Positions 1 through 43,632 of a stretch of 43,632 nt of DNA are shown here, one piece after another. The position numbers and the translations under genes were made by a program. Source of the stretch: a virus. The stretch lies in the IMG/VR virus record IMGVR_UViG_3300047409_000436, positions 1 to 43,632 of that record; one strand, written 5' to 3'. Below the pieces are notes generated by a model. It saw only the letters and a list, made by a program, of their open reading frames with translations. It made no database searches and was not told the origin of the DNA. Positions within the stretch are counted from its first letter, which is position 1. Each line of letters starts with the position of its first letter.

Positions 1-164
1 GCAACCGTTGCCTACGCCGGAGTCGCAGTATAAGCAAATCCGCGCGGCTCAGCGGGCCGTTGTTACCGCGGCCGTTGACGGGACAACCGCGGTTGCGGCG
101 GTTCCGGTCCTCACCGCCATCAGTCCTACAACGGCGTTGCATGGGACGGCGGACGTACTTTGCA
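1..164. repeat. Left copy of the contig-end overlap
   Basis: These 164 bases are the same as 43469-43632 except for one base (t at 127, a at 43595). The difference is a synonymous Pro codon change. The overlap means that the window is a closed circle or a circularly permuted genome of about 43,468 bp, cut inside an Ig-domain gene. A true short terminal repeat is less likely, because the boundary falls in the middle of a coding region. Confidence 0.9.
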
Positions 165-367
165 CTCTAACGGGCTCCGGCTTTACGCCGGCGTCAAAGG
201 TGAGAATATCAACAACGGACGTAGGCGGAGTCTGGGTTGACGCAAACACCATGACGATTTATCTCGGCGTCTCGACGCTGACCGGAGCAACAACATGGCC
301 GCTTAACGTCTTTACGCCGGCGCCAGGCGGCGGGACGTCCGCGTCCATAAACTTTGTTGTTACTTGA
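2..367 (+). CDS. Ig-like (IPT/TIG) virion protein, 3' part of gene split by contig ends
   Basis: This is the C-terminal part of a 159-residue protein whose start lies at 43356 near the other end of the window. The reading frame is open from the first base and joins the 43356 frame exactly across the 164-base overlap. The sequence from about residue 80 of the joined protein (motifs ISPTTALHGTADV, LTGSGF and a closing SINFVVT) has the layout of an IPT/TIG immunoglobulin-like fold. It sits between the capsid genes and the head-tail connectors, so it is probably a capsid decoration or head-tail protein. A second IPT-like domain occurs in the gene at 7738. The family is assigned from motif appearance only. 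Confidence 0.75.
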   Translation, partial: QPLPTPESQYKQIRAAQRAVVTAAVDGTTAVAAVPVLTAISPTTALHGTADVLCTLTGSGFTPASKVRISTTDVGGVWVDANTMTIYLGVSTLTGATTWPLNVFTPAPGGGTSASINFVVT

Positions 368-373
368 GGCGCT

Positions 374-760
374 ATGACAACGCTTGAGGCAAGAGACAGG
401 CTTGCAATGATTGTCCAGGCAAAGGCTAATCCGACGCTTGATCCGCTCGAGCTCGATTATTGTCTTACGCTTGCGCGCGTATGTGATCCGCATGGCAATC
501 CGCCGGCGGATCCGGAGTGGTGCGGAGCGTGGAATTTTAACCTGGCCGCGCGTGAGGCATGGGAGCTCAAGGCGGGCAAGGCGGCCAATTATCATGACGT
601 CACAATTGACGGGCGCACGTTTGCGGCCGGACAAGTCAAGAAACATTGTGAGGAGCAAGCGGAACGTTACCGGCGCCGGCTGGCTGGCACAATTCCGTCT
701 CACGCGGAATTGTCAGATTCGGGAAATCTTCCGCTTACTTGCAACTGTGAGGCGCGCTAA
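374..760 (+). CDS. Head-tail connector (head completion/adaptor) protein
   Basis: A 128-residue protein six bases after the Ig-like gene, with its stop overlapping the next ATG (TAATG). It has the pattern seen in small phage adaptor proteins that bind the portal: an early DYCLTLA helix, then ADPEW, an NLAAREAWELKAGKA helix, a DG turn and a final QVKKHCEEQAERYRRRL helix. Its position after the capsid gene and before the stopper and tail-completion genes fits the same role. Exact structural class (HK97 gp6-like or SPP1 gp15-like) cannot be settled by eye. Confidence 0.65.
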   Translation: MTTLEARDRLAMIVQAKANPTLDPLELDYCLTLARVCDPHGNPPADPEWCGAWNFNLAAREAWELKAGKAANYHDVTIDGRTFAAGQVKKHCEEQAERYRRRLAGTIPSHAELSDSGNLPLTCNCEAR

Positions 761-1152
761 TGAGCGTGGACGAGGGGTTTACGTTCCATGAGGGTTTGGG
801 GCAACTCTACCGCGCAACCTTAGACCGCGAGCGGCTCACGCTTTGGGGCTCCGGCGCTAAAGTCCGGTTTTACATTGTCCAGGCGGGCGGCTATGAGCTC
901 ACCGTTGAGCTAACGGAGGGCTGGACGGCGCGGCGCTGGACGCCGGTTGAGGTTGATATTGAGGGCTGGCGCCTCGAGGTTGAGGAGTCCGCAGACTTGA
1001 CCGAGGCGCTCATGTCCCGCATTGCCATGGTTGATTTGGTAAGCGGGGACGGGCTTTCAGTCCGCTCAAAGGTGCACCAGGTTGACCGGCCGGTTACGGC
1101 GGGGCATGTCTGGACACTCCGGCTTATTCCTACCGGCGAGGCGCTCACTTGA
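760..1152 (+). CDS. Probable head-closure (stopper) protein
   Basis: A 130-residue, beta-rich protein that starts on the stop codon of the connector gene and whose end overlaps the next start. The alternation of short hydrophobic strands (KVRFYIV, YELTVEL, WTPVEVDI, HVWTLRLIP) and its place second in the connector cluster suit a stopper protein that closes the portal channel after packaging. No specific motif was recognised; the call rests on gene order and strand-rich composition. Confidence 0.5.
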   Translation: MSVDEGFTFHEGLGQLYRATLDRERLTLWGSGAKVRFYIVQAGGYELTVELTEGWTARRWTPVEVDIEGWRLEVEESADLTEALMSRIAMVDLVSGDGLSVRSKVHQVDRPVTAGHVWTLRLIPTGEALT

Positions 1153-1559
1153 CGTTTAACCTTGTCCTGGATATTTCCCAAACAACCGCGGACATAGCCG
1201 AAGTGGGCGCTATTGTTGTGAGCAAGATTACGTATGACGTCCAGGCAACAATAGTGTCCAGGATACAAGCCGGACCTAAGACGGGGCGGCTATACCGGAG
1301 GCGGGACAAAAAGACGGGCCGCATACGCCTACACCGCGCGTCCGCTCCTGGTGAGTCACCGGCAACGGACTATGGTTTCCTCATTGGCTCCGTCCAAGTC
1401 CCGCCGTTTGTTGATCCGCTAGTGGGTGAGGTTGTTGTTGCGGCTCATTATGCGGCATACCTCGAGCAAGGCGCGCCGCGCGCGCATATTGAGCCGCGGC
1501 CGTTTATTGTGCCGGCTATTGAGGACGTTATCCGCAGGGCTCAGGCGGGGATCGGATAG
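1149..1559 (+). CDS. Tail-completion/neck protein, HK97 gp10-like
   Basis: A 136-residue protein read from a TTG start that overlaps the previous stop (TTGA), so it is probably translationally coupled. The C-terminal half shows the usual pattern of HK97 gp10-like neck proteins: an AAHYAAYLEQG segment followed by a RPFIVPAIE helix. The N-terminal part begins with a long helix and a basic linker (RRRDKKTGRIR). These proteins link the closed head to the tail terminator. It is followed after three bases by the fibre-like gene. Confidence 0.65.
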   Translation: MTFNLVLDISQTTADIAEVGAIVVSKITYDVQATIVSRIQAGPKTGRLYRRRDKKTGRIRLHRASAPGESPATDYGFLIGSVQVPPFVDPLVGEVVVAAHYAAYLEQGAPRAHIEPRPFIVPAIEDVIRRAQAGIG

Positions 1560-1562
1560 CTT

Positions 1563-4500
1563 ATGCCTGCAACTCTGGCAACTTGTGAAGTCTACGGGAC
1601 AATCCATGACGTCTTTGCGCAACCGGTCCAGGGCGCCGTTGTAGGCGTCATGGCGGTCTACAAGCAAGGCGCGCTTGTGCTATCCAGGACGCGCGAGGTT
1701 GAGACGGACGTTGACGGCTATTTCACGCTCGAGTTACCGCGCGGGCCGGAGTGCGTTGCAATTCTCTACGCAAACACGCCAGGTCTAAACATATCCGCAC
1801 TTGGAACGCCTACCGCCATTCCGGACGCGGACTCGGCGGAGCTCACTTCGATAATTGGGGATTTCAACCTTTGGGACCAGGTACCGGTTGCTATTCCAAT
1901 TGGCGCCGGCGTCTCGAGCTTCAACGGCCGCCGTGGGGACGTTGTACTATTGAGCTCAGACGTTACCGGCGCGTTGGGCTACACGCCGGCGGACGCCGCG
2001 GCGCTTGCGGATTATGTCCCGCTTGCGGGCGGCGTTATGGCGGGGTTTCTGACGCTCAGCGGAAATCCGCTTTCAACCTTTCACGCGGCAACAAAAAACT
2101 ACGTTGACCAGGAAATCATAGACGCCGTTGCGGCTATTCCGCCGTCCGGCGTCTCGAGCGTTAACGGCCGGACAGGCGACGTTGTCCTGACGGGCGCGGA
2201 CGTTTCCTCGGCGCTAGGCTATACGCCGGTCAATAAAGCCGGAGACACCATGGCGGGCGCGCTTATCCTCAGCGCCGATCCGCTAGTCAACCTCGAGGCC
2301 GCAACAAAGCACTACGTTGACATACAAATTGCGGCCGGCGGAGTCAATACCGCGGCGGATTACTTATGGACTGGAAAGCATGAGTTTGCGGGGCCGTCAC
2401 CGGCCGTCCGCGCTAATACGTATGCAACGCGCGTCGGCGGATTCATGAGTTTCAATAGTGACTCGACCATTTCAATGAATGCAACGTCCGCGGGCGGACA
2501 AATGCAATTCAACGGGCCGTCAGGCTCGGCGTTCCGGATAGATGCAACGTCCGCAAAAATCACGCATAACGGCCAAATCATACTTAGCTTGACGTCGCTA
2601 CCGGCCGGCGGCGCGTCAGTAATTTTTCAATGCTTCGATAATTCATTCATTCAACGGGCGCACTATTTCCTGAATGATAGCGGCCGGCATTTCTTCAACG
2701 CTCCGTCAATAGTTGATACCGGAAACGCGGCGGTTACGATCTACGCCGATGATACTCACGGCTCAACCTACGGATACGCTCTGCAATGCAACGGGGCGGC
2801 TATTTTTACGGGAGCCGTCACGCTACCGTCCGCGGCTCCGGTCAACGCTACTGACGCCGCGTCGAAGGCTTACGTTGACGCTCATTCCGCCGGCGTTGAC
2901 CTTGCGGCCAATTACAATTGGACGGGGTTGCATACTTGGACTAGTCCAGGGGCGATTAGAGTCGGGCCGGCTCCGGCCGCAAGCGGAGGTATCAGGCTAT
3001 CGGACGGGGCCGCGGGCTCCATTGTTGCTCATTCCGTTGCAGGCTCCGCGGACGTTGAACTGATAAGGCTCGGCGCAACCTCCGGACAAATCGAAATAGG
3101 CGGAGCGGCCGCGGACGGTCAGAACATGGCCGTTTCAAGCTATGGCCGCGTCGGGCTCGGTCTCAACGCAAGCGGCTCAAGTACGCGGTTACAAATTGCG
3201 GTCTGGAATAGCATATCAACCGCGATATACATGACTGATACGATTTCAACCGGCGGAGGAATGACACTTGTTTCTCCGACGGTCAACGGCGGGACCGATT
3301 ACGGACAAATACTATTTGCTCAACATGACATTCTTTTTAGCGTAGGCTCCGCGTCTCAAGGCGTCAGGATAGTGAACGGATACGGGCTCAAACTTCATTC
3401 CGGCGATGTAACGCTATTCCAGGCTCCAACGCTCCCGTTACACGCTACAACAAAGGCTTACGTTGACGGGCTCGCGTTTGGCGGAGGCGGAGCCGTCGAC
3501 CTTGCGGCCAATTACGCATGGACGGGAAATCATACTTGGAATAAAACCATCAAGGTTTATACGCCGGTCAACGGCGGCGGTATCTCCATTCAAGAGGGTG
3601 CGGCAGGGTTTCTATCACCGACGCTTTCTTTTACCGATAGCGCGGGGACGGGACTTGCGTCCATGGGCGTTGCGCGAACCGCGGGGGCGTTCCTTCCAGG
3701 CTCGGCGGTCAACGATGTGTGTCTTTATAACGTTTACGGTGCAACCTATATCAACTTTCAGACTTACGCGCAGTTTGTTTGGGGCACTTATGCAACCAAT
3801 ACAAACCCCGTCACCATCGGCTATAACAGTCTCACGGCAAACAATTATCTATGCGTCGGGGTCCCATGGGTTGCAAGCAATAATGCGCGGGTCATGGTTC
3901 AGACAACCGGCATGCCGGAGTTTGCTTTAGCGTTTACAAACGCGGTCAACGCCTCGGTTAATTTTCAGACTCAAGCCGCGGGCGTTTCCGTCAGCGGCAA
4001 CGCCTCCGGCAAGGGCGCGTCGTATATTACGGTTTACGGCGACTTGAGCATAGCTCGCTATGTGGATCAAACAACCGTCCAGCATTGGCTATATTGCCGC
4101 GATATCGACACTCCGCCAGGATTTTCAACTTACTGTTTCGGTCAAGCCGCGTCACCAGGATATTTCTTTTTCTGTACGGTCGACGGCTCAACGCCGCTTT
4201 TAGCGGTCCATACTAACGGCGACGTCACACTCGCGCATGATCCAACGTCCGCACTACACGCCGTTACAAAACAATATTCAGACTCGAAACTCGCGAAGTC
4301 TGGCGGAACGCTTACGGGGACGCTTACGCTTGCCGCGGATCCGGTCAATCCGCTTGACGCCGCGACTAAACAGTATGCGGACACTAAGGTCCCGAAGGCG
4401 GGCGGGACCATGACGGGACTGCTAACGCTCAGCGCAAATCCGTCCGGAGTCCTCGACGCGGCGCCCAAACAATACGTTGACTTGCGGCTACTCAAAGCCG

Positions 4501-4952
4501 GAGACACCATGACGGGCGCGTTGACCATGAGCAACGTTTCGATAATTCAAAACTCCGCGGCGCTAGGGGCGCTTACGGTAGGCGTCCAGGAGGAACTACT
4601 TACGCTTGCAACCGGCGCGCTCACTACGGACACGGCCGGAAATCTCTTGCCGGCAAACTCTATAATTTTGAGTGTCACCGGCCGCATAACAACGGCGATC
4701 AACAATATTACGAATTGGAAATTGGGAGACGCAACGATAGCGGACCGGTTTACGGCCGTCTCAACAACGCTCACGGCCGGCACAACGGTTGTAGGGCTCA
4801 ATATGTGGGACGCCTCGAGGGTTACGGCCGGCATGGGACAGATACAGGCGGCCGCGGCAAAGGTCCGCGTGACTGTTACGGGGACTCAGAACACCACCGG
4901 CGCTATCCGGATCACAACGCGCTATCTGACGGTTGCCGCGGCTACTAGCTAA
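1563..4952 (+). CDS. Large fibre-like protein with repeated tail-fibre modules
   Basis: A 1,129-residue protein. Residues 1-110 look like a small transthyretin/carboxypeptidase-regulatory-like beta domain (YGTIHD, DVDGYFTLELPRG). Two copies of a VNGRTGDVVL / ALGYTP module follow near residues 118-140 and 198-220. A recurring ATK-YVD motif appears near residues 178, 250, 435, 630, 905, 938 and 970, and a DLAANYNWTG/HTW motif is also repeated. These modules are typical of trimeric phage fibres. The unusual point is location: it lies between the neck gene and the tail terminator, not after the tape measure. It may be a neck or head fibre, or a displaced receptor-binding fibre. Confidence 0.75.
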   Translation: MPATLATCEVYGTIHDVFAQPVQGAVVGVMAVYKQGALVLSRTREVETDVDGYFTLELPRGPECVAILYANTPGLNISALGTPTAIPDADSAELTSIIGDFNLWDQVPVAIPIGAGVSSFNGRRGDVVLLSSDVTGALGYTPADAAALADYVPLAGGVMAGFLTLSGNPLSTFHAATKNYVDQEIIDAVAAIPPSGVSSVNGRTGDVVLTGADVSSALGYTPVNKAGDTMAGALILSADPLVNLEAATKHYVDIQIAAGGVNTAADYLWTGKHEFAGPSPAVRANTYATRVGGFMSFNSDSTISMNATSAGGQMQFNGPSGSAFRIDATSAKITHNGQIILSLTSLPAGGASVIFQCFDNSFIQRAHYFLNDSGRHFFNAPSIVDTGNAAVTIYADDTHGSTYGYALQCNGAAIFTGAVTLPSAAPVNATDAASKAYVDAHSAGVDLAANYNWTGLHTWTSPGAIRVGPAPAASGGIRLSDGAAGSIVAHSVAGSADVELIRLGATSGQIEIGGAAADGQNMAVSSYGRVGLGLNASGSSTRLQIAVWNSISTAIYMTDTISTGGGMTLVSPTVNGGTDYGQILFAQHDILFSVGSASQGVRIVNGYGLKLHSGDVTLFQAPTLPLHATTKAYVDGLAFGGGGAVDLAANYAWTGNHTWNKTIKVYTPVNGGGISIQEGAAGFLSPTLSFTDSAGTGLASMGVARTAGAFLPGSAVNDVCLYNVYGATYINFQTYAQFVWGTYATNTNPVTIGYNSLTANNYLCVGVPWVASNNARVMVQTTGMPEFALAFTNAVNASVNFQTQAAGVSVSGNASGKGASYITVYGDLSIARYVDQTTVQHWLYCRDIDTPPGFSTYCFGQAASPGYFFFCTVDGSTPLLAVHTNGDVTLAHDPTSALHAVTKQYSDSKLAKSGGTLTGTLTLAADPVNPLDAATKQYADTKVPKAGGTMTGLLTLSANPSGVLDAAPKQYVDLRLLKAGDTMTGALTMSNVSIIQNSAALGALTVGVQEELLTLATGALTTDTAGNLLPANSIILSVTGRITTAINNITNWKLGDATIADRFTAVSTTLTAGTTVVGLNMWDASRVTAGMGQIQAAAAKVRVTVTGTQNTTGAIRITTRYLTVAAATS

Positions 4953-4963
4953 TGGGAAGTGCT

Positions 4964-5572
4964 ATGTTTAATGATGCTCAGCTAGACAGGATTGAGGCTA
5001 AACTCGACCTGGTGAATCAACGGTTGGAAATAATATTGCAACGGGAGGAAAAAATCATGGGCGACTTGCAAGACATGGAGAAGGCTCTAAACACTATTCA
5101 GAAATCAAACGCGGAGATTGCCGCGGACCTGGACAAGATACTGGCCAATCAAAACAAACTGGCTCAGGCACTAGCCGCGGCCGCGGCCGTTGGATCCGCG
5201 GCCAAAGCGGAGCTCGAAAAACTCACAAATCAGGCGGAGCAAATTGCCTCGGATATTGAGGCAACGGAGAATAAGGCGGAGGCCGCAAGCGGAGCTCAGT
5301 CTCCGGACCAGGGACTACCGCCAGGTCAAGGCGGGCATCCGTCAGGCGGCCGTCCGGACCGGCCGGACCAGGGACTACCGCCGTCAGGCGCGCGGCCGGA
5401 TCAAGGGTTGCCGTCCGGCGGACACGTAAGCGGTCAACCGGTTCCAGGAGGCAAGCCGGATCAAGGCTTGCCGTCTCAACCAGGGCATCCTAGCGGACAA
5501 CCGGTTCCAGGAGGCGGAGGCGCGCGGCCGGACCAGGGACTACCGCCGACGGGTCAACCTAAGAAAAGATAA
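4964..5572 (+). CDS. Coiled-coil protein with Pro/Gly-rich PDQGLP repeats
   Basis: About 202 residues. I chose the ATG at 4964 because GGGAAG lies just before it; an ATG at 4952, overlapping the previous stop, is the alternative and adds four residues. The first 110 residues are heptad-like helices (LDRIEAKLDLVNQRLEIIL onward) with an Ala-rich stretch. The last 80 are low-complexity Pro/Gly/Gln with five copies of PDQGLP, ending in a basic KKR. It probably works with the fibre-like protein encoded directly upstream, as a stalk or flexible spike. No enzymatic motif is visible. Confidence 0.6.
   Translation: MFNDAQLDRIEAKLDLVNQRLEIILQREEKIMGDLQDMEKALNTIQKSNAEIAADLDKILANQNKLAQALAAAAAVGSAAKAELEKLTNQAEQIASDIEATENKAEAASGAQSPDQGLPPGQGGHPSGGRPDRPDQGLPPSGARPDQGLPSGGHVSGQPVPGGKPDQGLPSQPGHPSGQPVPGGGGARPDQGLPPTGQPKKR
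5320..5555 (+). repeat. Degenerate tandem repeat encoding PDQGLP units
   Basis: Five imperfect copies of a coding unit around PDQGLP, spaced 11 to 25 codons apart, with recurring HPSGQPVPGG spacers. Copies use two DNA spellings (ccggaccagggactaccg-like and ccggatcaaggcttgccg-like), which suggests old duplication followed by drift, or recombination between two versions. Arrays like this can change in length by slippage or recombination. Confidence 0.6.
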
Positions 5573-5586
5573 GGGGACAAATTCAA

Positions 5587-5946
5587 ATGGCTAACATAAC
5601 TCGAGGTCCAGGCGTTTCAGAGCTCACCGGCGAGGCGCCGTTGTTCAACGCGCAAACCGTTAAGGCGGTCCAGGAGTGCCGGCAACAATTGCCAGGATGG
5701 GTGCAACAGGAAAACGTCTTTTCTGACGTTATGCGCAACCTCAAGGCGCAAGCTATTGACGGCGCAAACGCTCCAACTCAGGCGGAGATTGATGAGGTTA
5801 ACCGCCAGGGCGGGGCAATGTATGGCGGCTCAAGCTACGTTCCGCTCACGCTCGAGGCTTGGACGGCGCTTATGAGTGCCATGACGGCTATGTTTGACGG
5901 TTGGAACGGCGGCCAAAATACCGCCTTTCTAAACGCCAAACCTTAG
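5587..5946 (+). CDS. Hypothetical virion-cluster protein
   Basis: A 119-residue protein preceded by AAGGGGA, inside the structural operon between the fibre pair and the tail terminator. It starts MANITRGPGVSELTGEAPL, has a middle helix rich in Gln and Val, and a C-terminal helix with Met/Ala/Trp (LTLEAWTALMSAMTAMFDGW). No known family is recognised. Its position makes a small structural or assembly role likely. Confidence 0.55.
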   Translation: MANITRGPGVSELTGEAPLFNAQTVKAVQECRQQLPGWVQQENVFSDVMRNLKAQAIDGANAPTQAEIDEVNRQGGAMYGGSSYVPLTLEAWTALMSAMTAMFDGWNGGQNTAFLNAKP

Positions 5947-5965
5947 CCGGCGCCGCGGGCTCCTC

Positions 5966-6190
5966 ATGGTCCTGGACTTAAAGGCCGAAATGCTCCGGCT
6001 TGCAATGGAGCGTATAACGGCCGGCGTTACGGAGCTCAGAGCTATCGCGCTTGAGGAGCTAACGCGGCGCAGTATGGACGATTTGACGGCCGGCCGGCTT
6101 GCAACCGTTGCAGATAAACTTGAGACGGTTGTAGCCGTCTTGAACGAGACAATACTCTCAAGACAGGCAAGGCAAGGGACGGAGGAATGA
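5966..6190 (+). CDS. Small helical hypothetical protein
   Basis: A 74-residue, almost wholly helical, Leu/Ala/Glu-rich protein. Its stop overlaps the start of the tail-terminator gene (ATGA), so the two are probably coupled. No convincing Shine-Dalgarno sequence precedes its ATG. No motif identifies it. Confidence 0.45.
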   Translation: MVLDLKAEMLRLAMERITAGVTELRAIALEELTRRSMDDLTAGRLATVADKLETVVAVLNETILSRQARQGTEE

Positions 6191-6648
6191 TTGCAACAGA
6201 GCGGGACGTCCGCGTAGCACTAGCGGCCGTGATAGCCGGCGCCGTCCCGCTTGCGCTTGTATATAACCGTTGGATTTTAGCGTTCGATCCAGGGCAATGG
6301 GCCGGCTTGCTACGCTCACCGGCGGACGGCGGGCGCGTCAACTCCTGGACGGTTACGCGGCGCGCCGTGAGTGAGGAAAAGATTGGAAACAATTGCGTCC
6401 GCGCGGTCTGGTTCTATGACGTAATAGGCTATTACGGATATTCAACCGGCGATGATACCTCGAGCTCCGAGGATCAATTCCAGGCGGACGTTGACGCGGT
6501 TTGCGCGGCCGTTGCCGCGGCCGGTTTGGATCCGGCTATCGGGCGCAACGACCAGCTCCAATTTCCGATGATTGAAATTTCAAGTTTTGGCGCGGAACTG
6601 ATACACGTTGCGCGCGGCCGGCTATCAATTACGCCATGCCTACACTAG
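6187..6648 (+). CDS. Probable tail-terminator protein
   Basis: A 153-residue alpha/beta protein that directly precedes the tail-tube gene. The layout agrees with tail terminators (lambda gpU or phage neck-type 'minor tail' families): an N-terminal helix with an LALVYNRW strand, central strands (VWFYDVIGYYGYST), a long helix DQFQADVDAVCAAVAAA, and a final beta hairpin. Terminators cap the tail tube and dock to the neck. The assignment depends mainly on gene order; no signature residue is known to me. Confidence 0.6.
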   Translation: MIATERDVRVALAAVIAGAVPLALVYNRWILAFDPGQWAGLLRSPADGGRVNSWTVTRRAVSEEKIGNNCVRAVWFYDVIGYYGYSTGDDTSSSEDQFQADVDAVCAAVAAAGLDPAIGRNDQLQFPMIEISSFGAELIHVARGRLSITPCLH

Positions 6649-6669
6649 CGGCATGGTCCAGGAGGCTTA

Positions 6670-7728
6670 ATGACTGATTTCCTGTCAAGGGACGTAAAAC
6701 TCGGACTTAGCGTGTTACCGGAAACCACCTACAATACGCCATTCTCAACGGCTCCGGACTACGGGCCGCTTGTCACTAAGACGGCGTTCTACGTCTTGCC
6801 TCAAATGGAGAAAACGGACGACGCCGGCCGCATTGGCAACGGGACGGAGTTTGCTACCTATATCTGCAACAGCTATTGGAGCCATCCCGCCGTCAATATC
6901 AATGACGATGTAAACGTTGACGTTGCCGGCAAGTTGCTACTACGCGCGCTAGGCGGGCCGGTCCTGGACACGGCGGCCGGAACGGGGACAAAGCACTCCG
7001 CGGCGATGCTACCGGTATCCGCCGGCCGGCAACTTCCGTCCAGTGATTTCCTGTCACTATTGGGCGGGGCGGACTTCCTCCTGGCCGGCATGGTTGTTGA
7101 GCGTTACCGGTTGAGCCAAAACCGCGCGGACGTCCCGCAATATTCCGTTGACTTGATAGGCTCCGGCAAACATATCCGGCCGTCAGGCATAACGCTATCG
7201 GGCTCCGCGGCCACTATCCAATGCCTGACGGGCAATGACGTTGTTTTAGCTTGGACGGATAGCGGAGGCCGGCGGACTATCACGGCGGAGGCATGTCGGG
7301 TCCGGTCCTGGTTTGTTGAGATTGTAAACAACCTCAAACAGAATGATAGGTGCGCCGGCGATCCGCAACTTGCGGAGGGCGCTTGCGCTCCGGCCGGCTA
7401 CGTCCGCAAATTGCTCCGCGGCTCCCGTAACGTCACCGCTCAAATTGTCATAACTTTGGATTCAACCGTTCCGGAGTGGATCCAAATGGCGTGCAATGAA
7501 ATCCTGACGGACCTTACTTTCACCGTCAACGGGCCGGTCATAGGCGCCGGACCTACAAAAAACAGTCTTGAAATTGTGATCCCGAAGTCAACAATCCGCG
7601 CAACAACCTCCGGCGATGATAATGACGACGCCGTGATAGCTTTGGATTTTGTTGCCATGTATGATCCGTCAACCGGAGGCGCCGCAACCGGCTCATGCAC
7701 AAATGCAACGGCAAGCGGTTTCAAATAG
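6670..7728 (+). CDS. Major tail-tube protein
   Basis: A 352-residue protein with the usual opening of a tail-tube protein (a KLGLSVLPETTYNTP segment like the start of many phage tube subunits) followed by mixed beta strands. AGGAGG just upstream of the ATG predicts strong translation. It is followed by a short Ig-type gene and the tail chaperone, the normal neighbours of a tube gene. It is longer than small tubes such as lambda gpV, leaving room for an extra surface domain near residues 120-230. Confidence 0.75.
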   Translation: MTDFLSRDVKLGLSVLPETTYNTPFSTAPDYGPLVTKTAFYVLPQMEKTDDAGRIGNGTEFATYICNSYWSHPAVNINDDVNVDVAGKLLLRALGGPVLDTAAGTGTKHSAAMLPVSAGRQLPSSDFLSLLGGADFLLAGMVVERYRLSQNRADVPQYSVDLIGSGKHIRPSGITLSGSAATIQCLTGNDVVLAWTDSGGRRTITAEACRVRSWFVEIVNNLKQNDRCAGDPQLAEGACAPAGYVRKLLRGSRNVTAQIVITLDSTVPEWIQMACNEILTDLTFTVNGPVIGAGPTKNSLEIVIPKSTIRATTSGDDNDDAVIALDFVAMYDPSTGGAATGSCTNATASGFK

Positions 7729-7737
7729 GGAGGACTT

Positions 7738-8199
7738 ATGGCCAATCAAAAGACAATGCAGGCTCCGCCGGCGCCAGCTCAGCATACCTTGACGGCTAAA
7801 CCGGAGCCCACGCCGGACTCCTGGTATATCACGCGGCGGGACGCGCTCATGGACGGCGATCCAGGCGTCCTACCGTCCGGAGACACGTGCGTCGAACAAC
7901 GGACGGAATACTCAGAGCTAGCCGTTGAGGCCGGAACGCCGGCCGCGGCCACGCTTGTTTCGATAGCACCGGCAACGGCAACCGTAGGCGGCGCGGACTT
8001 TACGCTCACCGCAACAGGGACCGGATTTGTGAGCGGAGACGCCATTGTTGTAAACAACGTCCCCGCCTCAACAACGCTTGTCTCTGCAACGGAGCTCACC
8101 ACGCCGCTTGTAGGCGCGAATCTGACAGCGGGCGCGCTACCGGTCCTGGTGCGGCGCGGCTCAACTGATACGCCTCCGCAAACTCTGACAGTCACATAA
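7738..8199 (+). CDS. Ig-like (IPT) tail-associated protein
   Basis: A 153-residue protein. Residues 1-65 are Pro-rich and then contain YITRRDALMDGDPGVLP, a segment related to YVRRRAALIAGDAGVLP in the product of 8366-8623. Residues 70-153 form an IPT/TIG-like domain (TLVSIAPATATVGG, then TGTGFVSGDAIVVNN, then a PVLVRRG strand). It sits directly after the tail-tube gene, like the Ig-like tube extension in lambda gpV, so surface decoration of the tail tube is plausible. Confidence 0.65.
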   Translation: MANQKTMQAPPAPAQHTLTAKPEPTPDSWYITRRDALMDGDPGVLPSGDTCVEQRTEYSELAVEAGTPAAATLVSIAPATATVGGADFTLTATGTGFVSGDAIVVNNVPASTTLVSATELTTPLVGANLTAGALPVLVRRGSTDTPPQTLTVT

Positions 8200-8208
8200 G
8201 GGGACGCA

Positions 8209-8385
8209 ATGCCGGACCAGAACGCCTCGAAAATCATCAGGCTTTTTACGGAGTTTTTGGAGGCGTTCGGCAAGTCGACGGCGGAGGAGCGGCGCGCGTT
8301 TTTGGATTTCATAGGCGCTCAATCCAGGGCGGATTTGCTTGCACTTGCGGAGGCTATAGCTAACCGTGATAAACCAGGACGATGA
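8209..8385 (+). CDS. Small helical hypothetical protein
   Basis: A 58-residue ORF starting MPDQNASKIIRLF, with AAGGGGA as its ribosome-binding site just upstream. Helical, charged, with an EERRAFLDFI segment. It overlaps the next ORF start (8366). Its spacing and ribosome site support a real gene; its role in the tail cluster is unknown. Confidence 0.5.
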   Translation: MPDQNASKIIRLFTEFLEAFGKSTAEERRAFLDFIGAQSRADLLALAEAIANRDKPGR

Positions 8386-8623
8386 TTACTATGTCCGCCG
8401 GCGCGCGGCTTTGATTGCAGGCGACGCCGGCGTCTTGCCGGAGGGACAGACGGCCGCGGAGGCGCGCGCCGCGCTCGAGCTCGAGGCACAACGGGACGTC
8501 CGCATAAGGCGGGCGCGCTCATATCAGAAGGGATTAGATGGCAGAAATCACGAGCCAAACCAATGGATTGGATCAAGGCTTTTCCCAAACCTCCGCAAGC
8601 GGAGCGGTTGTTGCGGACAGTGA
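8366..8623 (+). CDS. Small protein sharing a module with the Ig-like tail protein
   Basis: An 85-residue ORF from a GTG codon. The first 55 residues (YVRRRAALIAGDAGVLP, then a long Ala/Glu helix) clearly match the N-terminal part of the 7738 gene, which supports real coding there. The last 29 residues overlap the start of the tail-chaperone gene in another frame and look like off-frame reading, so the true protein may be only useful up to about residue 58. It is possibly a split or degenerate paralogue. Confidence 0.4.
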   Translation: MINQDDDYYVRRRAALIAGDAGVLPEGQTAAEARAALELEAQRDVRIRRARSYQKGLDGRNHEPNQWIGSRLFPNLRKRSGCCGQ

Positions 8624-9377
8624 GGCGCTTGCGGTTGACTACGCTTTTGACGCGCGCCAATTTGAAATAGCTATTGAGGTCCGGCGCGGGGACGTCACCT
8701 ACCATTTCGCTCACCGGCTCCGGCGTCCAACGCTTGAGGAATTGCTTGAGCGTGAGCGGGCAATTACTTATGAGGTTGTTGAGGTTGATAGCCGGCAGGA
8801 CGTCATACACTTTGACGTTGAGGCCGCAAACGCGCGCCTATGGGACCGCATAGCGGAGGCCGTCCAGGGTTACGACTTTGGGGATGGCGTTTCCGCCGGC
8901 TATGGCGCGGAAGGTTTCCGGCCGGTCCAGGAGCGTGAGCGTGAGCGGATGCTAGGGACGCATAAGTCCCGCGTCATACTTGGACTCTATACGGATGAGA
9001 CGGAGCCAATTGAGGACGATGGGTTTTCCCTGGACTCAATCCGCATCCGGCAAACCTTCGGGACGGTTGCGCGCTCCGCGGTCATTCATACGCTCCGGTT
9101 GCCTACCGAGGCGGAACGTATCAAGTTTAAGGCGCGGTCAACCTCAACTCAATTTGTCCGCGGCGCGCGCAAACGCCATGAGACTATCCGCTCAGACTTG
9201 AAAACCTTTGTCGGGTTTTATGATTTGCTCCTCCTGGATATTCAGGGCGGGACCGTTGACGGCGCCGGCTACTCAACCGCGCGCCGCGGGCCGTTTCTTG
9301 CCGCAATAGATCCAATGTGGAAACGCTCCGTGGTGCAATCCTTAGTCAACTCACTTGAGGCTAATCTAAAGGACTGA
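8538..9377 (+). CDS. Tail assembly chaperone (gpG-like, frame 0)
   Basis: A 279-residue protein with GAAGGGA before its ATG. It lies between the tail tube and the tape measure, where phages normally encode the chaperone that coats the tape measure during tail assembly. It contains a region HRLRRPTLEELLERERAI typical of chaperone N-domains. It is larger than lambda gpG (140 residues). The last four codons carry a likely -1 frameshift site leading into the 9365-9775 frame; see that entry. Confidence 0.6.
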   Translation: MAEITSQTNGLDQGFSQTSASGAVVADSEALAVDYAFDARQFEIAIEVRRGDVTYHFAHRLRRPTLEELLERERAITYEVVEVDSRQDVIHFDVEAANARLWDRIAEAVQGYDFGDGVSAGYGAEGFRPVQERERERMLGTHKSRVILGLYTDETEPIEDDGFSLDSIRIRQTFGTVARSAVIHTLRLPTEAERIKFKARSTSTQFVRGARKRHETIRSDLKTFVGFYDLLLLDIQGGTVDGAGYSTARRGPFLAAIDPMWKRSVVQSLVNSLEANLKD

Positions 9378-9416
9378 CGGAGGCTCTAGCGGGATGGTTT
9401 GGCGGCCAGCTAGAGC
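9357..9416 (+). promoter_or_regulatory. Probable programmed -1 frameshift signal
   Basis: The parts are: an SD-like GAGG at 9357-9360; the slip codons CTA AAG at 9366-9371, where Lys-tRNA on AAG can re-pair with AAA; a stop codon two codons later; and, 11 bases after the slip, a perfect 8-bp stem GCTCTAGC (9383-9390) with GCTAGAGC (9409-9416), extended inside by TGG (9395-9397) with CCA (9406-9408). The P-site slip CTA to TCT is poor, so the site is not a classical heptamer; the overlap of open frames is only four codons. Confidence 0.55.
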
Positions 9417-9775
9417 TTGACCAGGACAACGCCGGCGCGCGCTGTCCAGGCGAGGAGCGTTGTGAAATTACGGGGCCGCTCCGCACGCGCGGCGCACGCG
9501 CTATTGAGGACGTTTGCCGCGGGTGCAACCTCCGCCATACAAAACCTGGCAGTCAACCGCCGGAGCTACTTGCGGCAATTTCCCAAACCTTAGAGCTCGA
9601 TGAGGTCCGCTCACTAGGCGCGCGTTTCAATTGGCCGGACGGTTTGAGCTCAGCGGAGTGGGCCGGCTTGCGGGCGCTCGAGCGGGCGCGTAAGGACTTT
9701 GAGCGGAAACAAAACGCGCGCCAAAAACGCGAGGCGGAGCAACAACGCGTGGCCGGCTTAGTCAGGCATAAATAA
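9365..9775 (+). CDS. -1 frame extension of the tail chaperone (gpT-like)
   Basis: An open frame of 136 codons that ends immediately before the tape-measure ATG. It has no ATG, GTG or TTG before about 9644, yet the sequence looks coding: a CPGEERCEITG then VCRGC zinc-ribbon-like segment, then a basic helical tail (RKDFERKQNARQKREAEQQ). It is open from 9365, so a -1 slip in the last codons of the 8538-9377 gene (CTA AAG GAC TGA) would fuse the two, as in lambda G-GT. A CTG start at 9374 overlapping the stop is the alternative. Confidence 0.65.
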   Translation, partial: SKGLTEALAGWFGGQLELDQDNAGARCPGEERCEITGPLRTRGARAIEDVCRGCNLRHTKPGSQPPELLAAISQTLELDEVRSLGARFNWPDGLSSAEWAGLRALERARKDFERKQNARQKREAEQQRVAGLVRHK

Positions 9776-12700
9776 ATGGCGGAGCCCATCAAAATACAAG
9801 TAGTCCTGGATGATAAGGGCGTTGCCGGCCAGGTTGATAAAATCAAGAAAGGGCTTGAGGGCGCCGTTGACAGCGCAACCGAGGCCGGCAAGAAAGCCGG
9901 CAAGGGTTACGGCGAAGGTTTCAATAACGGCTCGAGCTCGGCTATCAACGCCGGACTGGACGCGGCAAAAAAGAAAACCAAGGACTTGTCCGAAGGCGCC
10001 GCGGAGGCCGGTCATGAGTTTGGCAGCGCATTAGGCGGGGCAATATCCTCCGCGTTTGAGGGAAACTTCAATGAGGTTATCAAGAAATTAGGTGAGCTCA
10101 AGGCGGCCGCCATTGAAATAGGTGAGTCAATTGGAAAAGGTGTCTTTAAGGACATGGCCGCGGAGCTCGAGGCGGCCGGCGTATCAGCGGAGGCCGCGGC
10201 GGCCGCTTTTAAGTCCGCGGCTATAGGGATCGGACTTTTAGTGGGCGTGGTTGCCGCGGTAGGCGCCGCGCTATTAGGGCTCGGCGTTAAGACGGCGGAG
10301 TTTATAAACCACTTGGACGAAATGTCCAAGGCAACGGATATAGATATTCAAACGTTAGGCGCGCTCAAGGGCGCGTTTGATGAGAATGGCGGCTCAATAG
10401 ACTCGCTCACAAATTCTCTTGAACACCTAAACGTCTTTTATGGACAGGCGCAAGAGGGCTCCAAAAAGAATCTGGACACGCTCCTCAAATACGGGATTAC
10501 GTCAACGGATACGGCGCGGCGCGTTGACCAGATGATGAAAGCAATCGCCGGCATACAGGATCCGGCGGAACGGGCGCGCGTTGCAACGGAGTTAGTAGGC
10601 AAGGCAAACGCGATTATCCTCCTGCAAATGCCGGAGCTCGAAAAGGGGCTGGACGGCGTGAGGGAAAAATATAAGGCGCTGTCCGACGTCCTCAATCCGG
10701 AGGCCGTTGAGGCGGCGCGCAAGTTTAAGGAGGTATCCGAGGAGCTCCGCCAAACCGCGGAAATCACCGGACATAAAATCGGAAATGAAACGCTCCCGTT
10801 TGTCACGCGGGAGCTCAATAAATTCAACGTTGTTTTAGACTCAACGCTCGGAACGCTTTCAGCAATCAAGGCGGGCGATTTTGGCCAGGTGTTCAAAGAC
10901 TTGTTACCGGAGGATTTCCGCAAAGACTTAGAGCGGCTCGGAGTCCTCAGTCCAAAGGCAAAGCCGGCCGCGGCAGCGCCTCCCAAACGGGACGCCGGCG
11001 TAGGCGAATTTGGGCCGCTAGTCACGCCGGAGCAAGTCAACGAGGCTCAGGACAGACAGGACGCCGCGGACCGCGCGCGCTTGCAGGGTATCCGCGACGG
11101 GCTGGATAAGGAAAAGAAAGTCCGGACCGAATCCGCAAAGGCTATCATTGCCGCGCAAGCGGCGCTTGCGGACGCCGCATCGCAGGACAGGCAAAGACAG
11201 GAACAAGACGCCGCGGAGCGGTTGCTCAAGACGGCGGAGGAGGAATTTAAGCTAGGCATCCTGGGCTATAAAGATTACTACGCGGCGCGGCTTGCACTTT
11301 CACGCGGCGCTATCCAGGCGGAGATTGATGCAATTGACCGCTCAATAGACGCGCGCAACCAGGAGCTTGAGGCGCTTAAACAACAGAAAAACACCGAGGC
11401 CGCTCAAGCCGGCGTCATGGCAGTCCTGACAAAACTATGGGGAGACAGGGAAATAGCCGTCCGGAATTACGCGGACGCGGAAACCGACGCGTTTAAGGCG
11501 GCCGGCTTTCACAACGCCGCGCTAATTGAACAAATACCGCTCCTCGAGGATAAGTTTTCGATTGAGAATAAAATCATCCGGCAGGCTAAAGAAAGCAACG
11601 CGGCGCGCGAGGCGGATCCGCTTTTCCAGGAGTCAGAACGGCTCCGGCTGCAAATCAAAAATCTCAACCGCTTTATCTCTCAACCGGACGCAAACTTTGC
11701 GGCGCGGCAACAGGCGGCGGCGCTCGAGGCTATAGCGGAGGTTGCGGACGCGGACAAAAAGGCAACGCTTTCCATGATTAAGGATCGCGTGCTACTTGCG
11801 GACGCAACCATCTATCATTCAACGCGGGCTCAGGCAATTCTACTTGACCATTTGGCGGCTCAAAAATCCGTAACTCAATCCGTAGGCGACGCCATGATTG
11901 CGGTCTATGAGGGCGTTGCGGGCGCTATTGATAAGGGCATCGGCAAGCTAACCGCGCGGCTTGGCATATTTGGCGATGCGGTCCGCGAAGTCTTGAGCGG
12001 GATTACGCGCTCCGTCCTGACGCTATTTACAACAACGCTCATGGGCGGGCGGGGCGGCGGAGGCGGCGCGGGCGGCGGCGGGATCATAGGGGCGCTCACC
12101 GGAGGCGGAGGCGCGGGCGGGTTTGGCGGAGTCCTTAACGCATTCCAGGCAAGCGGCGCGCCGGCGTCAGGAGCCGCGACGGGATTTGGGGCGCTTGGCG
12201 GATTACTTGCGGCCGGCAACGCTCCGGCGTTTGCGGGCGGAATTGCGCAATTTACCGGCGGCTTTGGCGGAGGACTTGCCAATTTCCCTGTTGCCGCGGG
12301 CGGGCTCGGACTTAGCAGCGGAATAACGGCGCCGGCGGCGCTATCAACCGCGGCAACGCTTGGCGCCGGCTTGACGGGCATAGCTAAAGGATTCTTCGGT
12401 CCAGGCGCTATAGCTAAGGGGCTCCCAGGCTCAACGGGGTTTGCCAATTTCATCGCCGGCATAGGCGGCGCCGGCGGACTTGCGCTCGGGGCGCTAGGCG
12501 TCTCATTAGGCGCCGGCATAGGCGGGACGTCAAAAACGGGCTCCGTGTTAGGCGGCATCGGCGGAGGCATACTGGGCATAGGGGCCGGCATTGCCGGCAC
12601 AGCCTTCGGGCTGGGCGCAACGCTAGCGGTTGCTCTAGCGCCGCTCCTGGGCGCCGCTTTGATTGCGGCGCCGTTTATCATTGCCGCAATCCTCCTCAAT

Positions 12701-13342
12701 CGGGCATCGGCGCGGAAAAAAGATGAGGCGCTAGCCGATTCATACTGGAAAGGCGCCGCGGACCAGATTGTTGAGCTCACGCGGCAAGTAAACTCAGACA
12801 AGATTGACGGGCAGGACGCTTTGACGGAGGCAATCGCGCTCCGCTCACAAGCCGTTCAACAAATCTCAACTATCAAAACCGCCTCCGTCCGCGAGTCCCG
12901 TTTGGCTCACCAGATACCGGACCTTGACAGGGTTTACATTGAGCCGTTAAAGCGGGCCGTCGAGGCTCAGGCGCGCCGGCGCGCTACCGGTCAAAGTATC
13001 ATTCCGGAGTTTGCAACCGGCGGCTACGTGGGCGGAATTGACCGCGGCTACGATTCAGTCTTGGCGCGGCTCCGTCCAGGCGAGGCCGTTTTGACGCGGG
13101 AGCAACAGGCAAGGCTAGGCGGGGAGGGCGCCATGAGGCTCGCCGGCGTCCCAGGCTTTGCGGAGGGCGGCGTTGTGTCTGCAACCTCCGTCAACTCCGC
13201 AATGATCATCTATCTCGAGGTCAACCTCGGGGTTTCACCGCAAGCGGCGGGCGATTTGGTTGTCACCGGCGCAACCACGCCGCAAGGGCGCCAGGTTGTT
13301 GTAAGGACAGTCAAGACGGCTCAGAAGAATAGAGAATTGTAG
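9776..13342 (+). CDS. Tape-measure protein
   Basis: A 1,188-residue protein that sets tail length and probably crosses the membrane during DNA entry. At about 0.15 nm per residue the tail would be near 180 nm. It has helical, charged N-terminal and middle parts, a hydrophobic segment near residues 149-171, a Gly-rich low-complexity part near 755-850, and a long hydrophobic Gly/Ala stretch near 885-975. A typical C-terminal motif follows (GGYVGGIDRGYDSV, RPGEAVLTREQ) near 1082-1110. No lytic transglycosylase or peptidase motif was seen. It starts directly after the stop of the chaperone extension. Confidence 0.88.
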   Translation: MAEPIKIQVVLDDKGVAGQVDKIKKGLEGAVDSATEAGKKAGKGYGEGFNNGSSSAINAGLDAAKKKTKDLSEGAAEAGHEFGSALGGAISSAFEGNFNEVIKKLGELKAAAIEIGESIGKGVFKDMAAELEAAGVSAEAAAAAFKSAAIGIGLLVGVVAAVGAALLGLGVKTAEFINHLDEMSKATDIDIQTLGALKGAFDENGGSIDSLTNSLEHLNVFYGQAQEGSKKNLDTLLKYGITSTDTARRVDQMMKAIAGIQDPAERARVATELVGKANAIILLQMPELEKGLDGVREKYKALSDVLNPEAVEAARKFKEVSEELRQTAEITGHKIGNETLPFVTRELNKFNVVLDSTLGTLSAIKAGDFGQVFKDLLPEDFRKDLERLGVLSPKAKPAAAAPPKRDAGVGEFGPLVTPEQVNEAQDRQDAADRARLQGIRDGLDKEKKVRTESAKAIIAAQAALADAASQDRQRQEQDAAERLLKTAEEEFKLGILGYKDYYAARLALSRGAIQAEIDAIDRSIDARNQELEALKQQKNTEAAQAGVMAVLTKLWGDREIAVRNYADAETDAFKAAGFHNAALIEQIPLLEDKFSIENKIIRQAKESNAAREADPLFQESERLRLQIKNLNRFISQPDANFAARQQAAALEAIAEVADADKKATLSMIKDRVLLADATIYHSTRAQAILLDHLAAQKSVTQSVGDAMIAVYEGVAGAIDKGIGKLTARLGIFGDAVREVLSGITRSVLTLFTTTLMGGRGGGGGAGGGGIIGALTGGGGAGGFGGVLNAFQASGAPASGAATGFGALGGLLAAGNAPAFAGGIAQFTGGFGGGLANFPVAAGGLGLSSGITAPAALSTAATLGAGLTGIAKGFFGPGAIAKGLPGSTGFANFIAGIGGAGGLALGALGVSLGAGIGGTSKTGSVLGGIGGGILGIGAGIAGTAFGLGATLAVALAPLLGAALIAAPFIIAAILLNRASARKKDEALADSYWKGAADQIVELTRQVNSDKIDGQDALTEAIALRSQAVQQISTIKTASVRESRLAHQIPDLDRVYIEPLKRAVEAQARRRATGQSIIPEFATGGYVGGIDRGYDSVLARLRPGEAVLTREQQARLGGEGAMRLAGVPGFAEGGVVSATSVNSAMIIYLEVNLGVSPQAAGDLVVTGATTPQGRQVVVRTVKTAQKNREL

Positions 13343-13346
13343 AGAC

Positions 13347-16300
13347 ATGCCGCGTGAGCTACCGACCGGATTAGTCGCACTCCTCAAAAGCGGATTTGCG
13401 GAAACGCATTCAACGCTTGCTATAACTCTCATCGGCGCCGGCCGCTCAATCAACCAGACAATCTATCTAGCAACGGCCGCGGAGGGCGGACAGAACGCTC
13501 CGCCTGTAACCGCTCCGCCTCCGGCTCCGCTCACAATCCCAAACGCCGGCTTTGAGGCTCCAATACTTGCGCCTCCTGGATACGCTTTCAATCCGGCCGG
13601 CGCCTCCTGGACGCTTGCGGGCTCGAGCGGACTTATCCAGGGCGGCTTATTTGGCGCCGCGGCCGCTCCCGAAGGCGGCCAGGTTGCATTCTTGCAGGAG
13701 GCAAGCGGCGTAATCTCTCAAGTCCTGACAGGCTTTATTGCGGGCGTTAACTATGACGTCAAGTTTAAGGCTTGCCAACAATTTGTAGATCACACTGAGG
13801 ACTTTGACGTCTACATGGACGCCATCCTCATAGGCAACGCAAAGCCGGCCGGCGTTGCGTTTCAACAATTCTCATTTCCGTTTGCCTCCGGACAGACAAG
13901 CTACACGCTAAAATTCCAGGGCAAAAACACGGCCGCCTATGCCGGCAACACCGCTTATATAGACGATGTTCAAATTGTCCCGTCCTCCGGCGGGATTAGC
14001 CGGCCGCCAGGCGGGCGCGGCGTCGAATACCTCCCGCGGCTCCGCTCAACGGGGCCGGTTGCCATGTCCCTGACGCGCTCCGCGGACCGCGTCGACGTTG
14101 TTGTTGAAAACATAGACCGCTTGACCGGCAATCAACTTGTTGCGGTTCAAGACGTGCTTTATGGCTCTTTTGCGGAGTTTGGCCGGCTATGGCGCGACTT
14201 ACGCAATCCGGCAAACGTTTATCAAGTCACGCTACTCACCGGTCAGGTTGTTGCCGCGCGCGCCTCGGAAACAGAAGTCCAACTCACGCTCATGAGTGAT
14301 ATTTACTCGAGCGGAGCTATAGCCGGCCAGATAATTTACGGGCGCTCATGTCCCTGGACGTTTAAGGACGCGGCAACGTGCGCCTACGCGGGGCCGCTTG
14401 CAACGTGCAATAAACTCCTGGACTCGCCGGACGGTTGCGCGGGCCGGAGCAATGAGTTTCATTTCGGCGGCTTCCCGTATATCAAAAGCGTTGACACCAT
14501 CAGCGGCGCGTCCGCTCTGCAACAAAACGTCCAGTATCAAACCATCATTCAACCGGCCGCACTCACGGCCGCGGAGCTCGAGGCCGGCGCGCGCGCAACA
14601 ACCGCAATAATTCAACGGCACAATTTACTCTTGCAGGGTTTTACGGTTACGGACGACGCGGTTAACGATGCGACTAAAATTGTTGCCGGCGGCGTGGGCG
14701 GAGCCAATTATCAAACGCTCAAGGAAAACGACGGCTATAGCTACGTCCGGACCTTACCGCCTCAACCGACGCTCAATTTCCTCAACAGCTTCAAACTAAA
14801 AGACGATCCTGGCAACCTCGAGACGGACATAACAACCTACGGCGTCCCGACGGGCCAGCTCAACGTCCGGACTGATTTCAGCGCCTCCGGCTCAATAGAC
14901 GTTTCAACCGTTGTCACATTCAATATAGGCGGGATTGTCACGCTTGCGGACGTTCTAAACCTTCAACCAGGCATGGGGATTTTGGTTGAGGGCGCCGGAT
15001 TTGGCGGGGCGGATTTCTTAGGGACCGTGGGCGCCGTTTCCGCGGACGGCAAGACGTATGTTTTAACCACGGGGTTTACTCAGGCGCCTCCGGCCGGCGC
15101 GCGCGTACAAGCGGATGATACGGTTGCGGTCCAGGCGTGGATTACAGCGCATGGCGACCTGGCCATGCCTCCTGGATACTACCGGCTCACTAACTCAATT
15201 GTTGTCCCGTCAACCTCAGAAGGTTTTTCCGTAATAGTCCATGGCTCCGGCTGGGACTTGTCTGTCTTTGCGTTTCAACACGGCGGGGACGGTTTCATTC
15301 CTACGGCTCCGGACAGGAAAATTGACAGCCTTGTCTTTAAAGACTTGTCCGTTGCAACGGGGACAAAGTGGGACAACACCGGACTCCTGGACGCAAACAA
15401 CCATGGCTTTGGGCTCCGCATGACGGCGCCTACGCTTACCGGAATTTACAATGATTGTGTTTTGGAGCGTTGCCGCGTCATAGGCTGGGGCCGCTTTGGG
15501 TTGCTGTCAGATAACGCCGAGGTTTGTTGGATTACTCAGTGTATTTTCCGTGAGAACAAACACGGACACGTTGCGCTATTGGCTCCGGATCAGATAGAGG
15601 CGCCCAAACAACCTAACGCTAACACGCTAACGTCTTGCACGTTTGACCAGGCGTTCGGCGGAGGCGATGCAACGCGGACCGGAACGGGCGCCATGACGGC
15701 CGCGCGCGCCGAGCCGCCTCCGCTCACTCAGGCGGAGATTGACGCCGCGCGGACGCTCACGCTTAGCGGTATATCACTGACGGCGGCGGACCGCGGCCGG
15801 CTTGTCATAGTCCAGGGCGTCGGGACAAACGTTTCCAATCTCTACTCTTTTATTGACGTTGTTTTGAGCTCGAGCTCATGCCGGCTAGGGCATGATTGCC
15901 GGAGCTCAAGCGGATCCGCTCCGGTTACGGTTTTTTCGAGCTCCGTCGCGTCAATCTTCCTCAACCGCGCGCATGACACCGTAATTGACGGGGCAACAAT
16001 TCAGGGCAACTTTACAAACGCTTTGACCGGCGTTGACTGCAACGCTATCCGCGCGGACGGTTGCGCTAACCTCCGCATTGTAGGCGTCCATGAGGAGGAC
16101 GCCGGCGGCGTAGGCGGGGCCGCCGTCCGCCTCGAGAATTGCCAATCCGTCACCATCGAAAATTGGGGCGGGACAAGCGCGGGACCGCCGGCGTTTACAA
16201 ACGCTCACGGCGCAGACTTCCAGCTAATCAATACTCATGGCGTCCGCGTCTCTCAATGCTATTTCAATGACAGACCGCAATTTGTCATGGACGGCAATAG

Positions 16301-19300
16301 CGATGCCGAAATTGATAATTCCCTAGTCACCGGACACAACAACCTATGGCAAGGGGACGGCTCATGGGAGCGGCTAAAAATTGGCTCCGGCGTCCGGACC
16401 TATCAAGCCGCGGACGCGCGGACAAATCAGACCGCCGGCAATGAGTACATGTATGACGGGCTCCTGGCGCGGGAGGTTCTACTCAACTCCCGTTTCATAG
16501 ATGCTCCGGCTCCGTCAACAACCTCCTGGACAACCGCGCAACCTACCTGGTGGTCCTTAGTCTACGGATCGCCAGAACGCTTCGATTCATATTTGAGGGT
16601 TAACGCAACCGCGGAGGCGGCCGGCGGAGGCCAGAAGATATTCTCACAGACGGTTGCGGTTCCGGATTCAATACCGGCCGGCTCCTGGATTCTAGGCGTT
16701 GACTGGTACATAGAGTCGGACGCTCACGTTACGGCAACCGGCGCCTATGTTGAGGTCCGGCTCAAGCCGTCAACCGGCGTTGAGGAAACGCTCCAATGGT
16801 CCTCGAGGGCATACACCTATATCACCGGCGTTTGGAACGTAGGACAAGTCAAGGCGTGGCTTGGAACGGGGACAGGGCGGACTATTGAGGTCCAAATCAA
16901 CGTCACGCCAGGGCCGTCAAATCCCATCATACGGCTCACTAATTTCAGGCTCACGCGCGGCAAACATAGCTTCGGAGCATGGGCGCGGCCGGTTACGGAC
17001 TTCGGCGGGAAAATGCGCGCGCCGCTCGAGTTTGAGCCCATAGCCATTCCGCCGGCCGCGGGCGGCTATCCTCCTCCGCCGGCCGGCTCGCCGGTCCTGT
17101 CAATAGTCAACATTGCCGGAGTCCTCAATCAAGGCAAGAACGGCGCCTATACGCCGCTAGGGACAACCGGAACGGGCGGACCTATAAGCGGGCCGCCTAA
17201 CTATTACGCAATTTTCAACGCGGCCGGTAACAATCTTGACTACGCTTCAATCCGTCAGGATGCGCCAGGCATTGTCCATATTCTCAACGTTCCGCTCTGG
17301 ATTGACCGGCAACGGGCGCTGATTTCTGACTACACGTCAAGCGGGCTCAAGGCAACCATAGCAATTTGTGACTATGACGACGTGGTTTACTTTGGGCCGG
17401 ACTTCAACGCGGCCGGAGCTCAGACGGGCACCAACGTTGTGATCCGCGCGGCGCATGGGGACGTTTCGAGTTTGCAAATCAGCGGCGCCGGCCGGCGCAT
17501 GACGTTCAATTCTGATTTAGCTTTGACCGGCGTTACGCCTCCGCTCCCGACCTTTTTTGTAGGCATTTCCGACTTGAGTTTGGACGGGCTCCGCATTCAA
17601 CAGACCGTCGCGGGACTCTACGTCGGATATATGCTTTCCTGTTTTTTCTCCGGAACGGCAACCGATGCTTTGTTTGCGGTAGATCAGAAGGGCGGCTTAG
17701 CGCGGCTCAATAACCTCAGCTATCTCCAATGGCCAATCAATCATGGTCCAGGCGGGGCAACCGTCCTCACAAATAACGGCTCCGGAACGCTCACGTGGGC
17801 TCCGGCGTCCGGAGGCGGGCACGTTATCCAGGACGAAGGCGTCCCGCTAACGGCTCAAGCGGCGCTCAACTTCACCGGCGCCGGCGTTACGGCGTCAAAC
17901 GTTGGAGCCGCAACCAACGTCAAGGTTGAGACGGCCGGCGTGGCGCAAGAGGGCGCCGTCTCGATCAGTCCTCAGCATTTCAGCGGCGCCAAATTTTTCC
18001 ATAACGGCGTCACCGTTTACCTTGATAGCGCGGGCTCCGCGGTTGCGCTTGTAGTGCAATCAACAAACGGGACAGTAGGCGCGCATATCCAGGACTGGTG
18101 GGGCGGAGGCGGGACCGCCATTGCCTCAATCAACGATCAGCCAATCCTCCGTCTTGGAATACCGGCCGGCCGCGCGGGGTTTGTTGAGCTCTGCAATGAT
18201 ACGGGCTCAGGCACCATTCAATTAGCCGGCGGGCAGGGGCAAGCCGTTTCATACACGCTCAAGTTTCCGGCGGCGGCTCCGGTTGTTGGCTCAACCTTGC
18301 AAGTCCTCAACGCCGGCGGTCAACTTGTATGGTCCGCGGCCGGCGCCTCCGGACATGTGATCTATGAGGAAACAACGCCGCTTGCACAGCGGGCGAACCT
18401 CAAATTCCAGGGCTCCGGCGTTACAGCGACGGACAACGGGACGGACACCGTTATTACGCTCAATCCGGCAACGGCAACGCTTGAGGGGATTGTCTCGTCC
18501 ATAGGTCAAACTTTTGGCGGCCGTAAGACGTTCAACGCCGGCGCCACAATGTTAGGGCTGGCTTCAACCGTTCCAGTCCTCACGGTTGCACTTGCCGTGG
18601 GCGCCTCACCTACGGGCCGCTTGCAGGAATGGCAGGACGCAAACGGACAAGTCCTGGGCTACGTTGACCAGACTCCGGCGTTTCACTTAGGGGCGCAGGG
18701 TTTCACAACCGGCATGCTCGAGCTTGCCTCCGCCTCCTCCGCAAACTTTACAACGCTCCGCGCGGCTACGTTTCCGGCCGCCTCACTTATCTATGTCTTA
18801 CCGGTTGTCAATCCGGCTCCTGGACAAGTCCTCGGCGTTGACACGGTTGTCGGCTCGGTTGTCAACACCAAATGGCAAACCTCCGGAGGCGCCGGCAATG
18901 TCACCGTTACGGCGCCGCAGGGGACAGAGCGTTATGTCCCGCGTTGGAGCGGGACAGGAACGGCAACAACAACAACGTTGGTTGACTCCGCAATATGGGA
19001 CCGGACCGCAACCGGCGGAACGCTTGAGATTGCATGCAATCAATTGTTGTTTCACCGCATGGACGGAACGGACTTACAGGACTTTTATCAACGGGCCGGC
19101 TCCGGCGCCGGCGCTATCTGGCGCGTTGACCGGCGGACCGGATCGTATCCGCCAAACGGCATGGCGGACGCACTCAATACTATTGAGCTCCAATTACACT
19201 TTGAGCCAACTTCCGGAGGCGGACCAGGCGACCATCCGTTTTTCCTTGCCGGAGATAAACACTCATGGTTTCAATGCGGCTTGAGGGTCCGGCCGCACTC

Positions 19301-21002
19301 AACAAACGTTGGAGTCATGGGAAATACCTTCGAGGTCCAGGACGCCGGCGGAGTCCAAAAATTCGCCGTTGCGCAAAGCGGCAACCTTGCAATTATTTCA
19401 GGCGTTACCGGCTATAACTGGCCAGGGGCTCACGCCGTGGGGTTTCTGCAAAACAACGGCTCGGGCAATCTCTCATGGGGCTCCGGCGGCTCCGCTCACA
19501 TCATCCAGGAGGACGGGACGGACTTAGCCGCGCAACCGCGGCTCAACTTCCAGGGCGCCGGCGTCACCGCGGCCAACGTGGGTGCAGTAACCAACGTCAA
19601 GGTTGAGACGGCGGGACAATTCCAGGAGGGCGCCGTCTCCGTTGGAACGCAACATTTCGGCGGAGCAAAGTTTTTCCACAATGCAACAACCATCTATGAG
19701 AGTGCGGGCATTCCGCTAGTCCTGCAATATACGGGCGTTGGTTCAACCTCACATATACAAGACTGGTGGATTACGGGGACAACGCCGATTGCCTATATAG
19801 ACGCTCAACCGGTCCTCCGGTTAGGCATACCGGCGGGACGCCAGGGCTATCTCGAGCTCTGCAATAGCTCAACGGCAAACACCGTCCAATTAGGCGTCTC
19901 GAGCGGGCCGCAGTCCATGATAATTAACTTTCCAGGGGCGTGGCCGGTCAATAATCAATATTTGCAAGTAGCCTCAACCGGAGGCGGCGTGGTCAATCTG
20001 CAATGGCAGACAATCACGCCAGGAGGCGGCGCCGGCTCCGGCACAAACAACACTCTGGCGCGCTGGACTACAACCGCGGGCGTCTTGCAGGACTCCGGCA
20101 TAGCTGACACCGTTGCGTCCGGCGCGGGCTCCGCCGGCTTTGGGATTATCATAAACCGCGATTTCCTATACGGCCGCTTGGACGGAACGCTCAACCTCGG
20201 GGACACTACAACACGCATCGGCGGCGTTTTTGTGAAGAATAATTTCTGGATGTGGGCCGGAGCCAATGCCGGCAACTCCGCCTCAAGTCCTACAACCATG
20301 GGGTTTTTGAGCGGAGGCGCGTCAACGTATTCGCGGATACTTGTGTCAGGCAATGAAAATTGTATCCAGGGCTCACCGCAAAACGGGCGCATGACGCTAG
20401 CGGCTTATCACGCTATTGAGCTCCGCGGCTCGAGGCGTCAAACCTCAGCGCCTAGCGTTTCAACAACGGTTGGAGACGGCTATGGCGTTTTGGTTTTCCA
20501 GGATATTTTCGATTTTGTCCCGTTCATGGTTGATACGCAATTTAACGCCGCAAGTGATTTGACGCGTTGGCAAAACAACGGCGCGTTGCAGGCGGCTATA
20601 GGGCCGGCCGGCTCGCTCCGCTGCGGAGGCATCGGCGGCCGCGTGGTGCAAGTCAATCCAGGCGGAGGCGCAACGCTCAATCTAAATCAGGCGCCTTACC
20701 TCGACGCTCACTTCCTCATTTTTGAAATGGTCAATGGCTCATTCAGCGTCATAATGCCTCCGCTAAGTGCGCTCATAGACGGGCGGGAATATTACTTTCT
20801 TATGAAGTCCAAAACAGCCGGCGGGATTTTAGGCGTCAAGACTCAGGGCTCACCGGTCCAAAATCAAATCAATGAGTTTGCCATGACGTCCGGCTCCGTT
20901 TGGAATTTGAACAATAGCGATCAGAGTCAAAGGTTTACGCTTTGGGTCGCGGACTACGTTAACAACAATTGGCGGCTGGTTGAGTTTGGACTATCGCCAT
21001 AA
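13347..21002 (+). CDS. Giant tail-tip protein: gpL-like Fe-S module fused to beta-helix and fibre repeats
   Basis: A 2,551-residue protein. Residues 1-50 are a tail-tip start; about 60-210 look like an inserted carbohydrate-binding jelly roll (IPNAGFEAP, YIDDVQIVP). Residues 215-375 match the C-terminal part of gpL/BR0599-type tail proteins, with Cys335, Cys345, Cys354 and Cys364 placed to hold an Fe-S cluster, then FGGFPY. About 580-930 resemble a pectate-lyase-type beta-helix (MPPGYYRLTNSIVV), suggesting polysaccharide binding or cleavage. Three related fibre modules start near 1492, 1670 and 2051. The fusion would anchor receptor-binding parts directly in the tail tip. No catalytic residues were verified. 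Confidence 0.75.
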   Translation: MPRELPTGLVALLKSGFAETHSTLAITLIGAGRSINQTIYLATAAEGGQNAPPVTAPPPAPLTIPNAGFEAPILAPPGYAFNPAGASWTLAGSSGLIQGGLFGAAAAPEGGQVAFLQEASGVISQVLTGFIAGVNYDVKFKACQQFVDHTEDFDVYMDAILIGNAKPAGVAFQQFSFPFASGQTSYTLKFQGKNTAAYAGNTAYIDDVQIVPSSGGISRPPGGRGVEYLPRLRSTGPVAMSLTRSADRVDVVVENIDRLTGNQLVAVQDVLYGSFAEFGRLWRDLRNPANVYQVTLLTGQVVAARASETEVQLTLMSDIYSSGAIAGQIIYGRSCPWTFKDAATCAYAGPLATCNKLLDSPDGCAGRSNEFHFGGFPYIKSVDTISGASALQQNVQYQTIIQPAALTAAELEAGARATTAIIQRHNLLLQGFTVTDDAVNDATKIVAGGVGGANYQTLKENDGYSYVRTLPPQPTLNFLNSFKLKDDPGNLETDITTYGVPTGQLNVRTDFSASGSIDVSTVVTFNIGGIVTLADVLNLQPGMGILVEGAGFGGADFLGTVGAVSADGKTYVLTTGFTQAPPAGARVQADDTVAVQAWITAHGDLAMPPGYYRLTNSIVVPSTSEGFSVIVHGSGWDLSVFAFQHGGDGFIPTAPDRKIDSLVFKDLSVATGTKWDNTGLLDANNHGFGLRMTAPTLTGIYNDCVLERCRVIGWGRFGLLSDNAEVCWITQCIFRENKHGHVALLAPDQIEAPKQPNANTLTSCTFDQAFGGGDATRTGTGAMTAARAEPPPLTQAEIDAARTLTLSGISLTAADRGRLVIVQGVGTNVSNLYSFIDVVLSSSSCRLGHDCRSSSGSAPVTVFSSSVASIFLNRAHDTVIDGATIQGNFTNALTGVDCNAIRADGCANLRIVGVHEEDAGGVGGAAVRLENCQSVTIENWGGTSAGPPAFTNAHGADFQLINTHGVRVSQCYFNDRPQFVMDGNSDAEIDNSLVTGHNNLWQGDGSWERLKIGSGVRTYQAADARTNQTAGNEYMYDGLLAREVLLNSRFIDAPAPSTTSWTTAQPTWWSLVYGSPERFDSYLRVNATAEAAGGGQKIFSQTVAVPDSIPAGSWILGVDWYIESDAHVTATGAYVEVRLKPSTGVEETLQWSSRAYTYITGVWNVGQVKAWLGTGTGRTIEVQINVTPGPSNPIIRLTNFRLTRGKHSFGAWARPVTDFGGKMRAPLEFEPIAIPPAAGGYPPPPAGSPVLSIVNIAGVLNQGKNGAYTPLGTTGTGGPISGPPNYYAIFNAAGNNLDYASIRQDAPGIVHILNVPLWIDRQRALISDYTSSGLKATIAICDYDDVVYFGPDFNAAGAQTGTNVVIRAAHGDVSSLQISGAGRRMTFNSDLALTGVTPPLPTFFVGISDLSLDGLRIQQTVAGLYVGYMLSCFFSGTATDALFAVDQKGGLARLNNLSYLQWPINHGPGGATVLTNNGSGTLTWAPASGGGHVIQDEGVPLTAQAALNFTGAGVTASNVGAATNVKVETAGVAQEGAVSISPQHFSGAKFFHNGVTVYLDSAGSAVALVVQSTNGTVGAHIQDWWGGGGTAIASINDQPILRLGIPAGRAGFVELCNDTGSGTIQLAGGQGQAVSYTLKFPAAAPVVGSTLQVLNAGGQLVWSAAGASGHVIYEETTPLAQRANLKFQGSGVTATDNGTDTVITLNPATATLEGIVSSIGQTFGGRKTFNAGATMLGLASTVPVLTVALAVGASPTGRLQEWQDANGQVLGYVDQTPAFHLGAQGFTTGMLELASASSANFTTLRAATFPAASLIYVLPVVNPAPGQVLGVDTVVGSVVNTKWQTSGGAGNVTVTAPQGTERYVPRWSGTGTATTTTLVDSAIWDRTATGGTLEIACNQLLFHRMDGTDLQDFYQRAGSGAGAIWRVDRRTGSYPPNGMADALNTIELQLHFEPTSGGGPGDHPFFLAGDKHSWFQCGLRVRPHSTNVGVMGNTFEVQDAGGVQKFAVAQSGNLAIISGVTGYNWPGAHAVGFLQNNGSGNLSWGSGGSAHIIQEDGTDLAAQPRLNFQGAGVTAANVGAVTNVKVETAGQFQEGAVSVGTQHFGGAKFFHNATTIYESAGIPLVLQYTGVGSTSHIQDWWITGTTPIAYIDAQPVLRLGIPAGRQGYLELCNSSTANTVQLGVSSGPQSMIINFPGAWPVNNQYLQVASTGGGVVNLQWQTITPGGGAGSGTNNTLARWTTTAGVLQDSGIADTVASGAGSAGFGIIINRDFLYGRLDGTLNLGDTTTRIGGVFVKNNFWMWAGANAGNSASSPTTMGFLSGGASTYSRILVSGNENCIQGSPQNGRMTLAAYHAIELRGSRRQTSAPSVSTTVGDGYGVLVFQDIFDFVPFMVDTQFNAASDLTRWQNNGALQAAIGPAGSLRCGGIGGRVVQVNPGGGATLNLNQAPYLDAHFLIFEMVNGSFSVIMPPLSALIDGREYYFLMKSKTAGGILGVKTQGSPVQNQINEFAMTSGSVWNLNNSDQSQRFTLWVADYVNNNWRLVEFGLSP
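17820..19700 (+). repeat. Three related modules inside the giant tail-tip gene
   Basis: Modules begin at 17820, 18354 and 19497. Their proteins open with HVIQDEGVPL, HVIYEETTPL and HIIQEDGTDL, continue with LNFTGAGVTA, LKFQGSGVTA and LNFQGAGVTA, and end with an FSGAKFFHN, FGGRKTFNA or FGGAKFFHN motif. The first and third are closest at DNA level, including VGA-TNVKVETAG. Each module is followed by a variable tip segment, so this is a receptor-binding fibre built by duplication of a conserved joint and exchange of tips. Confidence 0.7.
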
Positions 21003-21020
21003 AACCGGAGGACAACGCTT

Positions 21021-21386
21021 ATGCCTACGCTCGAGTTTAAGACAATCCCGTTTGCAGACGGACAGGGCGCAATTAACTATAAAGAAGTCATACGCCTCGC
21101 CGTCAAGAATCCGGAGCCGCAAAACGGACCGGACGGCCGGCCAATTCCAGGCTCATTTGACTTCGACCAGCTTTTCTATGCGCTCAAGCTAATTGACAAG
21201 ATTGACGCCGCAAACGGCCGCCTTGAGCTCACCGAGGAGGAGTCCAAGTATTTAGTAGGGCGCGTCAAGAAAATGGGCTGGATGCAGGCGGACCGCGCTA
21301 TAGGTGAGTTTTTACGGGACGTTGCCGCGCTTGATCCGGCCGCGCAACTTCCGGACTTTGCAAGCGATAGTGATAAGGTGCAATGA
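21021..21386 (+). CDS. Hypothetical tail-tip cluster protein
   Basis: A 121-residue, acidic, helical protein between the giant tail-tip gene and the hub gene. It has CGGAGG upstream, and its stop overlaps the hub start (ATGA). It contains a KYLVGRVKKMGWMQADRAIGEF helix region (positions 75-97). The family is not recognised; a small assembly factor for the tail tip is possible. Confidence 0.5.
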   Translation: MPTLEFKTIPFADGQGAINYKEVIRLAVKNPEPQNGPDGRPIPGSFDFDQLFYALKLIDKIDAANGRLELTEEESKYLVGRVKKMGWMQADRAIGEFLRDVAALDPAAQLPDFASDSDKVQ

Positions 21387-22741
21387 CACGGCCGCTCAAT
21401 ATTCAACCGTTCCTCGAGGATAACCCATGGGGCGATCCTACGGGCCGCGATCCAACGGATCCAGGGGCGGGCGGCGGCTCACCTACGTCACCGCTCAACA
21501 ACGTCATAAATGATTTACAAACGGACGAGGGCGCCGTCAAACCGCTTGCATACGGGCGCCATATTGTTGCCGGCCAGCTTATTTTGCATGACTACTCAGC
21601 GGGGCCGCCGGCCGCCTCAACCGTCCTGGTAGCGTTAGGCGTTGGAGAATGGGACAGCGTCGAAAAACTTTGGTATGCCGGCGATGAGGTTGCGCCGGCC
21701 GCTTATCACTTTCACCCAGGGACTCAGAGCTCCGGCGTTGCGGATCCGGTCCAGGGCATAGACTCTTTTTTCCCCACCGGCTTGACCTATTCAGAAACGG
21801 CATACATTGCCGTCCAAGTCCCCGAGCCGTTTGTCTCTGAGGACAGGCCGGATAAACTCCGCGGCTTATACAAGACGCTCAAGGTTGCGGACTATGACGC
21901 AAACGGAAATCAGACCGGCTACGGATTCAGCGCAAATCCGGCGCGCGTTGCCGCGGACTTGATACTCAAGCGGGGCAAACGGCCGGCAAGCCGTATTCAT
22001 TGGGGATCATGGACGCTTTTCCGGAACTATTGCGATGAGCTCATACCGTGGGAGGACGGGACAAAAGACGAGGGCGGCACAAGTGTTATCCGCTCAATCA
22101 AGCGGTTTGAGTGTCACATTGTATTCAGTCAGGCTACGGACCTGGCGTCGGCGCTCGAGTCCGCACTCGGGACCGCCGGCGCATTTTGGCAGGACGACGG
22201 CCGTCAAATCCGCTTTTTACTTCCGCGCAACGGCGCCGTTATCCATGCCTTTACGGAGTCCAATATTGTTGAGGGCTCATTCTCTTTTTATCAGCGGGAC
22301 ATAAGGGAACGGCCAAACCGCTTGCAAGCAAAATTCCGCAACACGGACGATCCGTTTTTGATTGAGACAACGGTTGAGACAAAGCGGGAGGCGTTGCAGG
22401 ACAAAGTGGGCGTTGTCGATCCAGGCGTCCGCAACTTTGGAAGTATGACGGTTGCCCAGGCTCAGCGGCTACTTGAGAGACAAATGAGGCTCGAGGCGGA
22501 CTATGCAATCTTTGCGGAGCTCCGCGGGCAAGGGGACTCACTCCACGTCTTGCCTGGGGATTACGTCACCGTCACGCATACCGTTCCGCTATGGGCCGGA
22601 GTCCGTTGTCTTGTCATAGACGCCGTTGACGAGTCCGCGGAGCAATATGCGGATGAGCGGAGTTTTCTATTACAACGCGTTGACAACCAGGTCTATTCAG
22701 ACACGGACCAAAAACCGATTCAACCGGCTATTGCACCATGA
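21383..22741 (+). CDS. Tail-tip hub protein (gpJ/TipJ-like)
   Basis: A 452-residue protein. The opening part has a Gly/Pro loop (DPTDPGAGGGSPTSP) and a KPLAYGRHIVAGQLILH strand pair, as in the N-terminal part of phage hub proteins. The middle and C-terminal parts show hub-type motifs: GAFWQDDGRQIRFLLPR, RDIRERPNRLQAKFRN and DSLHVLPGDYVTVTH. It would form the end of the tail tube with the gpL-like protein. It is shorter than lambda gpJ because the fibre part is carried by the 13347 gene instead. The next small gene overlaps its stop by four bases. Confidence 0.7.
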   Translation: MTRPLNIQPFLEDNPWGDPTGRDPTDPGAGGGSPTSPLNNVINDLQTDEGAVKPLAYGRHIVAGQLILHDYSAGPPAASTVLVALGVGEWDSVEKLWYAGDEVAPAAYHFHPGTQSSGVADPVQGIDSFFPTGLTYSETAYIAVQVPEPFVSEDRPDKLRGLYKTLKVADYDANGNQTGYGFSANPARVAADLILKRGKRPASRIHWGSWTLFRNYCDELIPWEDGTKDEGGTSVIRSIKRFECHIVFSQATDLASALESALGTAGAFWQDDGRQIRFLLPRNGAVIHAFTESNIVEGSFSFYQRDIRERPNRLQAKFRNTDDPFLIETTVETKREALQDKVGVVDPGVRNFGSMTVAQAQRLLERQMRLEADYAIFAELRGQGDSLHVLPGDYVTVTHTVPLWAGVRCLVIDAVDESAEQYADERSFLLQRVDNQVYSDTDQKPIQPAIAP

Positions 22742-22881
22742 TTTGTCCGCATTGCAAAAAGACGAAACTTGTCGGGCAAGGGCGCTATTTTGGATGCTGT
22801 GCTAAGTGCGCCAAAAGGCTATTTGGCGGCGTCATGGTAATTCGACCGCCAAGCATCGGAGTCGGACAGAAAACACCATGA
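22738..22881 (+). CDS. 47-residue zinc-ribbon miniprotein
   Basis: A short ORF that overlaps the hub gene stop (ATGA) and whose own stop overlaps the next start (ATGA), the same coupling on both sides. It begins MICPHCKKTKLVGQGRYFGC and continues CAKC, giving two CxxC-type pairs that would bind zinc. Short Cys-rich ORFs at this place in tail-tip operons may be assembly factors, but no family is known to me. Confidence 0.6.
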   Translation: MICPHCKKTKLVGQGRYFGCCAKCAKRLFGGVMVIRPPSIGVGQKTP

Positions 22882-24383
22882 GTACACTAACGCTTTCACC
22901 GCCATCGGCAATCATGGTTCCGGAGGGTTTCCAGGAATTTACGCTTGTTGCGGATCCTCCGCCGGCTATGTGGACGTCCGTTGCAAACGCCGTTGTCCAG
23001 TCAAACCTGGCAATCAAGCCGGCAAACCTTGCCGCAACCATGTCCGCTTACGGCGTGCACCGGCTCCGCCAGGGGACGGGGACCGTTACGTTTCAATTTG
23101 ACTCCGCCATGTTTCCGGCGTCCGGCGGCGTGTTTGGCGCAAACCTACAGGACGCGGACTCGGCATTGTTTGCCGGCTGGGAATACAACCGGAGCACAAA
23201 CTCACTCAGGGTTTACAACCAGACCAATTCAAACTTGCATACCTTTCCTGTGATCCTCGGGACAGGGGACACCGTAACAATTGAGATTGCCGGCTCAATC
23301 TGGCGCGTCTCATACTCGAGCTCGAGCGGGACCGATAGCACGTCATTCACACCGTCCTCCGGCATTAAGTATCCGTGTTTTTACGGCGTGGCAATGTCCG
23401 CAACTATGACGGCCGGCTCATACTTTCCAATCCCGACGTTGTTTGGACAATGGACAATGTTAGCGGATCCGTTTTGGACTATTTCAGGCGGGACAGTCAC
23501 GCCGGAGTCAGGCGTTGCGCGCGCGCAATATTACGCCGGCGTCTCAAACGTTGGCCTAGCTCCTGGGCTGTATCAAATAGCCGCAACTTATGCGGACTCT
23601 GTTTTCCAAAAGGCAATCGGAAACATAACCGTCCAGGCGTTGCAAATCCTGGGGCCGGCCGCCGTTGCGCTCAATCCTGGACAAGTAATTGACTTCAACA
23701 CAAATTATAAACTTGTCTCATGGTCCGCCGTGGGCGGCGGTTCGATTACTCAGGACGGACTCTATACCGCTCCAACAACGCCAGGCTCGTACACCGTCCG
23801 CGCAACCTACGGAGCTCAAAACGCAAACGTCACCGTTACCATCGCGGCAACAATCACGCCGCAACTTACCGGAGCGTTTCCAGGGCAAGTGGTCCAATTC
23901 TCAACCAACATGCCGTCGCCGGTCTGGACGTCAACGTGCGGGACTATGACGGCCGGCGGACTCTGGACGGCGCCGTCAACGCTTGGCGGCTCATGCGTTA
24001 TCACCATGACGTCCGGCTCAACCGTAGTCACGCTAACCGTTCCTATCCTGGATTTCTTCCCTTACGATCCGTCGGTTGCCTTTACGGACGATGTTACCAA
24101 AACCGTTTTGATGAGCATGGCGGAGGACGGTAGCAGAACGGCAAGAGTCAAAAATCAATATAATAAAAGCCGGCGCAAGTACGAGCTCACATTCCGCAAC
24201 CGTGATCCGCAAGAGTACCTGGCCGCCGAAGGTTTCTGGCGCAGTCACCATCCGGACAAAACTTTCATATTCAGAGACGCTATCTTAGGACTTGACGTTG
24301 AGGTCTATTTTGATTCGGATTTCCGTTGCGAACCCCAGGCGGGCTGTCCAATAGATTACAGTTTCCGCTTGATAGAAAGGTGA
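22878..24383 (+). CDS. Ig-decorated tail-tip protein with gpM-like C-terminal domain
   Basis: A 501-residue protein from the ATG coupled to the zinc-ribbon gene; an upstream in-frame alternative start at 22806 is less likely. Residues 1-190 look like a jelly-roll or lectin-like beta sandwich. About 195-385 hold three Ig-like units, two with the pattern W(T/S)...GG...GLYTAP...TVRA (GLYTAPTTPGSY and GLWTAPSTLGGS). From residue 391 on, the sequence resembles lambda gpM/phage minor tail families: KYELTFRNRDPQEYLAAEGF, KTFIFRD, VEVYFDSDF and a closing YSFRLIER. It thus appears to be a tail-tip ring protein carrying surface-binding domains. Confidence 0.65.
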   Translation: MSTLTLSPPSAIMVPEGFQEFTLVADPPPAMWTSVANAVVQSNLAIKPANLAATMSAYGVHRLRQGTGTVTFQFDSAMFPASGGVFGANLQDADSALFAGWEYNRSTNSLRVYNQTNSNLHTFPVILGTGDTVTIEIAGSIWRVSYSSSSGTDSTSFTPSSGIKYPCFYGVAMSATMTAGSYFPIPTLFGQWTMLADPFWTISGGTVTPESGVARAQYYAGVSNVGLAPGLYQIAATYADSVFQKAIGNITVQALQILGPAAVALNPGQVIDFNTNYKLVSWSAVGGGSITQDGLYTAPTTPGSYTVRATYGAQNANVTVTIAATITPQLTGAFPGQVVQFSTNMPSPVWTSTCGTMTAGGLWTAPSTLGGSCVITMTSGSTVVTLTVPILDFFPYDPSVAFTDDVTKTVLMSMAEDGSRTARVKNQYNKSRRKYELTFRNRDPQEYLAAEGFWRSHHPDKTFIFRDAILGLDVEVYFDSDFRCEPQAGCPIDYSFRLIER

Positions 24384-24386
24384 CTC

Positions 24387-24527
24387 ATGGCTAGATGGGA
24401 CTTGATTTTCATTGTTGCGGCGTTTATCTGTTTCCTCCTGGACGCGCTAAGGGTCCAGGCGCGCTTTAACCTCACCGCGGCCGGCTTGGCTTTGCTCACC
24501 ATCGGGCTCGCTTTTCCCCGCGTCTAA
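24387..24527 (+). CDS. 46-residue membrane miniprotein, two hydrophobic helices
   Basis: A small ORF three bases after the gpM-like gene: MARWDLIFIVAAFICFLLD, then a short basic loop and NLTAAGLALLTIGLAF. Two possible membrane helices in 46 residues are the size and pattern of a small holin-like protein. It is the last rightward gene of the late operon and overlaps, on the other strand, the end of the leftward cluster. There is no sign of an endolysin next to it, so holin function is only a guess. Confidence 0.5.
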   Translation: MARWDLIFIVAAFICFLLDALRVQARFNLTAAGLALLTIGLAFPRV

Positions 24528-24659
24528 CCGCTCGAGGAGCGTTAAGACGGCCGCAAGCAAGCCGGCGATGCGGTTGTCGATTTGCTCAAGCCGGCCGGCT
24601 ATGCGGTCAACGCCGCGCTCTATAGCCTGCGCCGATGTTAGTTCTATTCCGTTTGGCAA
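24447..24659 (-). CDS. Small coiled-coil protein of the leftward cluster
   Basis: A 70-residue ORF whose start overlaps the stop of the preceding leftward gene by 16 bases. It has a helical heptad-like centre (DRIAGRLEQIDNRIAGLLAAVL), similar in style to the coiled coil of its neighbour (RIERRLDKIAERLEAV). It overlaps the rightward 24387-24527 ORF by 81 bases on opposite strands. The position supports it being real; the role is unknown. Confidence 0.45.
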   Translation of the reverse strand: MPNGIELTSAQAIERGVDRIAGRLEQIDNRIAGLLAAVLTLLERLDAGKSEPDGEQSQAGRGEVKARLDP

Positions 24660-25144
24660 GTATCCTCCGGCGGCATGACAAACCTCCGCATGAATGCCTC
24701 AAGGCGGTTGAGGCGCCGCTCGAGGGCCGCCATTGCCTCCGCCAGTTGCCTGATTTCATTATCTCGAGCGGTTAGGGCTCCGGCCGCGGGCGCGGGTGCG
24801 GCGCCGGCCGCCATGTTGCCTATACACTCCGCAACCGCCTCAAGGCGCTCAGCAATCTTGTCAAGCCGGCGCTCTATGCGGGCAACGCCGGCAACGTTGA
24901 ACGGCTCCGGCGCCGGCAGGGGCGCCGCGGGCTCGAGGTTGACCGGATGGCGCATGGCGCGGTTGAGTGCGGCTAAGTCAACCGTCAAATAGCGCCGGCT
25001 GTTTTTGGAGCCATGCGTGGGGCTCAATATGCTTTTGATTTTGCCGGCTTTTTCGAGGGCCGTTAGTTGATGGGCGTCCAGTCCTAAATACCTGGCCGCG
25101 GCCGTCTTGCCTAACGATGCCGGCCGTGTTTCATTTTGTAACAT
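24644..25144 (-). CDS. Predicted DNA-binding protein with N-terminal HTH and coiled coil
   Basis: A 166-residue protein. Residues 11-62 suit a winged or MerR-like helix-turn-helix: KTAAARYLGLDAHQLTALEK, then a basic turn and a RRYLTVDLAALNR strand-helix. Residues 80-155 are Ala/Pro-rich and then coiled coil (ARIERRLDKIAERLEAV and ALERRLNRLEAFMRR), so it likely forms dimers or larger assemblies. The start overlaps the stop of the XRE repressor gene upstream. A second regulator or partition-like DNA-binding protein is possible. Confidence 0.6.
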   Translation of the reverse strand: MLQNETRPASLGKTAAARYLGLDAHQLTALEKAGKIKSILSPTHGSKNSRRYLTVDLAALNRAMRHPVNLEPAAPLPAPEPFNVAGVARIERRLDKIAERLEAVAECIGNMAAGAAPAPAAGALTARDNEIRQLAEAMAALERRLNRLEAFMRRFVMPPEDTCQTE

Positions 25145-25361
25145 GCCTGCTATTCCTCCGTTTTTCGATGCGGGCGTCTAGTATCCGCTCGAGCTCAGCA
25201 AGGGCCAGGAGCAAAAACGGCGGGACGCCGCGTTGACCTAACTCCCACCGGCTCACCGTGTTCAAACTCACGCCTAAATCAGCGGCCAGGGCCGCCTGGT
25301 TGAGCCCATGCCGGCTCCGCCATTGCCTAACCTTATCTCCTGGACTCTCATAAACCTTCAT
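25131..25361 (-). CDS. XRE-family repressor (Cro/CI type)
   Basis: A 76-residue protein, essentially only a DNA-binding domain. It has the classical HTH: VRQWRSRHGLNQAALAADLG, then VSLNTVSRWELGQRGVP, residues 10-47, followed by a C-terminal basic tail. I chose the ATG at 25361 (MKVYES) because a promoter ends just before it; a longer frame to 25400 would run through that promoter. No dimerisation or peptidase domain is present, so RecA-triggered cleavage is not expected. The best candidate to bind the five 17-bp dyads described below. Confidence 0.8.
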   Translation of the reverse strand: MKVYESPGDKVRQWRSRHGLNQAALAADLGVSLNTVSRWELGQRGVPPFLLLALAELERILDARIEKRRNSRHVTK

Positions 25362-25367
25362 TGCCGC

Positions 25368-25397
25368 ACTATATAACGGACCGCGTTTGCCGGTCAA
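25368..25397 (-). promoter_or_regulatory. Leftward promoter of the repressor cluster
   Basis: On the minus strand TTGACC (25397-25392) is followed by TATATA (25375-25370, 16-bp spacer) or TATAGT (25373-25368, 18-bp spacer). The ATG of the repressor is 6 to 8 bases further, so the mRNA would be leaderless, like lambda cI made from PRM. The -35 lies inside operator 25393-25409, so a bound repressor would shut its own promoter or compete for it. Confidence 0.55.
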
Positions 25398-25409
25398 CAA
25401 ACGGTAGAA
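25393..25409. promoter_or_regulatory. Operator copy A (17-bp dyad)
   Basis: Reads gtcaacaaacggtagaa. It fits the palindrome TTCnACnAnTnGTnGAA in its outer TC/GA and inner AC/GT arms, with the first base differing. It overlaps the -35 of the leftward repressor promoter and lies 46 bp upstream of copy B. Confidence 0.6.
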
Positions 25410-25428
25410 AATAAATTTCAGATTTCCC

Positions 25429-25456
25429 TTGACTCCATTTCAACAAATGGTAGAAT
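25429..25456 (+). promoter_or_regulatory. Rightward early promoter 1
   Basis: TTGACT (25429-25434), 16-bp spacer, TAGAAT (25451-25456). Spacer and -10 are nearly the same as those of promoter 2 (26540). Operator B covers the spacer and most of the -10. It would transcribe the small genes from 25498, leaving a leader of about 35 nt before their first ribosome site. Confidence 0.65.
25439..25455. promoter_or_regulatory. Operator copy B (17-bp dyad)
   Basis: Reads ttcaacaaatggtagaa, the best match to the dyad: 12 of 16 non-central bases pair with their reverse complement. It lies across the -10 of early promoter 1, where a bound protein would block polymerase. The same 17 bases recur exactly at 26550. 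Confidence 0.7.
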
Positions 25457-25497
25457 GCGGGGCGTCGGGATTATCCGGCAACTATCCAGGAGGCGGC

Positions 25498-25716
25498 ATG
25501 GTCAAGATTACGGTTGAGGAAATTGAGCGGATGGCGGCGGAGACGGCGGAGGCGGAGATTGACGCGGCGGAGGACTCCGTTGTTTGGAGCTATGACGACT
25601 TTGTTAACAACCGGCAGGGCGCTATCAAGGCGGACGCGGTTAGGCGGGCGCGCGATGCGAAGTTTGCCGCGGTACTCAAGCGGCGCAACAGGCGGGACGC
25701 AATTCATAACAGCTAA
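25498..25716 (+). CDS. Small acidic early protein
   Basis: A 72-residue ORF with CAGGAGG eight bases before the ATG. It is the first gene behind early promoter 1 and so a candidate lambda-Cro or host-takeover position, but it has no HTH: MVKITVEEIERMAAETAEAE is an acidic helix, followed by a mixed charged part ending in a basic KRRNRRDAIHNS. The family is unknown. Confidence 0.6.
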   Translation: MVKITVEEIERMAAETAEAEIDAAEDSVVWSYDDFVNNRQGAIKADAVRRARDAKFAAVLKRRNRRDAIHNS

Positions 25717-25722
25717 ACGGCC

Positions 25723-25759
25723 GCCGGCTCGAGGGTCCGACTAAGAAACTCGAGCCGGC
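25723..25759 (+). other. Strong intergenic stem-loop
   Basis: GCCGGCTCGAG (25723-25733) and CTCGAGCCGGC (25749-25759) form a perfect 11-bp stem with a 15-base loop, just after the 25498-25716 gene. No T-run follows, so it is not a standard intrinsic terminator. It may protect mRNA ends, pause polymerase, or be a protein-binding site. Confidence 0.55.
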
Positions 25760-25795
25760 GCATGGCAGCAAACACCCAAAACCAGGAGTATTTAC

Positions 25796-26062
25796 ATGGC
25801 AGGAACTTACACCAAAACAATCGAAACGGCAACGCCGGCGGAGACGCTACTTGATGAGCTCCGCGCAACCTCAGCATCGCTTGCGGCGCTCACCGCGCGC
25901 ATGGATGCGGCAATGACGGCAATAGCGGCCGACGCCGGCGCATGGCGTTGTGACTATTGCGGCTCCTGGACGCTTGAGGTTGTTGCGGTTGAGCTCGAGG
26001 ACACCGACGGCCGTATCTGGTCCGCGGTTGAACAATGTCCGCGTTGTGCGGGCGAACGCTAA
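25796..26062 (+). CDS. Early protein with C-terminal zinc ribbon
   Basis: An 88-residue protein with CCAGGAG upstream. The first 50 residues are helical; the rest carries CDYCGSW and, 30 residues later, CPRCAG, a four-Cys zinc ribbon. It is one of several small zinc-ribbon proteins in the early region. The target is unknown. Confidence 0.65.
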   Translation: MAGTYTKTIETATPAETLLDELRATSASLAALTARMDAAMTAIAADAGAWRCDYCGSWTLEVVAVELEDTDGRIWSAVEQCPRCAGER

Positions 26063-26073
26063 CGGAGGACACC

Positions 26074-26262
26074 ATGGAAACACGGCGCCGGCTTGCCGGC
26101 ATACTTTGCGATGATTGCGGGCTCAATGAGGTTGAGGAGGACGGCGGCCGTTGTGCGGGCTGCCGGCTCGAGCGGCGCAACGTGCGCCGCGGCAACGCCG
26201 GCGAATGGGTCTATGTTTATGAAACGTCAAGCCAGGAGGAGGATAACTACTATGACAAGTAA
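26074..26262 (+). CDS. Small zinc-finger early protein
   Basis: A 62-residue ORF starting METRRR, chosen because CGGAGG lies just upstream; the longer frame starts inside the previous gene. It carries CDDCG and CAGCRLERR, a small treble-clef-like zinc site with a basic tail. It overlaps the next gene by 11 bases. Confidence 0.6.
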   Translation: METRRRLAGILCDDCGLNEVEEDGGRCAGCRLERRNVRRGNAGEWVYVYETSSQEEDNYYDK

Positions 26263-26536
26263 AACTGGGGGCGCCGGACTCGAGGCGGAGCTCAACCGGC
26301 TCCGCCGGCAACTCGAAACGGCGGAGTATGCCGCGGACAGCGCCGCGCGGCTTGCGGAGGTCCGGATAGCCGGACTCCTCGAGGAGCGGGACGCCGCTAT
26401 TGAGCACAACGCAACGCTCCGCCGGCGCATTGTCGCGGAGGAGGAACGCCGGCGGGAGCTCGAGACGCTTATAGACGGCGCGCGCGGCGTGCTATTCCAG
26501 GCGGCAAAGCGGGCTCAACAGACGGTAGAAAAATAA
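26252..26536 (+). CDS. Coiled-coil early protein
   Basis: A 94-residue protein from an ATG preceded by CAGGAGGAGG. The whole length after residue 10 is one long charged helix with heptads (LEAELNRLRRQLETAEYAAD and onward). Its last codons run through operator C (26514-26530), so that operator sits in coding DNA. Confidence 0.6.
   Translation: MTSKTGGAGLEAELNRLRRQLETAEYAADSAARLAEVRIAGLLEERDAAIEHNATLRRRIVAEEERRRELETLIDGARGVLFQAAKRAQQTVEK
26514..26530. promoter_or_regulatory. Operator copy C (17-bp dyad)
   Basis: Reads ctcaacagacggtagaa. It lies in the last codons of the coiled-coil gene, 36 bp upstream of copy D. That spacing is ten bases, about one helical turn, shorter than the A-B spacing of 46. 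Confidence 0.55.
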
Positions 26537-26539
26537 ACC

Positions 26540-26567
26540 TTGACAGGCTTTCAACAAATGGTAGAAT
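26540..26567 (+). promoter_or_regulatory. Rightward early promoter 2
   Basis: TTGACA (26540-26545), 16-bp spacer, TAGAAT (26562-26567). It ends six bases before the ATG at 26574, so the transcript should begin at or beside the start codon and be leaderless. The operator D dyad covers the spacer and most of the -10. Confidence 0.65.
26550..26566. promoter_or_regulatory. Operator copy D (17-bp dyad)
   Basis: Identical over all 17 bases to copy B (ttcaacaaatggtagaa) and placed in the same way on the -10 of its promoter, so the two promoters are probably controlled by the same protein. Confidence 0.7.
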
Positions 26568-26573
26568 GAGGAC

Positions 26574-26786
26574 ATGGAAAAGCAAATCACACTTTGGACA
26601 GTCACCATTGACAGGGACGACGAGGATCGCGTTGCGTTCTATGCAACGGAGCGGGAGGCGCGCGGCGCCGCTCAGTTTTACGTCAGGGATGAGGAGCGGG
26701 CGGAGGTCAAGCCGTTTACGGTTGACGCAACCACCACGCCGGCTCTGGCGCGGACCTTCAACAAAGTTTATCGGAGGGATTTCTAA
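26574..26786 (+). CDS. Small early protein from a probable leaderless mRNA
   Basis: A 70-residue protein, MEKQITLWTVTIDRDDEDRV onward, with an alpha/beta feel and no known motif. There is no Shine-Dalgarno site at a working distance: only GAGGA touching the ATG. The promoter -10 ends at 26567. This gene is the clearest leaderless candidate of the window. Confidence 0.6.
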   Translation: MEKQITLWTVTIDRDDEDRVAFYATEREARGAAQFYVRDEERAEVKPFTVDATTTPALARTFNKVYRRDF

Positions 26787-26787
26787 G

Positions 26788-27123
26788 ATGGCGGGCGCAA
26801 CGTTTTCTGAGAAGGTTTCGAGGGATCCGCGGGACATGATTTTCATGCCGACGCGTGAGTTTATTGCAGGGCTCGAGGTTGGAGGCAAGGCGCCGAATTG
26901 CTTCGGGGATTTGATGCCGGTCCTGGAAATCACCTACCGCGGCGAGGACACGTCCGGCCGCTTGTTTGTCTGCTACTACGTCCGTTTTGGACTCAACGGC
27001 CGCATGAGCGGCGCGCTAAAAGAGAATGAAATCAACCGGACCATAGCGTTGACAAACCGTTATCAGTCCGAATTTATCAACCGGCTTGAGCTCATAACGC
27101 TCGGGCTCGAGGAGGCAAGCTAA
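26788..27123 (+). CDS. Hypothetical early protein
   Basis: A 111-residue protein with CGGAGGGA upstream and a start just after the preceding stop. It contains IFMPTREFIAGLEVGGKAP and beta-rich VLEITYRGEDTSGRLFVCYYVRFG, followed by a C-terminal helix. It is unknown, and its stop overlaps the next start (TAATG). Confidence 0.6.
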   Translation: MAGATFSEKVSRDPRDMIFMPTREFIAGLEVGGKAPNCFGDLMPVLEITYRGEDTSGRLFVCYYVRFGLNGRMSGALKENEINRTIALTNRYQSEFINRLELITLGLEEAS

Positions 27124-27623
27124 TGGCAACGCAAATCACGCAAGGGGAGTGTGTCCTATTCAATAGCGTAACCGGACAGGCGTTTGGGCCGCTTTGGGAG
27201 GACTATGAGGAGGCGGAGGATTTTCTATCCTGGACAGCGGAGAATGTAATTGACCTTGAGGTTGAGCTCAGTGAGCTCACGCCGGCGGAGCTCGAGCGGA
27301 TCATAGCGCAATGGTGCAAGGCGCGGAGCGTTCCGGAGGCGCCGGCGCGCAGACCGGCGGACGGACTCCGCGCGCGTATCCAGGAGCTAAAGGCGGAGTT
27401 TGCCGCACTCGAAACCGTAACGGAGCGTGGGCCGCTGTCACGCTATGCGGAGGAGGGCGTTGCGCGGGAGCGGTTGAGCCGGACGCCTACCGTATCCATG
27501 GCGGTTGACGCGGCCGTCTCCGCTTACGTCAGGGACAACGGCGATTGCGTTCCGGTTGAGGTTGTTGAGGGTATCCGCCATGAGGTTGACATACTCCTCA
27601 ACGGGATTGACGGCGCGCTATAA
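27123..27623 (+). CDS. Hypothetical acidic early protein
   Basis: A 166-residue, strongly acidic protein coupled to the previous gene. An N-terminal part with EECVLF-type strands and EDYEEAEDFLSWTAEN leads into a long helix (ADGLRARIQELKAEFAALET) and a C-terminal helical tail. DNA mimicry or an anti-host factor is possible, but nothing proves it. Confidence 0.55.
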   Translation: MATQITQGECVLFNSVTGQAFGPLWEDYEEAEDFLSWTAENVIDLEVELSELTPAELERIIAQWCKARSVPEAPARRPADGLRARIQELKAEFAALETVTERGPLSRYAEEGVARERLSRTPTVSMAVDAAVSAYVRDNGDCVPVEVVEGIRHEVDILLNGIDGAL

Positions 27624-27640
27624 ATCAACCGATTGTAGAA
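27624..27640. promoter_or_regulatory. Operator copy E (17-bp dyad, diverged)
   Basis: Reads atcaaccgattgtagaa. It keeps the TCnAC and GTnGA arms of the dyad but differs in the centre. It lies right after the stop of the 27123 gene and overlaps the -35 of a third possible promoter. It is a single copy, with no partner found within 60 bp. Confidence 0.5.
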
Positions 27641-27661
27641 ACGCCGCCGGAGGTTTAGACT
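27633..27661 (+). promoter_or_regulatory. Possible rightward early promoter 3
   Basis: TTGTAG (27633-27638), 17-bp spacer, TAGACT (27656-27661), weaker than promoters 1 and 2. It ends seven bases before the ATG at 27669, again a leaderless arrangement. A GGAGG at 27649-27653 lies 15 bases from that ATG, which is long for a ribosome site. Confidence 0.4.
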
Positions 27662-27668
27662 ACACGCC

Positions 27669-27884
27669 ATGACAAAGAAAGTAACAGGCAAGCCGGACGC
27701 GGAGCCGGACATGATAGATAAGGCGCCGGAGGCGCGCGGGCTCACTAATCCAGACTGTGAGATATGCGGGGAGCGGTTAGGGGCGCGTGAGGTTTGGCGC
27801 AACGGCGTCTATTACGGCTACTTGTGTCCTGACTGTGAGCGGGACGGACGGCGGGGCGTTGCACGCTCGAGGCCGGCGGATTGA
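27669..27884 (+). CDS. Small zinc-ribbon early protein
   Basis: A 71-residue protein: MTKKVTGKPDAEPD, then CEICGERLG and, 25 residues later, CPDCERDGRRG. The four cysteines form a zinc ribbon like those in other phage miniproteins. It is the last gene before a non-coding stretch of about 180 bases. Confidence 0.6.
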   Translation: MTKKVTGKPDAEPDMIDKAPEARGLTNPDCEICGERLGAREVWRNGVYYGYLCPDCERDGRRGVARSRPAD

Positions 27885-28063
27885 GCGGTTGCCGGCGGCT
27901 CCGCTGCCCCTTTAGCGGGCCGTTGACGTGGGGCCGCTCTAGGCGGCGCCGGCTCGCGGAGGTGCGGCCGGCGCCGTTGACTATTCAAACAAAAACGCCG
28001 GCAAGGCGCCGGCGTGTAAAGGGTTTGCTCGGTATTCAATAGCAGACAACAGGAGGCTACAGA
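27885..28063. other. Non-coding stretch before the recombination operon
   Basis: About 180 bases with no credible gene. It is rich in GCCGGC-like inverted words and contains the hairpin at 27995-28015. The last bases give a good ribosome site (CAGGAGG) for the gene at 28064. I found no clear sigma-70 promoter; TTGACT near 27977 has no matching -10. Confidence 0.55.
27981..28015 (-). terminator. Intrinsic terminator facing left
   Basis: ACGCCGGC (27995-28002) and GCCGGCGT (28008-28015) make an 8-bp stem with a 5-base loop. On the minus strand it is followed by TTTTTGTTTG, a usual U-run; on the plus strand no U-run follows. No leftward gene lies to the right of it, so it would stop antisense transcription or end an unseen small RNA. 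Confidence 0.5.
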
Positions 28064-28942
28064 ATGGCTCAGGAAATAGCAACGTCAAAGACAGACAACA
28101 ACATGGCGATCTACGAATCGCTTGCACTCCGCGGAGATATAAGCGGGCTCAAGCCGGCGGAGCGGGTCCGCTACTATGCGGAGCTCTGCAACCGCCTGGG
28201 GCTCGATCCGCTCACTCAGCCATTTATACCGCTCCGGCTCAACAACAAAGAAGTCCTTTACGCCTCGAGGGCCGCAACGGATCAACTGGCGCGCATACAT
28301 TCGCTCAGGCGTGAGGTTCTATCACGTGAAACCGTCCAGGACGTTTATATAGTCACCGTCCGCGCAACCTTGCCTGACGGGCGCGCGGAGGACGCTATAG
28401 GCGCCGTCTCAATTGCCGGCGCAAAGGGTGAGGCGCTTGCAAATGCGCTCATGCGCTGTGAGACAAAGGCAAAGCGGCGCGCAACGCTTGCAATCTTAGG
28501 GCTCGGCGTTCTGGACGAGTCAGAGCTCGAGACAATACCGCCGGCCGCTTTCCAGGACTCAACGCCAGCTCCGGAGCCGGAGGCGCCGCGGATGATACGC
28601 GCGGGCGTTGCAGGGATCAACGGGGAACAACGCGCGCGGCTTGCGAAGCTAATCCGCGAGTTGACCGGCCACGGCGTTGCACTCGAAAACCTCAAGGGCA
28701 AGATGGCGGACCTTACCGGAGCCGCAAACTCCGCGGACCTTACCGCTGTCCAGGCGGAGGACGTAATAGGCGTGTTTGCACAATGGGCCGCTCATTTGCA
28801 GGAGGCCGCGGAGGCTAACGCAAAGGCGGAGGCGGAGGACGCGCGCAAGGCTCAGATACAGCGCCATGTTGAGGAGGTTAGCGCCGCGGAGCCGGAGGAA
28901 AAGGCAGCCATGCCGGTTGTAGATAAATCCGTACCATTTTGA
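28064..28942 (+). CDS. Probable RecT/Red-beta-like single-strand annealing protein
   Basis: A 292-residue protein. The segment YYAELCNRLGLDPLTQPF followed by LNNKEVLYASRAATDQLARI, and the later EALANALMRCETKAKRRATL / LGVLDESELE block, are the layout I know from phage annealing proteins, where the LGLDP motif starts the DNA-binding core. Residues 165-285 are a variable helical tail ending VDKSVPF. Such proteins anneal DNA at forks and during concatemer formation. The next two genes (HNH and an SSB-tail protein) fit a recombination operon. The family is inferred, not confirmed. Confidence 0.55.
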   Translation: MAQEIATSKTDNNMAIYESLALRGDISGLKPAERVRYYAELCNRLGLDPLTQPFIPLRLNNKEVLYASRAATDQLARIHSLRREVLSRETVQDVYIVTVRATLPDGRAEDAIGAVSIAGAKGEALANALMRCETKAKRRATLAILGLGVLDESELETIPPAAFQDSTPAPEPEAPRMIRAGVAGINGEQRARLAKLIRELTGHGVALENLKGKMADLTGAANSADLTAVQAEDVIGVFAQWAAHLQEAAEANAKAEAEDARKAQIQRHVEEVSAAEPEEKAAMPVVDKSVPF

Positions 28943-28949
28943 GGAAACC

Positions 28950-29363
28950 ATGAAAACTTGTTTCAAGTGTCAACGGATAAAACCGCTTAGCGACTTCTAC
29001 GTTCACCGCGGGATGGCGTCGGGCTACCTGGGCAAGTGCAAGGAATGCGCGCGGGCGGATCAACGGGCGCGCTACCGTGATAAGCGGGACCATTGCCGAG
29101 CCGCGGACCGTGAGCGGAACAAGACGCCGGCGCGCCGTGAGCAACACCATAAATACGGCCGCGACTATCGGGCGCGCTATCCGGAAAAACGCAAGGCGCA
29201 CATGGCGGTTTGGCGGGCAGTCCGCGACGGGCGCCTCGAGCGGCAACCATGCCGGATATGCGGGAGGGCGGAACATGTCCACGCTCACCATGAAAACTAC
29301 GCGGAGCCGCTCAAGGTTGAATGGCTTTGTGTCAACCATCATGCGGAGGCACACAAGCCATGA
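28950..29363 (+). CDS. HNH endonuclease with zinc ribbon
   Basis: A 137-residue protein. Residues 4-30 are a zinc ribbon (CFKCQR, then CKECARADQRARYRD), and 38-75 are basic helices. Residues 90-135 form the HNH core: CRICG, VHAHHENY, VEWLCVNHHAEAH, with the expected His-His, Asn and His residues. It could nick or cut DNA for recombination or exclude other phages. It overlaps the next start (ATGA). Confidence 0.75.
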   Translation: MKTCFKCQRIKPLSDFYVHRGMASGYLGKCKECARADQRARYRDKRDHCRAADRERNKTPARREQHHKYGRDYRARYPEKRKAHMAVWRAVRDGRLERQPCRICGRAEHVHAHHENYAEPLKVEWLCVNHHAEAHKP

Positions 29364-29866
29364 GCTCACTACTTCCAGCTCAGATTGAACAACGCCTCTT
29401 GCGGCTCAGCGCCATAGACGATGAGGTAAATGCAGAGCAAGCGGGACTCAAGCAAATTGAGTCCCGCATAACCGCGGAGCTCACCGGCGCTAAGGACGTC
29501 AAGACGGGGAAACTTGTCTTGACTAATGACAAGCAACGGGAGGCCGCCGTTGCGGAGTATTTGCAGGCGGACCAGGCTTTCCTGGACGGCTACAAGCGGC
29601 TCAAGGCGGCTCAGGCGGAGCGGGCAACCGTCCAGGCGGAACTAGACCGGATCCGCATTGAGGTCAAGTACGAGCTCCTCGAGCTCGAGGCCAAAAACCT
29701 CATGGACGCGCTCCGGCTTGCCGATGCTATTTGGCATGCGCGGCAAGGTCCGGACGCGTGGTCGCCGGCGCGCGTCAAGGCGGCCGTTGCCTCCGGTCTG
29801 GGCGGACCTACGGGCGGGACGCCGGAGTTTTATGCGGGCGCGGATGATTCAGATATTCCATTTTGA
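29360..29866 (+). CDS. Coiled-coil protein with SSB-like C-terminal tail
   Basis: A 168-residue protein from the ATG coupled to the HNH gene. It is mainly helical with long charged coils (LKQIESRITAELTGAK, then AQAERATVQAELDRIRIEVKYELL at positions 84-107). It ends ADDSDIPF, the acidic-then-IPF tip with which bacterial SSB recruits its partners. There is no OB fold, so it is not an SSB itself. It may bind or compete for the same host partners (for example the clamp-loader chi or RecO-type proteins); that is inference. Confidence 0.6.
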   Translation: MSSLLPAQIEQRLLRLSAIDDEVNAEQAGLKQIESRITAELTGAKDVKTGKLVLTNDKQREAAVAEYLQADQAFLDGYKRLKAAQAERATVQAELDRIRIEVKYELLELEAKNLMDALRLADAIWHARQGPDAWSPARVKAAVASGLGGPTGGTPEFYAGADDSDIPF

Positions 29867-29875
29867 GGAGGCGCT

Positions 29876-30355
29876 ATGGCAGCAAAACAACCGCCTCCGG
29901 CTCCGCCAAATCCGGCGGAGCTCGAGGCAATCAACCGCTCACTCAGGGACGCGGCAATGAAGCAAGTCCTGGACGGAGCCAATGAGCGTTATAAGGCGGT
30001 CTGTAAATTGGCTCACTTTGAGACGGCGCTCCGGCTTGAGCAATTCACTTCCGACGACGTCACGGAGCTCATGGACGTTTGGAGCCGGCAAACGGGCGAG
30101 GTCTATGACACGCGGGACAAGCGGGTTGTAGGCTGCATTATGCAAGCCGGCGGCCGTGAGGGTTTGGCTTACAAGACAAACCGCTATGAGGACTCACGTA
30201 AACCAACATGCCATTTGTCACCGTCAACGGTTTGGGTTTCACGCATATATCAGAACGGGAGTGGGCCGGAGGGGCCGGCCGCTCCGCCTCCGGCTCCGGA
30301 GGGAACGCCGGCGGAGGGTTGGCTCCCGTTTTTCGAGGAGGAAAGTCATGCTTAA
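29876..30355 (+). CDS. Hypothetical protein of the recombination operon
   Basis: A 159-residue protein with GGAGG before the ATG. It opens MAAKQPPPAPPNPAELEAIN, has a helical core to about residue 60, a central part (RLEQFTSDDVTELMDVWSR), and a Pro-rich linker before a final acidic WLPFFEEESHA. The family is not recognised. Confidence 0.5.
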   Translation: MAAKQPPPAPPNPAELEAINRSLRDAAMKQVLDGANERYKAVCKLAHFETALRLEQFTSDDVTELMDVWSRQTGEVYDTRDKRVVGCIMQAGGREGLAYKTNRYEDSRKPTCHLSPSTVWVSRIYQNGSGPEGPAAPPPAPEGTPAEGWLPFFEEESHA

Positions 30356-30614
30356 TCCAGGGCCGCGGCTCCGCGGTTTGATAGCAACGGCAACGCCGGT
30401 CCAGGCGGCGCGCGTCTACGCCAGGGCGCGCGCGCATAGGGCGCTATGCGTTAAAGAGGAAATTGAGCCGGCAAACGCGGAGTCGTTTTTGATTGAGGCG
30501 TTTGAGATTGAAATGAGAGACGGGGCGGAGGAGGCGGATCCGGAAACGGAAGTCCGCCGGCGCCTCGAGCTATACACAGGGCGGGACTACTCACGCTCAT
30601 ATACAGAACGATGA
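30348..30614 (+). CDS. Small hypothetical early protein
   Basis: An 88-residue ORF from the ATG at 30348, preceded by CGAGGAGGAAAG; the longer frame upstream lies inside the previous gene and is rejected. It opens with a basic helix (QAARVYARARAHRAL) and continues with an acidic one. The ends overlap both neighbours. Confidence 0.5.
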   Translation: MLNPGPRLRGLIATATPVQAARVYARARAHRALCVKEEIEPANAESFLIEAFEIEMRDGAEEADPETEVRRRLELYTGRDYSRSYTER

Positions 30615-31108
30615 AATTGTTTCTCAAGAATCCGCCGGCAAAAAAACTCGGGCGCCCATTGGGAAGCGGCCATGCGCTAGGATCGGCTATAGGGCGCTTT
30701 TTAGAAAAGGTCAGAGTGGCGGCCGACGGTTGTTGGGTTTGGATCGGCGCGCGCCATGACAATGGCAACGGCATGTTTGATTTTGGTGGCCGCTGTATAT
30801 CCTGCGCTCACCGGTTCAGCTATCAATACTTTATAGACTCGGACATTGAGGGGCTACGGTTGCAACGCGTTTGCAAGAATCACTCTTGCGTAAATCCCAT
30901 GCACGTTGCGCCATGGGTAAAACGGGTAAAAGTAAAACCGGAGCCGCGGTCGAGGCTCCGCGAATTCTGTAAACGCGGCCACGCGCTAACGGTGGAGAGT
31001 ACGTATAAAAGGCGCGGGACGGGGAAGCGCGTATGCAAGGCGTGTCAAAGCATGCGGGCGCATGAGTACTACTTGAGAAAAACGACGGGAGGACACCATG
31101 GGCGATAA
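30611..31108 (+). CDS. HNH-3-like protein with a changed active-site residue
   Basis: A 165-residue protein. Residues 40-95 match HNH-3-type homing enzymes (CWVWIGARHDNGNG, AHRFSYQYF, then HSCVNPMHV). In this family the His before the Cys-asn-Cys-Val-Asn-Pro segment normally leads the motif; here the matching position appears to be Arg (RLQRVCKN). Residues 115-150 form a CKRGH/CKACQ zinc finger. It may be a DNA-binding, weakly active or inactive relative. The start is coupled to the previous stop. Confidence 0.65.
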   Translation: MKLFLKNPPAKKLGRPLGSGHALGSAIGRFLEKVRVAADGCWVWIGARHDNGNGMFDFGGRCISCAHRFSYQYFIDSDIEGLRLQRVCKNHSCVNPMHVAPWVKRVKVKPEPRSRLREFCKRGHALTVESTYKRRGTGKRVCKACQSMRAHEYYLRKTTGGHHGR

Positions 31109-31316
31109 CTACATGATTGCAGTTGATGAGGCTATCAAACTTGGATTAGGCAAGGACGGCGGGCCGCGGAGGCTTTTGATTTTCGACGTTGCAACGCCGG
31201 AGGCCGCGCAGTCCATACACGTTGATAAACGGCATTATGAAATCCGCTACATTGGAGAAACAGAGTCCTCCGTTGAGATACAGATAACACGCAAGGCGCC
31301 GCGTCATGGCCAATAA
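31098..31316 (+). CDS. Small hypothetical early protein
   Basis: A 72-residue protein with GGAGG before its ATG and an overlap of 11 bases with the gene upstream. It looks like alternating short strands (RLLIFDVATPEA, YEIRYIGETESSVEIQI). It is unknown, and its stop overlaps the next start region. Confidence 0.5.
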   Translation: MGDNYMIAVDEAIKLGLGKDGGPRRLLIFDVATPEAAQSIHVDKRHYEIRYIGETESSVEIQITRKAPRHGQ

Positions 31317-31515
31317 GGAAAAGCGGCTTGAGGTCCGGACTGTCCAGGACACGGCAACGCATGTCCCATGGGGAGTGTGCATGGGGCGCATGGTTGTTGC
31401 GCGGTTTGGAACGGAGCCGGAGGCGGAGGCTTGCCGCGTCCGGCTTCAACTCAAAATAGACCGCGGCGCAGTCCTGGACATTGTGGCGCGGGTCCGTTCT
31501 GCGATAGAGTCCTGA
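31306..31515 (+). CDS. Small hypothetical early protein
   Basis: A 69-residue protein, overlapping the one upstream by 11 bases and ending just before the methyltransferase. It contains a TATHVPWGVCMGRMVVARFG strand pair and a helix EPEAEACRVRLQLKI. The family is unknown. Confidence 0.5.
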   Translation: MANKEKRLEVRTVQDTATHVPWGVCMGRMVVARFGTEPEAEACRVRLQLKIDRGAVLDIVARVRSAIES

Positions 31516-31518
31516 GCC

Positions 31519-32625
31519 ATGGTCGAAAAACTCAAGGCTCCGTTTCCATGGTTTGGCGGGAAGTCCCGCGCGGCTCCGGAAATCTGGACGCGGTTCGGGG
31601 ACGTTGCAAACTATGTTGAGCCGTTTGCGGGCTCACTTGCAGTCTTACTCCTCCGGCCGCATCGCGCAAAGGTTGAAACCGTCAACGATGCGGATAGCTA
31701 CCTTGCAAACTTCTGGCGTGCTATAGCCGGCAATCCGGAGGGCGTTGCGGAGTATGCGGACAGTCCGGTAAATGAAACGGACTTGACCGCGCGCCATCAA
31801 TGGTTAGTTGACCAGGCGGAGTTTAGGGAGCGGATGCTCAGGGAGCCGTTTTACTTTGACGTCCGCATAGCCGGCTGGTGGGTTTGGGGTTTGAGTCAAT
31901 GGATTGGCAACGGCTGGTGTAGTCCGCGGTTTTACGGCCGGCGCGTCCCGCGGGGATTGCCGGAGCTTGACCGCCAGAAGGGCGTGCACCGCAAATTGCC
32001 GGCGTTAGGCGATCCAGGAAAAGGCATACACGGCAACGGGACATGGCTTGCCGGCAAACAGCTTCCTTACCTTGCCTCAATAGGTTGCGGAGTGCACCAG
32101 GCGCAGAACGCCGGCGCAGTCCTCGAGCTATTACGGCCGCTCTACAACAGAATGCGGCGCGTCAGGGTTTGTTGCGGCAATTGGGATCGCGTCCTGGGGC
32201 CGTCACCTACAACGCGGTTAGGTATAACCGGAGTCCTCCTCGATCCGCCTTATGACTCCGAGTTTTGTGACAACGTTTACTCAATCCCTGCAAATTTAGG
32301 CGCGGAGGTTGAGGCGTGGGCAATTGAGCATGGCTCCGATCCAATGCTCCGCATAGCTCTATGCGGCTATGAGGGCGCCTACAACATGCCGGCGGACTGG
32401 ACTTGTCACTCCTGGAAAGCAACCGGCGGCTACGCTTCAATAGGCAACGGAGAAACGCGCGGCCGTGATAATGCGGAGCGTGAGCGGATATGGTTTTCAC
32501 CGGCTTGCATCCTCCCGCAACCTGGCTTGTTTGATATGCTCGAGAATCCGGCGCCGGAATATTCAGACGAGGATTTGGAGGCGCTTGAGGAAATGAGCGA
32601 CTTGGACGATGCCGCGGTCAATTGA
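31519..32625 (+). CDS. D12-class N6-adenine DNA methyltransferase
   Basis: A 368-residue enzyme that would transfer methyl from AdoMet to adenine in DNA. Motif X (FPWFGGKS, residues 9-16), motif I (YVEPFAGSLAV, from residue 32) and catalytic motif IV (DPPY, residues 242-245) are all present and in the D12 order. The central insert (residues 100-200) is longer than in Dam and is the likely target-recognition part; the target sequence cannot be read. It probably guards the phage DNA against host restriction or times replication and packaging. Confidence 0.88.
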   Translation: MVEKLKAPFPWFGGKSRAAPEIWTRFGDVANYVEPFAGSLAVLLLRPHRAKVETVNDADSYLANFWRAIAGNPEGVAEYADSPVNETDLTARHQWLVDQAEFRERMLREPFYFDVRIAGWWVWGLSQWIGNGWCSPRFYGRRVPRGLPELDRQKGVHRKLPALGDPGKGIHGNGTWLAGKQLPYLASIGCGVHQAQNAGAVLELLRPLYNRMRRVRVCCGNWDRVLGPSPTTRLGITGVLLDPPYDSEFCDNVYSIPANLGAEVEAWAIEHGSDPMLRIALCGYEGAYNMPADWTCHSWKATGGYASIGNGETRGRDNAERERIWFSPACILPQPGLFDMLENPAPEYSDEDLEALEEMSDLDDAAVN

Positions 32626-32830
32626 GTATCAGCGGTATATGCGGAGTGAGGCATGGGCGCGCCGGCGTTGGCTCCGGATCATAGCTGCAAACTTTGAGTG
32701 TGAATCCTGTCACAGTCCGCACGCTCTGGACTGTCACCATAAAACCTACGCGCGGTTAGGCTATGAGCTCGATGCGGACCTTGAGGTTTTGTGCCGCTAT
32801 TGTCACCGCAAACAACACCGGCTTAATTAA
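32609..32830 (+). CDS. Small HNH endonuclease
   Basis: A 73-residue protein overlapping the methyltransferase end by 17 bases. It shows CESCHSPHALDCHHKTYARL and EVLCRYCHRKQHRLN, a CxxC-HH-N-like-CxxCH pattern typical of phage HNH proteins. The pairing with a methyltransferase could be a simple modification and cleavage couple, but such HNH genes are also packaging helpers in many phages. Confidence 0.75.
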   Translation: MPRSIEYQRYMRSEAWARRRWLRIIAANFECESCHSPHALDCHHKTYARLGYELDADLEVLCRYCHRKQHRLN

Positions 32831-33048
32831 ATCCGTTGCCATGTTTTGAACGGCGGCGCATTATAGGGGCCGGTCTTTTATTCCAAAAAGAAAAACGCGG
32901 CCGTTGTTGATTTAGCTTTAGCGGGCAAACTCAACTCCGTCGCGCTTATCTTTTGCGTCCGTCCCATGGACGCGGTTGCGCTTGATTGTGCCCGCCTCCG
33001 GTCCGGACGTCAACCTTAATTTGGGTTAGACGGAGGATTAAGTCCGCT
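32831..33048. other. Non-coding stretch upstream of the replication gene
   Basis: About 220 bases. It is less GC-rich than the genome in 32870-32930 and includes a TATAGG-like box at 32863, but no properly spaced -35. CGGAGG at 33031-33036 is the ribosome site for the initiator gene. I see no repeat, tRNA or hairpin with a U-run here. Confidence 0.5.
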
Positions 33049-34020
33049 ATGTCAAACGGGAAACTCCCATGGGGAAAATTCTATTGGAGCGACTGGGACA
33101 GGGACACCGCTTTAGCGTCATGCTCACTTGCCGCGCAGGGCGCATGGATGCGGTTGCTATGCGCCATGCAAGAACAGGACACCTATGAGGTCCGCGGGAC
33201 CGTTGAGAACTTTGCGCGCATTCTTAGATGCTCACCGCCGGAGGCGGCGCAGGCAATTGACGAGTTAGCCGTAACCGGAACGGCGGACCTATATGCGCTC
33301 AAACCTCGAGGCCGGCCGCAACTCATTGCAAACATTAATGACGATTTGTTTGGACTATACAGCGTTACATGCCGGAGAATGAAACGGGAGTGTAACGCTC
33401 GTGAAACAATCCGTAAGCGGGTGCAAAAACACAGACTTGCAAAGGTGAAACGCTCTTGTAACGGGGTTGAAACGGATTTGAAACGCTCTTGTAACACCAT
33501 AGAGTCAGAGTCAGAGTCAGAGTCAGAGTCAGAGTCAGAGAATACAGTAGTAAATGAGTCTAGCAATCTTCTGAAAAAAGAGACTACTGATTCAAACACA
33601 AAACAAGAGAAGTCAACTTCGTTGACGGCGGTTTTTGATTTTTGGAAACTCACGCTCAACCATCCGCGGGCAATCCTGGACGCAAAGCGGCGCCGGCTTG
33701 TCACCGCGCGGCTTGCGGAGGGGTTTACCGTGGATCAACTCAAGGCAGCAATCACCGGTTGCTCACGCTCCGCGTTTCATCAGGGCGGCAATGACGGCGG
33801 CGCCGTCTATGACGATTTGTCACTGATTTGCAGAGACGCGGCGCACGTTGAGCAATTCATTTCCAGGGGAGAAAACGGCAATGGCAAACAACAGGGACTT
33901 ACAAAAAACTCTCAACGCCTCCTCGAATCACTCGAGGGAGTCGCACGTCGCGCGGCACGTGATATTAGCGGGATTGATTCAGGAGTCGCGCTCGCTCCGC
34001 GGCTTACCGTTTTGCGATGA
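33049..34020 (+). CDS. Replication initiator, lambda O-like, with internal origin
   Basis: A 323-residue protein starting MSNGKLPWGKFYWSDWDRDT; I preferred this ATG to the GTG at 32986 because CGGAGG precedes it. Residues 1-100 have the winged-helix layout of phage replication proteins of the DUF1376/O type (SLAAQGAWMRLLCAM, ENFARILRCSPPEAAQAIDEL). Residues 105-200 are a linker made of KRxCNxxET repeats and a Ser/Glu run, and 205-300 form a C-terminal domain that probably contacts the loader. The linker coding DNA holds the iteron array described below. Confidence 0.7.
   Translation: MSNGKLPWGKFYWSDWDRDTALASCSLAAQGAWMRLLCAMQEQDTYEVRGTVENFARILRCSPPEAAQAIDELAVTGTADLYALKPRGRPQLIANINDDLFGLYSVTCRRMKRECNARETIRKRVQKHRLAKVKRSCNGVETDLKRSCNTIESESESESESESENTVVNESSNLLKKETTDSNTKQEKSTSLTAVFDFWKLTLNHPRAILDAKRRRLVTARLAEGFTVDQLKAAITGCSRSAFHQGGNDGGAVYDDLSLICRDAAHVEQFISRGENGNGKQQGLTKNSQRLLESLEGVARRAARDISGIDSGVALAPRLTVLR
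33380..33495 (+). repeat. Iteron array: probable replication origin in the initiator gene
   Basis: Eight TGWAAC half-sites start at 33380, 33391, 33402, 33446, 33457, 33468, 33479 and 33490, all in one 11-bp register (three positions between 33413 and 33435 are empty). The 17-mer tgaaacgctcttgtaac occurs twice, 33 bp apart. An inverted GTTACA stands at 33364. The half-sites fall in all three coding frames, so protein repetition alone does not explain them. The A/T-rich stretch follows. This is the arrangement of lambda ori within gene O. Confidence 0.65.
33501..33540 (+). repeat. (AGAGTC)6 hexanucleotide tract
   Basis: Six perfect AGAGTC units and a partial one, coding alternating Glu and Ser in the linker of the initiator. 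A hexamer can change length without a frameshift. It is the spacer between the iterons and the A/T-rich region, so copy number would alter origin spacing by about half a helical turn per unit. Confidence 0.85.
33541..33610. other. A/T-rich candidate DNA-unwinding element
   Basis: These 70 bases are 31 % GC by count (22 of 70), in a genome near 58 %. They start immediately after the hexamer tract, on the right side of the iterons, where lambda has its unwinding element. The local protein (VVNESSNLLKKETTDSNTKQ) is polar and low in structure, so base composition could be selected for melting. Confidence 0.55.
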
Positions 34021-34444
34021 TACCGAAATGCAGGCGCATTTATCCGCCTGGGGCCGCGCGCTTGCGGACGTTCCTACCGCGGACCTTGAGGACGCTTTTA
34101 CGCAAGCCGCGCGCGCTATAGGGCCGGATAAAAATATTACGCCGGCTCATATCCGCTCAGCCTATGAGGACATTGCACGCCTCCGCGCTTACGCTCAACA
34201 ATCCAGTCCGCGCGCCCATACCTCCTCCGGCAATTCCTGGCGGACGCCGGCGGAGGAGGCCGAATGGGTTGAACAAAACCGCATCCTCACGCCGGCGGAA
34301 AACAAGATTGAGTTTGAGAAATGGGCCGCTTGGCTCGAGGAACAAAAGCGGATCAAGGCTGCAAGCGGACAAAGGCAAACAGAATTCGGCGCGGCCGTCC
34401 AGGGCGCTTTCCGCAAGCTAGGGGAGGGGCTCGGCAATGATTGA
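33881..34444 (+). CDS. Probable helicase-loader-type replication protein
   Basis: A 187-residue protein. I chose the ATG at 33881 (MANNRDLQKT) for its GGGGAG site at the right spacing; the first 140 bases overlap the end of the initiator in another frame. The middle (DVPTADLEDAFTQAARAIGP, then NITPAHIRSAYEDIARL) is helical, and the C-terminal part carries a coiled coil around KWAAWLEEQKRIKA. Following an O-like initiator, it sits in the place of lambda P. No AAA+ motif is present, so the loader call rests on context. Confidence 0.55.
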   Translation: MANNRDLQKTLNASSNHSRESHVARHVILAGLIQESRSLRGLPFCDDTEMQAHLSAWGRALADVPTADLEDAFTQAARAIGPDKNITPAHIRSAYEDIARLRAYAQQSSPRAHTSSGNSWRTPAEEAEWVEQNRILTPAENKIEFEKWAAWLEEQKRIKAASGQRQTEFGAAVQGAFRKLGEGLGND

Positions 34445-34694
34445 TTGTGGACTTTGTGACGGCTCCGGCTGGCAACGCTTTGAGCTCACTTGTCCGACGT
34501 TGCACGTTAGGCGCAACGTCGTCCGCGGTTGCGGTTGCTCCGAGGCTCCGCCGGCGGAACGCAAACCAAATCCGCTCACGCCTCCGGACTGGCAACGCTC
34601 ACCGGATACCGGAGTCTGGTTGCCGCAAACCATAGCGGCCGTCCTGTCAAAACCGTGTAATTGTGCGGAATGCAAACGCGCGCAAAGGCGTTAA
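34437..34694 (+). CDS. Small zinc-finger protein (DnaJ-like Cys pattern)
   Basis: An 85-residue protein overlapping the loader end by eight bases. It opens CGLCDGSGWQRF, the CxxCxGxG form of DnaJ-type zinc sites, continues with GCGCSEAPP, and ends with CNCAECKRAQRR. A zinc-binding accessory protein of replication is plausible. Confidence 0.6.
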   Translation: MIDCGLCDGSGWQRFELTCPTLHVRRNVVRGCGCSEAPPAERKPNPLTPPDWQRSPDTGVWLPQTIAAVLSKPCNCAECKRAQRR

Positions 34695-34789
34695 AGACTG
34701 TATTTCTAGTGACTTACTACCTCGCGTGGTTGGCTTTTCTGGTTGTCATAGGCTACCTGGGGCTCGAGGCTATGAGGCTTGGACTATAA
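34670..34789 (+). CDS. 39-residue single-pass membrane miniprotein
   Basis: A short ORF, MQTRAKALKTVFLVTYYLAW, then LAFLVVIGYLGLEAMRLGL. It has a basic N-terminus and one strong hydrophobic helix, so an N-in orientation is expected. It overlaps the end of the zinc-finger gene by 25 bases. The ribosome site is weak. A pinholin-like or envelope protein is possible. Confidence 0.45.
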   Translation: MQTRAKALKTVFLVTYYLAWLAFLVVIGYLGLEAMRLGL

Positions 34790-35003
34790 TTTCCGGCTCA
34801 AGGATTCAATCCAGGGCGGGGCGCTTTGCCGGCAAGGGCCGGCGCAGGGCTCCGAAAAACCCCGCATGAATACCACGGCAAGGGGTCATGCAAGAAAACC
34901 CCGTATTTATTGAATATTTGAAAATTCCCAACAGGCAACTCGGCGTTTAAGGCGCCTCCGGAGCCCGACGTTGAGTTTTCAACAGGATTTCAACAGGGCA
35001 AAA
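34790..35003. other. Repeat-rich non-coding region upstream of the terminase genes
   Basis: About 210 bases. It contains a GCCGGC-AAGG-GCCGGC hairpin near 34828-34845, two direct copies of AAAACCCCGYAT (34856-34867 and 34895-34906, 39 bp apart), a GCATGA/TCATGC inverted pair, an A/T-rich part near 34903-34930, and a TTTCAACAGG tandem near 34976-34999. Packaging start sites (cos or pac) often lie just before terS, so this is the best candidate. Confidence 0.45.
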
Positions 35004-35318
35004 ATGACAATTTCAGAGTTTTGGGCCGGCATAGCTCTAGGAATTATCCTGGGGTTTGGCGCCGGCGTGATTTTATTCTTGCCAATTGTCCTGACGCATA
35101 CGGACCTTGAGGACGCACTAGACGCGCGCCGGCTCGAGCTCAGGCGGTTGATTAGCAGTATTGAGCAAATACGCGCTAGACTTGACGAAATGATAGATCG
35201 ACGGACAGTCCGGCATTTTAACGCCGTTTTGGCAAAAGAAAATGGCGCGGAAACGCATTTGCAGGACTTACGGGGCGTTTTAGAACACCGGAAAATGGAG
35301 AGACATGGCGGGAATTAA
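35004..35318 (+). CDS. Membrane-anchored coiled-coil protein (i-spanin-like layout)
   Basis: A 104-residue protein; I used the ATG at 35004, since the TTG at 34971 lies in the repeat region. Residues 5-32 are a hydrophobic helix (FWAGIALGIILGFGAGVILF), and the rest is a long charged helix (DALDARRLELRRLISSIEQI). An N-terminal anchor with a coiled coil is the form of an inner-membrane spanin such as Rz. No outer lipoprotein partner was found nearby. It overlaps the terS candidate by 14 bases. Confidence 0.5.
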   Translation: MTISEFWAGIALGIILGFGAGVILFLPIVLTHTDLEDALDARRLELRRLISSIEQIRARLDEMIDRRTVRHFNAVLAKENGAETHLQDLRGVLEHRKMERHGGN

Positions 35319-35622
35319 AGGCCGCTCCGGCCGTAAACCTGGGCCGTTCAAGCCGTTACTGGCGGAGCTACTAGACGAGGCATGGCCGAAAAATAAACGC
35401 CGGCTGGTTATCCAGGCGCTTACGGACGCCGCAATTGACGAGGGCAACGTTGAGGCCGCCAAAACTTTGTTGAGCTACGCATACGGCAAGCCGGCTCAGC
35501 GCCATGAAATAACCGGACCGGACGGCGGCGCACTCGAAATTGAAATCGATGTTAGGGATCAACTTAGATCAAAACTTGCTAACCTCGCTCGAGCTCGAGG
35601 AACGGGAAACGTTTCTAGCTGA
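35305..35622 (+). CDS. Terminase small subunit candidate
   Basis: A 105-residue protein beginning MAGIKGRSGRKPGPFKPLLA, a basic GR-rich start common to small packaging proteins. Its central helices (RLVIQALTDAAIDEGNVEAA) and the LLSYAYGKPAQRHEITGPDG segment occur in small terminase-like proteins. It overlaps terL by 74 bases. Its role would be recognition of the packaging site and delivery to the large subunit. Confidence 0.6.
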   Translation: MAGIKGRSGRKPGPFKPLLAELLDEAWPKNKRRLVIQALTDAAIDEGNVEAAKTLLSYAYGKPAQRHEITGPDGGALEIEIDVRDQLRSKLANLARARGTGNVSS

Positions 35623-36844
35623 GCTCACGCCGGCGGAGGCGCTTGAGCTTTTCTATGACTGGACGTTCTGGGCGCGTCCTAACCAACTCCCGCCGGCCGG
35701 CAATTGGCAAAATTGGCTTTTGTGCGCGGGGCGGGGATTTGGCAAAACGCGCTCCGGCGCAGAGTGGATCCGCGCGGAGGCGGTCCAGGGCGGCCGGCGC
35801 CGGCTTGCACTTGTTGCGCCTACCGCGGCCGATGCGCGGGACGTCATGGTTGAGGGAGAATCCGGAGTCCTAGCCATCAGTCCTCCGCGGGAACGGCCGC
35901 TATATGAGCCGTCTAAACGCCGCTTGACCTGGCCAAACGGAGCCATGGCTACCGTCTACTCAGCGGATGAGCCGGAACGCCTCCGCGGGCCGCAACACGA
36001 CGGCGCCTGGTGCGATGAGATTGCCTCATGGCGGTTTGCGGACGATGCCTGGGCAAATCTGCAATTTGGGCTCCGGCTTGGACAGACACCGCGCTCCGTT
36101 GTCACAACAACGCCGAAACCAACGCGGCTAATCAAAGAGCTACTTACCTCCGGCTCAACCGTTATCACGCGCGGCTCAACCTATGAAAACCGCGGCAACC
36201 TTGCGGACAGCTTTATCGAAGCCGTTAGGGCGCGCTATGAGGGGACGCGGTTAGGGCGCCAGGAGCTCTATGCCGAAATCCTCGAGGATGCGGAGGGCGC
36301 TTTGTGGAAACGCGATGAGCTCGAGCGTAACCGCGTCCGCAAGGCGCCGGAGCTCAAGCGGGTTGTTGTTGCATGTGATCCGGCCGCAACCTCAACTGAG
36401 GAGGCCAACGAGACAGGCATCATTGTTGCCGGCGTATCCAGGGAGGGCCACGGCTATGTCCTGGATGATAAGACAACGCGCGCCTCACCGCTCAAATGGG
36501 CGGAGGCGGCCGTTACCGCTTACCACATGTTTCGAGCGGACCGGCTTGTAGCTGAGGTCAATCAAGGCGGGGAAATGGTCCGGTCTACTATTGCAACTGT
36601 AGACGCAAAGGTTGCATATAAAGCCGTCCATGCTACGCGCGGCAAGCAAACGCGGGCGGAGCCGGTTGCGGCGCTCTATGAGCAAGGCAAGGTTCACCAT
36701 GTCGGAATGTTTGCCGACCTTGAGGATCAACTCTGTCAATGGACTCCTGGCGCGCCGTCTCCGGACCGGCTTGACGCGCTTGTCTGGGCACTAACAGAGC
36801 TCATGCTTGACGCGGAAAAACCGCGGACGGTTGTTACTTTTTGA
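35549..36844 (+). CDS. terL: Terminase large subunit
   Basis: A 431-residue packaging motor from the ATG at 35549. Walker A is AGRGFGKT (residues 60-67) within GRGFGKTRSGAEW, and Walker B ends at Asp156-Glu157 (GAWCDEI). The nuclease part has Asp277 (VVACDPAATS), an acidic AEVNQGG strand, and Asp409 (RLDALVWAL), as expected for an RNase H-type centre with two metals. The form matches COG5323-like terminases known from GTA and related phages. It overlaps the small-subunit gene and is followed by the portal. Confidence 0.92.
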   Translation: MLGINLDQNLLTSLELEERETFLAELTPAEALELFYDWTFWARPNQLPPAGNWQNWLLCAGRGFGKTRSGAEWIRAEAVQGGRRRLALVAPTAADARDVMVEGESGVLAISPPRERPLYEPSKRRLTWPNGAMATVYSADEPERLRGPQHDGAWCDEIASWRFADDAWANLQFGLRLGQTPRSVVTTTPKPTRLIKELLTSGSTVITRGSTYENRGNLADSFIEAVRARYEGTRLGRQELYAEILEDAEGALWKRDELERNRVRKAPELKRVVVACDPAATSTEEANETGIIVAGVSREGHGYVLDDKTTRASPLKWAEAAVTAYHMFRADRLVAEVNQGGEMVRSTIATVDAKVAYKAVHATRGKQTRAEPVAALYEQGKVHHVGMFADLEDQLCQWTPGAPSPDRLDALVWALTELMLDAEKPRTVVTF

Positions 36845-36855
36845 ACGGAGAATAA

Positions 36856-38304
36856 ATGCCTATTTATGACGCCATGGCGGTAAATGAAAACGTCCGCTTG
36901 CAAACGCTCGAGGAGTCCGCCGGCTACGCGCGGGATGATATAGACCAGGCATTGTTTCAAATGCGCTTGCGCCTCCCGCAATATGACTTGTATGCGGATT
37001 ATTACGACGGCGATCACGCGCTTGCATTTGCAACGGATAAATGGCGTTCAACCTTTGCGCGGTTATTCCGCCGGCTCAGTGATAACTTGTGCCAGGTTGT
37101 TATTGAGGCGCCGGCGGAGCGGTTACAAATTGAGGGGTTCGGCGTTGAGGAGGGCGGCGGAACGTCCGCCGATGTGATTGAGCAAGTAACAAAAGAGCTA
37201 TGGCAAGCTAACCGCATGGACGTCAGGGCCGGCGTTGTGCACCGTGAGGCGTTGCGGGCCGGCGATGCCTACGTCTTAGTTTGGCCGGATCAAACCGGCC
37301 GGCCGGTATTCTGGCCGCAACTTGCCTCACTTTGCACCGTTGCTTACGATCAGGAATATCAAGGCAAACTGTTATGGTCCGCTAAGGTCTGGCTGGATTA
37401 CACAACGCGGCGCGTCCGGCTCAATATGTACTACGCGGACCGCGTCGAAAAATACGAATCCGCTAACGCCTATGCAACTCAGACGGAGCTACCGGAGCAA
37501 GCCGGAAACTTCCGTCCATATCAGGAGGCCGGCGAACCCTGGCCGCTCCCAAACCCATGGTTGACCGTTCCGCTTTTTCACTTTGCCAATAACGCATGGA
37601 TGAGCGTATTCGGGCGTTCTGAGCTCCGCTCAATTATTCCGCTACAGGACGCGCTAAACAAAACAATCGCGGATCAACTCATTGCTCAGGAATTTCAGGC
37701 GTTTCCGCAACGGTGGGTCGTCGGGCTCGAGGTTGAAACCGATCCAGTAACAGGCAAGGCGCGGCCGCCGTTTGAGCCAGGCGCCGACCGCCTATGGGCC
37801 GCGGCCAATGAGAATATCAAGTTTGGACAATTCGACGCCGCAAACCTCGAGCAATATCTAAAGATTGAGGAGTCCTTACGCCTCGAGATTGCGCGGCTTG
37901 CCGCGTTGCCTCCGCATTTCCTACAACAATGGGCCGGCCAGGCGCCGTCAGGCGAGGCGCTCCGCGCGTCAGAATCGAGGTTTACAAAAAAGGTCCAGGA
38001 CAGACAGGCGGAGTATGGCAACGTTTGGGAGGACGCCATGGAATTAGCGTTACGTATGACGTCCGCGGCTAATGACGGCGTTAGGCTCACGTGCAAATGG
38101 GAGGACGCGGCTTCAACCTCCGAGGCGGAACGGCTCAATAACATCATAGTCAAAAAACAGATCGGGATTTCCGTTGAGGAGGCGCTAAAAGAGGCCGGCT
38201 ATGGTGATGAGGATATAACGCGGATGCTCGATGAGAAACAGGCGGCCGCGGACGCTCAACGGCAACTATTCAACTCCGGCTTGATGCCTCCGCCGGCGGC
38301 TTAA
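36856..38304 (+). CDS. Portal protein (SPP1 gp6-like)
   Basis: A 482-residue protein with GGAGAA before its ATG. It has the usual SPP1 gp6-type opening: YADYYDGDHALAFA, then LFRRLSDNLCQVVIEAPAERL. The middle carries HREALRAGDAYVLVWPD and SIIPLQDALNKTIADQLIAQ, and the C-terminal half has a long helical crown. Twelve copies would form the DNA channel at one vertex of the head. Its place right after terL is standard. Confidence 0.88.
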   Translation: MPIYDAMAVNENVRLQTLEESAGYARDDIDQALFQMRLRLPQYDLYADYYDGDHALAFATDKWRSTFARLFRRLSDNLCQVVIEAPAERLQIEGFGVEEGGGTSADVIEQVTKELWQANRMDVRAGVVHREALRAGDAYVLVWPDQTGRPVFWPQLASLCTVAYDQEYQGKLLWSAKVWLDYTTRRVRLNMYYADRVEKYESANAYATQTELPEQAGNFRPYQEAGEPWPLPNPWLTVPLFHFANNAWMSVFGRSELRSIIPLQDALNKTIADQLIAQEFQAFPQRWVVGLEVETDPVTGKARPPFEPGADRLWAAANENIKFGQFDAANLEQYLKIEESLRLEIARLAALPPHFLQQWAGQAPSGEALRASESRFTKKVQDRQAEYGNVWEDAMELALRMTSAANDGVRLTCKWEDAASTSEAERLNNIIVKKQIGISVEEALKEAGYGDEDITRMLDEKQAAADAQRQLFNSGLMPPPAA

Positions 38305-38391
38305 TTCTACGGGCGGTTTTAAGGACGTTGGCCGCTCGAGGGCGGGGGCCGGCTCGGACGGGGGAATGGGCCGGCGTTCCGTTTTCAAAAG

Positions 38392-38487
38392 ATGATAAAT
38401 CAACCTCCGGAGCCGCGGGCGCTCAGCGTCGCAGAGTTTTGGATACTTGTTTTAGCCGTGGTGTTTCTGCTTTGGCGTTTTCTATGA
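38392..38487 (+). CDS. 31-residue membrane miniprotein
   Basis: A short ORF: MINQPPEPRALSVAEFWILV, then LAVVFLLWRFL. It has one hydrophobic helix near the C-terminus. The stop overlaps the start of the next gene (ATGA), which suggests that it is translated as a coupled pair. No good ribosome site is visible. It might be a holin-like or leader peptide. Confidence 0.4.
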   Translation: MINQPPEPRALSVAEFWILVLAVVFLLWRFL

Positions 38488-38732
38488 TTTCCGCGCTTAC
38501 CTTTGTTTTGGGTTTCATTGCCGGCGCCGTTGTCTGGTCAACGCTGGAAGCCGCAGCCGAATACGAGCGTGAGCAATGCTGCAAGGATATTTGCGAATGT
38601 TGTGAGTTGGGCTATCCGGTAGCGCGCATTGATGGCCGATGGTCAAACACTTGCCCGGATGGCTATCAAAGGCATTGTGAAGCCTACAAAATCCGCGAAC
38701 GGGCGTTTAAGGAGCAAGCAAAAGATGAATGA
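38484..38732 (+). CDS. Membrane-anchored Cys-rich small protein
   Basis: An 82-residue protein from the coupled ATG. Residues 3-22 are hydrophobic (ALTFVLGFIAGAVVWSTL); the rest carries EREQCCKDICECCELGYP, a small loop and an IRERAF end. Phage miniproteins with such a REREQC...AAIRER layout are common and their role is not known. It shares two DNA segments with the next gene, so the pair arose by duplication. Confidence 0.5.
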   Translation: MISALTFVLGFIAGAVVWSTLEAAAEYEREQCCKDICECCELGYPVARIDGRWSNTCPDGYQRHCEAYKIRERAFKEQAKDE

Positions 38733-38929
38733 CGCTGACTTGGCTTGGTGCATAAACAGGCTGAAAACGGCGGCTGAGGAGCGTGCCCACTACGATGCGG
38801 CAGTAGATTGTAAATGCGAGATTTGCACAAGGATTAACGGGATGATTGAGGCTACCGACACAGCCGAGGATCGGATAGTAGCTGAGATCAGAGCAGATGA
38901 GCGAGAGCAATGCTGCAAGGATATTTGCG
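38571..38929 (+). repeat. Direct repeats shared by two neighbouring small genes
   Basis: The 25-base word starting gagcaatgctgcaaggat is found at 38571-38595 and 38905-38929. A second 16-base word, atccgcgaacgggcgt, is found at 38691-38706 and 39022-39037. The DNA around both copies is richer in GCT, GAG and CAG codons than the flanking genes, which hints at a separate origin. Confidence 0.75.
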
Positions 38930-39069
38930 GGATGTGTCGCAATGGCAGAGTAGCGACAAGGGAACTGAGAAAAGACGCGGCGTACTGGTGTCACGATCTG
39001 GATACCTGCTTTGCCGCTTCGATCCGCGAACGGGCGTGGTCCTGGACGGGCCGCTCCGTAACCGGATAG
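38725..39069 (+). CDS. Cys-rich small protein with possible frameshifted C-terminus
   Basis: A 114-residue protein, MNDADLAWCINRLKTAAEER onward, with AGGAGC upstream. It contains CKCEICTRI and EREQCCKDICGMC, then IRERA near residue 105. The end in this frame (WSWTGRSVTG) looks off-frame, while the other frame from about 39036 reads LDGPLRNRIDELEAELRRYK and stops at 39113, over the start of the MuF gene. A deletion, sequencing error or a real frameshift near 39030 would explain this. Confidence 0.55.
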   Translation: MNDADLAWCINRLKTAAEERAHYDAAVDCKCEICTRINGMIEATDTAEDRIVAEIRADEREQCCKDICGMCRNGRVATRELRKDAAYWCHDLDTCFAASIRERAWSWTGRSVTG

Positions 39070-39105
39070 ATGAGCTCGAGGCGGAGCTCCGGCGCTACAA
39101 ACCTC

Positions 39106-41148
39106 ATGCCTGACATAAACGACGTTGTTGACCGGCAACGGGAGCTCCTGGCGGCGCGTGATAAGGCGCTACTTGACCAGGTTTCCGCGGACTACAAGCG
39201 GGTCATGGACAGAATATTCCAGGACTTGCAAACGCTCCGCGCAAAAATCGAAGCGGCGCAACAAGCCGGCGAGGATTTCTCACCATCATGGCTATTCAGG
39301 CGGGACCGGCTAACGGACCTTTTGCAACAAGCCGGCAATGAATACGCGCGCTTTTCCGCAAAGGCAACCGCGGAGACTGCAAAAGAGCAACTTGTCCAGA
39401 TACGCATGTCAGAACGGCATGTCCTGGAAATGGGAACCGCGCAGATTGGCAACGCCCGCGGCCGGCTAGGGCAAACGTTCAACCGGTTGCCTACGCGCGC
39501 CGTTGAGGGGCTGGTTGGACGGGCGTCGGACGGCTCACCGCTCAAGGATTTGTTCGATAAGTTAGGGCCGGCGCTAGGTGAAGGCTTGCGGGATGAGCTA
39601 ATCCAGGCGGTTGCAATCGGACAGGCGCCGCGGGAGACGGCGCGCCGCATACGGGAGCTTGTAGCCGGCAATGAGGCGCGCGCCCAGCTCATAGCGCGGA
39701 CGGAGACTATTCAGGCTTACCGCGAGGGCGCCCACCTAACCTCACTCGAGAATAAGCGGGTGTTAGACGGCTGGATATGGATAACCGCGCTTGACGGGCG
39801 CGCTTGCGCGGCTTGCATTGCACTCAACGGGACTCACCACGCGCTTGAGGAGCGTATGGCTTGCCATCCGGCTTGCCGTTGCACAAAGCGGTTTGACACA
39901 AAGTCATGGGCGGAGCTAGGCATCAAAGGCATCGGGGAAACACGGCCGCCTCCGGTTGAGACGGGGCCGGTTTGGCTGGCTAATGTTTCACGTGAAACAC
40001 AAAACCTCATACTCGGGAAAAAGGGCGCGCAGGCTTACAACGACGGCGTTGTCACGCTCAAGGATTTTGTAGGACTCAGGGAGGACGCGCGCTGGGGCCG
40101 CTCATACTTTCAGCGGGCATTTAAGGACGCTATCCAGGGGCCGCAACCAGGCGTTGACTTGTTTTATACGCCGTTCCGTTTACCGCCTCCGCCTCCTCCG
40201 CCGTTGCCTCCGCCGATTGCAGAGCTCAAACCCAAAAAACCGCGCGCGCCGCGGAAACCAAAGGCGCCGGCCGCTCCGGCTCCTCCGCCGTTTGTTGAGC
40301 TCACAGCGCAGGAGGCGCGGCTTAAACTTGACGCCGTTGAAACCAAAACAAACCGGCTCATTAAAGAGGCGGAGGACGCAAACCTCAAAGTCCTCCGGAA
40401 AATGGCGGATATGCGGGAGCGGTTCCCGCTCATAGCGGACCGGCCGGCGGAGTATGCGGACTTAGTCGCGCAACGGGACGCCTCCTGGGCGGTTGTTGAG
40501 GGATTGAAAAAAGAGCTCATGCCGTCACTCCGCGGAGTCCTCAAGGTTGCGGATCCTATCAAGGTCAAAACTGTTTTCCAGGGCTCATTCGATAATGCCG
40601 CGGACTCGGTAAAGACGCGGATAAAAGAGGGACTTGAGGCGTTCCGGAGCTATGTTAGTGAGAAGGTCGGGAGCGTTACGGACAGGGACCGCCGGCTTGA
40701 GGTCAACGTCTTGACGCCGCAAACCTCAATCATGAAAAACCGGTCATATCAGTACGGCAAGGGGATTTTCATGTCTGAAACCGCTCCGCATCATACCGTC
40801 GTCCATGAGGCCGGCCATTGGATTGAGCTTTGGAGTAAAACGGGCCAGGTGCGTCAGGCAATAGCGGAGTTTTATGAGAAGCGGACAAAGGGCGAAGTGT
40901 TTCAACGGCTCATGGACGTAGATTTCCGCGGCTTTGAGCCGGATGAGCTCACTAAGGTTGACAAGTGGTTAGACGTCTACATGGGCAAGTGGTATGCAAC
41001 CGGCCACAATAGCGTCACCGGTCAACAGAACGCCTCAGAAATCCTATCCATGGGGCTCGAGTTTTTTCATAAGGATCCGTTAGGACTTGCGCGCAAGGAT
41101 CCGGAGTTTTTTGATTTCATTTACAACGTTGTCCGCGGGATTAAGTGA
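39106..41148 (+). CDS. MuF-type head protein with C-terminal zincin-like domain
   Basis: A 680-residue protein from the ATG at 39106; the ATG at 39070 is the alternative. The N-terminal 280 residues form an SPP1 gp7/MuF module: ARTETIQAYREGAH, DGWIWITALDGRACAACIAL, HPACRC. A Pro-rich linker follows at about 350-400 (PPPPPPPLPPP, then KKPRAPRKPKAPAAPAPPP). The C-terminal domain holds HEAGH (His567, Glu568, His571) and Glu645, 77 residues later, the ligand pattern of gluzincin-like metalloproteases. Head-packed MuF proteins with C-terminal enzyme domains may be injected as toxins; this one looks like a metallopeptidase. Confidence 0.8.
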   Translation: MPDINDVVDRQRELLAARDKALLDQVSADYKRVMDRIFQDLQTLRAKIEAAQQAGEDFSPSWLFRRDRLTDLLQQAGNEYARFSAKATAETAKEQLVQIRMSERHVLEMGTAQIGNARGRLGQTFNRLPTRAVEGLVGRASDGSPLKDLFDKLGPALGEGLRDELIQAVAIGQAPRETARRIRELVAGNEARAQLIARTETIQAYREGAHLTSLENKRVLDGWIWITALDGRACAACIALNGTHHALEERMACHPACRCTKRFDTKSWAELGIKGIGETRPPPVETGPVWLANVSRETQNLILGKKGAQAYNDGVVTLKDFVGLREDARWGRSYFQRAFKDAIQGPQPGVDLFYTPFRLPPPPPPPLPPPIAELKPKKPRAPRKPKAPAAPAPPPFVELTAQEARLKLDAVETKTNRLIKEAEDANLKVLRKMADMRERFPLIADRPAEYADLVAQRDASWAVVEGLKKELMPSLRGVLKVADPIKVKTVFQGSFDNAADSVKTRIKEGLEAFRSYVSEKVGSVTDRDRRLEVNVLTPQTSIMKNRSYQYGKGIFMSETAPHHTVVHEAGHWIELWSKTGQVRQAIAEFYEKRTKGEVFQRLMDVDFRGFEPDELTKVDKWLDVYMGKWYATGHNSVTGQQNASEILSMGLEFFHKDPLGLARKDPEFFDFIYNVVRGIK

Positions 41149-41391
41149 ATGGCAAACACAATCATAGCGCAGGGCGTTGAGGCGGAGCTCATGCAAGACG
41201 GGACATGGCGCAGTCACGATCCGGACTTAGCAACGGACCTGGGGCGTCTATGCGGAATAGACGCGATTAGCGGCTCCGATCCAATTCCGGCGGAGGCTCA
41301 ACTCAATTGCGCGGTTGCACGCTTCGACGCCGTTATCCTCGAGCGGGACGCGCGCGTTTCAAATCCGGCGGCCGCCGATACTGTCTTTTGA
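41149..41391 (+). CDS. Small protein after the MuF gene
   Basis: An 80-residue acidic protein whose ATG follows the MuF stop directly (TGAATG). It starts MANTIIAQGVEAELMQDGTW and has two short helices. Small genes next to toxin-domain MuF proteins are sometimes immunity factors; this one could as well be a capsid accessory. Function unknown. Confidence 0.5.
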   Translation: MANTIIAQGVEAELMQDGTWRSHDPDLATDLGRLCGIDAISGSDPIPAEAQLNCAVARFDAVILERDARVSNPAAADTVF

Positions 41392-41426
41392 TTGACGCCG
41401 GCGGCGCGCAGGCGTTAGAGTCCGCG

Positions 41427-41504
41427 ATGGCATCCTGCCAAAAGCGGCGCAAACACGTCGGACGCGACGGCAAAAATACGGGCGCCGCTCCGGAGGTCCA
41501 GTAA
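41427..41504 (+). pseudogene. Duplicated 5' end of the scaffold gene
   Basis: A 25-codon ORF, MASCQKRRKHVGRDGKNTGA and a few more, ending just before the scaffold ATG. Bases 41449-41484 align with 41534-41570 in the scaffold gene (about 33 matches with one indel). The copy starts with ATGGCA as the real gene does. It looks like a tandem duplication that has since shifted frame; it may still work as a leader ORF carrying the CGGAGG site of the scaffold gene. Confidence 0.5.
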
Positions 41505-41506
41505 CT

Positions 41507-42064
41507 ATGGCAACAGAACAGGCAAGCGGGAACGCAAACACGTCCGACGGGGACGGCAAAAACACGGGCGGGACCGCGGCCGGCGAACCTCAATCGTCGA
41601 AATCTCAAAAAGAGGACTCAGAATCACAAGCCGGCAAAACTTTTACCCAGGCCGAGTTTGATGCCTACGCGGAACGCACGCGCAAGGAGCTCAAAAAAGA
41701 CTTTGAGAAGCAACTCAAAGACGCGGAGCTCAGTGAGGCGGAGCGGACGGCAAAAAGAGTCCAGGAACTTGAGAAGGAAATTAGGTTGAGGGACGCAAAA
41801 GAAACCGTTGCGGAGGCCGCGCGCAAAGCCGGCGCCGCAAATACCGCGGCCGTCTACAAACTCACGTATTCAATGCTCGAGTTTGACGACGCCGGCAAGG
41901 TTTCAAACCTCCGCGACGTCATAGACGCGGCAAAGGCGGACGCTCCCGAACTTTTCCCCAAACGTCCAGGCTCAGGCAACGGCGGCTCAGGCAATGAAGG
42001 CTCCTCCGGCTCATTCTCTCGAAACATGAATGATTTGATTCGCCGGTCCGCGGGCCGCCAGTAA
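41507..42064 (+). CDS. Capsid scaffold protein
   Basis: A 185-residue protein before the major capsid gene. It has a disordered Ser/Gly/Lys-rich start, a long central charged coiled coil (RKELKKDFEKQLKDAELSEA and onward, residues 60-110), and a Gly/Ser-rich end followed by a basic helix (RNMNDLIRRSAGRQ). This is the usual scaffold layout; the last helix would bind the capsid protein. No protease domain is present. Confidence 0.8.
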   Translation: MATEQASGNANTSDGDGKNTGGTAAGEPQSSKSQKEDSESQAGKTFTQAEFDAYAERTRKELKKDFEKQLKDAELSEAERTAKRVQELEKEIRLRDAKETVAEAARKAGAANTAAVYKLTYSMLEFDDAGKVSNLRDVIDAAKADAPELFPKRPGSGNGGSGNEGSSGSFSRNMNDLIRRSAGRQ

Positions 42065-42104
42065 TAGACCGAGCCAAAACTCCAACTCTCAAGGCTTACC
42101 GCGC

Positions 42105-42124
42105 TTTGTCCGGCCGAGGACAAA
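42105..42124 (+). promoter_or_regulatory. Hairpin over the ribosome site of the major capsid gene
   Basis: TTTGTCC (42105-42111), six-base loop, GGACAAA (42118-42124), followed by three more A and the GTG start at 42128. The likely ribosome site GAGGA lies in the loop and right arm, so the stem can hide it. This could regulate capsid synthesis or serve as an RNA processing point. Confidence 0.5.
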
Positions 42125-42127
42125 AAA

Positions 42128-43078
42128 GTGCCGTACAATAACATCATCAGCCGGACCGACGCCGCGGCGCTCATTCCGGAGGACGTCGCAAACACAATCA
42201 TCCAGGAAATGCCGCCCGCATCCGCGGCGCTTTCAACGTTCCGTCAGGTCCGCATGGCATCCGCTCAACAACGCTTGCCGGTTATGTCCGCGCTTGCCGT
42301 TGCCTACTGGGTGAGTCCTACGGATACAGGCTTGAAACAGACAACCGAGGTCAACTGGTCCAACGTTTACCTCAACGCGGAAGAAATAGCCTGTATTGTG
42401 CCCATTCCTCAAGCCGTCCTGGACGATGCCGCGTTTGATATATGGTCAAACGTGCGTCCCATTCTTGTAGCTGCTATCGGGCGGACGTTGGACGCCGCGG
42501 TCTTTTTTGGCACAAACATTCCAGGGACGTGGCCGACGGCCGTTGTCCCCGCGGCCGTTGCGGCCGGTAACACGGTTCCAACGGGCTCAACCGCGGCAAA
42601 CGGCGGGCTCGCGGCGGACTACACGGCAACCTTTGCTAAAGTCTGGGAGGACGGCTATCAAGTCAACTTTGGACTAGCGCCTCCCCAGGCTCAAGCGGCG
42701 CTCTATAACTCGAGGGACACAACCGGCCGGCGCCTCGACGACTTTGTTGTCACGCCTCAAGGCGTCAATATTGCCGGCGTTCCGGTTGACTTCACCATGG
42801 GCGGACTATGGCCAGCTCCTGGGACCGGCGCCGTTCAAATGATTTCCGGAGACAAGAATCAAGGTATCATTGGCATACGTCAGGATATTACGTACAAGAT
42901 CCTCACCGAGGCCGTGATTCAGGACAACGCCGGCGCCATTGTCTACAACCTGGCGCAACAGGACATGGTTGCAATGCGGGTTGTTTTTAGGGTTGCGTTT
43001 GCGGTTCCAAATCCAATCACGTATGAGAATCCGACGGCCGGAACGCGCTATCCGTTTGCAGTCTTGAGGACGCCATAA
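42128..43078 (+). CDS. Major capsid protein (HK97 fold)
   Basis: A 316-residue protein read from a GTG start, since no earlier or nearby ATG is available and NNIISRTDAAALIPEDVANT is a typical opening for this capsid type. Later segments (VYLNAEEIACIVPIPQAVLD, IWSNVRPILVAAIGRTLDAA and a C-terminal VVFRVAFAVPNP strand) fit the phage-capsid HK97 family. It follows the scaffold gene. No delta domain is fused to its N-terminus. Confidence 0.85.
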   Translation: MPYNNIISRTDAAALIPEDVANTIIQEMPPASAALSTFRQVRMASAQQRLPVMSALAVAYWVSPTDTGLKQTTEVNWSNVYLNAEEIACIVPIPQAVLDDAAFDIWSNVRPILVAAIGRTLDAAVFFGTNIPGTWPTAVVPAAVAAGNTVPTGSTAANGGLAADYTATFAKVWEDGYQVNFGLAPPQAQAALYNSRDTTGRRLDDFVVTPQGVNIAGVPVDFTMGGLWPAPGTGAVQMISGDKNQGIIGIRQDITYKILTEAVIQDNAGAIVYNLAQQDMVAMRVVFRVAFAVPNPITYENPTAGTRYPFAVLRTP

Positions 43079-43091
43079 CAGGGAGGAAATC

Positions 43092-43352
43092 ATGGTTGAA
43101 ATCAACAATACAACAACCGAAGTGGGTGAGGGCGTTGAGCCGGTTGACACCTATGAGGAGTCGCTTGACGCCGGCTACTTTGGGCTCAAAAAGGATCCGT
43201 TGCCTAATGAGGTTTACACCGTGAGCGGATCCGTGGCGCGCTCAGATGAGCTATTCAAAACGCCGGAGGATCAGAACGCATCATTGCCGCGGCGCGGTCC
43301 AGGGCGGCCGCGTAAGGTTGACACCGGCGAACGGCAGGAACGGAAGGAGTAG
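43092..43352 (+). CDS. Small capsid-cluster protein with AT-hook-like end
   Basis: An 86-residue protein between the capsid and Ig-like genes, with GGGAGG upstream. It is acidic at first (VEPVDTYEESLDAGYFG) and near the end carries RRGPGRPRKV, the core of an AT hook (GRPRK), which binds the DNA minor groove. It may be a head-tail adaptor or a capsid protein in contact with packaged DNA. Confidence 0.55.
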   Translation: MVEINNTTTEVGEGVEPVDTYEESLDAGYFGLKKDPLPNEVYTVSGSVARSDELFKTPEDQNASLPRRGPGRPRKVDTGERQERKE

Positions 43353-43355
43353 CGC

Positions 43356-43632
43356 ATGGCAAACGCAAATCCTCCAACGGGGACATGGCCGGCCGCGGTT
43401 GCGGCCGGCTACCTGGGCATAGCGGTTGATCCGACGCCTAATCTCAATTACACGGTAGCCGGCGTGGTGCAACCGTTGCCTACGCCGGAGTCGCAGTATA
43501 AGCAAATCCGCGCGGCTCAGCGGGCCGTTGTTACCGCGGCCGTTGACGGGACAACCGCGGTTGCGGCGGTTCCGGTCCTCACCGCCATCAGTCCAACAAC
43601 GGCGTTGCATGGGACGGCGGACGTACTTTGCA
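43356..43632 (+). CDS. Ig-like virion protein, 5' part of gene split by contig ends
   Basis: This part starts MANANPPTGTWPAAVAAGYL with GGAGTAG upstream and runs off the end of the window in frame. Joined to 2-367 it gives a 159-residue protein. The N-terminal 45 residues are a small domain; the middle is linker (YKQIRAAQRAVVTAAVDGTT) before the IPT-like domain. Confidence 0.75.
   Translation, partial: MANANPPTGTWPAAVAAGYLGIAVDPTPNLNYTVAGVVQPLPTPESQYKQIRAAQRAVVTAAVDGTTAVAAVPVLTAISPTTALHGTADVLC
43469..43632. repeat. Right copy of the contig-end overlap
   Basis: Same as 1-164 except for a at 43595 (t at 127). With this overlap removed the circular genome is about 43,468 bp. The single difference suggests minor population variants in the sample, not a separate repeat. 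Confidence 0.9.

Follow-up and report, generated by a model that had tools for sequence, protein, structure and literature searches.

Gene Organization at a Probable Tail Chaperone Locus

The stretch of DNA analyzed here, hereafter called the window, is a virus record of 43,632 bases, and all ORF positions are given as window positions. Two open frames, ORF1 and ORF2, are placed after a tail tube gene (assigned by order only) and before the tape measure gene. The features needed for the analysis are the following:

1149..1559, + strand: control gene; its start codon and the stop before it overlap in TTGA, an ordinary coupled start
6670..7728, + strand: probable major tail protein, from gene order only; anchor for finding relatives
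8538..9377, + strand: ORF1, 279 aa; gpG-like tail assembly chaperone by gene order; terminal Asp codon GAC, then TGA
9357..9360, + strand: SD-like GAGG, 10 nt before the heptamer
9365..9775, + strand: ORF2, in the -1 frame, 136 codons stop to stop, with a Cys4 motif
9371..9377, + strand: GGACTGA, the window's form of the heptamer G_GAC_TNA and the putative site of the shift; its TGA ends ORF1
9383..9416, + strand: possible stimulatory hairpin, 5 nt after the heptamer, with an 8-bp perfect stem (9383-9390 / 9409-9416)
9776..13342, + strand: tape measure protein, 1188 aa, with PHROG tail length tape measure matches (best E 1.3e-11)

The 3' end of ORF1 reads GAG GCT AAT CTA AAG GAC TGA. The ORF2 frame opens at 9365, after a TAA at 9362-9364, and is closed by a TAA at 9773-9775; the tape measure ORF starts directly 3' of this stop, at 9776. 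The original prediction of a 136-codon frame without start codon between the ORF1 stop and the tape measure gene is confirmed in its coordinates. No ATG, GTG or TTG precedes the TTG at 9644 in this frame, which puts the first such codon 90 codons beyond the overlap CTG. Stretches of 80 codons devoid of start codon are not rare, 33 such open frames of 110 codons or more being found in nine sequences. It is conservation, rather than the missing start codon, that singles out the ORF2 frame.

Relatives of the Locus and Conservation of the Frame Arrangement

Searches with ORF1 and ORF2 retrieved two distinct relatives only. An alignment of the 6670-7728 protein was used as query and gave twelve phage contig loci; homologues of this protein, for which no PHROG or Pfam match was found, are present in all relatives. 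Profile searches of the twelve loci detected ORF1 in 11 (cut off in L080) and ORF2 in 10 (all but L071 and L080). The junction is missing from L071, which ends inside the tail-tube-like gene, and from L080, which ends inside ORF1. It is kept in the ten other loci, and nine distinct junctions, window included, are left after removing duplicates (L074 has the same junction as L073, and L077 the same as L076, each pair being counted once). In addition, L001/L036 are the same contig as L070, and L002/L016 the same contig as L073. A separate pattern search gave 47 matches, of which three are these relatives and 44 are not.

The relatives are contigs from several metagenomes, and none of the nine distinct sequences comes from a cultured phage. 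Among them, ORF1 pairwise identity ranges from 24% to 84%, and the tree displays two well supported groups, one with the window, L070, L072, L073, and L075, the other with L076, L078, L079, and L081. A search of 50,697 phage records with ORF1 and ORF2 of the window, ORF1 (part) and ORF2 of L081, ORF1 of L075 and the tail-tube-like proteins of the window and L079 gave no match, and no relatives were confirmed in the bacterial genomes searched.

The second frame is in -1 relation to the first in all nine distinct sequences, and in each of them the -1 frame encodes a protein conserved above chance. An assembly error or a decayed gene, in which a lost base would have split one gene in two, would account for an ORF2 having no start codon. 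However, the comparison with relatives called for in the original prediction revealed the same frame change in nine distinct sequences from several metagenomes, with proteins down to 24% identical. Since the junction is kept at such distances, an indel error is excluded, and the probability left to this explanation as a whole is negligible.

A Conserved Heptamer at the Junction

The junction codons, read in the 0 frame, are the following:

Window: AAG GAC TGA
L070: CGG GAC TGA
L072, L073 and L075: TCG GAC TGA
L076: CGG GAC TGA
L078: CGG GAC TTA TCG ACG AGC TGA
L081: GGG GAC TCA AAG AGG AAC TGA
L079: CGG GAC TTA AAA AAG TCC TGA

The heptamer G_GAC_TNA is present in 9/9 distinct junctions, across two deep clades, with TGA in six, TTA in two and TCA in one. 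Its reading in the -1 frame is GGA CTN A.., and ORF2 opens with Gly-Leu without exception. In an ungapped 70-column alignment, columns 1-5 and 7 of the heptamer (G, G, A, C, T, and A) are invariant, and elsewhere only scattered columns are. The frame arrangement and its conservation, the heptamer and the GAGG upstream of it are direct observations on these sequences. The original prediction had located the slip at the Lys codon, from AAG to AAA. As a general site, this did not survive the comparison: in the other eight sequences, the codon aligned with the AAG of the window is CGG (four), TCG (three) or GGG (one).

Under these four codons, the 0-frame wobble base before GAC always stays G. The chance product for this kept G, calculated from codon usage, is 1.2e-5 over nine rows and 1.5e-4 over seven less redundant rows, both rough figures as the rows are related. 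This conservation would follow if translation were already in the -1 frame at this place, since the G begins the Gly codon of that frame. Conservation of GGAC can in part be forced by the coding of Asp in one frame and of Gly-Leu in the other. As for the final A of TNA, neither protein asks for it: the 0 frame has it at a wobble position, and the -1 frame uses it to start a codon that varies (T, I or K). Part of its conservation may reflect descent, TTA and TCA being one step from TGA.

G_GAC_TNA fits neither Z_ZZN nor X_XXZ_ZZN, and no such motif shared by the sequences was found in the shift window, defined as the region from the upstream -1-frame stop to the downstream 0-frame stop. The slip site is non-classical, in agreement with the original prediction. 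A_AAG is found in three sequences (the window, L079, and L081), but not at a shared position. One may imagine that frameshifting occurs at differing sites, A_AAG in the window and in L081, A_AAA_AAG in L079 and further ones in the others, GGACTNA being kept only by the coding of Asp and of Gly-Leu. Indeed, A_AAG is a documented -1 tetramer in Escherichia coli (PMC5009743; PMC4066793), it is in phase in the three sequences, and dual coding accounts for five of the six fixed bases. However, 6/9 junctions have neither A_AAG nor a canonical heptamer in the shift window, and the sixth fixed base, the A of TNA, is the one that neither protein requires. We regard such a mixture of sites as quite improbable.

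Within the shift window, a single -1 re-pairing is shared by the nine sequences, that from GAC to GGA, with one Watson-Crick and one G.U pair. If a frameshift occurs, the best reading of the alignments is that G_GAC_TNA, not AAG, is the shift site at which the putative slip takes place. G_GAC_T[TC]A is also found in frame elsewhere and is not avoided, which speaks against the heptamer: among open frames of at least 150 codons, it makes up 17 of the 26 GAC_T[TC]A, three being the present junctions. Hence, sequence context must matter if the heptamer works. In these sequences, TTA is used 3.5-9.1 times per thousand codons and TCA 7.0-20.3 times; TTA is uncommon but not extreme as a codon.

Two further observations concern codons at or near the junction. 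CTG is an uncommon Leu codon in the window (7.3 per 1000 vs. 26.1 for CTC), yet it is present at the junction. In L079 (positions 10094-10109), a canonical A_AAA_AAG stands just past GGACTTA, in phase, and TGATG comes after it; a classical site or a start codon may be emerging in this relative.

Frameshifting or Re-initiation at the ORF1 Stop

ORF2 could also be a separate protein produced by termination-reinitiation, from a non-standard CTG overlapping the ORF1 stop (CTGA) and deliberately weak for a low amount of product. CTGA is found at the ORF1 stop in 9/9 sequences, which counts against a shift at the heptamer, the conservation of ORF2 starts at a possible M-T-E-A-L, the upstream GAGG could retain ribosomes, and L079 has an ATG within its TGATG. 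However, CTGA is partly automatic, since any CTG-A.. in the -1 frame gives a TGA stop in frame 0, and the GAGG is 13 nt before the CTG, which is far for initiation.

The three sequences in which the 0-frame stop is 12 nt further on are informative in this respect. The homologous Leu codon is CTG in six sequences, CTT in two and CTC in one, CTG being lost in L078, L079, and L081. Despite the CTT or CTC codon and the displaced stop, these three keep the Gly-Leu of the -1 frame, which argues for a shift; with re-initiation, the start must have moved by 12 nt while an untranslated G-L stayed. Their -1 frame also keeps G-L-x-x-x-L (GLIDEL in L078, GLKEEL in L081, and GLKKVL in L079) as elsewhere (GLTEAL, GLIEEL), whereas their 0-frame reading (LSTS, SKRN, and LKKS) is less alike. 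Moreover, re-initiation leaves the kept wobble G before GAC unexplained.

The control gene shows what an ordinary coupled start looks like in the same nine sequences. Its homologues are present in all of them, with an NTGA overlap in 9/9, and the start codon is ATG (eight) or TTG (one, the window), never CTG. A strong SD match is located 3-7 nt before this start in 7/9, all except the window (-6.0 kcal/mol) and L070 (-2.9). From this pattern, ATG, GTG or TTG would be expected at the junction codon of ORF2 if it had an ordinary coupled start. The original prediction had asked whether relatives carry a normal ORF2 start; none of the nine sequences has one of these codons there, a result in favor of a shift. 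Beyond the junction codon, an ATG occurs five codons further on in L079 only, and a TTG seven codons further on in L075. Re-initiation at non-standard starts is described in PMC4648390, for a eukaryotic system, and was given no weight here. Taken together, these data make re-initiation, the leading alternative to a shift, unlikely.

The Upstream SD-Like Element and the Downstream Stem

The SD-like GAGG noticed at 9357-9360 in the original prediction is indeed there and is found 10 nt upstream of the heptamer in 7/9 sequences, window included; L075 has GAAGG and L079, with GACG, is devoid of the element. Its distance to the heptamer is inside the 9-14 nt named as the SD spacing for stimulated -1 shifting (PMC5009743). 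Conservation of E-A in the protein may explain part of the conservation of GAGG.

Downstream of the heptamer, GCTCTAGC at 9383-9390 is perfectly complementary to GCTAGAGC at 9409-9416. The 8-bp stem of the original prediction is thus perfect in the window, but it is not exceptional: the 60-nt fold has a z of -0.30, not above chance, and 10% of nearby positions fold equally well. Nor is a helix shared, RNAalifold predicting 0 pairs common to the relatives; the pairing registers differ among them, and 52.8% of cells preserve the window stem. In several sequences, hairpins with a start 9-12 nt past the first heptamer base are somewhat stronger than those at neighboring positions (fractions 0.04 to 0.58), with a Fisher value of 0.03 over nine rows and of 0.015 over five less related rows chosen by the analyst. 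A stimulatory hairpin downstream of the heptamer is possible, and the lack of a conserved stem counts against a shift at this site.

In the window, a candidate bypass from GAG to a GAG 23 nt further on was also noticed by eye. It was rejected, as L073, L078, and L079 do not have matching codons.

A Proposed -1 Frameshift Mechanism and Its Relationships With Known Systems

With a probability of about 0.6, shift site included, we propose that a programmed -1 ribosomal frameshift joins the ORF1 chaperone to the cysteine-bearing ORF2 extension, with the shift at G_GAC_TNA. Frameshifting in the tail chaperone, put forward in the original prediction, thus stands as the best reading of the locus. We infer that a fusion is produced, that tRNA-Asp is the slipping tRNA, that the stimulators play their proposed roles and that the proteins function in tail assembly. 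A minor fusion of 412 aa would be made beside the 279-aa product of ORF1, as in lambda G/GT, with ORF2 read from about 9374 onward (133 codons). The peptidyl-tRNA-Asp would be on GAC, with a stop or slower codon (TGA, TTA or TCA) in the A site. The ribosome would then step back by one base, bringing the peptidyl-tRNA onto GGA, and CTN would be read next. Because the A-site codon is TGA, TTA or TCA, with no tRNA re-pairing there, only the peptidyl-tRNA could slip, and it would do so while the stop or slower codon waits, this wait being the presumed reason for the stall. The shift would be stimulated by the SD-like GAGG located 10 nt upstream and perhaps also by the hairpin 5 nt downstream. Against a shift at the heptamer stand the poor re-pairing of tRNA-Asp on GGA, the inability of the A-site tRNA, if any, to re-pair, and the case of L079, which has no SD-like element but a canonical A_AAA_AAG close by. 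No phage-encoded tRNA was found in the window or in eight loci.

The arrangement resembles that of lambda G/GT, also found in HK97 and many siphophages: two frames before the tape measure gene, a -1 relation, a short overlap and an extension without start codon. The function of gpG and gpGT is described in PMC5009743. The present case differs from lambda by having no X_XXZ_ZZN heptamer, no sequence family match, a first part of 279 aa, and a Cys4 motif in the extension. The chaperone frameshift itself is of a known kind, and this case would be a variant with an unusual site. Frameshifting as a whole is probable, and it is the slip at the codon level that would be unusual.

The dnaX gene of E. 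coli slips on a run of A, A_AAA_AAG. Here, there is no A-run slip site, except in L079 where A_AAA_AAG is nearby. As in the present sequences, dnaX has an internal SD 9-14 nt upstream of the shift site (PMC5009743), and a stem downstream is a possible further likeness.

The P-site move proposed here has a precedent in pea enation mosaic virus and dianthoviruses, where the site G_GAU_UUU brings an Asp codon GAY to GGA in the P site (PMC4737148; PMC5009743). These viruses differ in being translated by a eukaryotic ribosome and in having UUU in the A site, on which the tRNA re-pairs fully; the A-site codon is TGA, TTA or TCA here. For pea enation mosaic virus, P-site mismatches are reported to be tolerated, and blocking P-site re-pairing left 36-40% (PMC4737148). 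The nearest model involving one tRNA is, by analogy, the AAAA case of potato virus M, which is told in PMC4737148 and about which PMC5009743 advises caution.

More tentatively, G_GAC_TNA may represent a bacterial -1 shift site of a new class, where the peptidyl-tRNA-Asp alone slips from GAC to GGA, with a stop or slower TNA codon waiting in the A site and with the help of an internal SD, kept through the deep divergence of one uncharted tail-chaperone family; we hold this broader claim to be doubtful rather than likely. If true, one poorly re-pairing P-site tRNA can suffice in bacteria. A literature search on GGACUGA and frameshifting returned, as judged from titles and the beginnings of abstracts, no bacterial or phage recoding paper. 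Programs that search phage chaperones for frameshifts rely on motifs of repeated bases, and in 22 SEA-PHAGES genomes, according to the authors of PRFect, the overlap contains none of its motifs (PMC10885494). Some gaps of this sort could be due to a conserved site of a different type.

The Protein Products and Their Neighbors

ORF1 is probably a tail assembly chaperone, given its place before the tape measure gene and a weak fold match to HK97. Its AlphaFold model has a pLDDT of 73 (68 for that of ORF2). The best second-look PDB match of the ORF1 model is the HK97 chaperone 2ob9 (VIA-align, 97 of 107 residues), but with a low Z of 3.9 (2.7 for the next row) and an rmsd of 6.1, and it may reflect only a common arrangement. 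Foldseek gave no match at E <= 0.001, and chaperone-named viral models are among its weak matches to the ORF1 model. At the sequence level, ORF1 has no Pfam (window only), PHROG or PDB-sequence family beyond chance level, and the Pfam, PHROG, and PDB-sequence matches of ORF2 are at chance level only. A known chaperone sequence family is matched by 0/9 members; as such families are diverse, this absence is not excluding. Comparison with the annotated chaperones of actinophages Sycamore, Eileen, and Success, whose portal is distantly related, was uninformative.

The Cys-rich character that the original prediction had given to the extension was recovered, the pattern C-x5-C...C-x2-C being found in 8/9 sequences. 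The exception is L075, where ORF2 (4993-5331) is devoid of the whole cysteine segment with both ends kept; hence, the cysteines are not essential to the family.

ORF1 has the appearance of a tandem duplication: in a single profile comparison, its residues 33-125 align with residues 160-262 (probability 63, E 7e-5), and H-x-L-R-x-P-T occurs in each part, together with predicted elements that are alike.

Elsewhere in the window, the portal protein (36856-38304) has 30-33% identity to actinophage portals among the matches listed (Arthrobacter, Streptomyces). Of the tail proteins used as queries, only the tape measure protein matched named phages, its end having a short match in five mycobacteriophages. 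Finally, an ORF at 8366-8623 overlaps ORF1 by 86 nt (8538-8623) in another frame, and the C-terminus of its product (GSRLFPxxRKRxGCCGQ) is similar in L001. The small proteins encoded 5' of ORF1, at 7738-8199 and 8366-8623, share a motif like Y-x-x-R-R-x-A-L-x-x-G-D-x-G-V-L-P-x-G, which is also present in L001.

Follow-up and report, generated by a model that had tools for sequence, protein, structure and literature searches.

Tail-Tip Proteins of Siphophages

The tail tip of phage lambda includes gpL, a small Fe-S protein that is present in three copies per tail, and receptor binding is the task of another protein, gpJ. The Fe-S cluster is conserved among the gpL-type tail-tip proteins, and its function awaits characterisation (PMC10721106). 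With LSH1 and Jersey, the hub has been described as subject to fusion and the C-terminus of gpL as hypervariable (PMC13243795). The analysis reported here suggests that an uncultured bacterial virus and a single relative have a fibre as an integral part of the tail tip. What would be new is the joining of this fibre, which stands alone in other phages, to a gpL-type protein next to a short gpJ-like hub; the literature searched yielded no description of an earlier gpL-fibre fusion. A tblastn search of the cultured phages in the collection, which reaches fairly close gpL homologues only, returned none with such a fusion, and all other gpL relatives inspected with their 3' end present were unfused proteins of 204–285 aa.

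A Fused Gene Between Tape Measure and Hub

The window, i.e., the whole stretch of DNA that was analysed, comprises the 43,632 nucleotides (43.6 kb) of IMG/VR record IMGVR_UViG_3300047409_000436. Its first and last 164 bases (1–164 and 43469–43632) agree except for one base (127 vs 43595), which suggests a circularly complete assembly, and because of this agreement the genome is probably complete. The end-to-start join of the record is spanned by a TIG-domain gene. Positions 13347..21002 (+ strand) form one open reading frame of 2,551 aa with an ATG start and no internal stops, and all parts of the protein described below are encoded on this strand. The ATG lies 4 bases past the stop of the tape-measure gene and the gene precedes that of a gpJ-like hub, a slot that is the position of gpL. 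An independent 42.9-kb contig, IMGVR_UViG_3300045110_000090 (L004), has the same fused architecture in an ORF of 2,559 aa at the matching gene position, with 76% identity to the window over the first 484 aa. These two genomes constitute the fused set.

A sequence search with the whole 2,551-aa protein found no match in the PDB, and profiles of its parts (A1, A3, A13, and A15) found nothing useful there; a match of profile A5 to polyubiquitin was discarded as a 31-residue chance match. AlphaFold modelling of residues 1–1191 gave usable confidence restricted to the beta-helix described below, and that of residues 1352–2551 gave a pLDDT of 27. Foldseek matches of the AlphaFold model to the PDB were not significant, and BFVD structure matches, with a TM of about 0.07 and a low-confidence model, were ignored.

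The gpL-Type Part

Residues 335–380 (14349..14486) are assigned as a gpL-type Fe-S domain with a predicted cluster. An earlier reading of the locus made from the sequence alone (the sequence-only reading) had noticed four cysteines in the gpL-type arrangement, and these are found exactly at positions 335, 345, 354, and 364, with FGGFPYI at the end of the domain. Their CX9CX8CX9C spacing arose in none of 20,000 shuffles of the fused protein and is identical in gp137 of Pseudomonas phage nickie, a protein of 212 aa encoded at the gpL position; the four residues are invariant in all nine aligned sequences. When a profile of residues 1–388 of the window protein and its relative was compared by hhalign with an alignment of eight stand-alone gpL proteins, the two matched over the Fe-S domain with 98.7% probability (E 1.5e-16), the coverage of the gpL-type part being residues 298–377 only. 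The stand-alone gpL profile in turn matches lambda gpL in the PDB (8iyk_L; E 6.4e-12). No second gpL-like protein was found among the window genes scanned, and no relative emerged when genome contigs were scanned for the gpL motif.

The beginning of the protein, residues 1–48 (13347..13490; 78% identity to L004), would be the start of a gpL-type N-terminal, HDI-like domain, and residues 216–334 (13992..14348; pN/pS 0.18) its remainder. The N-terminus resembles that of nickie gpL, the first residues being alike in a MAFFT alignment (MPR.L/MPKNL), and G225 and Y228 are invariant across the fused protein and six stand-alone gpLs. These likenesses and the gene position constitute the evidence for an HDI beta-sandwich. 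The AlphaFold pLDDT in this part was mostly below about 60–65, and hence, of the folds expected for a gpL joined to a beta-helix, the model left the N-terminal sandwich unconfirmed; the Fe-S domain was borne out by profiles and the beta-helix by both profile and fold comparison.

Between these two segments lies an inserted, jelly-roll-like domain of extracellular type with about 165 residues (residues 49–215; 13491..13991) and about 55% identity to L004. It resembles, short of membership, the choice-of-anchor C and HpiC1-like domains: the match to TIGR04362 (choice_anch_C) covers positions 3–157 of the 157 in the profile (E 8e-5; 22.9 bits against a curated cut-off of 120), and that to PF22825 (E 4e-4) is likewise under its curated cut-off. 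Matches to Planctomyces and Hymenobacter plasmid proteins were obtained by tblastn. The inserted domain that was proposed earlier as carbohydrate-like is present, but its location was misjudged; it sits inside the gpL N-terminal domain (about residues 49–215) rather than before gpL. The segments on either side of it are well conserved with L004 (pN/pS 0.18–0.19).

Linker and Fibre

The Fe-S domain is followed by a 65-residue linker (residues 381–445; 14487..14681) that is unique to the fused proteins. Since it resembles the start of the second of the fibre modules described below, with a score of 44 versus a shuffle mean of 25 (1 of 1000 shuffles as high), the linker may be a relic of fibre sequence. 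The junction was compared between the window genome and L004, for which synonymous sites are near saturation. The pN/pS values were 0.20 for residues 385–430 and 0.08 for residues 431–520, the latter segment being among the most conserved parts of the fused protein. The junction is under strong purifying selection and evolves as coding sequence. As internal starts within residues 361–540, only TTG429 and GTG450 come into question, and a Shine-Dalgarno sequence is present at neither.

Homology to stand-alone fibres starts with the head of the fibre part (residues 446–589; 14682..15113), which altogether spans residues 446–2551. The head is followed by a right-handed beta-helix (residues 590–1060; 15114..16526). 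The excised region matched PF13229 with 29.7 bits (cut-off 25.9), and in a VIA-align comparison residues 848–1053 gave Z scores of 11.2 to 4mxn, 11.1 to the Klebsiella K1 capsule lyase, and 9.9–10.0 to the tailspikes LKA1 gp49 and Fri1 gp49. Residues 848–1053 are assigned, on this modelled fold, to the right-handed parallel beta-helices of the tailspike/pectate-lyase type, in agreement with the beta-helix segments recognised earlier in the same chain. By analogy, the helix would bind and possibly cleave surface polysaccharide.

Past the helix is a beta-rich domain that varies between relatives (residues 1061–1240; 16527..17066; pN/pS 0.55), with 28–50% identity to L004 across most of its length; it is present in the stand-alone fibres too. 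A conserved fibre segment (residues 1241–1490; 17067..17816; pN/pS 0.15) leads to the three related modules that the sequence-only reading had described, and module comparison placed their beginnings at residues 1491, 1669, and 2050. These are M1 (residues 1491–1668; 17817..18350), M2 (residues 1669–1850) with a trailing variable segment (residues 1851–2049; together 18351..19493), and M3 (residues 2050–2225; 19494..20021). Pairwise, the modules are 29–57% identical (E 1e-18 to 1e-61). M2 is 88.6% identical to M2 of L004, and its trailing segment has a pN/pS of 0.38. M3 of the window is M1-like, with 57% identity to its own M1 and 37% to M3 of L004, which is of the M2 type; because M3 thus differs in kind between the two genomes, the comparison suggests that modules have been exchanged within the gene. 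In IMG/VR, 54 loci have module-like sequences, which are attached to many different N-terminal platforms; the gpL motif accompanies them only in L004. The gene ends with a C-terminal tip and its stop codon (residues 2226–2551; 20022..21002). Identity between the window and L004 drops and pN/pS climbs toward this tip, as expected for receptor-binding parts, and values of 16–46% identity and 0.59–0.73 pN/pS identify it as hypervariable.

Origin of the Fusion

A scan with the beta-helix profile identified five more viral contigs (L081–L085) that carry the same fibre as a gene of its own; they represent four distinct phages, L081 and L085 being 95% identical. Homology of these fibres begins at window residue 446–457 (BLAST), with 54–57% identity (tblastn), and in front of it each has a different N-terminal anchor of about 95–120 aa without the gpL motif. 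The stand-alone fibres are 1,575–1,802 aa long where complete, and their genes lie directly 3' of a gpJ-like hub in L082–L085, the contigs with upstream sequence. The hubs of these phages are 774–796 aa where complete, that of L084 being partial. In metagenome 3300045110 the fibre occurs in fused (L004) as well as unfused (L084) form. Four conserved cysteines were also observed N-terminal to the gpJ core in the hubs of L082 (5394–7718) and L085 (4832–7222). An hhalign comparison of the hubs with gpL gave a probability of 1%, and their reading as a single L+J chain is kept as a lead only.

These stand-alone homologues are the evidence that two normally separate genes have been joined, so that the proposed fusion of a receptor-type fibre to the L position held. 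Because the fibres of the two fused genomes group in a single clade (support 100/99) and the fibre stands alone elsewhere, the fusion looks like a mobile fibre cassette joined to a gpL-type tail-tip protein, parsimoniously once, and the joining would date at least to the ancestor of both fused genomes.

Neighbouring Genes

A 121-aa protein (21021..21386, +) for which profile searches found no family matches is encoded between the fused gene and the hub. The hub itself (21383..22741, +) is indeed short and gpJ-like, as had been read from the sequence: it has 452 aa, is 82–84% identical in L004, and matches phrog_31 (central tail fibre J) with its residues 134–420 on profile positions 470–772 of 1565 (E 2.3e-13). 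The profile match includes the gpJ core (HDII–HDIV region). The C-terminal FnIII/central-fibre receptor-binding part is absent from the hub, which ends 32 residues past the phrog_31 match.

The gene past the hub (22806–24383) encodes an Ig-like part and 105 C-terminal residues weakly like gpM/Phage_min_tail (PF05939, E 0.036; phrog_14, E 0.077), for which no match was found in the PDB. A reading of this gene as a fused gpM/Dit was set aside on these weak scores. Were the likeness true, the distal-tail protein would also be a fusion, and it would be encoded past the hub instead of before it.

Two further genes of the window were recorded. A 1,129-aa tail-fibre-like protein (phrog_16641; 1563–4952) is the product of the gene that immediately follows a neck/tail-completion-like gene; it is encoded far upstream of the tape measure, which is unusual for a fibre. 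A MuF-like minor head protein (PF04233; 692 aa; 39070–41148) has a long C-terminal region with a zinc-metalloprotease-like HEAGH motif (residue 579; nt 40804), and it might be a putative enzyme packaged with the head.

Proposed Function and Alternatives

The likely explanation of these observations is that the gene encodes a gpL-type hub-ring protein whose C-terminus has been fused, past the Fe-S domain, to a complete tailspike-like fibre. The N-terminal part would dock as lambda gpL does, in the ring of three-fold symmetry beneath the tail tube, and each virion would carry three fused chains. The sequence-only reading held that the fusion fixes the number of fibres to that of the ring, and this can fairly be inferred by analogy. 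Given the three copies of lambda gpL, three chains could make one axial trimer rather than several fibres, and a single axial trimeric spike is the simplest form because beta-helix spikes are usually homotrimers. Both trimerisation and receptor binding are here predicted from the fold type of the fibre part. As the adjacent hub has no receptor-binding extension, the L chain is read as replacing the C-terminus of gpJ, with the spike taking over its role; the beta-helix would bind and possibly cleave surface polysaccharide, and the variable tips would set host specificity. Receptor binding would then be passed to the hub without a non-covalent joint.

An error of assembly or sequencing that joined two genes is scarcely credible. 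The unusual size of the protein beside its unfused relatives of 204–285 aa could be taken for such an error, but the fused ORF was assembled independently at 76% identity and near-saturated synonymous divergence, and the junction segment of residues 431–520 is among its most conserved parts; the chimera of neighbouring ORFs that the sequence-only reading had named as its possible undoing is countered by both. It is also rather unlikely that the chain is cleaved after synthesis, or re-initiated inside, to leave a small gpL and a separate fibre in the virion. Phages are known to have precursors and self-cleaving fibres, and cleavage could take place in the 65-residue linker, yet this linker is conserved in both fused genomes, and the two candidate starts, TTG429 and GTG450, do not amount to a free-standing gene start.

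The fused chain could also contain a gpL-derived adaptor only, with the ring made from another protein and the chain placed as a peripheral fibre. The insert of about 165 residues does interrupt the N-terminal domain, which has diverged beyond profile detection; however, the insert-flanking segments are well conserved, the scanned window genes hold no second gpL-like protein, and the gene is exactly at the gpL position, all of which makes such an adaptor very unlikely. A more serious contender, though still the less probable arrangement, is that the three chains form separate side fibres around the tip, monomeric or differently assembled, instead of one axial spike. Three side fibres are found on the baseplate of RcGTA and R4C (PMC7296036, PMC10276861), but each is a trimer of a separate protein, whereas three fused chains just suffice for one trimer. 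Such beta-helix tailspikes, among them those of P22, Sf6, HK620, and LKA1, are moreover generally trimeric.

It is unsettled how receptor binding is conveyed to the hub. Receptor engagement by the fibre might conceivably be passed along the chain into the gpL Fe-S domain, the tip being opened by the cluster as a latch of mechanical or redox kind. This is a speculative and improbable proposal; if true, the fusion would represent an ejection trigger that nature has wired covalently, and the universal, unexplained Fe-S cluster of tail tips would gain a function.

Comparison with Known Systems

The fused protein shares with lambda gpL and nickie gp137 the Fe-S motif of four cysteines with N...FGG[FY]P after it, and the position between the tape-measure gene and a gpJ-like hub. 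The stand-alone proteins end at FGGFPxI, whereas the fused protein continues for about 2,170 residues, and its N-terminal insert is absent from them. The fibres of L081–L085 are homologous to it through the beta-helix and, in complete copies, the C-terminal modules; they differ in having a non-gpL anchor and an upstream hub of 774–796 aa. A large "tail fibre" gene past the tape measure may hide a tail-tip ring protein, a warning for annotation.

The gp13-like hub of RcGTA and R4C is the gpL-equivalent, with four cysteines that bind an Fe-S cluster and a sugar-binding insert (PMC7296036, PMC10276861), but there the insert is inside the Fe-S domain, the C-terminus is a short clip, and the fibres are separate trimeric proteins. 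Similarly, the upper baseplate protein gp50 of JBD30 is a gpL-equivalent with four metal-binding cysteines (PMC11445458), but it is without a fibre, and the core of the baseplate encloses its C-terminus. With the tailspike depolymerases (LKA1 gp49, Fri1 gp49, Sf6, P22, and the Klebsiella K1 lyase) the likeness is that of the right-handed beta-helix (Z of about 9–11 for residues 848–1053); these, however, are separate tail or spike proteins outside the hub ring.

In lambda gpJ and LSH1 gp25, a single tail-tip chain serves as hub and also carries the receptor-binding part (PMC13243795). That chain is of the gpJ type, whereas in the fused virus the receptor part would belong to the gpL-type chain, and the chain of the J type is short. 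The placement of receptor-type parts on the L instead of the J chain indicates that the boundaries between L, J, and fibre can be redrawn, and the pair of fused and stand-alone fibres allows a comparison, provided by nature, of the sites at which a fibre can plug into the siphophage tip.

Follow-up and report, generated by a model that had tools for sequence, protein, structure and literature searches.

Lambda-type immunity, as known from phages 434 and P22, combines an HTH_3-type repressor carrying a C-terminal oligomerisation/cleavage domain with divergent repressor and early promoters, on which operators in clusters of three, with half-sites one DNA turn apart, are placed. In phage lambda, the cI mRNA made from PRM is leaderless. 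A different arrangement is found in cluster A mycobacteriophages (L5, TipsytheTRex), whose repressors are two-domain monomers (183 residues in L5) recognizing asymmetric 13-mers at more than twenty sites, the stoperators, which are repeated, all point along transcription and are in some cases located at gene ends (PMC9283540). We analyzed a 43.6-kb stretch of DNA from an uncultured phage lineage (43,632 nucleotides, hereafter the window), and the kind of system found there is already well known, that of a familiar phage switch. As in 434 and P22, a divergent gene for an HTH repressor is accompanied by repeated near-dyads that overlap early and repressor promoters, with half-sites one turn apart. 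Unlike in those phages, the operators are not in clusters of three but spread over 2.2 kb at further promoters, the repressor is devoid of the C-terminal domain responsible for cooperativity, and the integrase of a temperate phage was found neither in the window nor in its relative.

This relative, IMGVR_UViG_3300045110_000090 (G001), was the only close one returned by a portal search (portal 79% identical), and in the segments that were compared the two genomes are collinear. The features of the switch region are listed below in window coordinates.

24644..25144, minus strand: gene of a 166-aa protein, directly behind the repressor gene, 42% identical over 91 aa in G001
25131..25361, minus strand: gene of the 76-aa XRE/HTH_3 putative repressor, presumed ligand of operators A to E (Pfam HTH_31 9.7e-11, HTH_3 1.6e-9)
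25368..25397, minus strand: repressor promoter, TTGACC-18-TATAGT (or 16-TATATA), followed after 6-8 nt by the ATG at 25361, same layout in G001
25394..25408, plus strand: operator A, TCAACAAACGGTAGA, overlapping the repressor promoter -35, 46 bp upstream of B
25429..25456, plus strand: early promoter PB, TTGACT-16-TAGAAT, same hexamers and spacer in G001
25440..25454, plus strand: operator B, TCAACAAATGGTAGA, spanning the PB spacer and -10
25498..25716, plus strand: first early gene behind PB, 72 aa, function unassigned
26515..26529, plus strand: operator C, TCAACAGACGGTAGA, within the last codons of a 94-aa gene, 36 bp upstream of D
26540..26567, plus strand: promoter PD, TTGACA-16-TAGAAT, 6 nt from the -10 to the ATG at 26574 (leaderless geometry)
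26551..26565, plus strand: operator D, TCAACAAATGGTAGA, spanning the PD spacer and -10
26574..26786, plus strand: 70-aa gene directly behind PD, function unassigned
27625..27639, plus strand: operator E, TCAACCGATTGTAGA, directly after the stop of a 166-aa gene and upstream of the 71-aa gene
27633..27661, plus strand: candidate weak promoter of the 71-aa gene, TTGTAG-17-TAGACT by eye, 7 nt to the ATG at 27669, its -35 overlapped by E
27669..27884, plus strand: Cys-rich gene of 71 aa downstream of E, with a homologue in G001

The sequence TCAAC-N5-GTAGA occurs as five exact copies in the whole window (15-mers starting at 25394, 25440, 26515, 26551 and 27625), with no sixth anywhere in the 43.6 kb. 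All five dyads fitting TCnAC-N5-GTnGA that the first-pass annotation had reported were thus recovered, its starts being those of a 17-mer that begins one base earlier. For this looser motif, 0.32 occurrences are expected in the window by chance, and none of 100 shuffles contained at least five. Since the motif was chosen post hoc, we added a family-wise test over every X5-N(3..8)-Y5 word; in 25 Markov simulations, a dyad-like word never recurred even four times within 2.4 kb, against the five observed. With a position weight matrix, the weakest of the five copies scored 23.9 bits and the next-best place in the window 13.9. The repeated site described earlier as a 17-bp dyad is therefore real, but its symmetric core measures 15 bp and is imperfect: the halves read TCAAC and, on the other strand, TCTAC, so that four of five base pairs are symmetric, with an A at the middle of each half (positions 3 and 13). 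Only in B and D does the symmetry extend to the outermost pair of the 17-mer, all five copies point in the same direction, and the half-site centres are 10 bp apart, which corresponds to one DNA turn.

A scan of positions 24400-28200 with a sigma-70-like consensus detected three sites only, namely PB, PD and the repressor promoter, and operators B, D and A are placed on all three. As first described, B and D share one sequence (over 20 bp) and sit on the -10 of two near-identical promoters with 16-bp spacers, while A overlaps the TTGACC hexamer of the repressor promoter. The PB and PD hexamers are near consensus (10/12 and 11/12 matches, respectively). Sigma-54-like or alternative-sigma promoters were also considered and rejected, because the bases misfit and ordinary hexamers are present. 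The candidate promoter at E was missed by the consensus scan of 24400-28200 and was for this reason rated as weak. Its -10/start region, TAGA(C/A)TAC(A/G)CGCCATGA, is common to the window and G001. No Shine-Dalgarno sequence precedes the repressor gene which, together with the 6-8 nt separating its promoter from the ATG, indicates that the repressor mRNA is probably leaderless, as for lambda cI. Start codons only 6-8 nt behind a -10 hexamer were observed at 25361, 26574 and 27669 of the window as well as at 1543 of L023 and at 1449 and 3405 of L042 (loci of the relative), which suggests leaderless mRNAs in both phages.

The disappearance of the dyad from the same promoters in related phages would have spoken against a regulatory role, but A, B and E all persist in G001, the single relative recovered. 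The counterpart of A (A', TCAACAACTCGTAGA) is at 34281 and that of B (B', TCACCATCGTGTAGA) at 34327, so that the 46-bp distance is the same; B' sits on TTGACT-16-TAGAAT and carries one mismatch (TCACC). E' (TCAACGCTCTGTAGA) is at 36175, ahead of the homologue of the 71-aa gene. C and D are absent from G001. In the alignment of the two genomes, the half-sites and promoter hexamers are kept while five spacer bases changed, as expected of operators; the N5 segments of the two phages read AAACG/AACTC, AAATG/ATCGT and CGATT/GCTCT. Since one relative was found, this conservation is that of two phages. One further exact site, F' (TCAACGACGTGTAGAATG), is located at 1520 of G001; base composition predicts about 0.05 such sites per genome. 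F' lay outside the definition of the motif, yet the same motif search found it. Behind F' come TAGAATG and, 8 nt after the end of the core, the ATG that opens a 191-aa gene; this segment, located between terminase and portal, is missing from the window. The presence of F' at an acquired gene suggests a route by which such genes are brought under the control of the phage. Altogether, A to E are most likely, as judged from sequence, a real operator set through which one regulator acts on the early promoters and on the promoter of the repressor itself.

The likely ligand of A to E is the 76-aa XRE protein, whose gene adjoins the operators and diverges from the early operon. Its HTH domain is above the curated Pfam cut-offs (HTH_31, 42.3 bits for a cut-off of 27; HTH_3, 38.1 bits for a cut-off of 23), and profile matches included the 434 repressor and the P22 C2 repressor. 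AlphaFold2 predicted an HTH fold of four helices, the fourth being long (residues 49-74), with a pLDDT of 84.9; neither Pfam nor this model revealed a C-terminal oligomerisation/cleavage domain in addition to the one HTH and the one long helix. The best Foldseek matches, with the HTH type at the top, were small XRE regulators with weak E-values of about 0.006-0.04. The protein resembles 434 Cro, the C proteins of restriction-modification systems, SinR and HipB in size and fold, and differs from them by the long fourth helix of its model. The G001 repressor is 66% identical. In the known structure of the 434 repressor, Q28, Q29 and Q33 contact bases. The corresponding residues here, L33, N34 and R38, are identical in both phages, which fits the unchanged half-sites, and N21 and S32 differ.

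We consider it likely that A to E are the operators of one dimeric, 434/P22-like HTH repressor, in all likelihood the 76-aa protein, which represses the early promoters and its own. This reading builds on the observed sites, consensus promoters, conservation and predicted HTH fold, from which we infer binding and repression by the 76-aa protein as well as its dimerisation and the geometry of the dimer. Each monomer would read one TCwAC half-site and, as the half-site centres are one turn apart, both recognition helices would lie on one face of the DNA. A dimer bound at B or D would cover the -10 and spacer of PB or PD and block RNA polymerase, a dimer at E would block the weak promoter before the 71-aa gene (27669), and a dimer at A would cover the repressor's own -35, leading to autorepression; in this scheme the transcripts of the repressor, 70-aa and 71-aa genes would be leaderless. 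The orientation of the sites would be set by the polymerase rather than by the repressor, which may accept A as well as T as the central base of each half. On the plus strand, the right half GTAGA would double as part of the -10 TAGAAT, and at A the -35 TTGAC would be provided by the left half, read on the other strand. This overlap with -10 and -35 would explain the fixed orientation, which C would be expected to keep as a duplicate. Repressor and polymerase could thus read one and the same operator, in which the promoter would determine the base at the free centre of each half-site. Counting against this reading, A and C lie upstream of PB and PD without covering them, and E is without a strong promoter.

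Similarity between the A-B and C-D cassettes is not confined to the dyads, the alignment having one 11-base and one 1-base gap, and only one of 2000 shuffles matched or surpassed the alignment of the segment that separates the dyads. This alignment identifies C-D as a second copy of A-B that underwent a short deletion, and C would have arrived together with D. The reported distances of 46 bp (A to B) and 36 bp (C to D) are correct and amount to about 4.4 and 3.4 turns, so that the paired sites are not on the same face of the DNA. The cooperative binding with looping proposed in the first-pass annotation finds no support here, given these different faces and a repressor that has no oligomerisation domain. 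Likewise, the ten-base difference, taken earlier as a sign of looping or phasing, is no evidence for it, because an indel in the duplicated cassette explains the difference, and this reading was rejected. An alternative is that the XRE protein is a dual regulator which activates from A and C, near -62 of PB and -52 of PD, and represses from B, D and E. Neither A nor C covers a forward core promoter, and the distance between A' and B' is kept at 46 bp in G001. This alternative is unlikely, because promoters with hexamers as near to consensus as those of PB and PD have no need of an activator, A is accounted for by the repressor promoter, and the A-B and C-D distances are unequal.

MerR-type regulators bind within long spacers of 19-20 bp. 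This bears on the possibility that the ligand is the second product of the repressor operon, the 166-aa protein (24644-25144), alone or with the XRE protein. Its gene lies directly behind that of the repressor, with which it is probably cotranscribed, its N-terminus looks MerR-like by eye, and it is kept in G001. We regard this possibility as quite unlikely, since the spacers here are of 16 bp and the protein is conserved at 42% over 91 aa, compared with 66% for the XRE protein, although the half-sites are nearly unchanged. Moreover, it had no match in PHROGs and none above the cut-off in Pfam.

Every site in both phages points along transcription, and C and E are at gene ends, which raises the possibility that directional repressor sites in short intergenic gaps also stop elongating polymerase, as known for the stoperators of cluster A mycobacteriophages (PMC9283540). 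The likeness ends with these repeated sites pointing along transcription: the locus departs from stoperators in repressor architecture, site symmetry and site number, with a single HTH, a near-dyad and five sites, and the orientation is accounted for by the overlap with -10 and -35, making such a role improbable. That the five same-direction copies are iterons binding a replication initiator, the O-like protein encoded at 32986-34020, is hardly credible, as the copies lie in promoters dispersed over 2.2 kb and, instead of forming a tandem array beside the initiator gene, are 5 kb away from it, and G001 has one site at an acquired gene in its late region. A wider scenario, which we find doubtful as a whole, would associate a one-domain, non-cooperative repressor and dispersed directional operators with a lineage devoid of integrase, where gained genes, such as that of 191 aa in G001, join the regulon through an operator fused to a leaderless -10, and where C and E also stop elongating polymerase.

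Further relatives were sought with the repressor, as a single protein and as full and trimmed alignments in IMG/VR, and in GTDB genomes, INPHARED and plasmids, and G001 was the only true one. The other matches were generic HTH proteins with no dyad alongside and were discarded. A scan of IMG/VR for the exact 20-mer gave no match. Pairs of TCAAC-N5-GTAGA 10-40 bp apart matched 14 times in IMG/VR, mostly in what resembled coding or tandem repeats; neither the repressor nor the downstream genes had a homologue beside any of the 14, apart from one weak match to the HNH-type gene. The 72-aa protein at 31098, used as a query, retrieved G001 only, the relatives of the RecT-side gene had no dyad near their regulators, and Rfam had no match in 25300-28200. 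For this lineage, which is without a close match among the phage and plasmid records covered by the searches, the analysis provides a predicted repressor, its operator sequence and its early promoters.

Both records look complete based on their terminal repeats. In G001 the terminal repeat is exact and measures 127 bp; the ends of the window (1-160 and 43470-43632) repeat over about 160 bp with one mismatch, so that the window is probably a complete, circularly permuted genome, though its record is classed as without end repeats. In neither of the two apparently complete genomes was a tyrosine integrase (PF00589) or a serine recombinase or resolvase (PF00239) detected, and no partition genes were present among the proteins scanned against PHROGs and Pfam. 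The role of the repressor may thus be in lysogeny or in a transient early shut-off. It may keep up an unintegrated lysogen, belong to a phage that integrates by an unrecognised route, represent a relic or have a Cro-like role in the lytic cycle.

Several other elements were observed. Between the first two early genes, a hairpin (GCCGGCTCGAG...CTCGAGCCGGC) at 25716-25785 of the window and 1775-1850 of L042 in the relative is almost letter-identical in both phages while the flanking genes diverged (RNA fold z of about -3.5 and -3.2), possibly reflecting an RNA signal or a recent exchange. Before the RecT-side gene, an A-run followed by a strong hairpin (window 27988-28016, L042 3719-3745) is kept with a changed stem sequence, and it is terminator-like on the minus strand, although the nearby genes are all on the plus strand. 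The name of the "RecT" protein itself (28064-28942) is a label and not a finding, as there was no PHROG match and only a sub-threshold Pfam match to GemA; its relatives include Campylobacter phage proteins. Finally, a tandem GAGTCA repeat at 33501-33530 encodes a Ser-Glu run in the O-like replication gene, and its position within an initiator gene recalls, by analogy, the lambda ori.

Follow-up and report, generated by a model that had tools for sequence, protein, structure and literature searches.

Which protein, if any, would read a DNA word that recurs at strict intervals inside a coding sequence, and for what? The question is raised by a phage replication initiator gene in a stretch of viral DNA of 43,632 nucleotides, analyzed over its whole length and hereafter called the window. 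The C-terminal part of the encoded initiator matches PHROG replication initiation families 16167 and 18020 and the replication initiation protein of Vibrio phage VvAW1, and its C-terminal region matches O-like PHROGs (E = 7e-14; phrog_345, E = 2e-4). The N-terminal domain (N-domain) gave no match to the O-like PHROGs, and the initiator (P0001) had none in a Pfam search; a sequence search against solved structures found no match, and a search of genome contigs with the window initiator as the query found no relative. An AlphaFold2 model (mean pLDDT, 81) comprises a winged helix and, after it, a single long helix that contains the motif R-V-Q-K-H-R. Foldseek searches with both predicted models returned weak winged-helix matches only (best E, 0.03) and no informative relative. 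The product of the next gene matched no family in profile searches and, from its position, is a probable helicase loader. The features of the locus are collected in Table 1.

Table 1. Features of the initiator gene and its surroundings (window positions)
Feature	Position	Strand	Remark
Replication initiator gene, 323 aa	33049..34020	+	TTG-extended ORF starts at 32986
Inverted site copy GTTACA	33364..33369	-	Unchanged in relative L005
Codons of predicted long helix, residues 109-140	33373..33468	+	AlphaFold2; after winged-helix domain
Site 1, TGAAAC	33380..33385	+	Frame 1, KR
Site 2, TGTAAC	33391..33396	+	Frame 0, CN
Site 3, TGAAAC	33402..33407	+	Frame 2, ET
Proposed specificity motif R-V-Q-K-H-R, residues 124-129	33418..33435	+	In the 44-bp gap between site blocks
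Site 4, TGAAAC	33446..33451	+	
Site 5, TGTAAC	33457..33462	+	
Site 6, TGAAAC	33468..33473	+	
Site 7, TGAAAC	33479..33484	+	
Site 8, TGTAAC	33490..33495	+	
Purine-rich hexamer block (AGAGTC)6.7, coding ESESES	33501..33540	+	Tandem repeat
A/T-rich block, candidate unwinding element	33537..33606		Lowest-GC 70-mer in whole window
C-terminal O-like domain, candidate partner of helicase loader	33592..33858	+	Family matches
Next gene, candidate helicase loader	33881..34444	+	Position only; ORF from 33848 also open

The original prediction, made from the sequence of the window, had described eight TGWAAC words in 11-bp register, and all of its coordinates are correct. The single inverted copy, the 17-mer TGAAACGCTCTTGTAAC repeated at 33446 and 33479 with a spacing of 33 bp, and the spread of the word over three codon frames (KR, CN, and ET) were likewise found as described. 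The array lies between the DNA-binding and C-terminal domains, and the gap between its two blocks of sites (33402 to 33446) measures four 11-bp periods, so that the register is kept across it. In this gene and its one close relative, the array seems to pause where the codons of the specificity helix have to stand. Two points of the description needed amendment. The copies had been called half-sites, and their positions are right, but they are single direct repeats and not halves of a dyad; similarly, the word TGWAAC is present, but the conserved word is GWAAC, as the leading T varies in the nearest relative. TGWAAC occurs 57 times in the whole 43.6-kb window against 29.8 expected, and the array at 33380-33495 is its only periodic cluster, no second such array having been found elsewhere in the window. 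At positions 5395-5515, the window also carries a tandem duplication of 63 bp within a coding region.

Selection on the array was assessed with two null models that preserve the protein, in which the gene was recoded by codon usage or synonymous codons were permuted within the gene (20,000 trials each). Eight TGWAAC copies were never obtained in either of them (0/20,000); the most reached was 6 copies in one model and 7 in the other, with no more than 6 in 11-bp register. The nearest relative, L005, has an N-domain 85% identical over residues 1 to 160 and keeps GWAAC at all eight places: none of the 40 core bases differs from the window, compared with 18 of the 84 spacer bases inside the array and 60/315 in the preceding N-domain outside it, while the leading T differs at three of the eight sites. 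Changes at two-fold degenerate third positions number 0/10 in the cores versus 13/41 elsewhere. Since synonymous recoding never yields eight copies and the cores are unchanged in L005, the array is DNA under selection. A relative that kept the protein repeat but lost the TGWAAC spacing through synonymous changes had been named as refuting the original prediction; L005 gave the opposite result.

The spacer expected to follow the array as six copies of AGAGTC turned out to hold 6.7, and the 70 bases said to be 31% GC (33541-33610) are 31.4% GC. Of 130 relatives, 91 have a purine-rich repeat of 6 bp behind the array (lag-6 match of at least 0.6), and a lag of 5 or 7 was seen at one locus each; the AGAGTC block is therefore a recurring part of the arrangement. 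The A/T-rich block stands as predicted in the window but is not kept in L005, which has 68 to 82% GC there. It may act as an unwinding element. When L005:3444-3500 is set against window:33501-33560, the 85% identity extends as far as the hexamer block, beyond which no relationship remains between the two.

The word and its 11-bp period had been thought new. A scan of viral contigs for three TGWAAC words at 11 bp returned at least 120 stretches, and a good share of those listed fall in initiator-like genes, where the N-domain gives way to a low-complexity linker. TGWAAC with an 11-bp spacing is common in phage initiator genes. Intergenic TGWAAC arrays (e.g., in L044, L081, and L066) were set aside because they are not in initiator genes; L044:1429-1750 and L081:3667-3728 are dense TGTAAC arrays with an 11-bp period outside any long ORF. 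In a second collection, for which initiators were gathered by protein similarity and not by word, the same layout was found with TGCAAC, TGTTAC, TGTGAC, TGTCAC, and TGTAATG; a gene repeats its word every 11 bp, and its copies are mostly of one type. Many relatives also have an inverted copy 7 bp ahead of the first direct copy. Arrays with an 11-bp period were further found by direct reading of two lactococcal genes, r1t ORF11 (four TGGAACC-type words) and Tuc2009 Rep (four CAACC words), the latter being annotated as containing the origin. As these belong to known intragenic origins, the claim of a new iteron and period falls.

In the collected genes, the array is immediately preceded by a motif R-X-x-x-x-R, and several hundred relatives were compared for a link between residue X and the repeat. 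The main set comprised 141 relatives of the Phage_rep_org_N group, dereplicated crudely, of which 128 could be assigned a repeat type by counting GNNAC words of any spacing in the 150 bp after the motif; in the KFYxSDW group, X was located with an improved motif pattern. Valine goes with G[TA]AAC (GTAAC or GAAAC) at 79/81 assigned loci, serine with GCAAC at 16/16 (one tie), methionine with GT[TG]AC (GTTAC or GTGAC) at 24/25, and lysine with GTCAC at 5/5, and alanine was found with GCAAC at one locus. Residue X thus predicts the repeat at 125 of the 128 loci, against a maximum of 77 with shuffled labels, the exceptions being L236, L631, and L646. The rule was fixed after the discovery set (61/62) and before the genome set (40/42) and the second viral scan (24/24), the latter dereplicated at 90% but including contigs that overlap with the first set. 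The lysine entry and the Q/K pair were learned during testing, as only glutamine had been predicted; the narrower statement that TGTCAC goes with glutamine alone was dropped, since both residues occur. A scan for TGTKAC recovered almost no coding-strand initiators, and the methionine rule therefore rests on loci selected by protein. Families outside Phage_rep_org_N had V or I with TGWAAC arrays in 10/10 cases, S with TGCAAC arrays at all loci with a well-placed motif (L391, L392, L303, and L340), and mostly Q or K with TGTCAC arrays. In the window, the residue is V125, and GWAAC is the word that the valine rule predicts.

The X column carries 1.20 of the 1.47 bits of information on repeat type, followed by the columns three residues after X (0.51 bits) and three before it (0.30 bits); these three residues form one helix face. 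On sequence evidence, the link looks like a readable recognition code. We consider it likely that numerous phage initiators recognize their origin by way of a single helix, in which X of R-X-x-x-x-R, helped by the +3 and -3 residues, would set the middle bases of GNNAC sites spaced at 11 bp: V, I, or L for GTAAC or GAAAC, S or A for GCAAC, M for GTTAC or GTGAC, and K or Q for GTCAC. One gene encodes both this helix and, beside it, the sites, so that protein and site would evolve in step. The rule appears to be new, as no description of it was found in the open-access literature, subscription journals lying outside the search.

Several loci depart from this pattern in their own ways. In L138-L143, the motif RVLKFR or RVLRFR accompanies TGTAATG, and not TGTAACG, in most copies, which suggests a further contact position. 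The first arginine of the motif is replaced by tryptophan (KWVRAYR) in L634, L635, L640, L641, and L672, where the repeats resemble TGTAA[AT] and not TGTAAC. The N-domain relatives L151-L207 have GGK.GGNP in place of R-X-x-x-x-R, together with GGTTAA(CC)-type repeats and (TCATCT)n; a second code may be at work there. GCAAC arrays follow an NARW/NRWK motif, and not R-S-R, in L366 and L381, where another reader is possible. Finally, L236, L625, and L723 contain an extra segment like an inserted HNH nuclease domain between the motif and the linker.

Such regularities could have arisen in other ways. An 11-bp period inside a gene makes an 11-residue, 33-bp protein repeat (KR-CN-ET), and the recurrence of the 17-mer at 33 bp would fit selection for that repeat as protein, with the DNA words incidental. 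However, the same word is written in all three frames beyond what synonymous recoding achieves, so that a protein repeat alone cannot produce the array; synonymous positions in the cores are frozen, and relatives keep the repeat type set by X though the encoded peptides differ. We therefore regard an origin of the array as a protein feature as extremely improbable. The link between residue and repeat might instead come from common descent within three or four clades and have no meaning for contact, given that both traits are common to related sequences and that the locus sets overlap in part by contig. Yet the other alignment columns are nearly uninformative on repeat type (median, 0.0008 bits), and on a tree built from the N-domain without the motif, each of the two traits changes about 45 times. 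Independent pairs on this tree agree in nearly all pairings, a typical random pairing giving 14/14 for V, 6/6 for S, 8/8 for M, and 3/3 for K, and families without a detectable Phage_rep_org_N domain point in the same direction, which makes ancestry by itself a highly improbable explanation.

The array might also be bound mainly for regulation of its own gene or for another process, such as partition or packaging, with the origin elsewhere. The evidence from the window is sequence, and the replication role is taken from relatives. Against this, the order of array, purine-rich 6-bp block, and A/T-rich DNA is that of SPP1/P335-type origins, the window has no other such array, and a long part of the gene precedes the site. 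On balance, a mainly regulatory or handling role with the origin elsewhere seems very unlikely. GC skew across the window showed no turn at the site, a result that is uninformative because all genes run one way.

An origin inside its own initiator gene is already a known kind of arrangement, represented by lambda O, SPP1 gene 38, Tuc2009, TP901-1, and r1t. The iterons of lambda are longer dyads placed about 20 bp apart. The locus had been called a lambda-style origin, and the likeness holds insofar as repeats and, in the window, A/T-rich DNA lie inside an initiator gene whose C-terminal part, but not its N-domain, matches O-like families; it does not extend to the iterons, as the window has single direct 11-bp repeats and one inverted copy instead of dyad-symmetric elements of about 20 bp. 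SPP1 oriL consists of direct repeats and an A/T-rich unwinding element within gene 38 (PMC6316719), and the window resembles gp38/oriL in this layout. In Tuc2009 and TP901-1, the origin lies within the replisome-organiser gene, with direct repeats as the origin (PMC8965321). Like the window, the lactococcal genes (Tuc2009 ORF16, TP901-1 ORF13, and r1t ORF11) have direct repeats in the initiator gene and low-complexity repeats after them, but the words differ; no 11-bp GNNAC array was found in the gene for TP901-1 REP, a relative by function that is named experimentally. Phage_rep_org_N (PF09681) initiators of Firmicute phages and prophages share TGWAAC, the 11-bp spacing, R-X-x-x-x-R, and the hexamer block with the window, but their array begins after the motif, whereas that of the window lies on both sides of it. 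The window N-domain remains below the cut-off of this family, with no Pfam match; the relative L128 scores 14.8 bits against a cut-off of 23.3, and a profile comparison (hhalign) is weak, with a probability of 13%. Among plasmids and satellites, the part of the literature consulted places the origin of the RepA_N plasmid pSK41 centrally in rep, where it codes for a dispensable linker (PMC5703833), and reports that the DNA-binding domain and origin of PLE RepA satellites swap together (PMC8263062); the same parts describe PLE iterons of about 30 bp that are intergenic, unlike the intragenic 11-bp repeats of the window, and no single-residue rule for either RepA. Judged from the window and L005, it is as if the N-domain plus the array formed one exchangeable module, the C-terminal domain having been swapped just behind the hexamers.

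The stretch holding the array is most likely a phage replication origin that would be bound by the protein encoded there. More specifically, we consider it highly probable that 33364-33606 is a theta-type origin within its own initiator gene, at which GWAAC would be bound, the DNA opened downstream, and the loader recruited, with V125 setting the middle bases; binding, opening, and loading by the initiator are what we infer here. The GWAAC sites, one every 11 bp, would be bound by the winged helix at the N terminus together with the long basic helix that follows. Because this spacing is about one helical turn, protomers would be aligned along the same side of the double helix. DNA downstream of the array would then be opened by it, at the purine-rich hexamers and in the A/T-rich block, and the C-terminal domain would pass the site to the product of the next gene, the probable helicase loader. 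Residue X of R-X-x-x-x-R in the helix would set the middle bases of the sites.

The window is an example of how a stretch that codes for protein can at the same time hold a DNA code spread over three frames. The origins of most sequenced phages are unmapped, and a rule that reads both the position and the word from the initiator would allow their annotation in bulk. It would be a compact protein-DNA specificity switch, testable by single substitutions, and would tell in advance between which phages, prophages, and satellites origins are interchangeable. If the code is true, origins would be findable from sequence alone and assignable to mutually exclusive groups.
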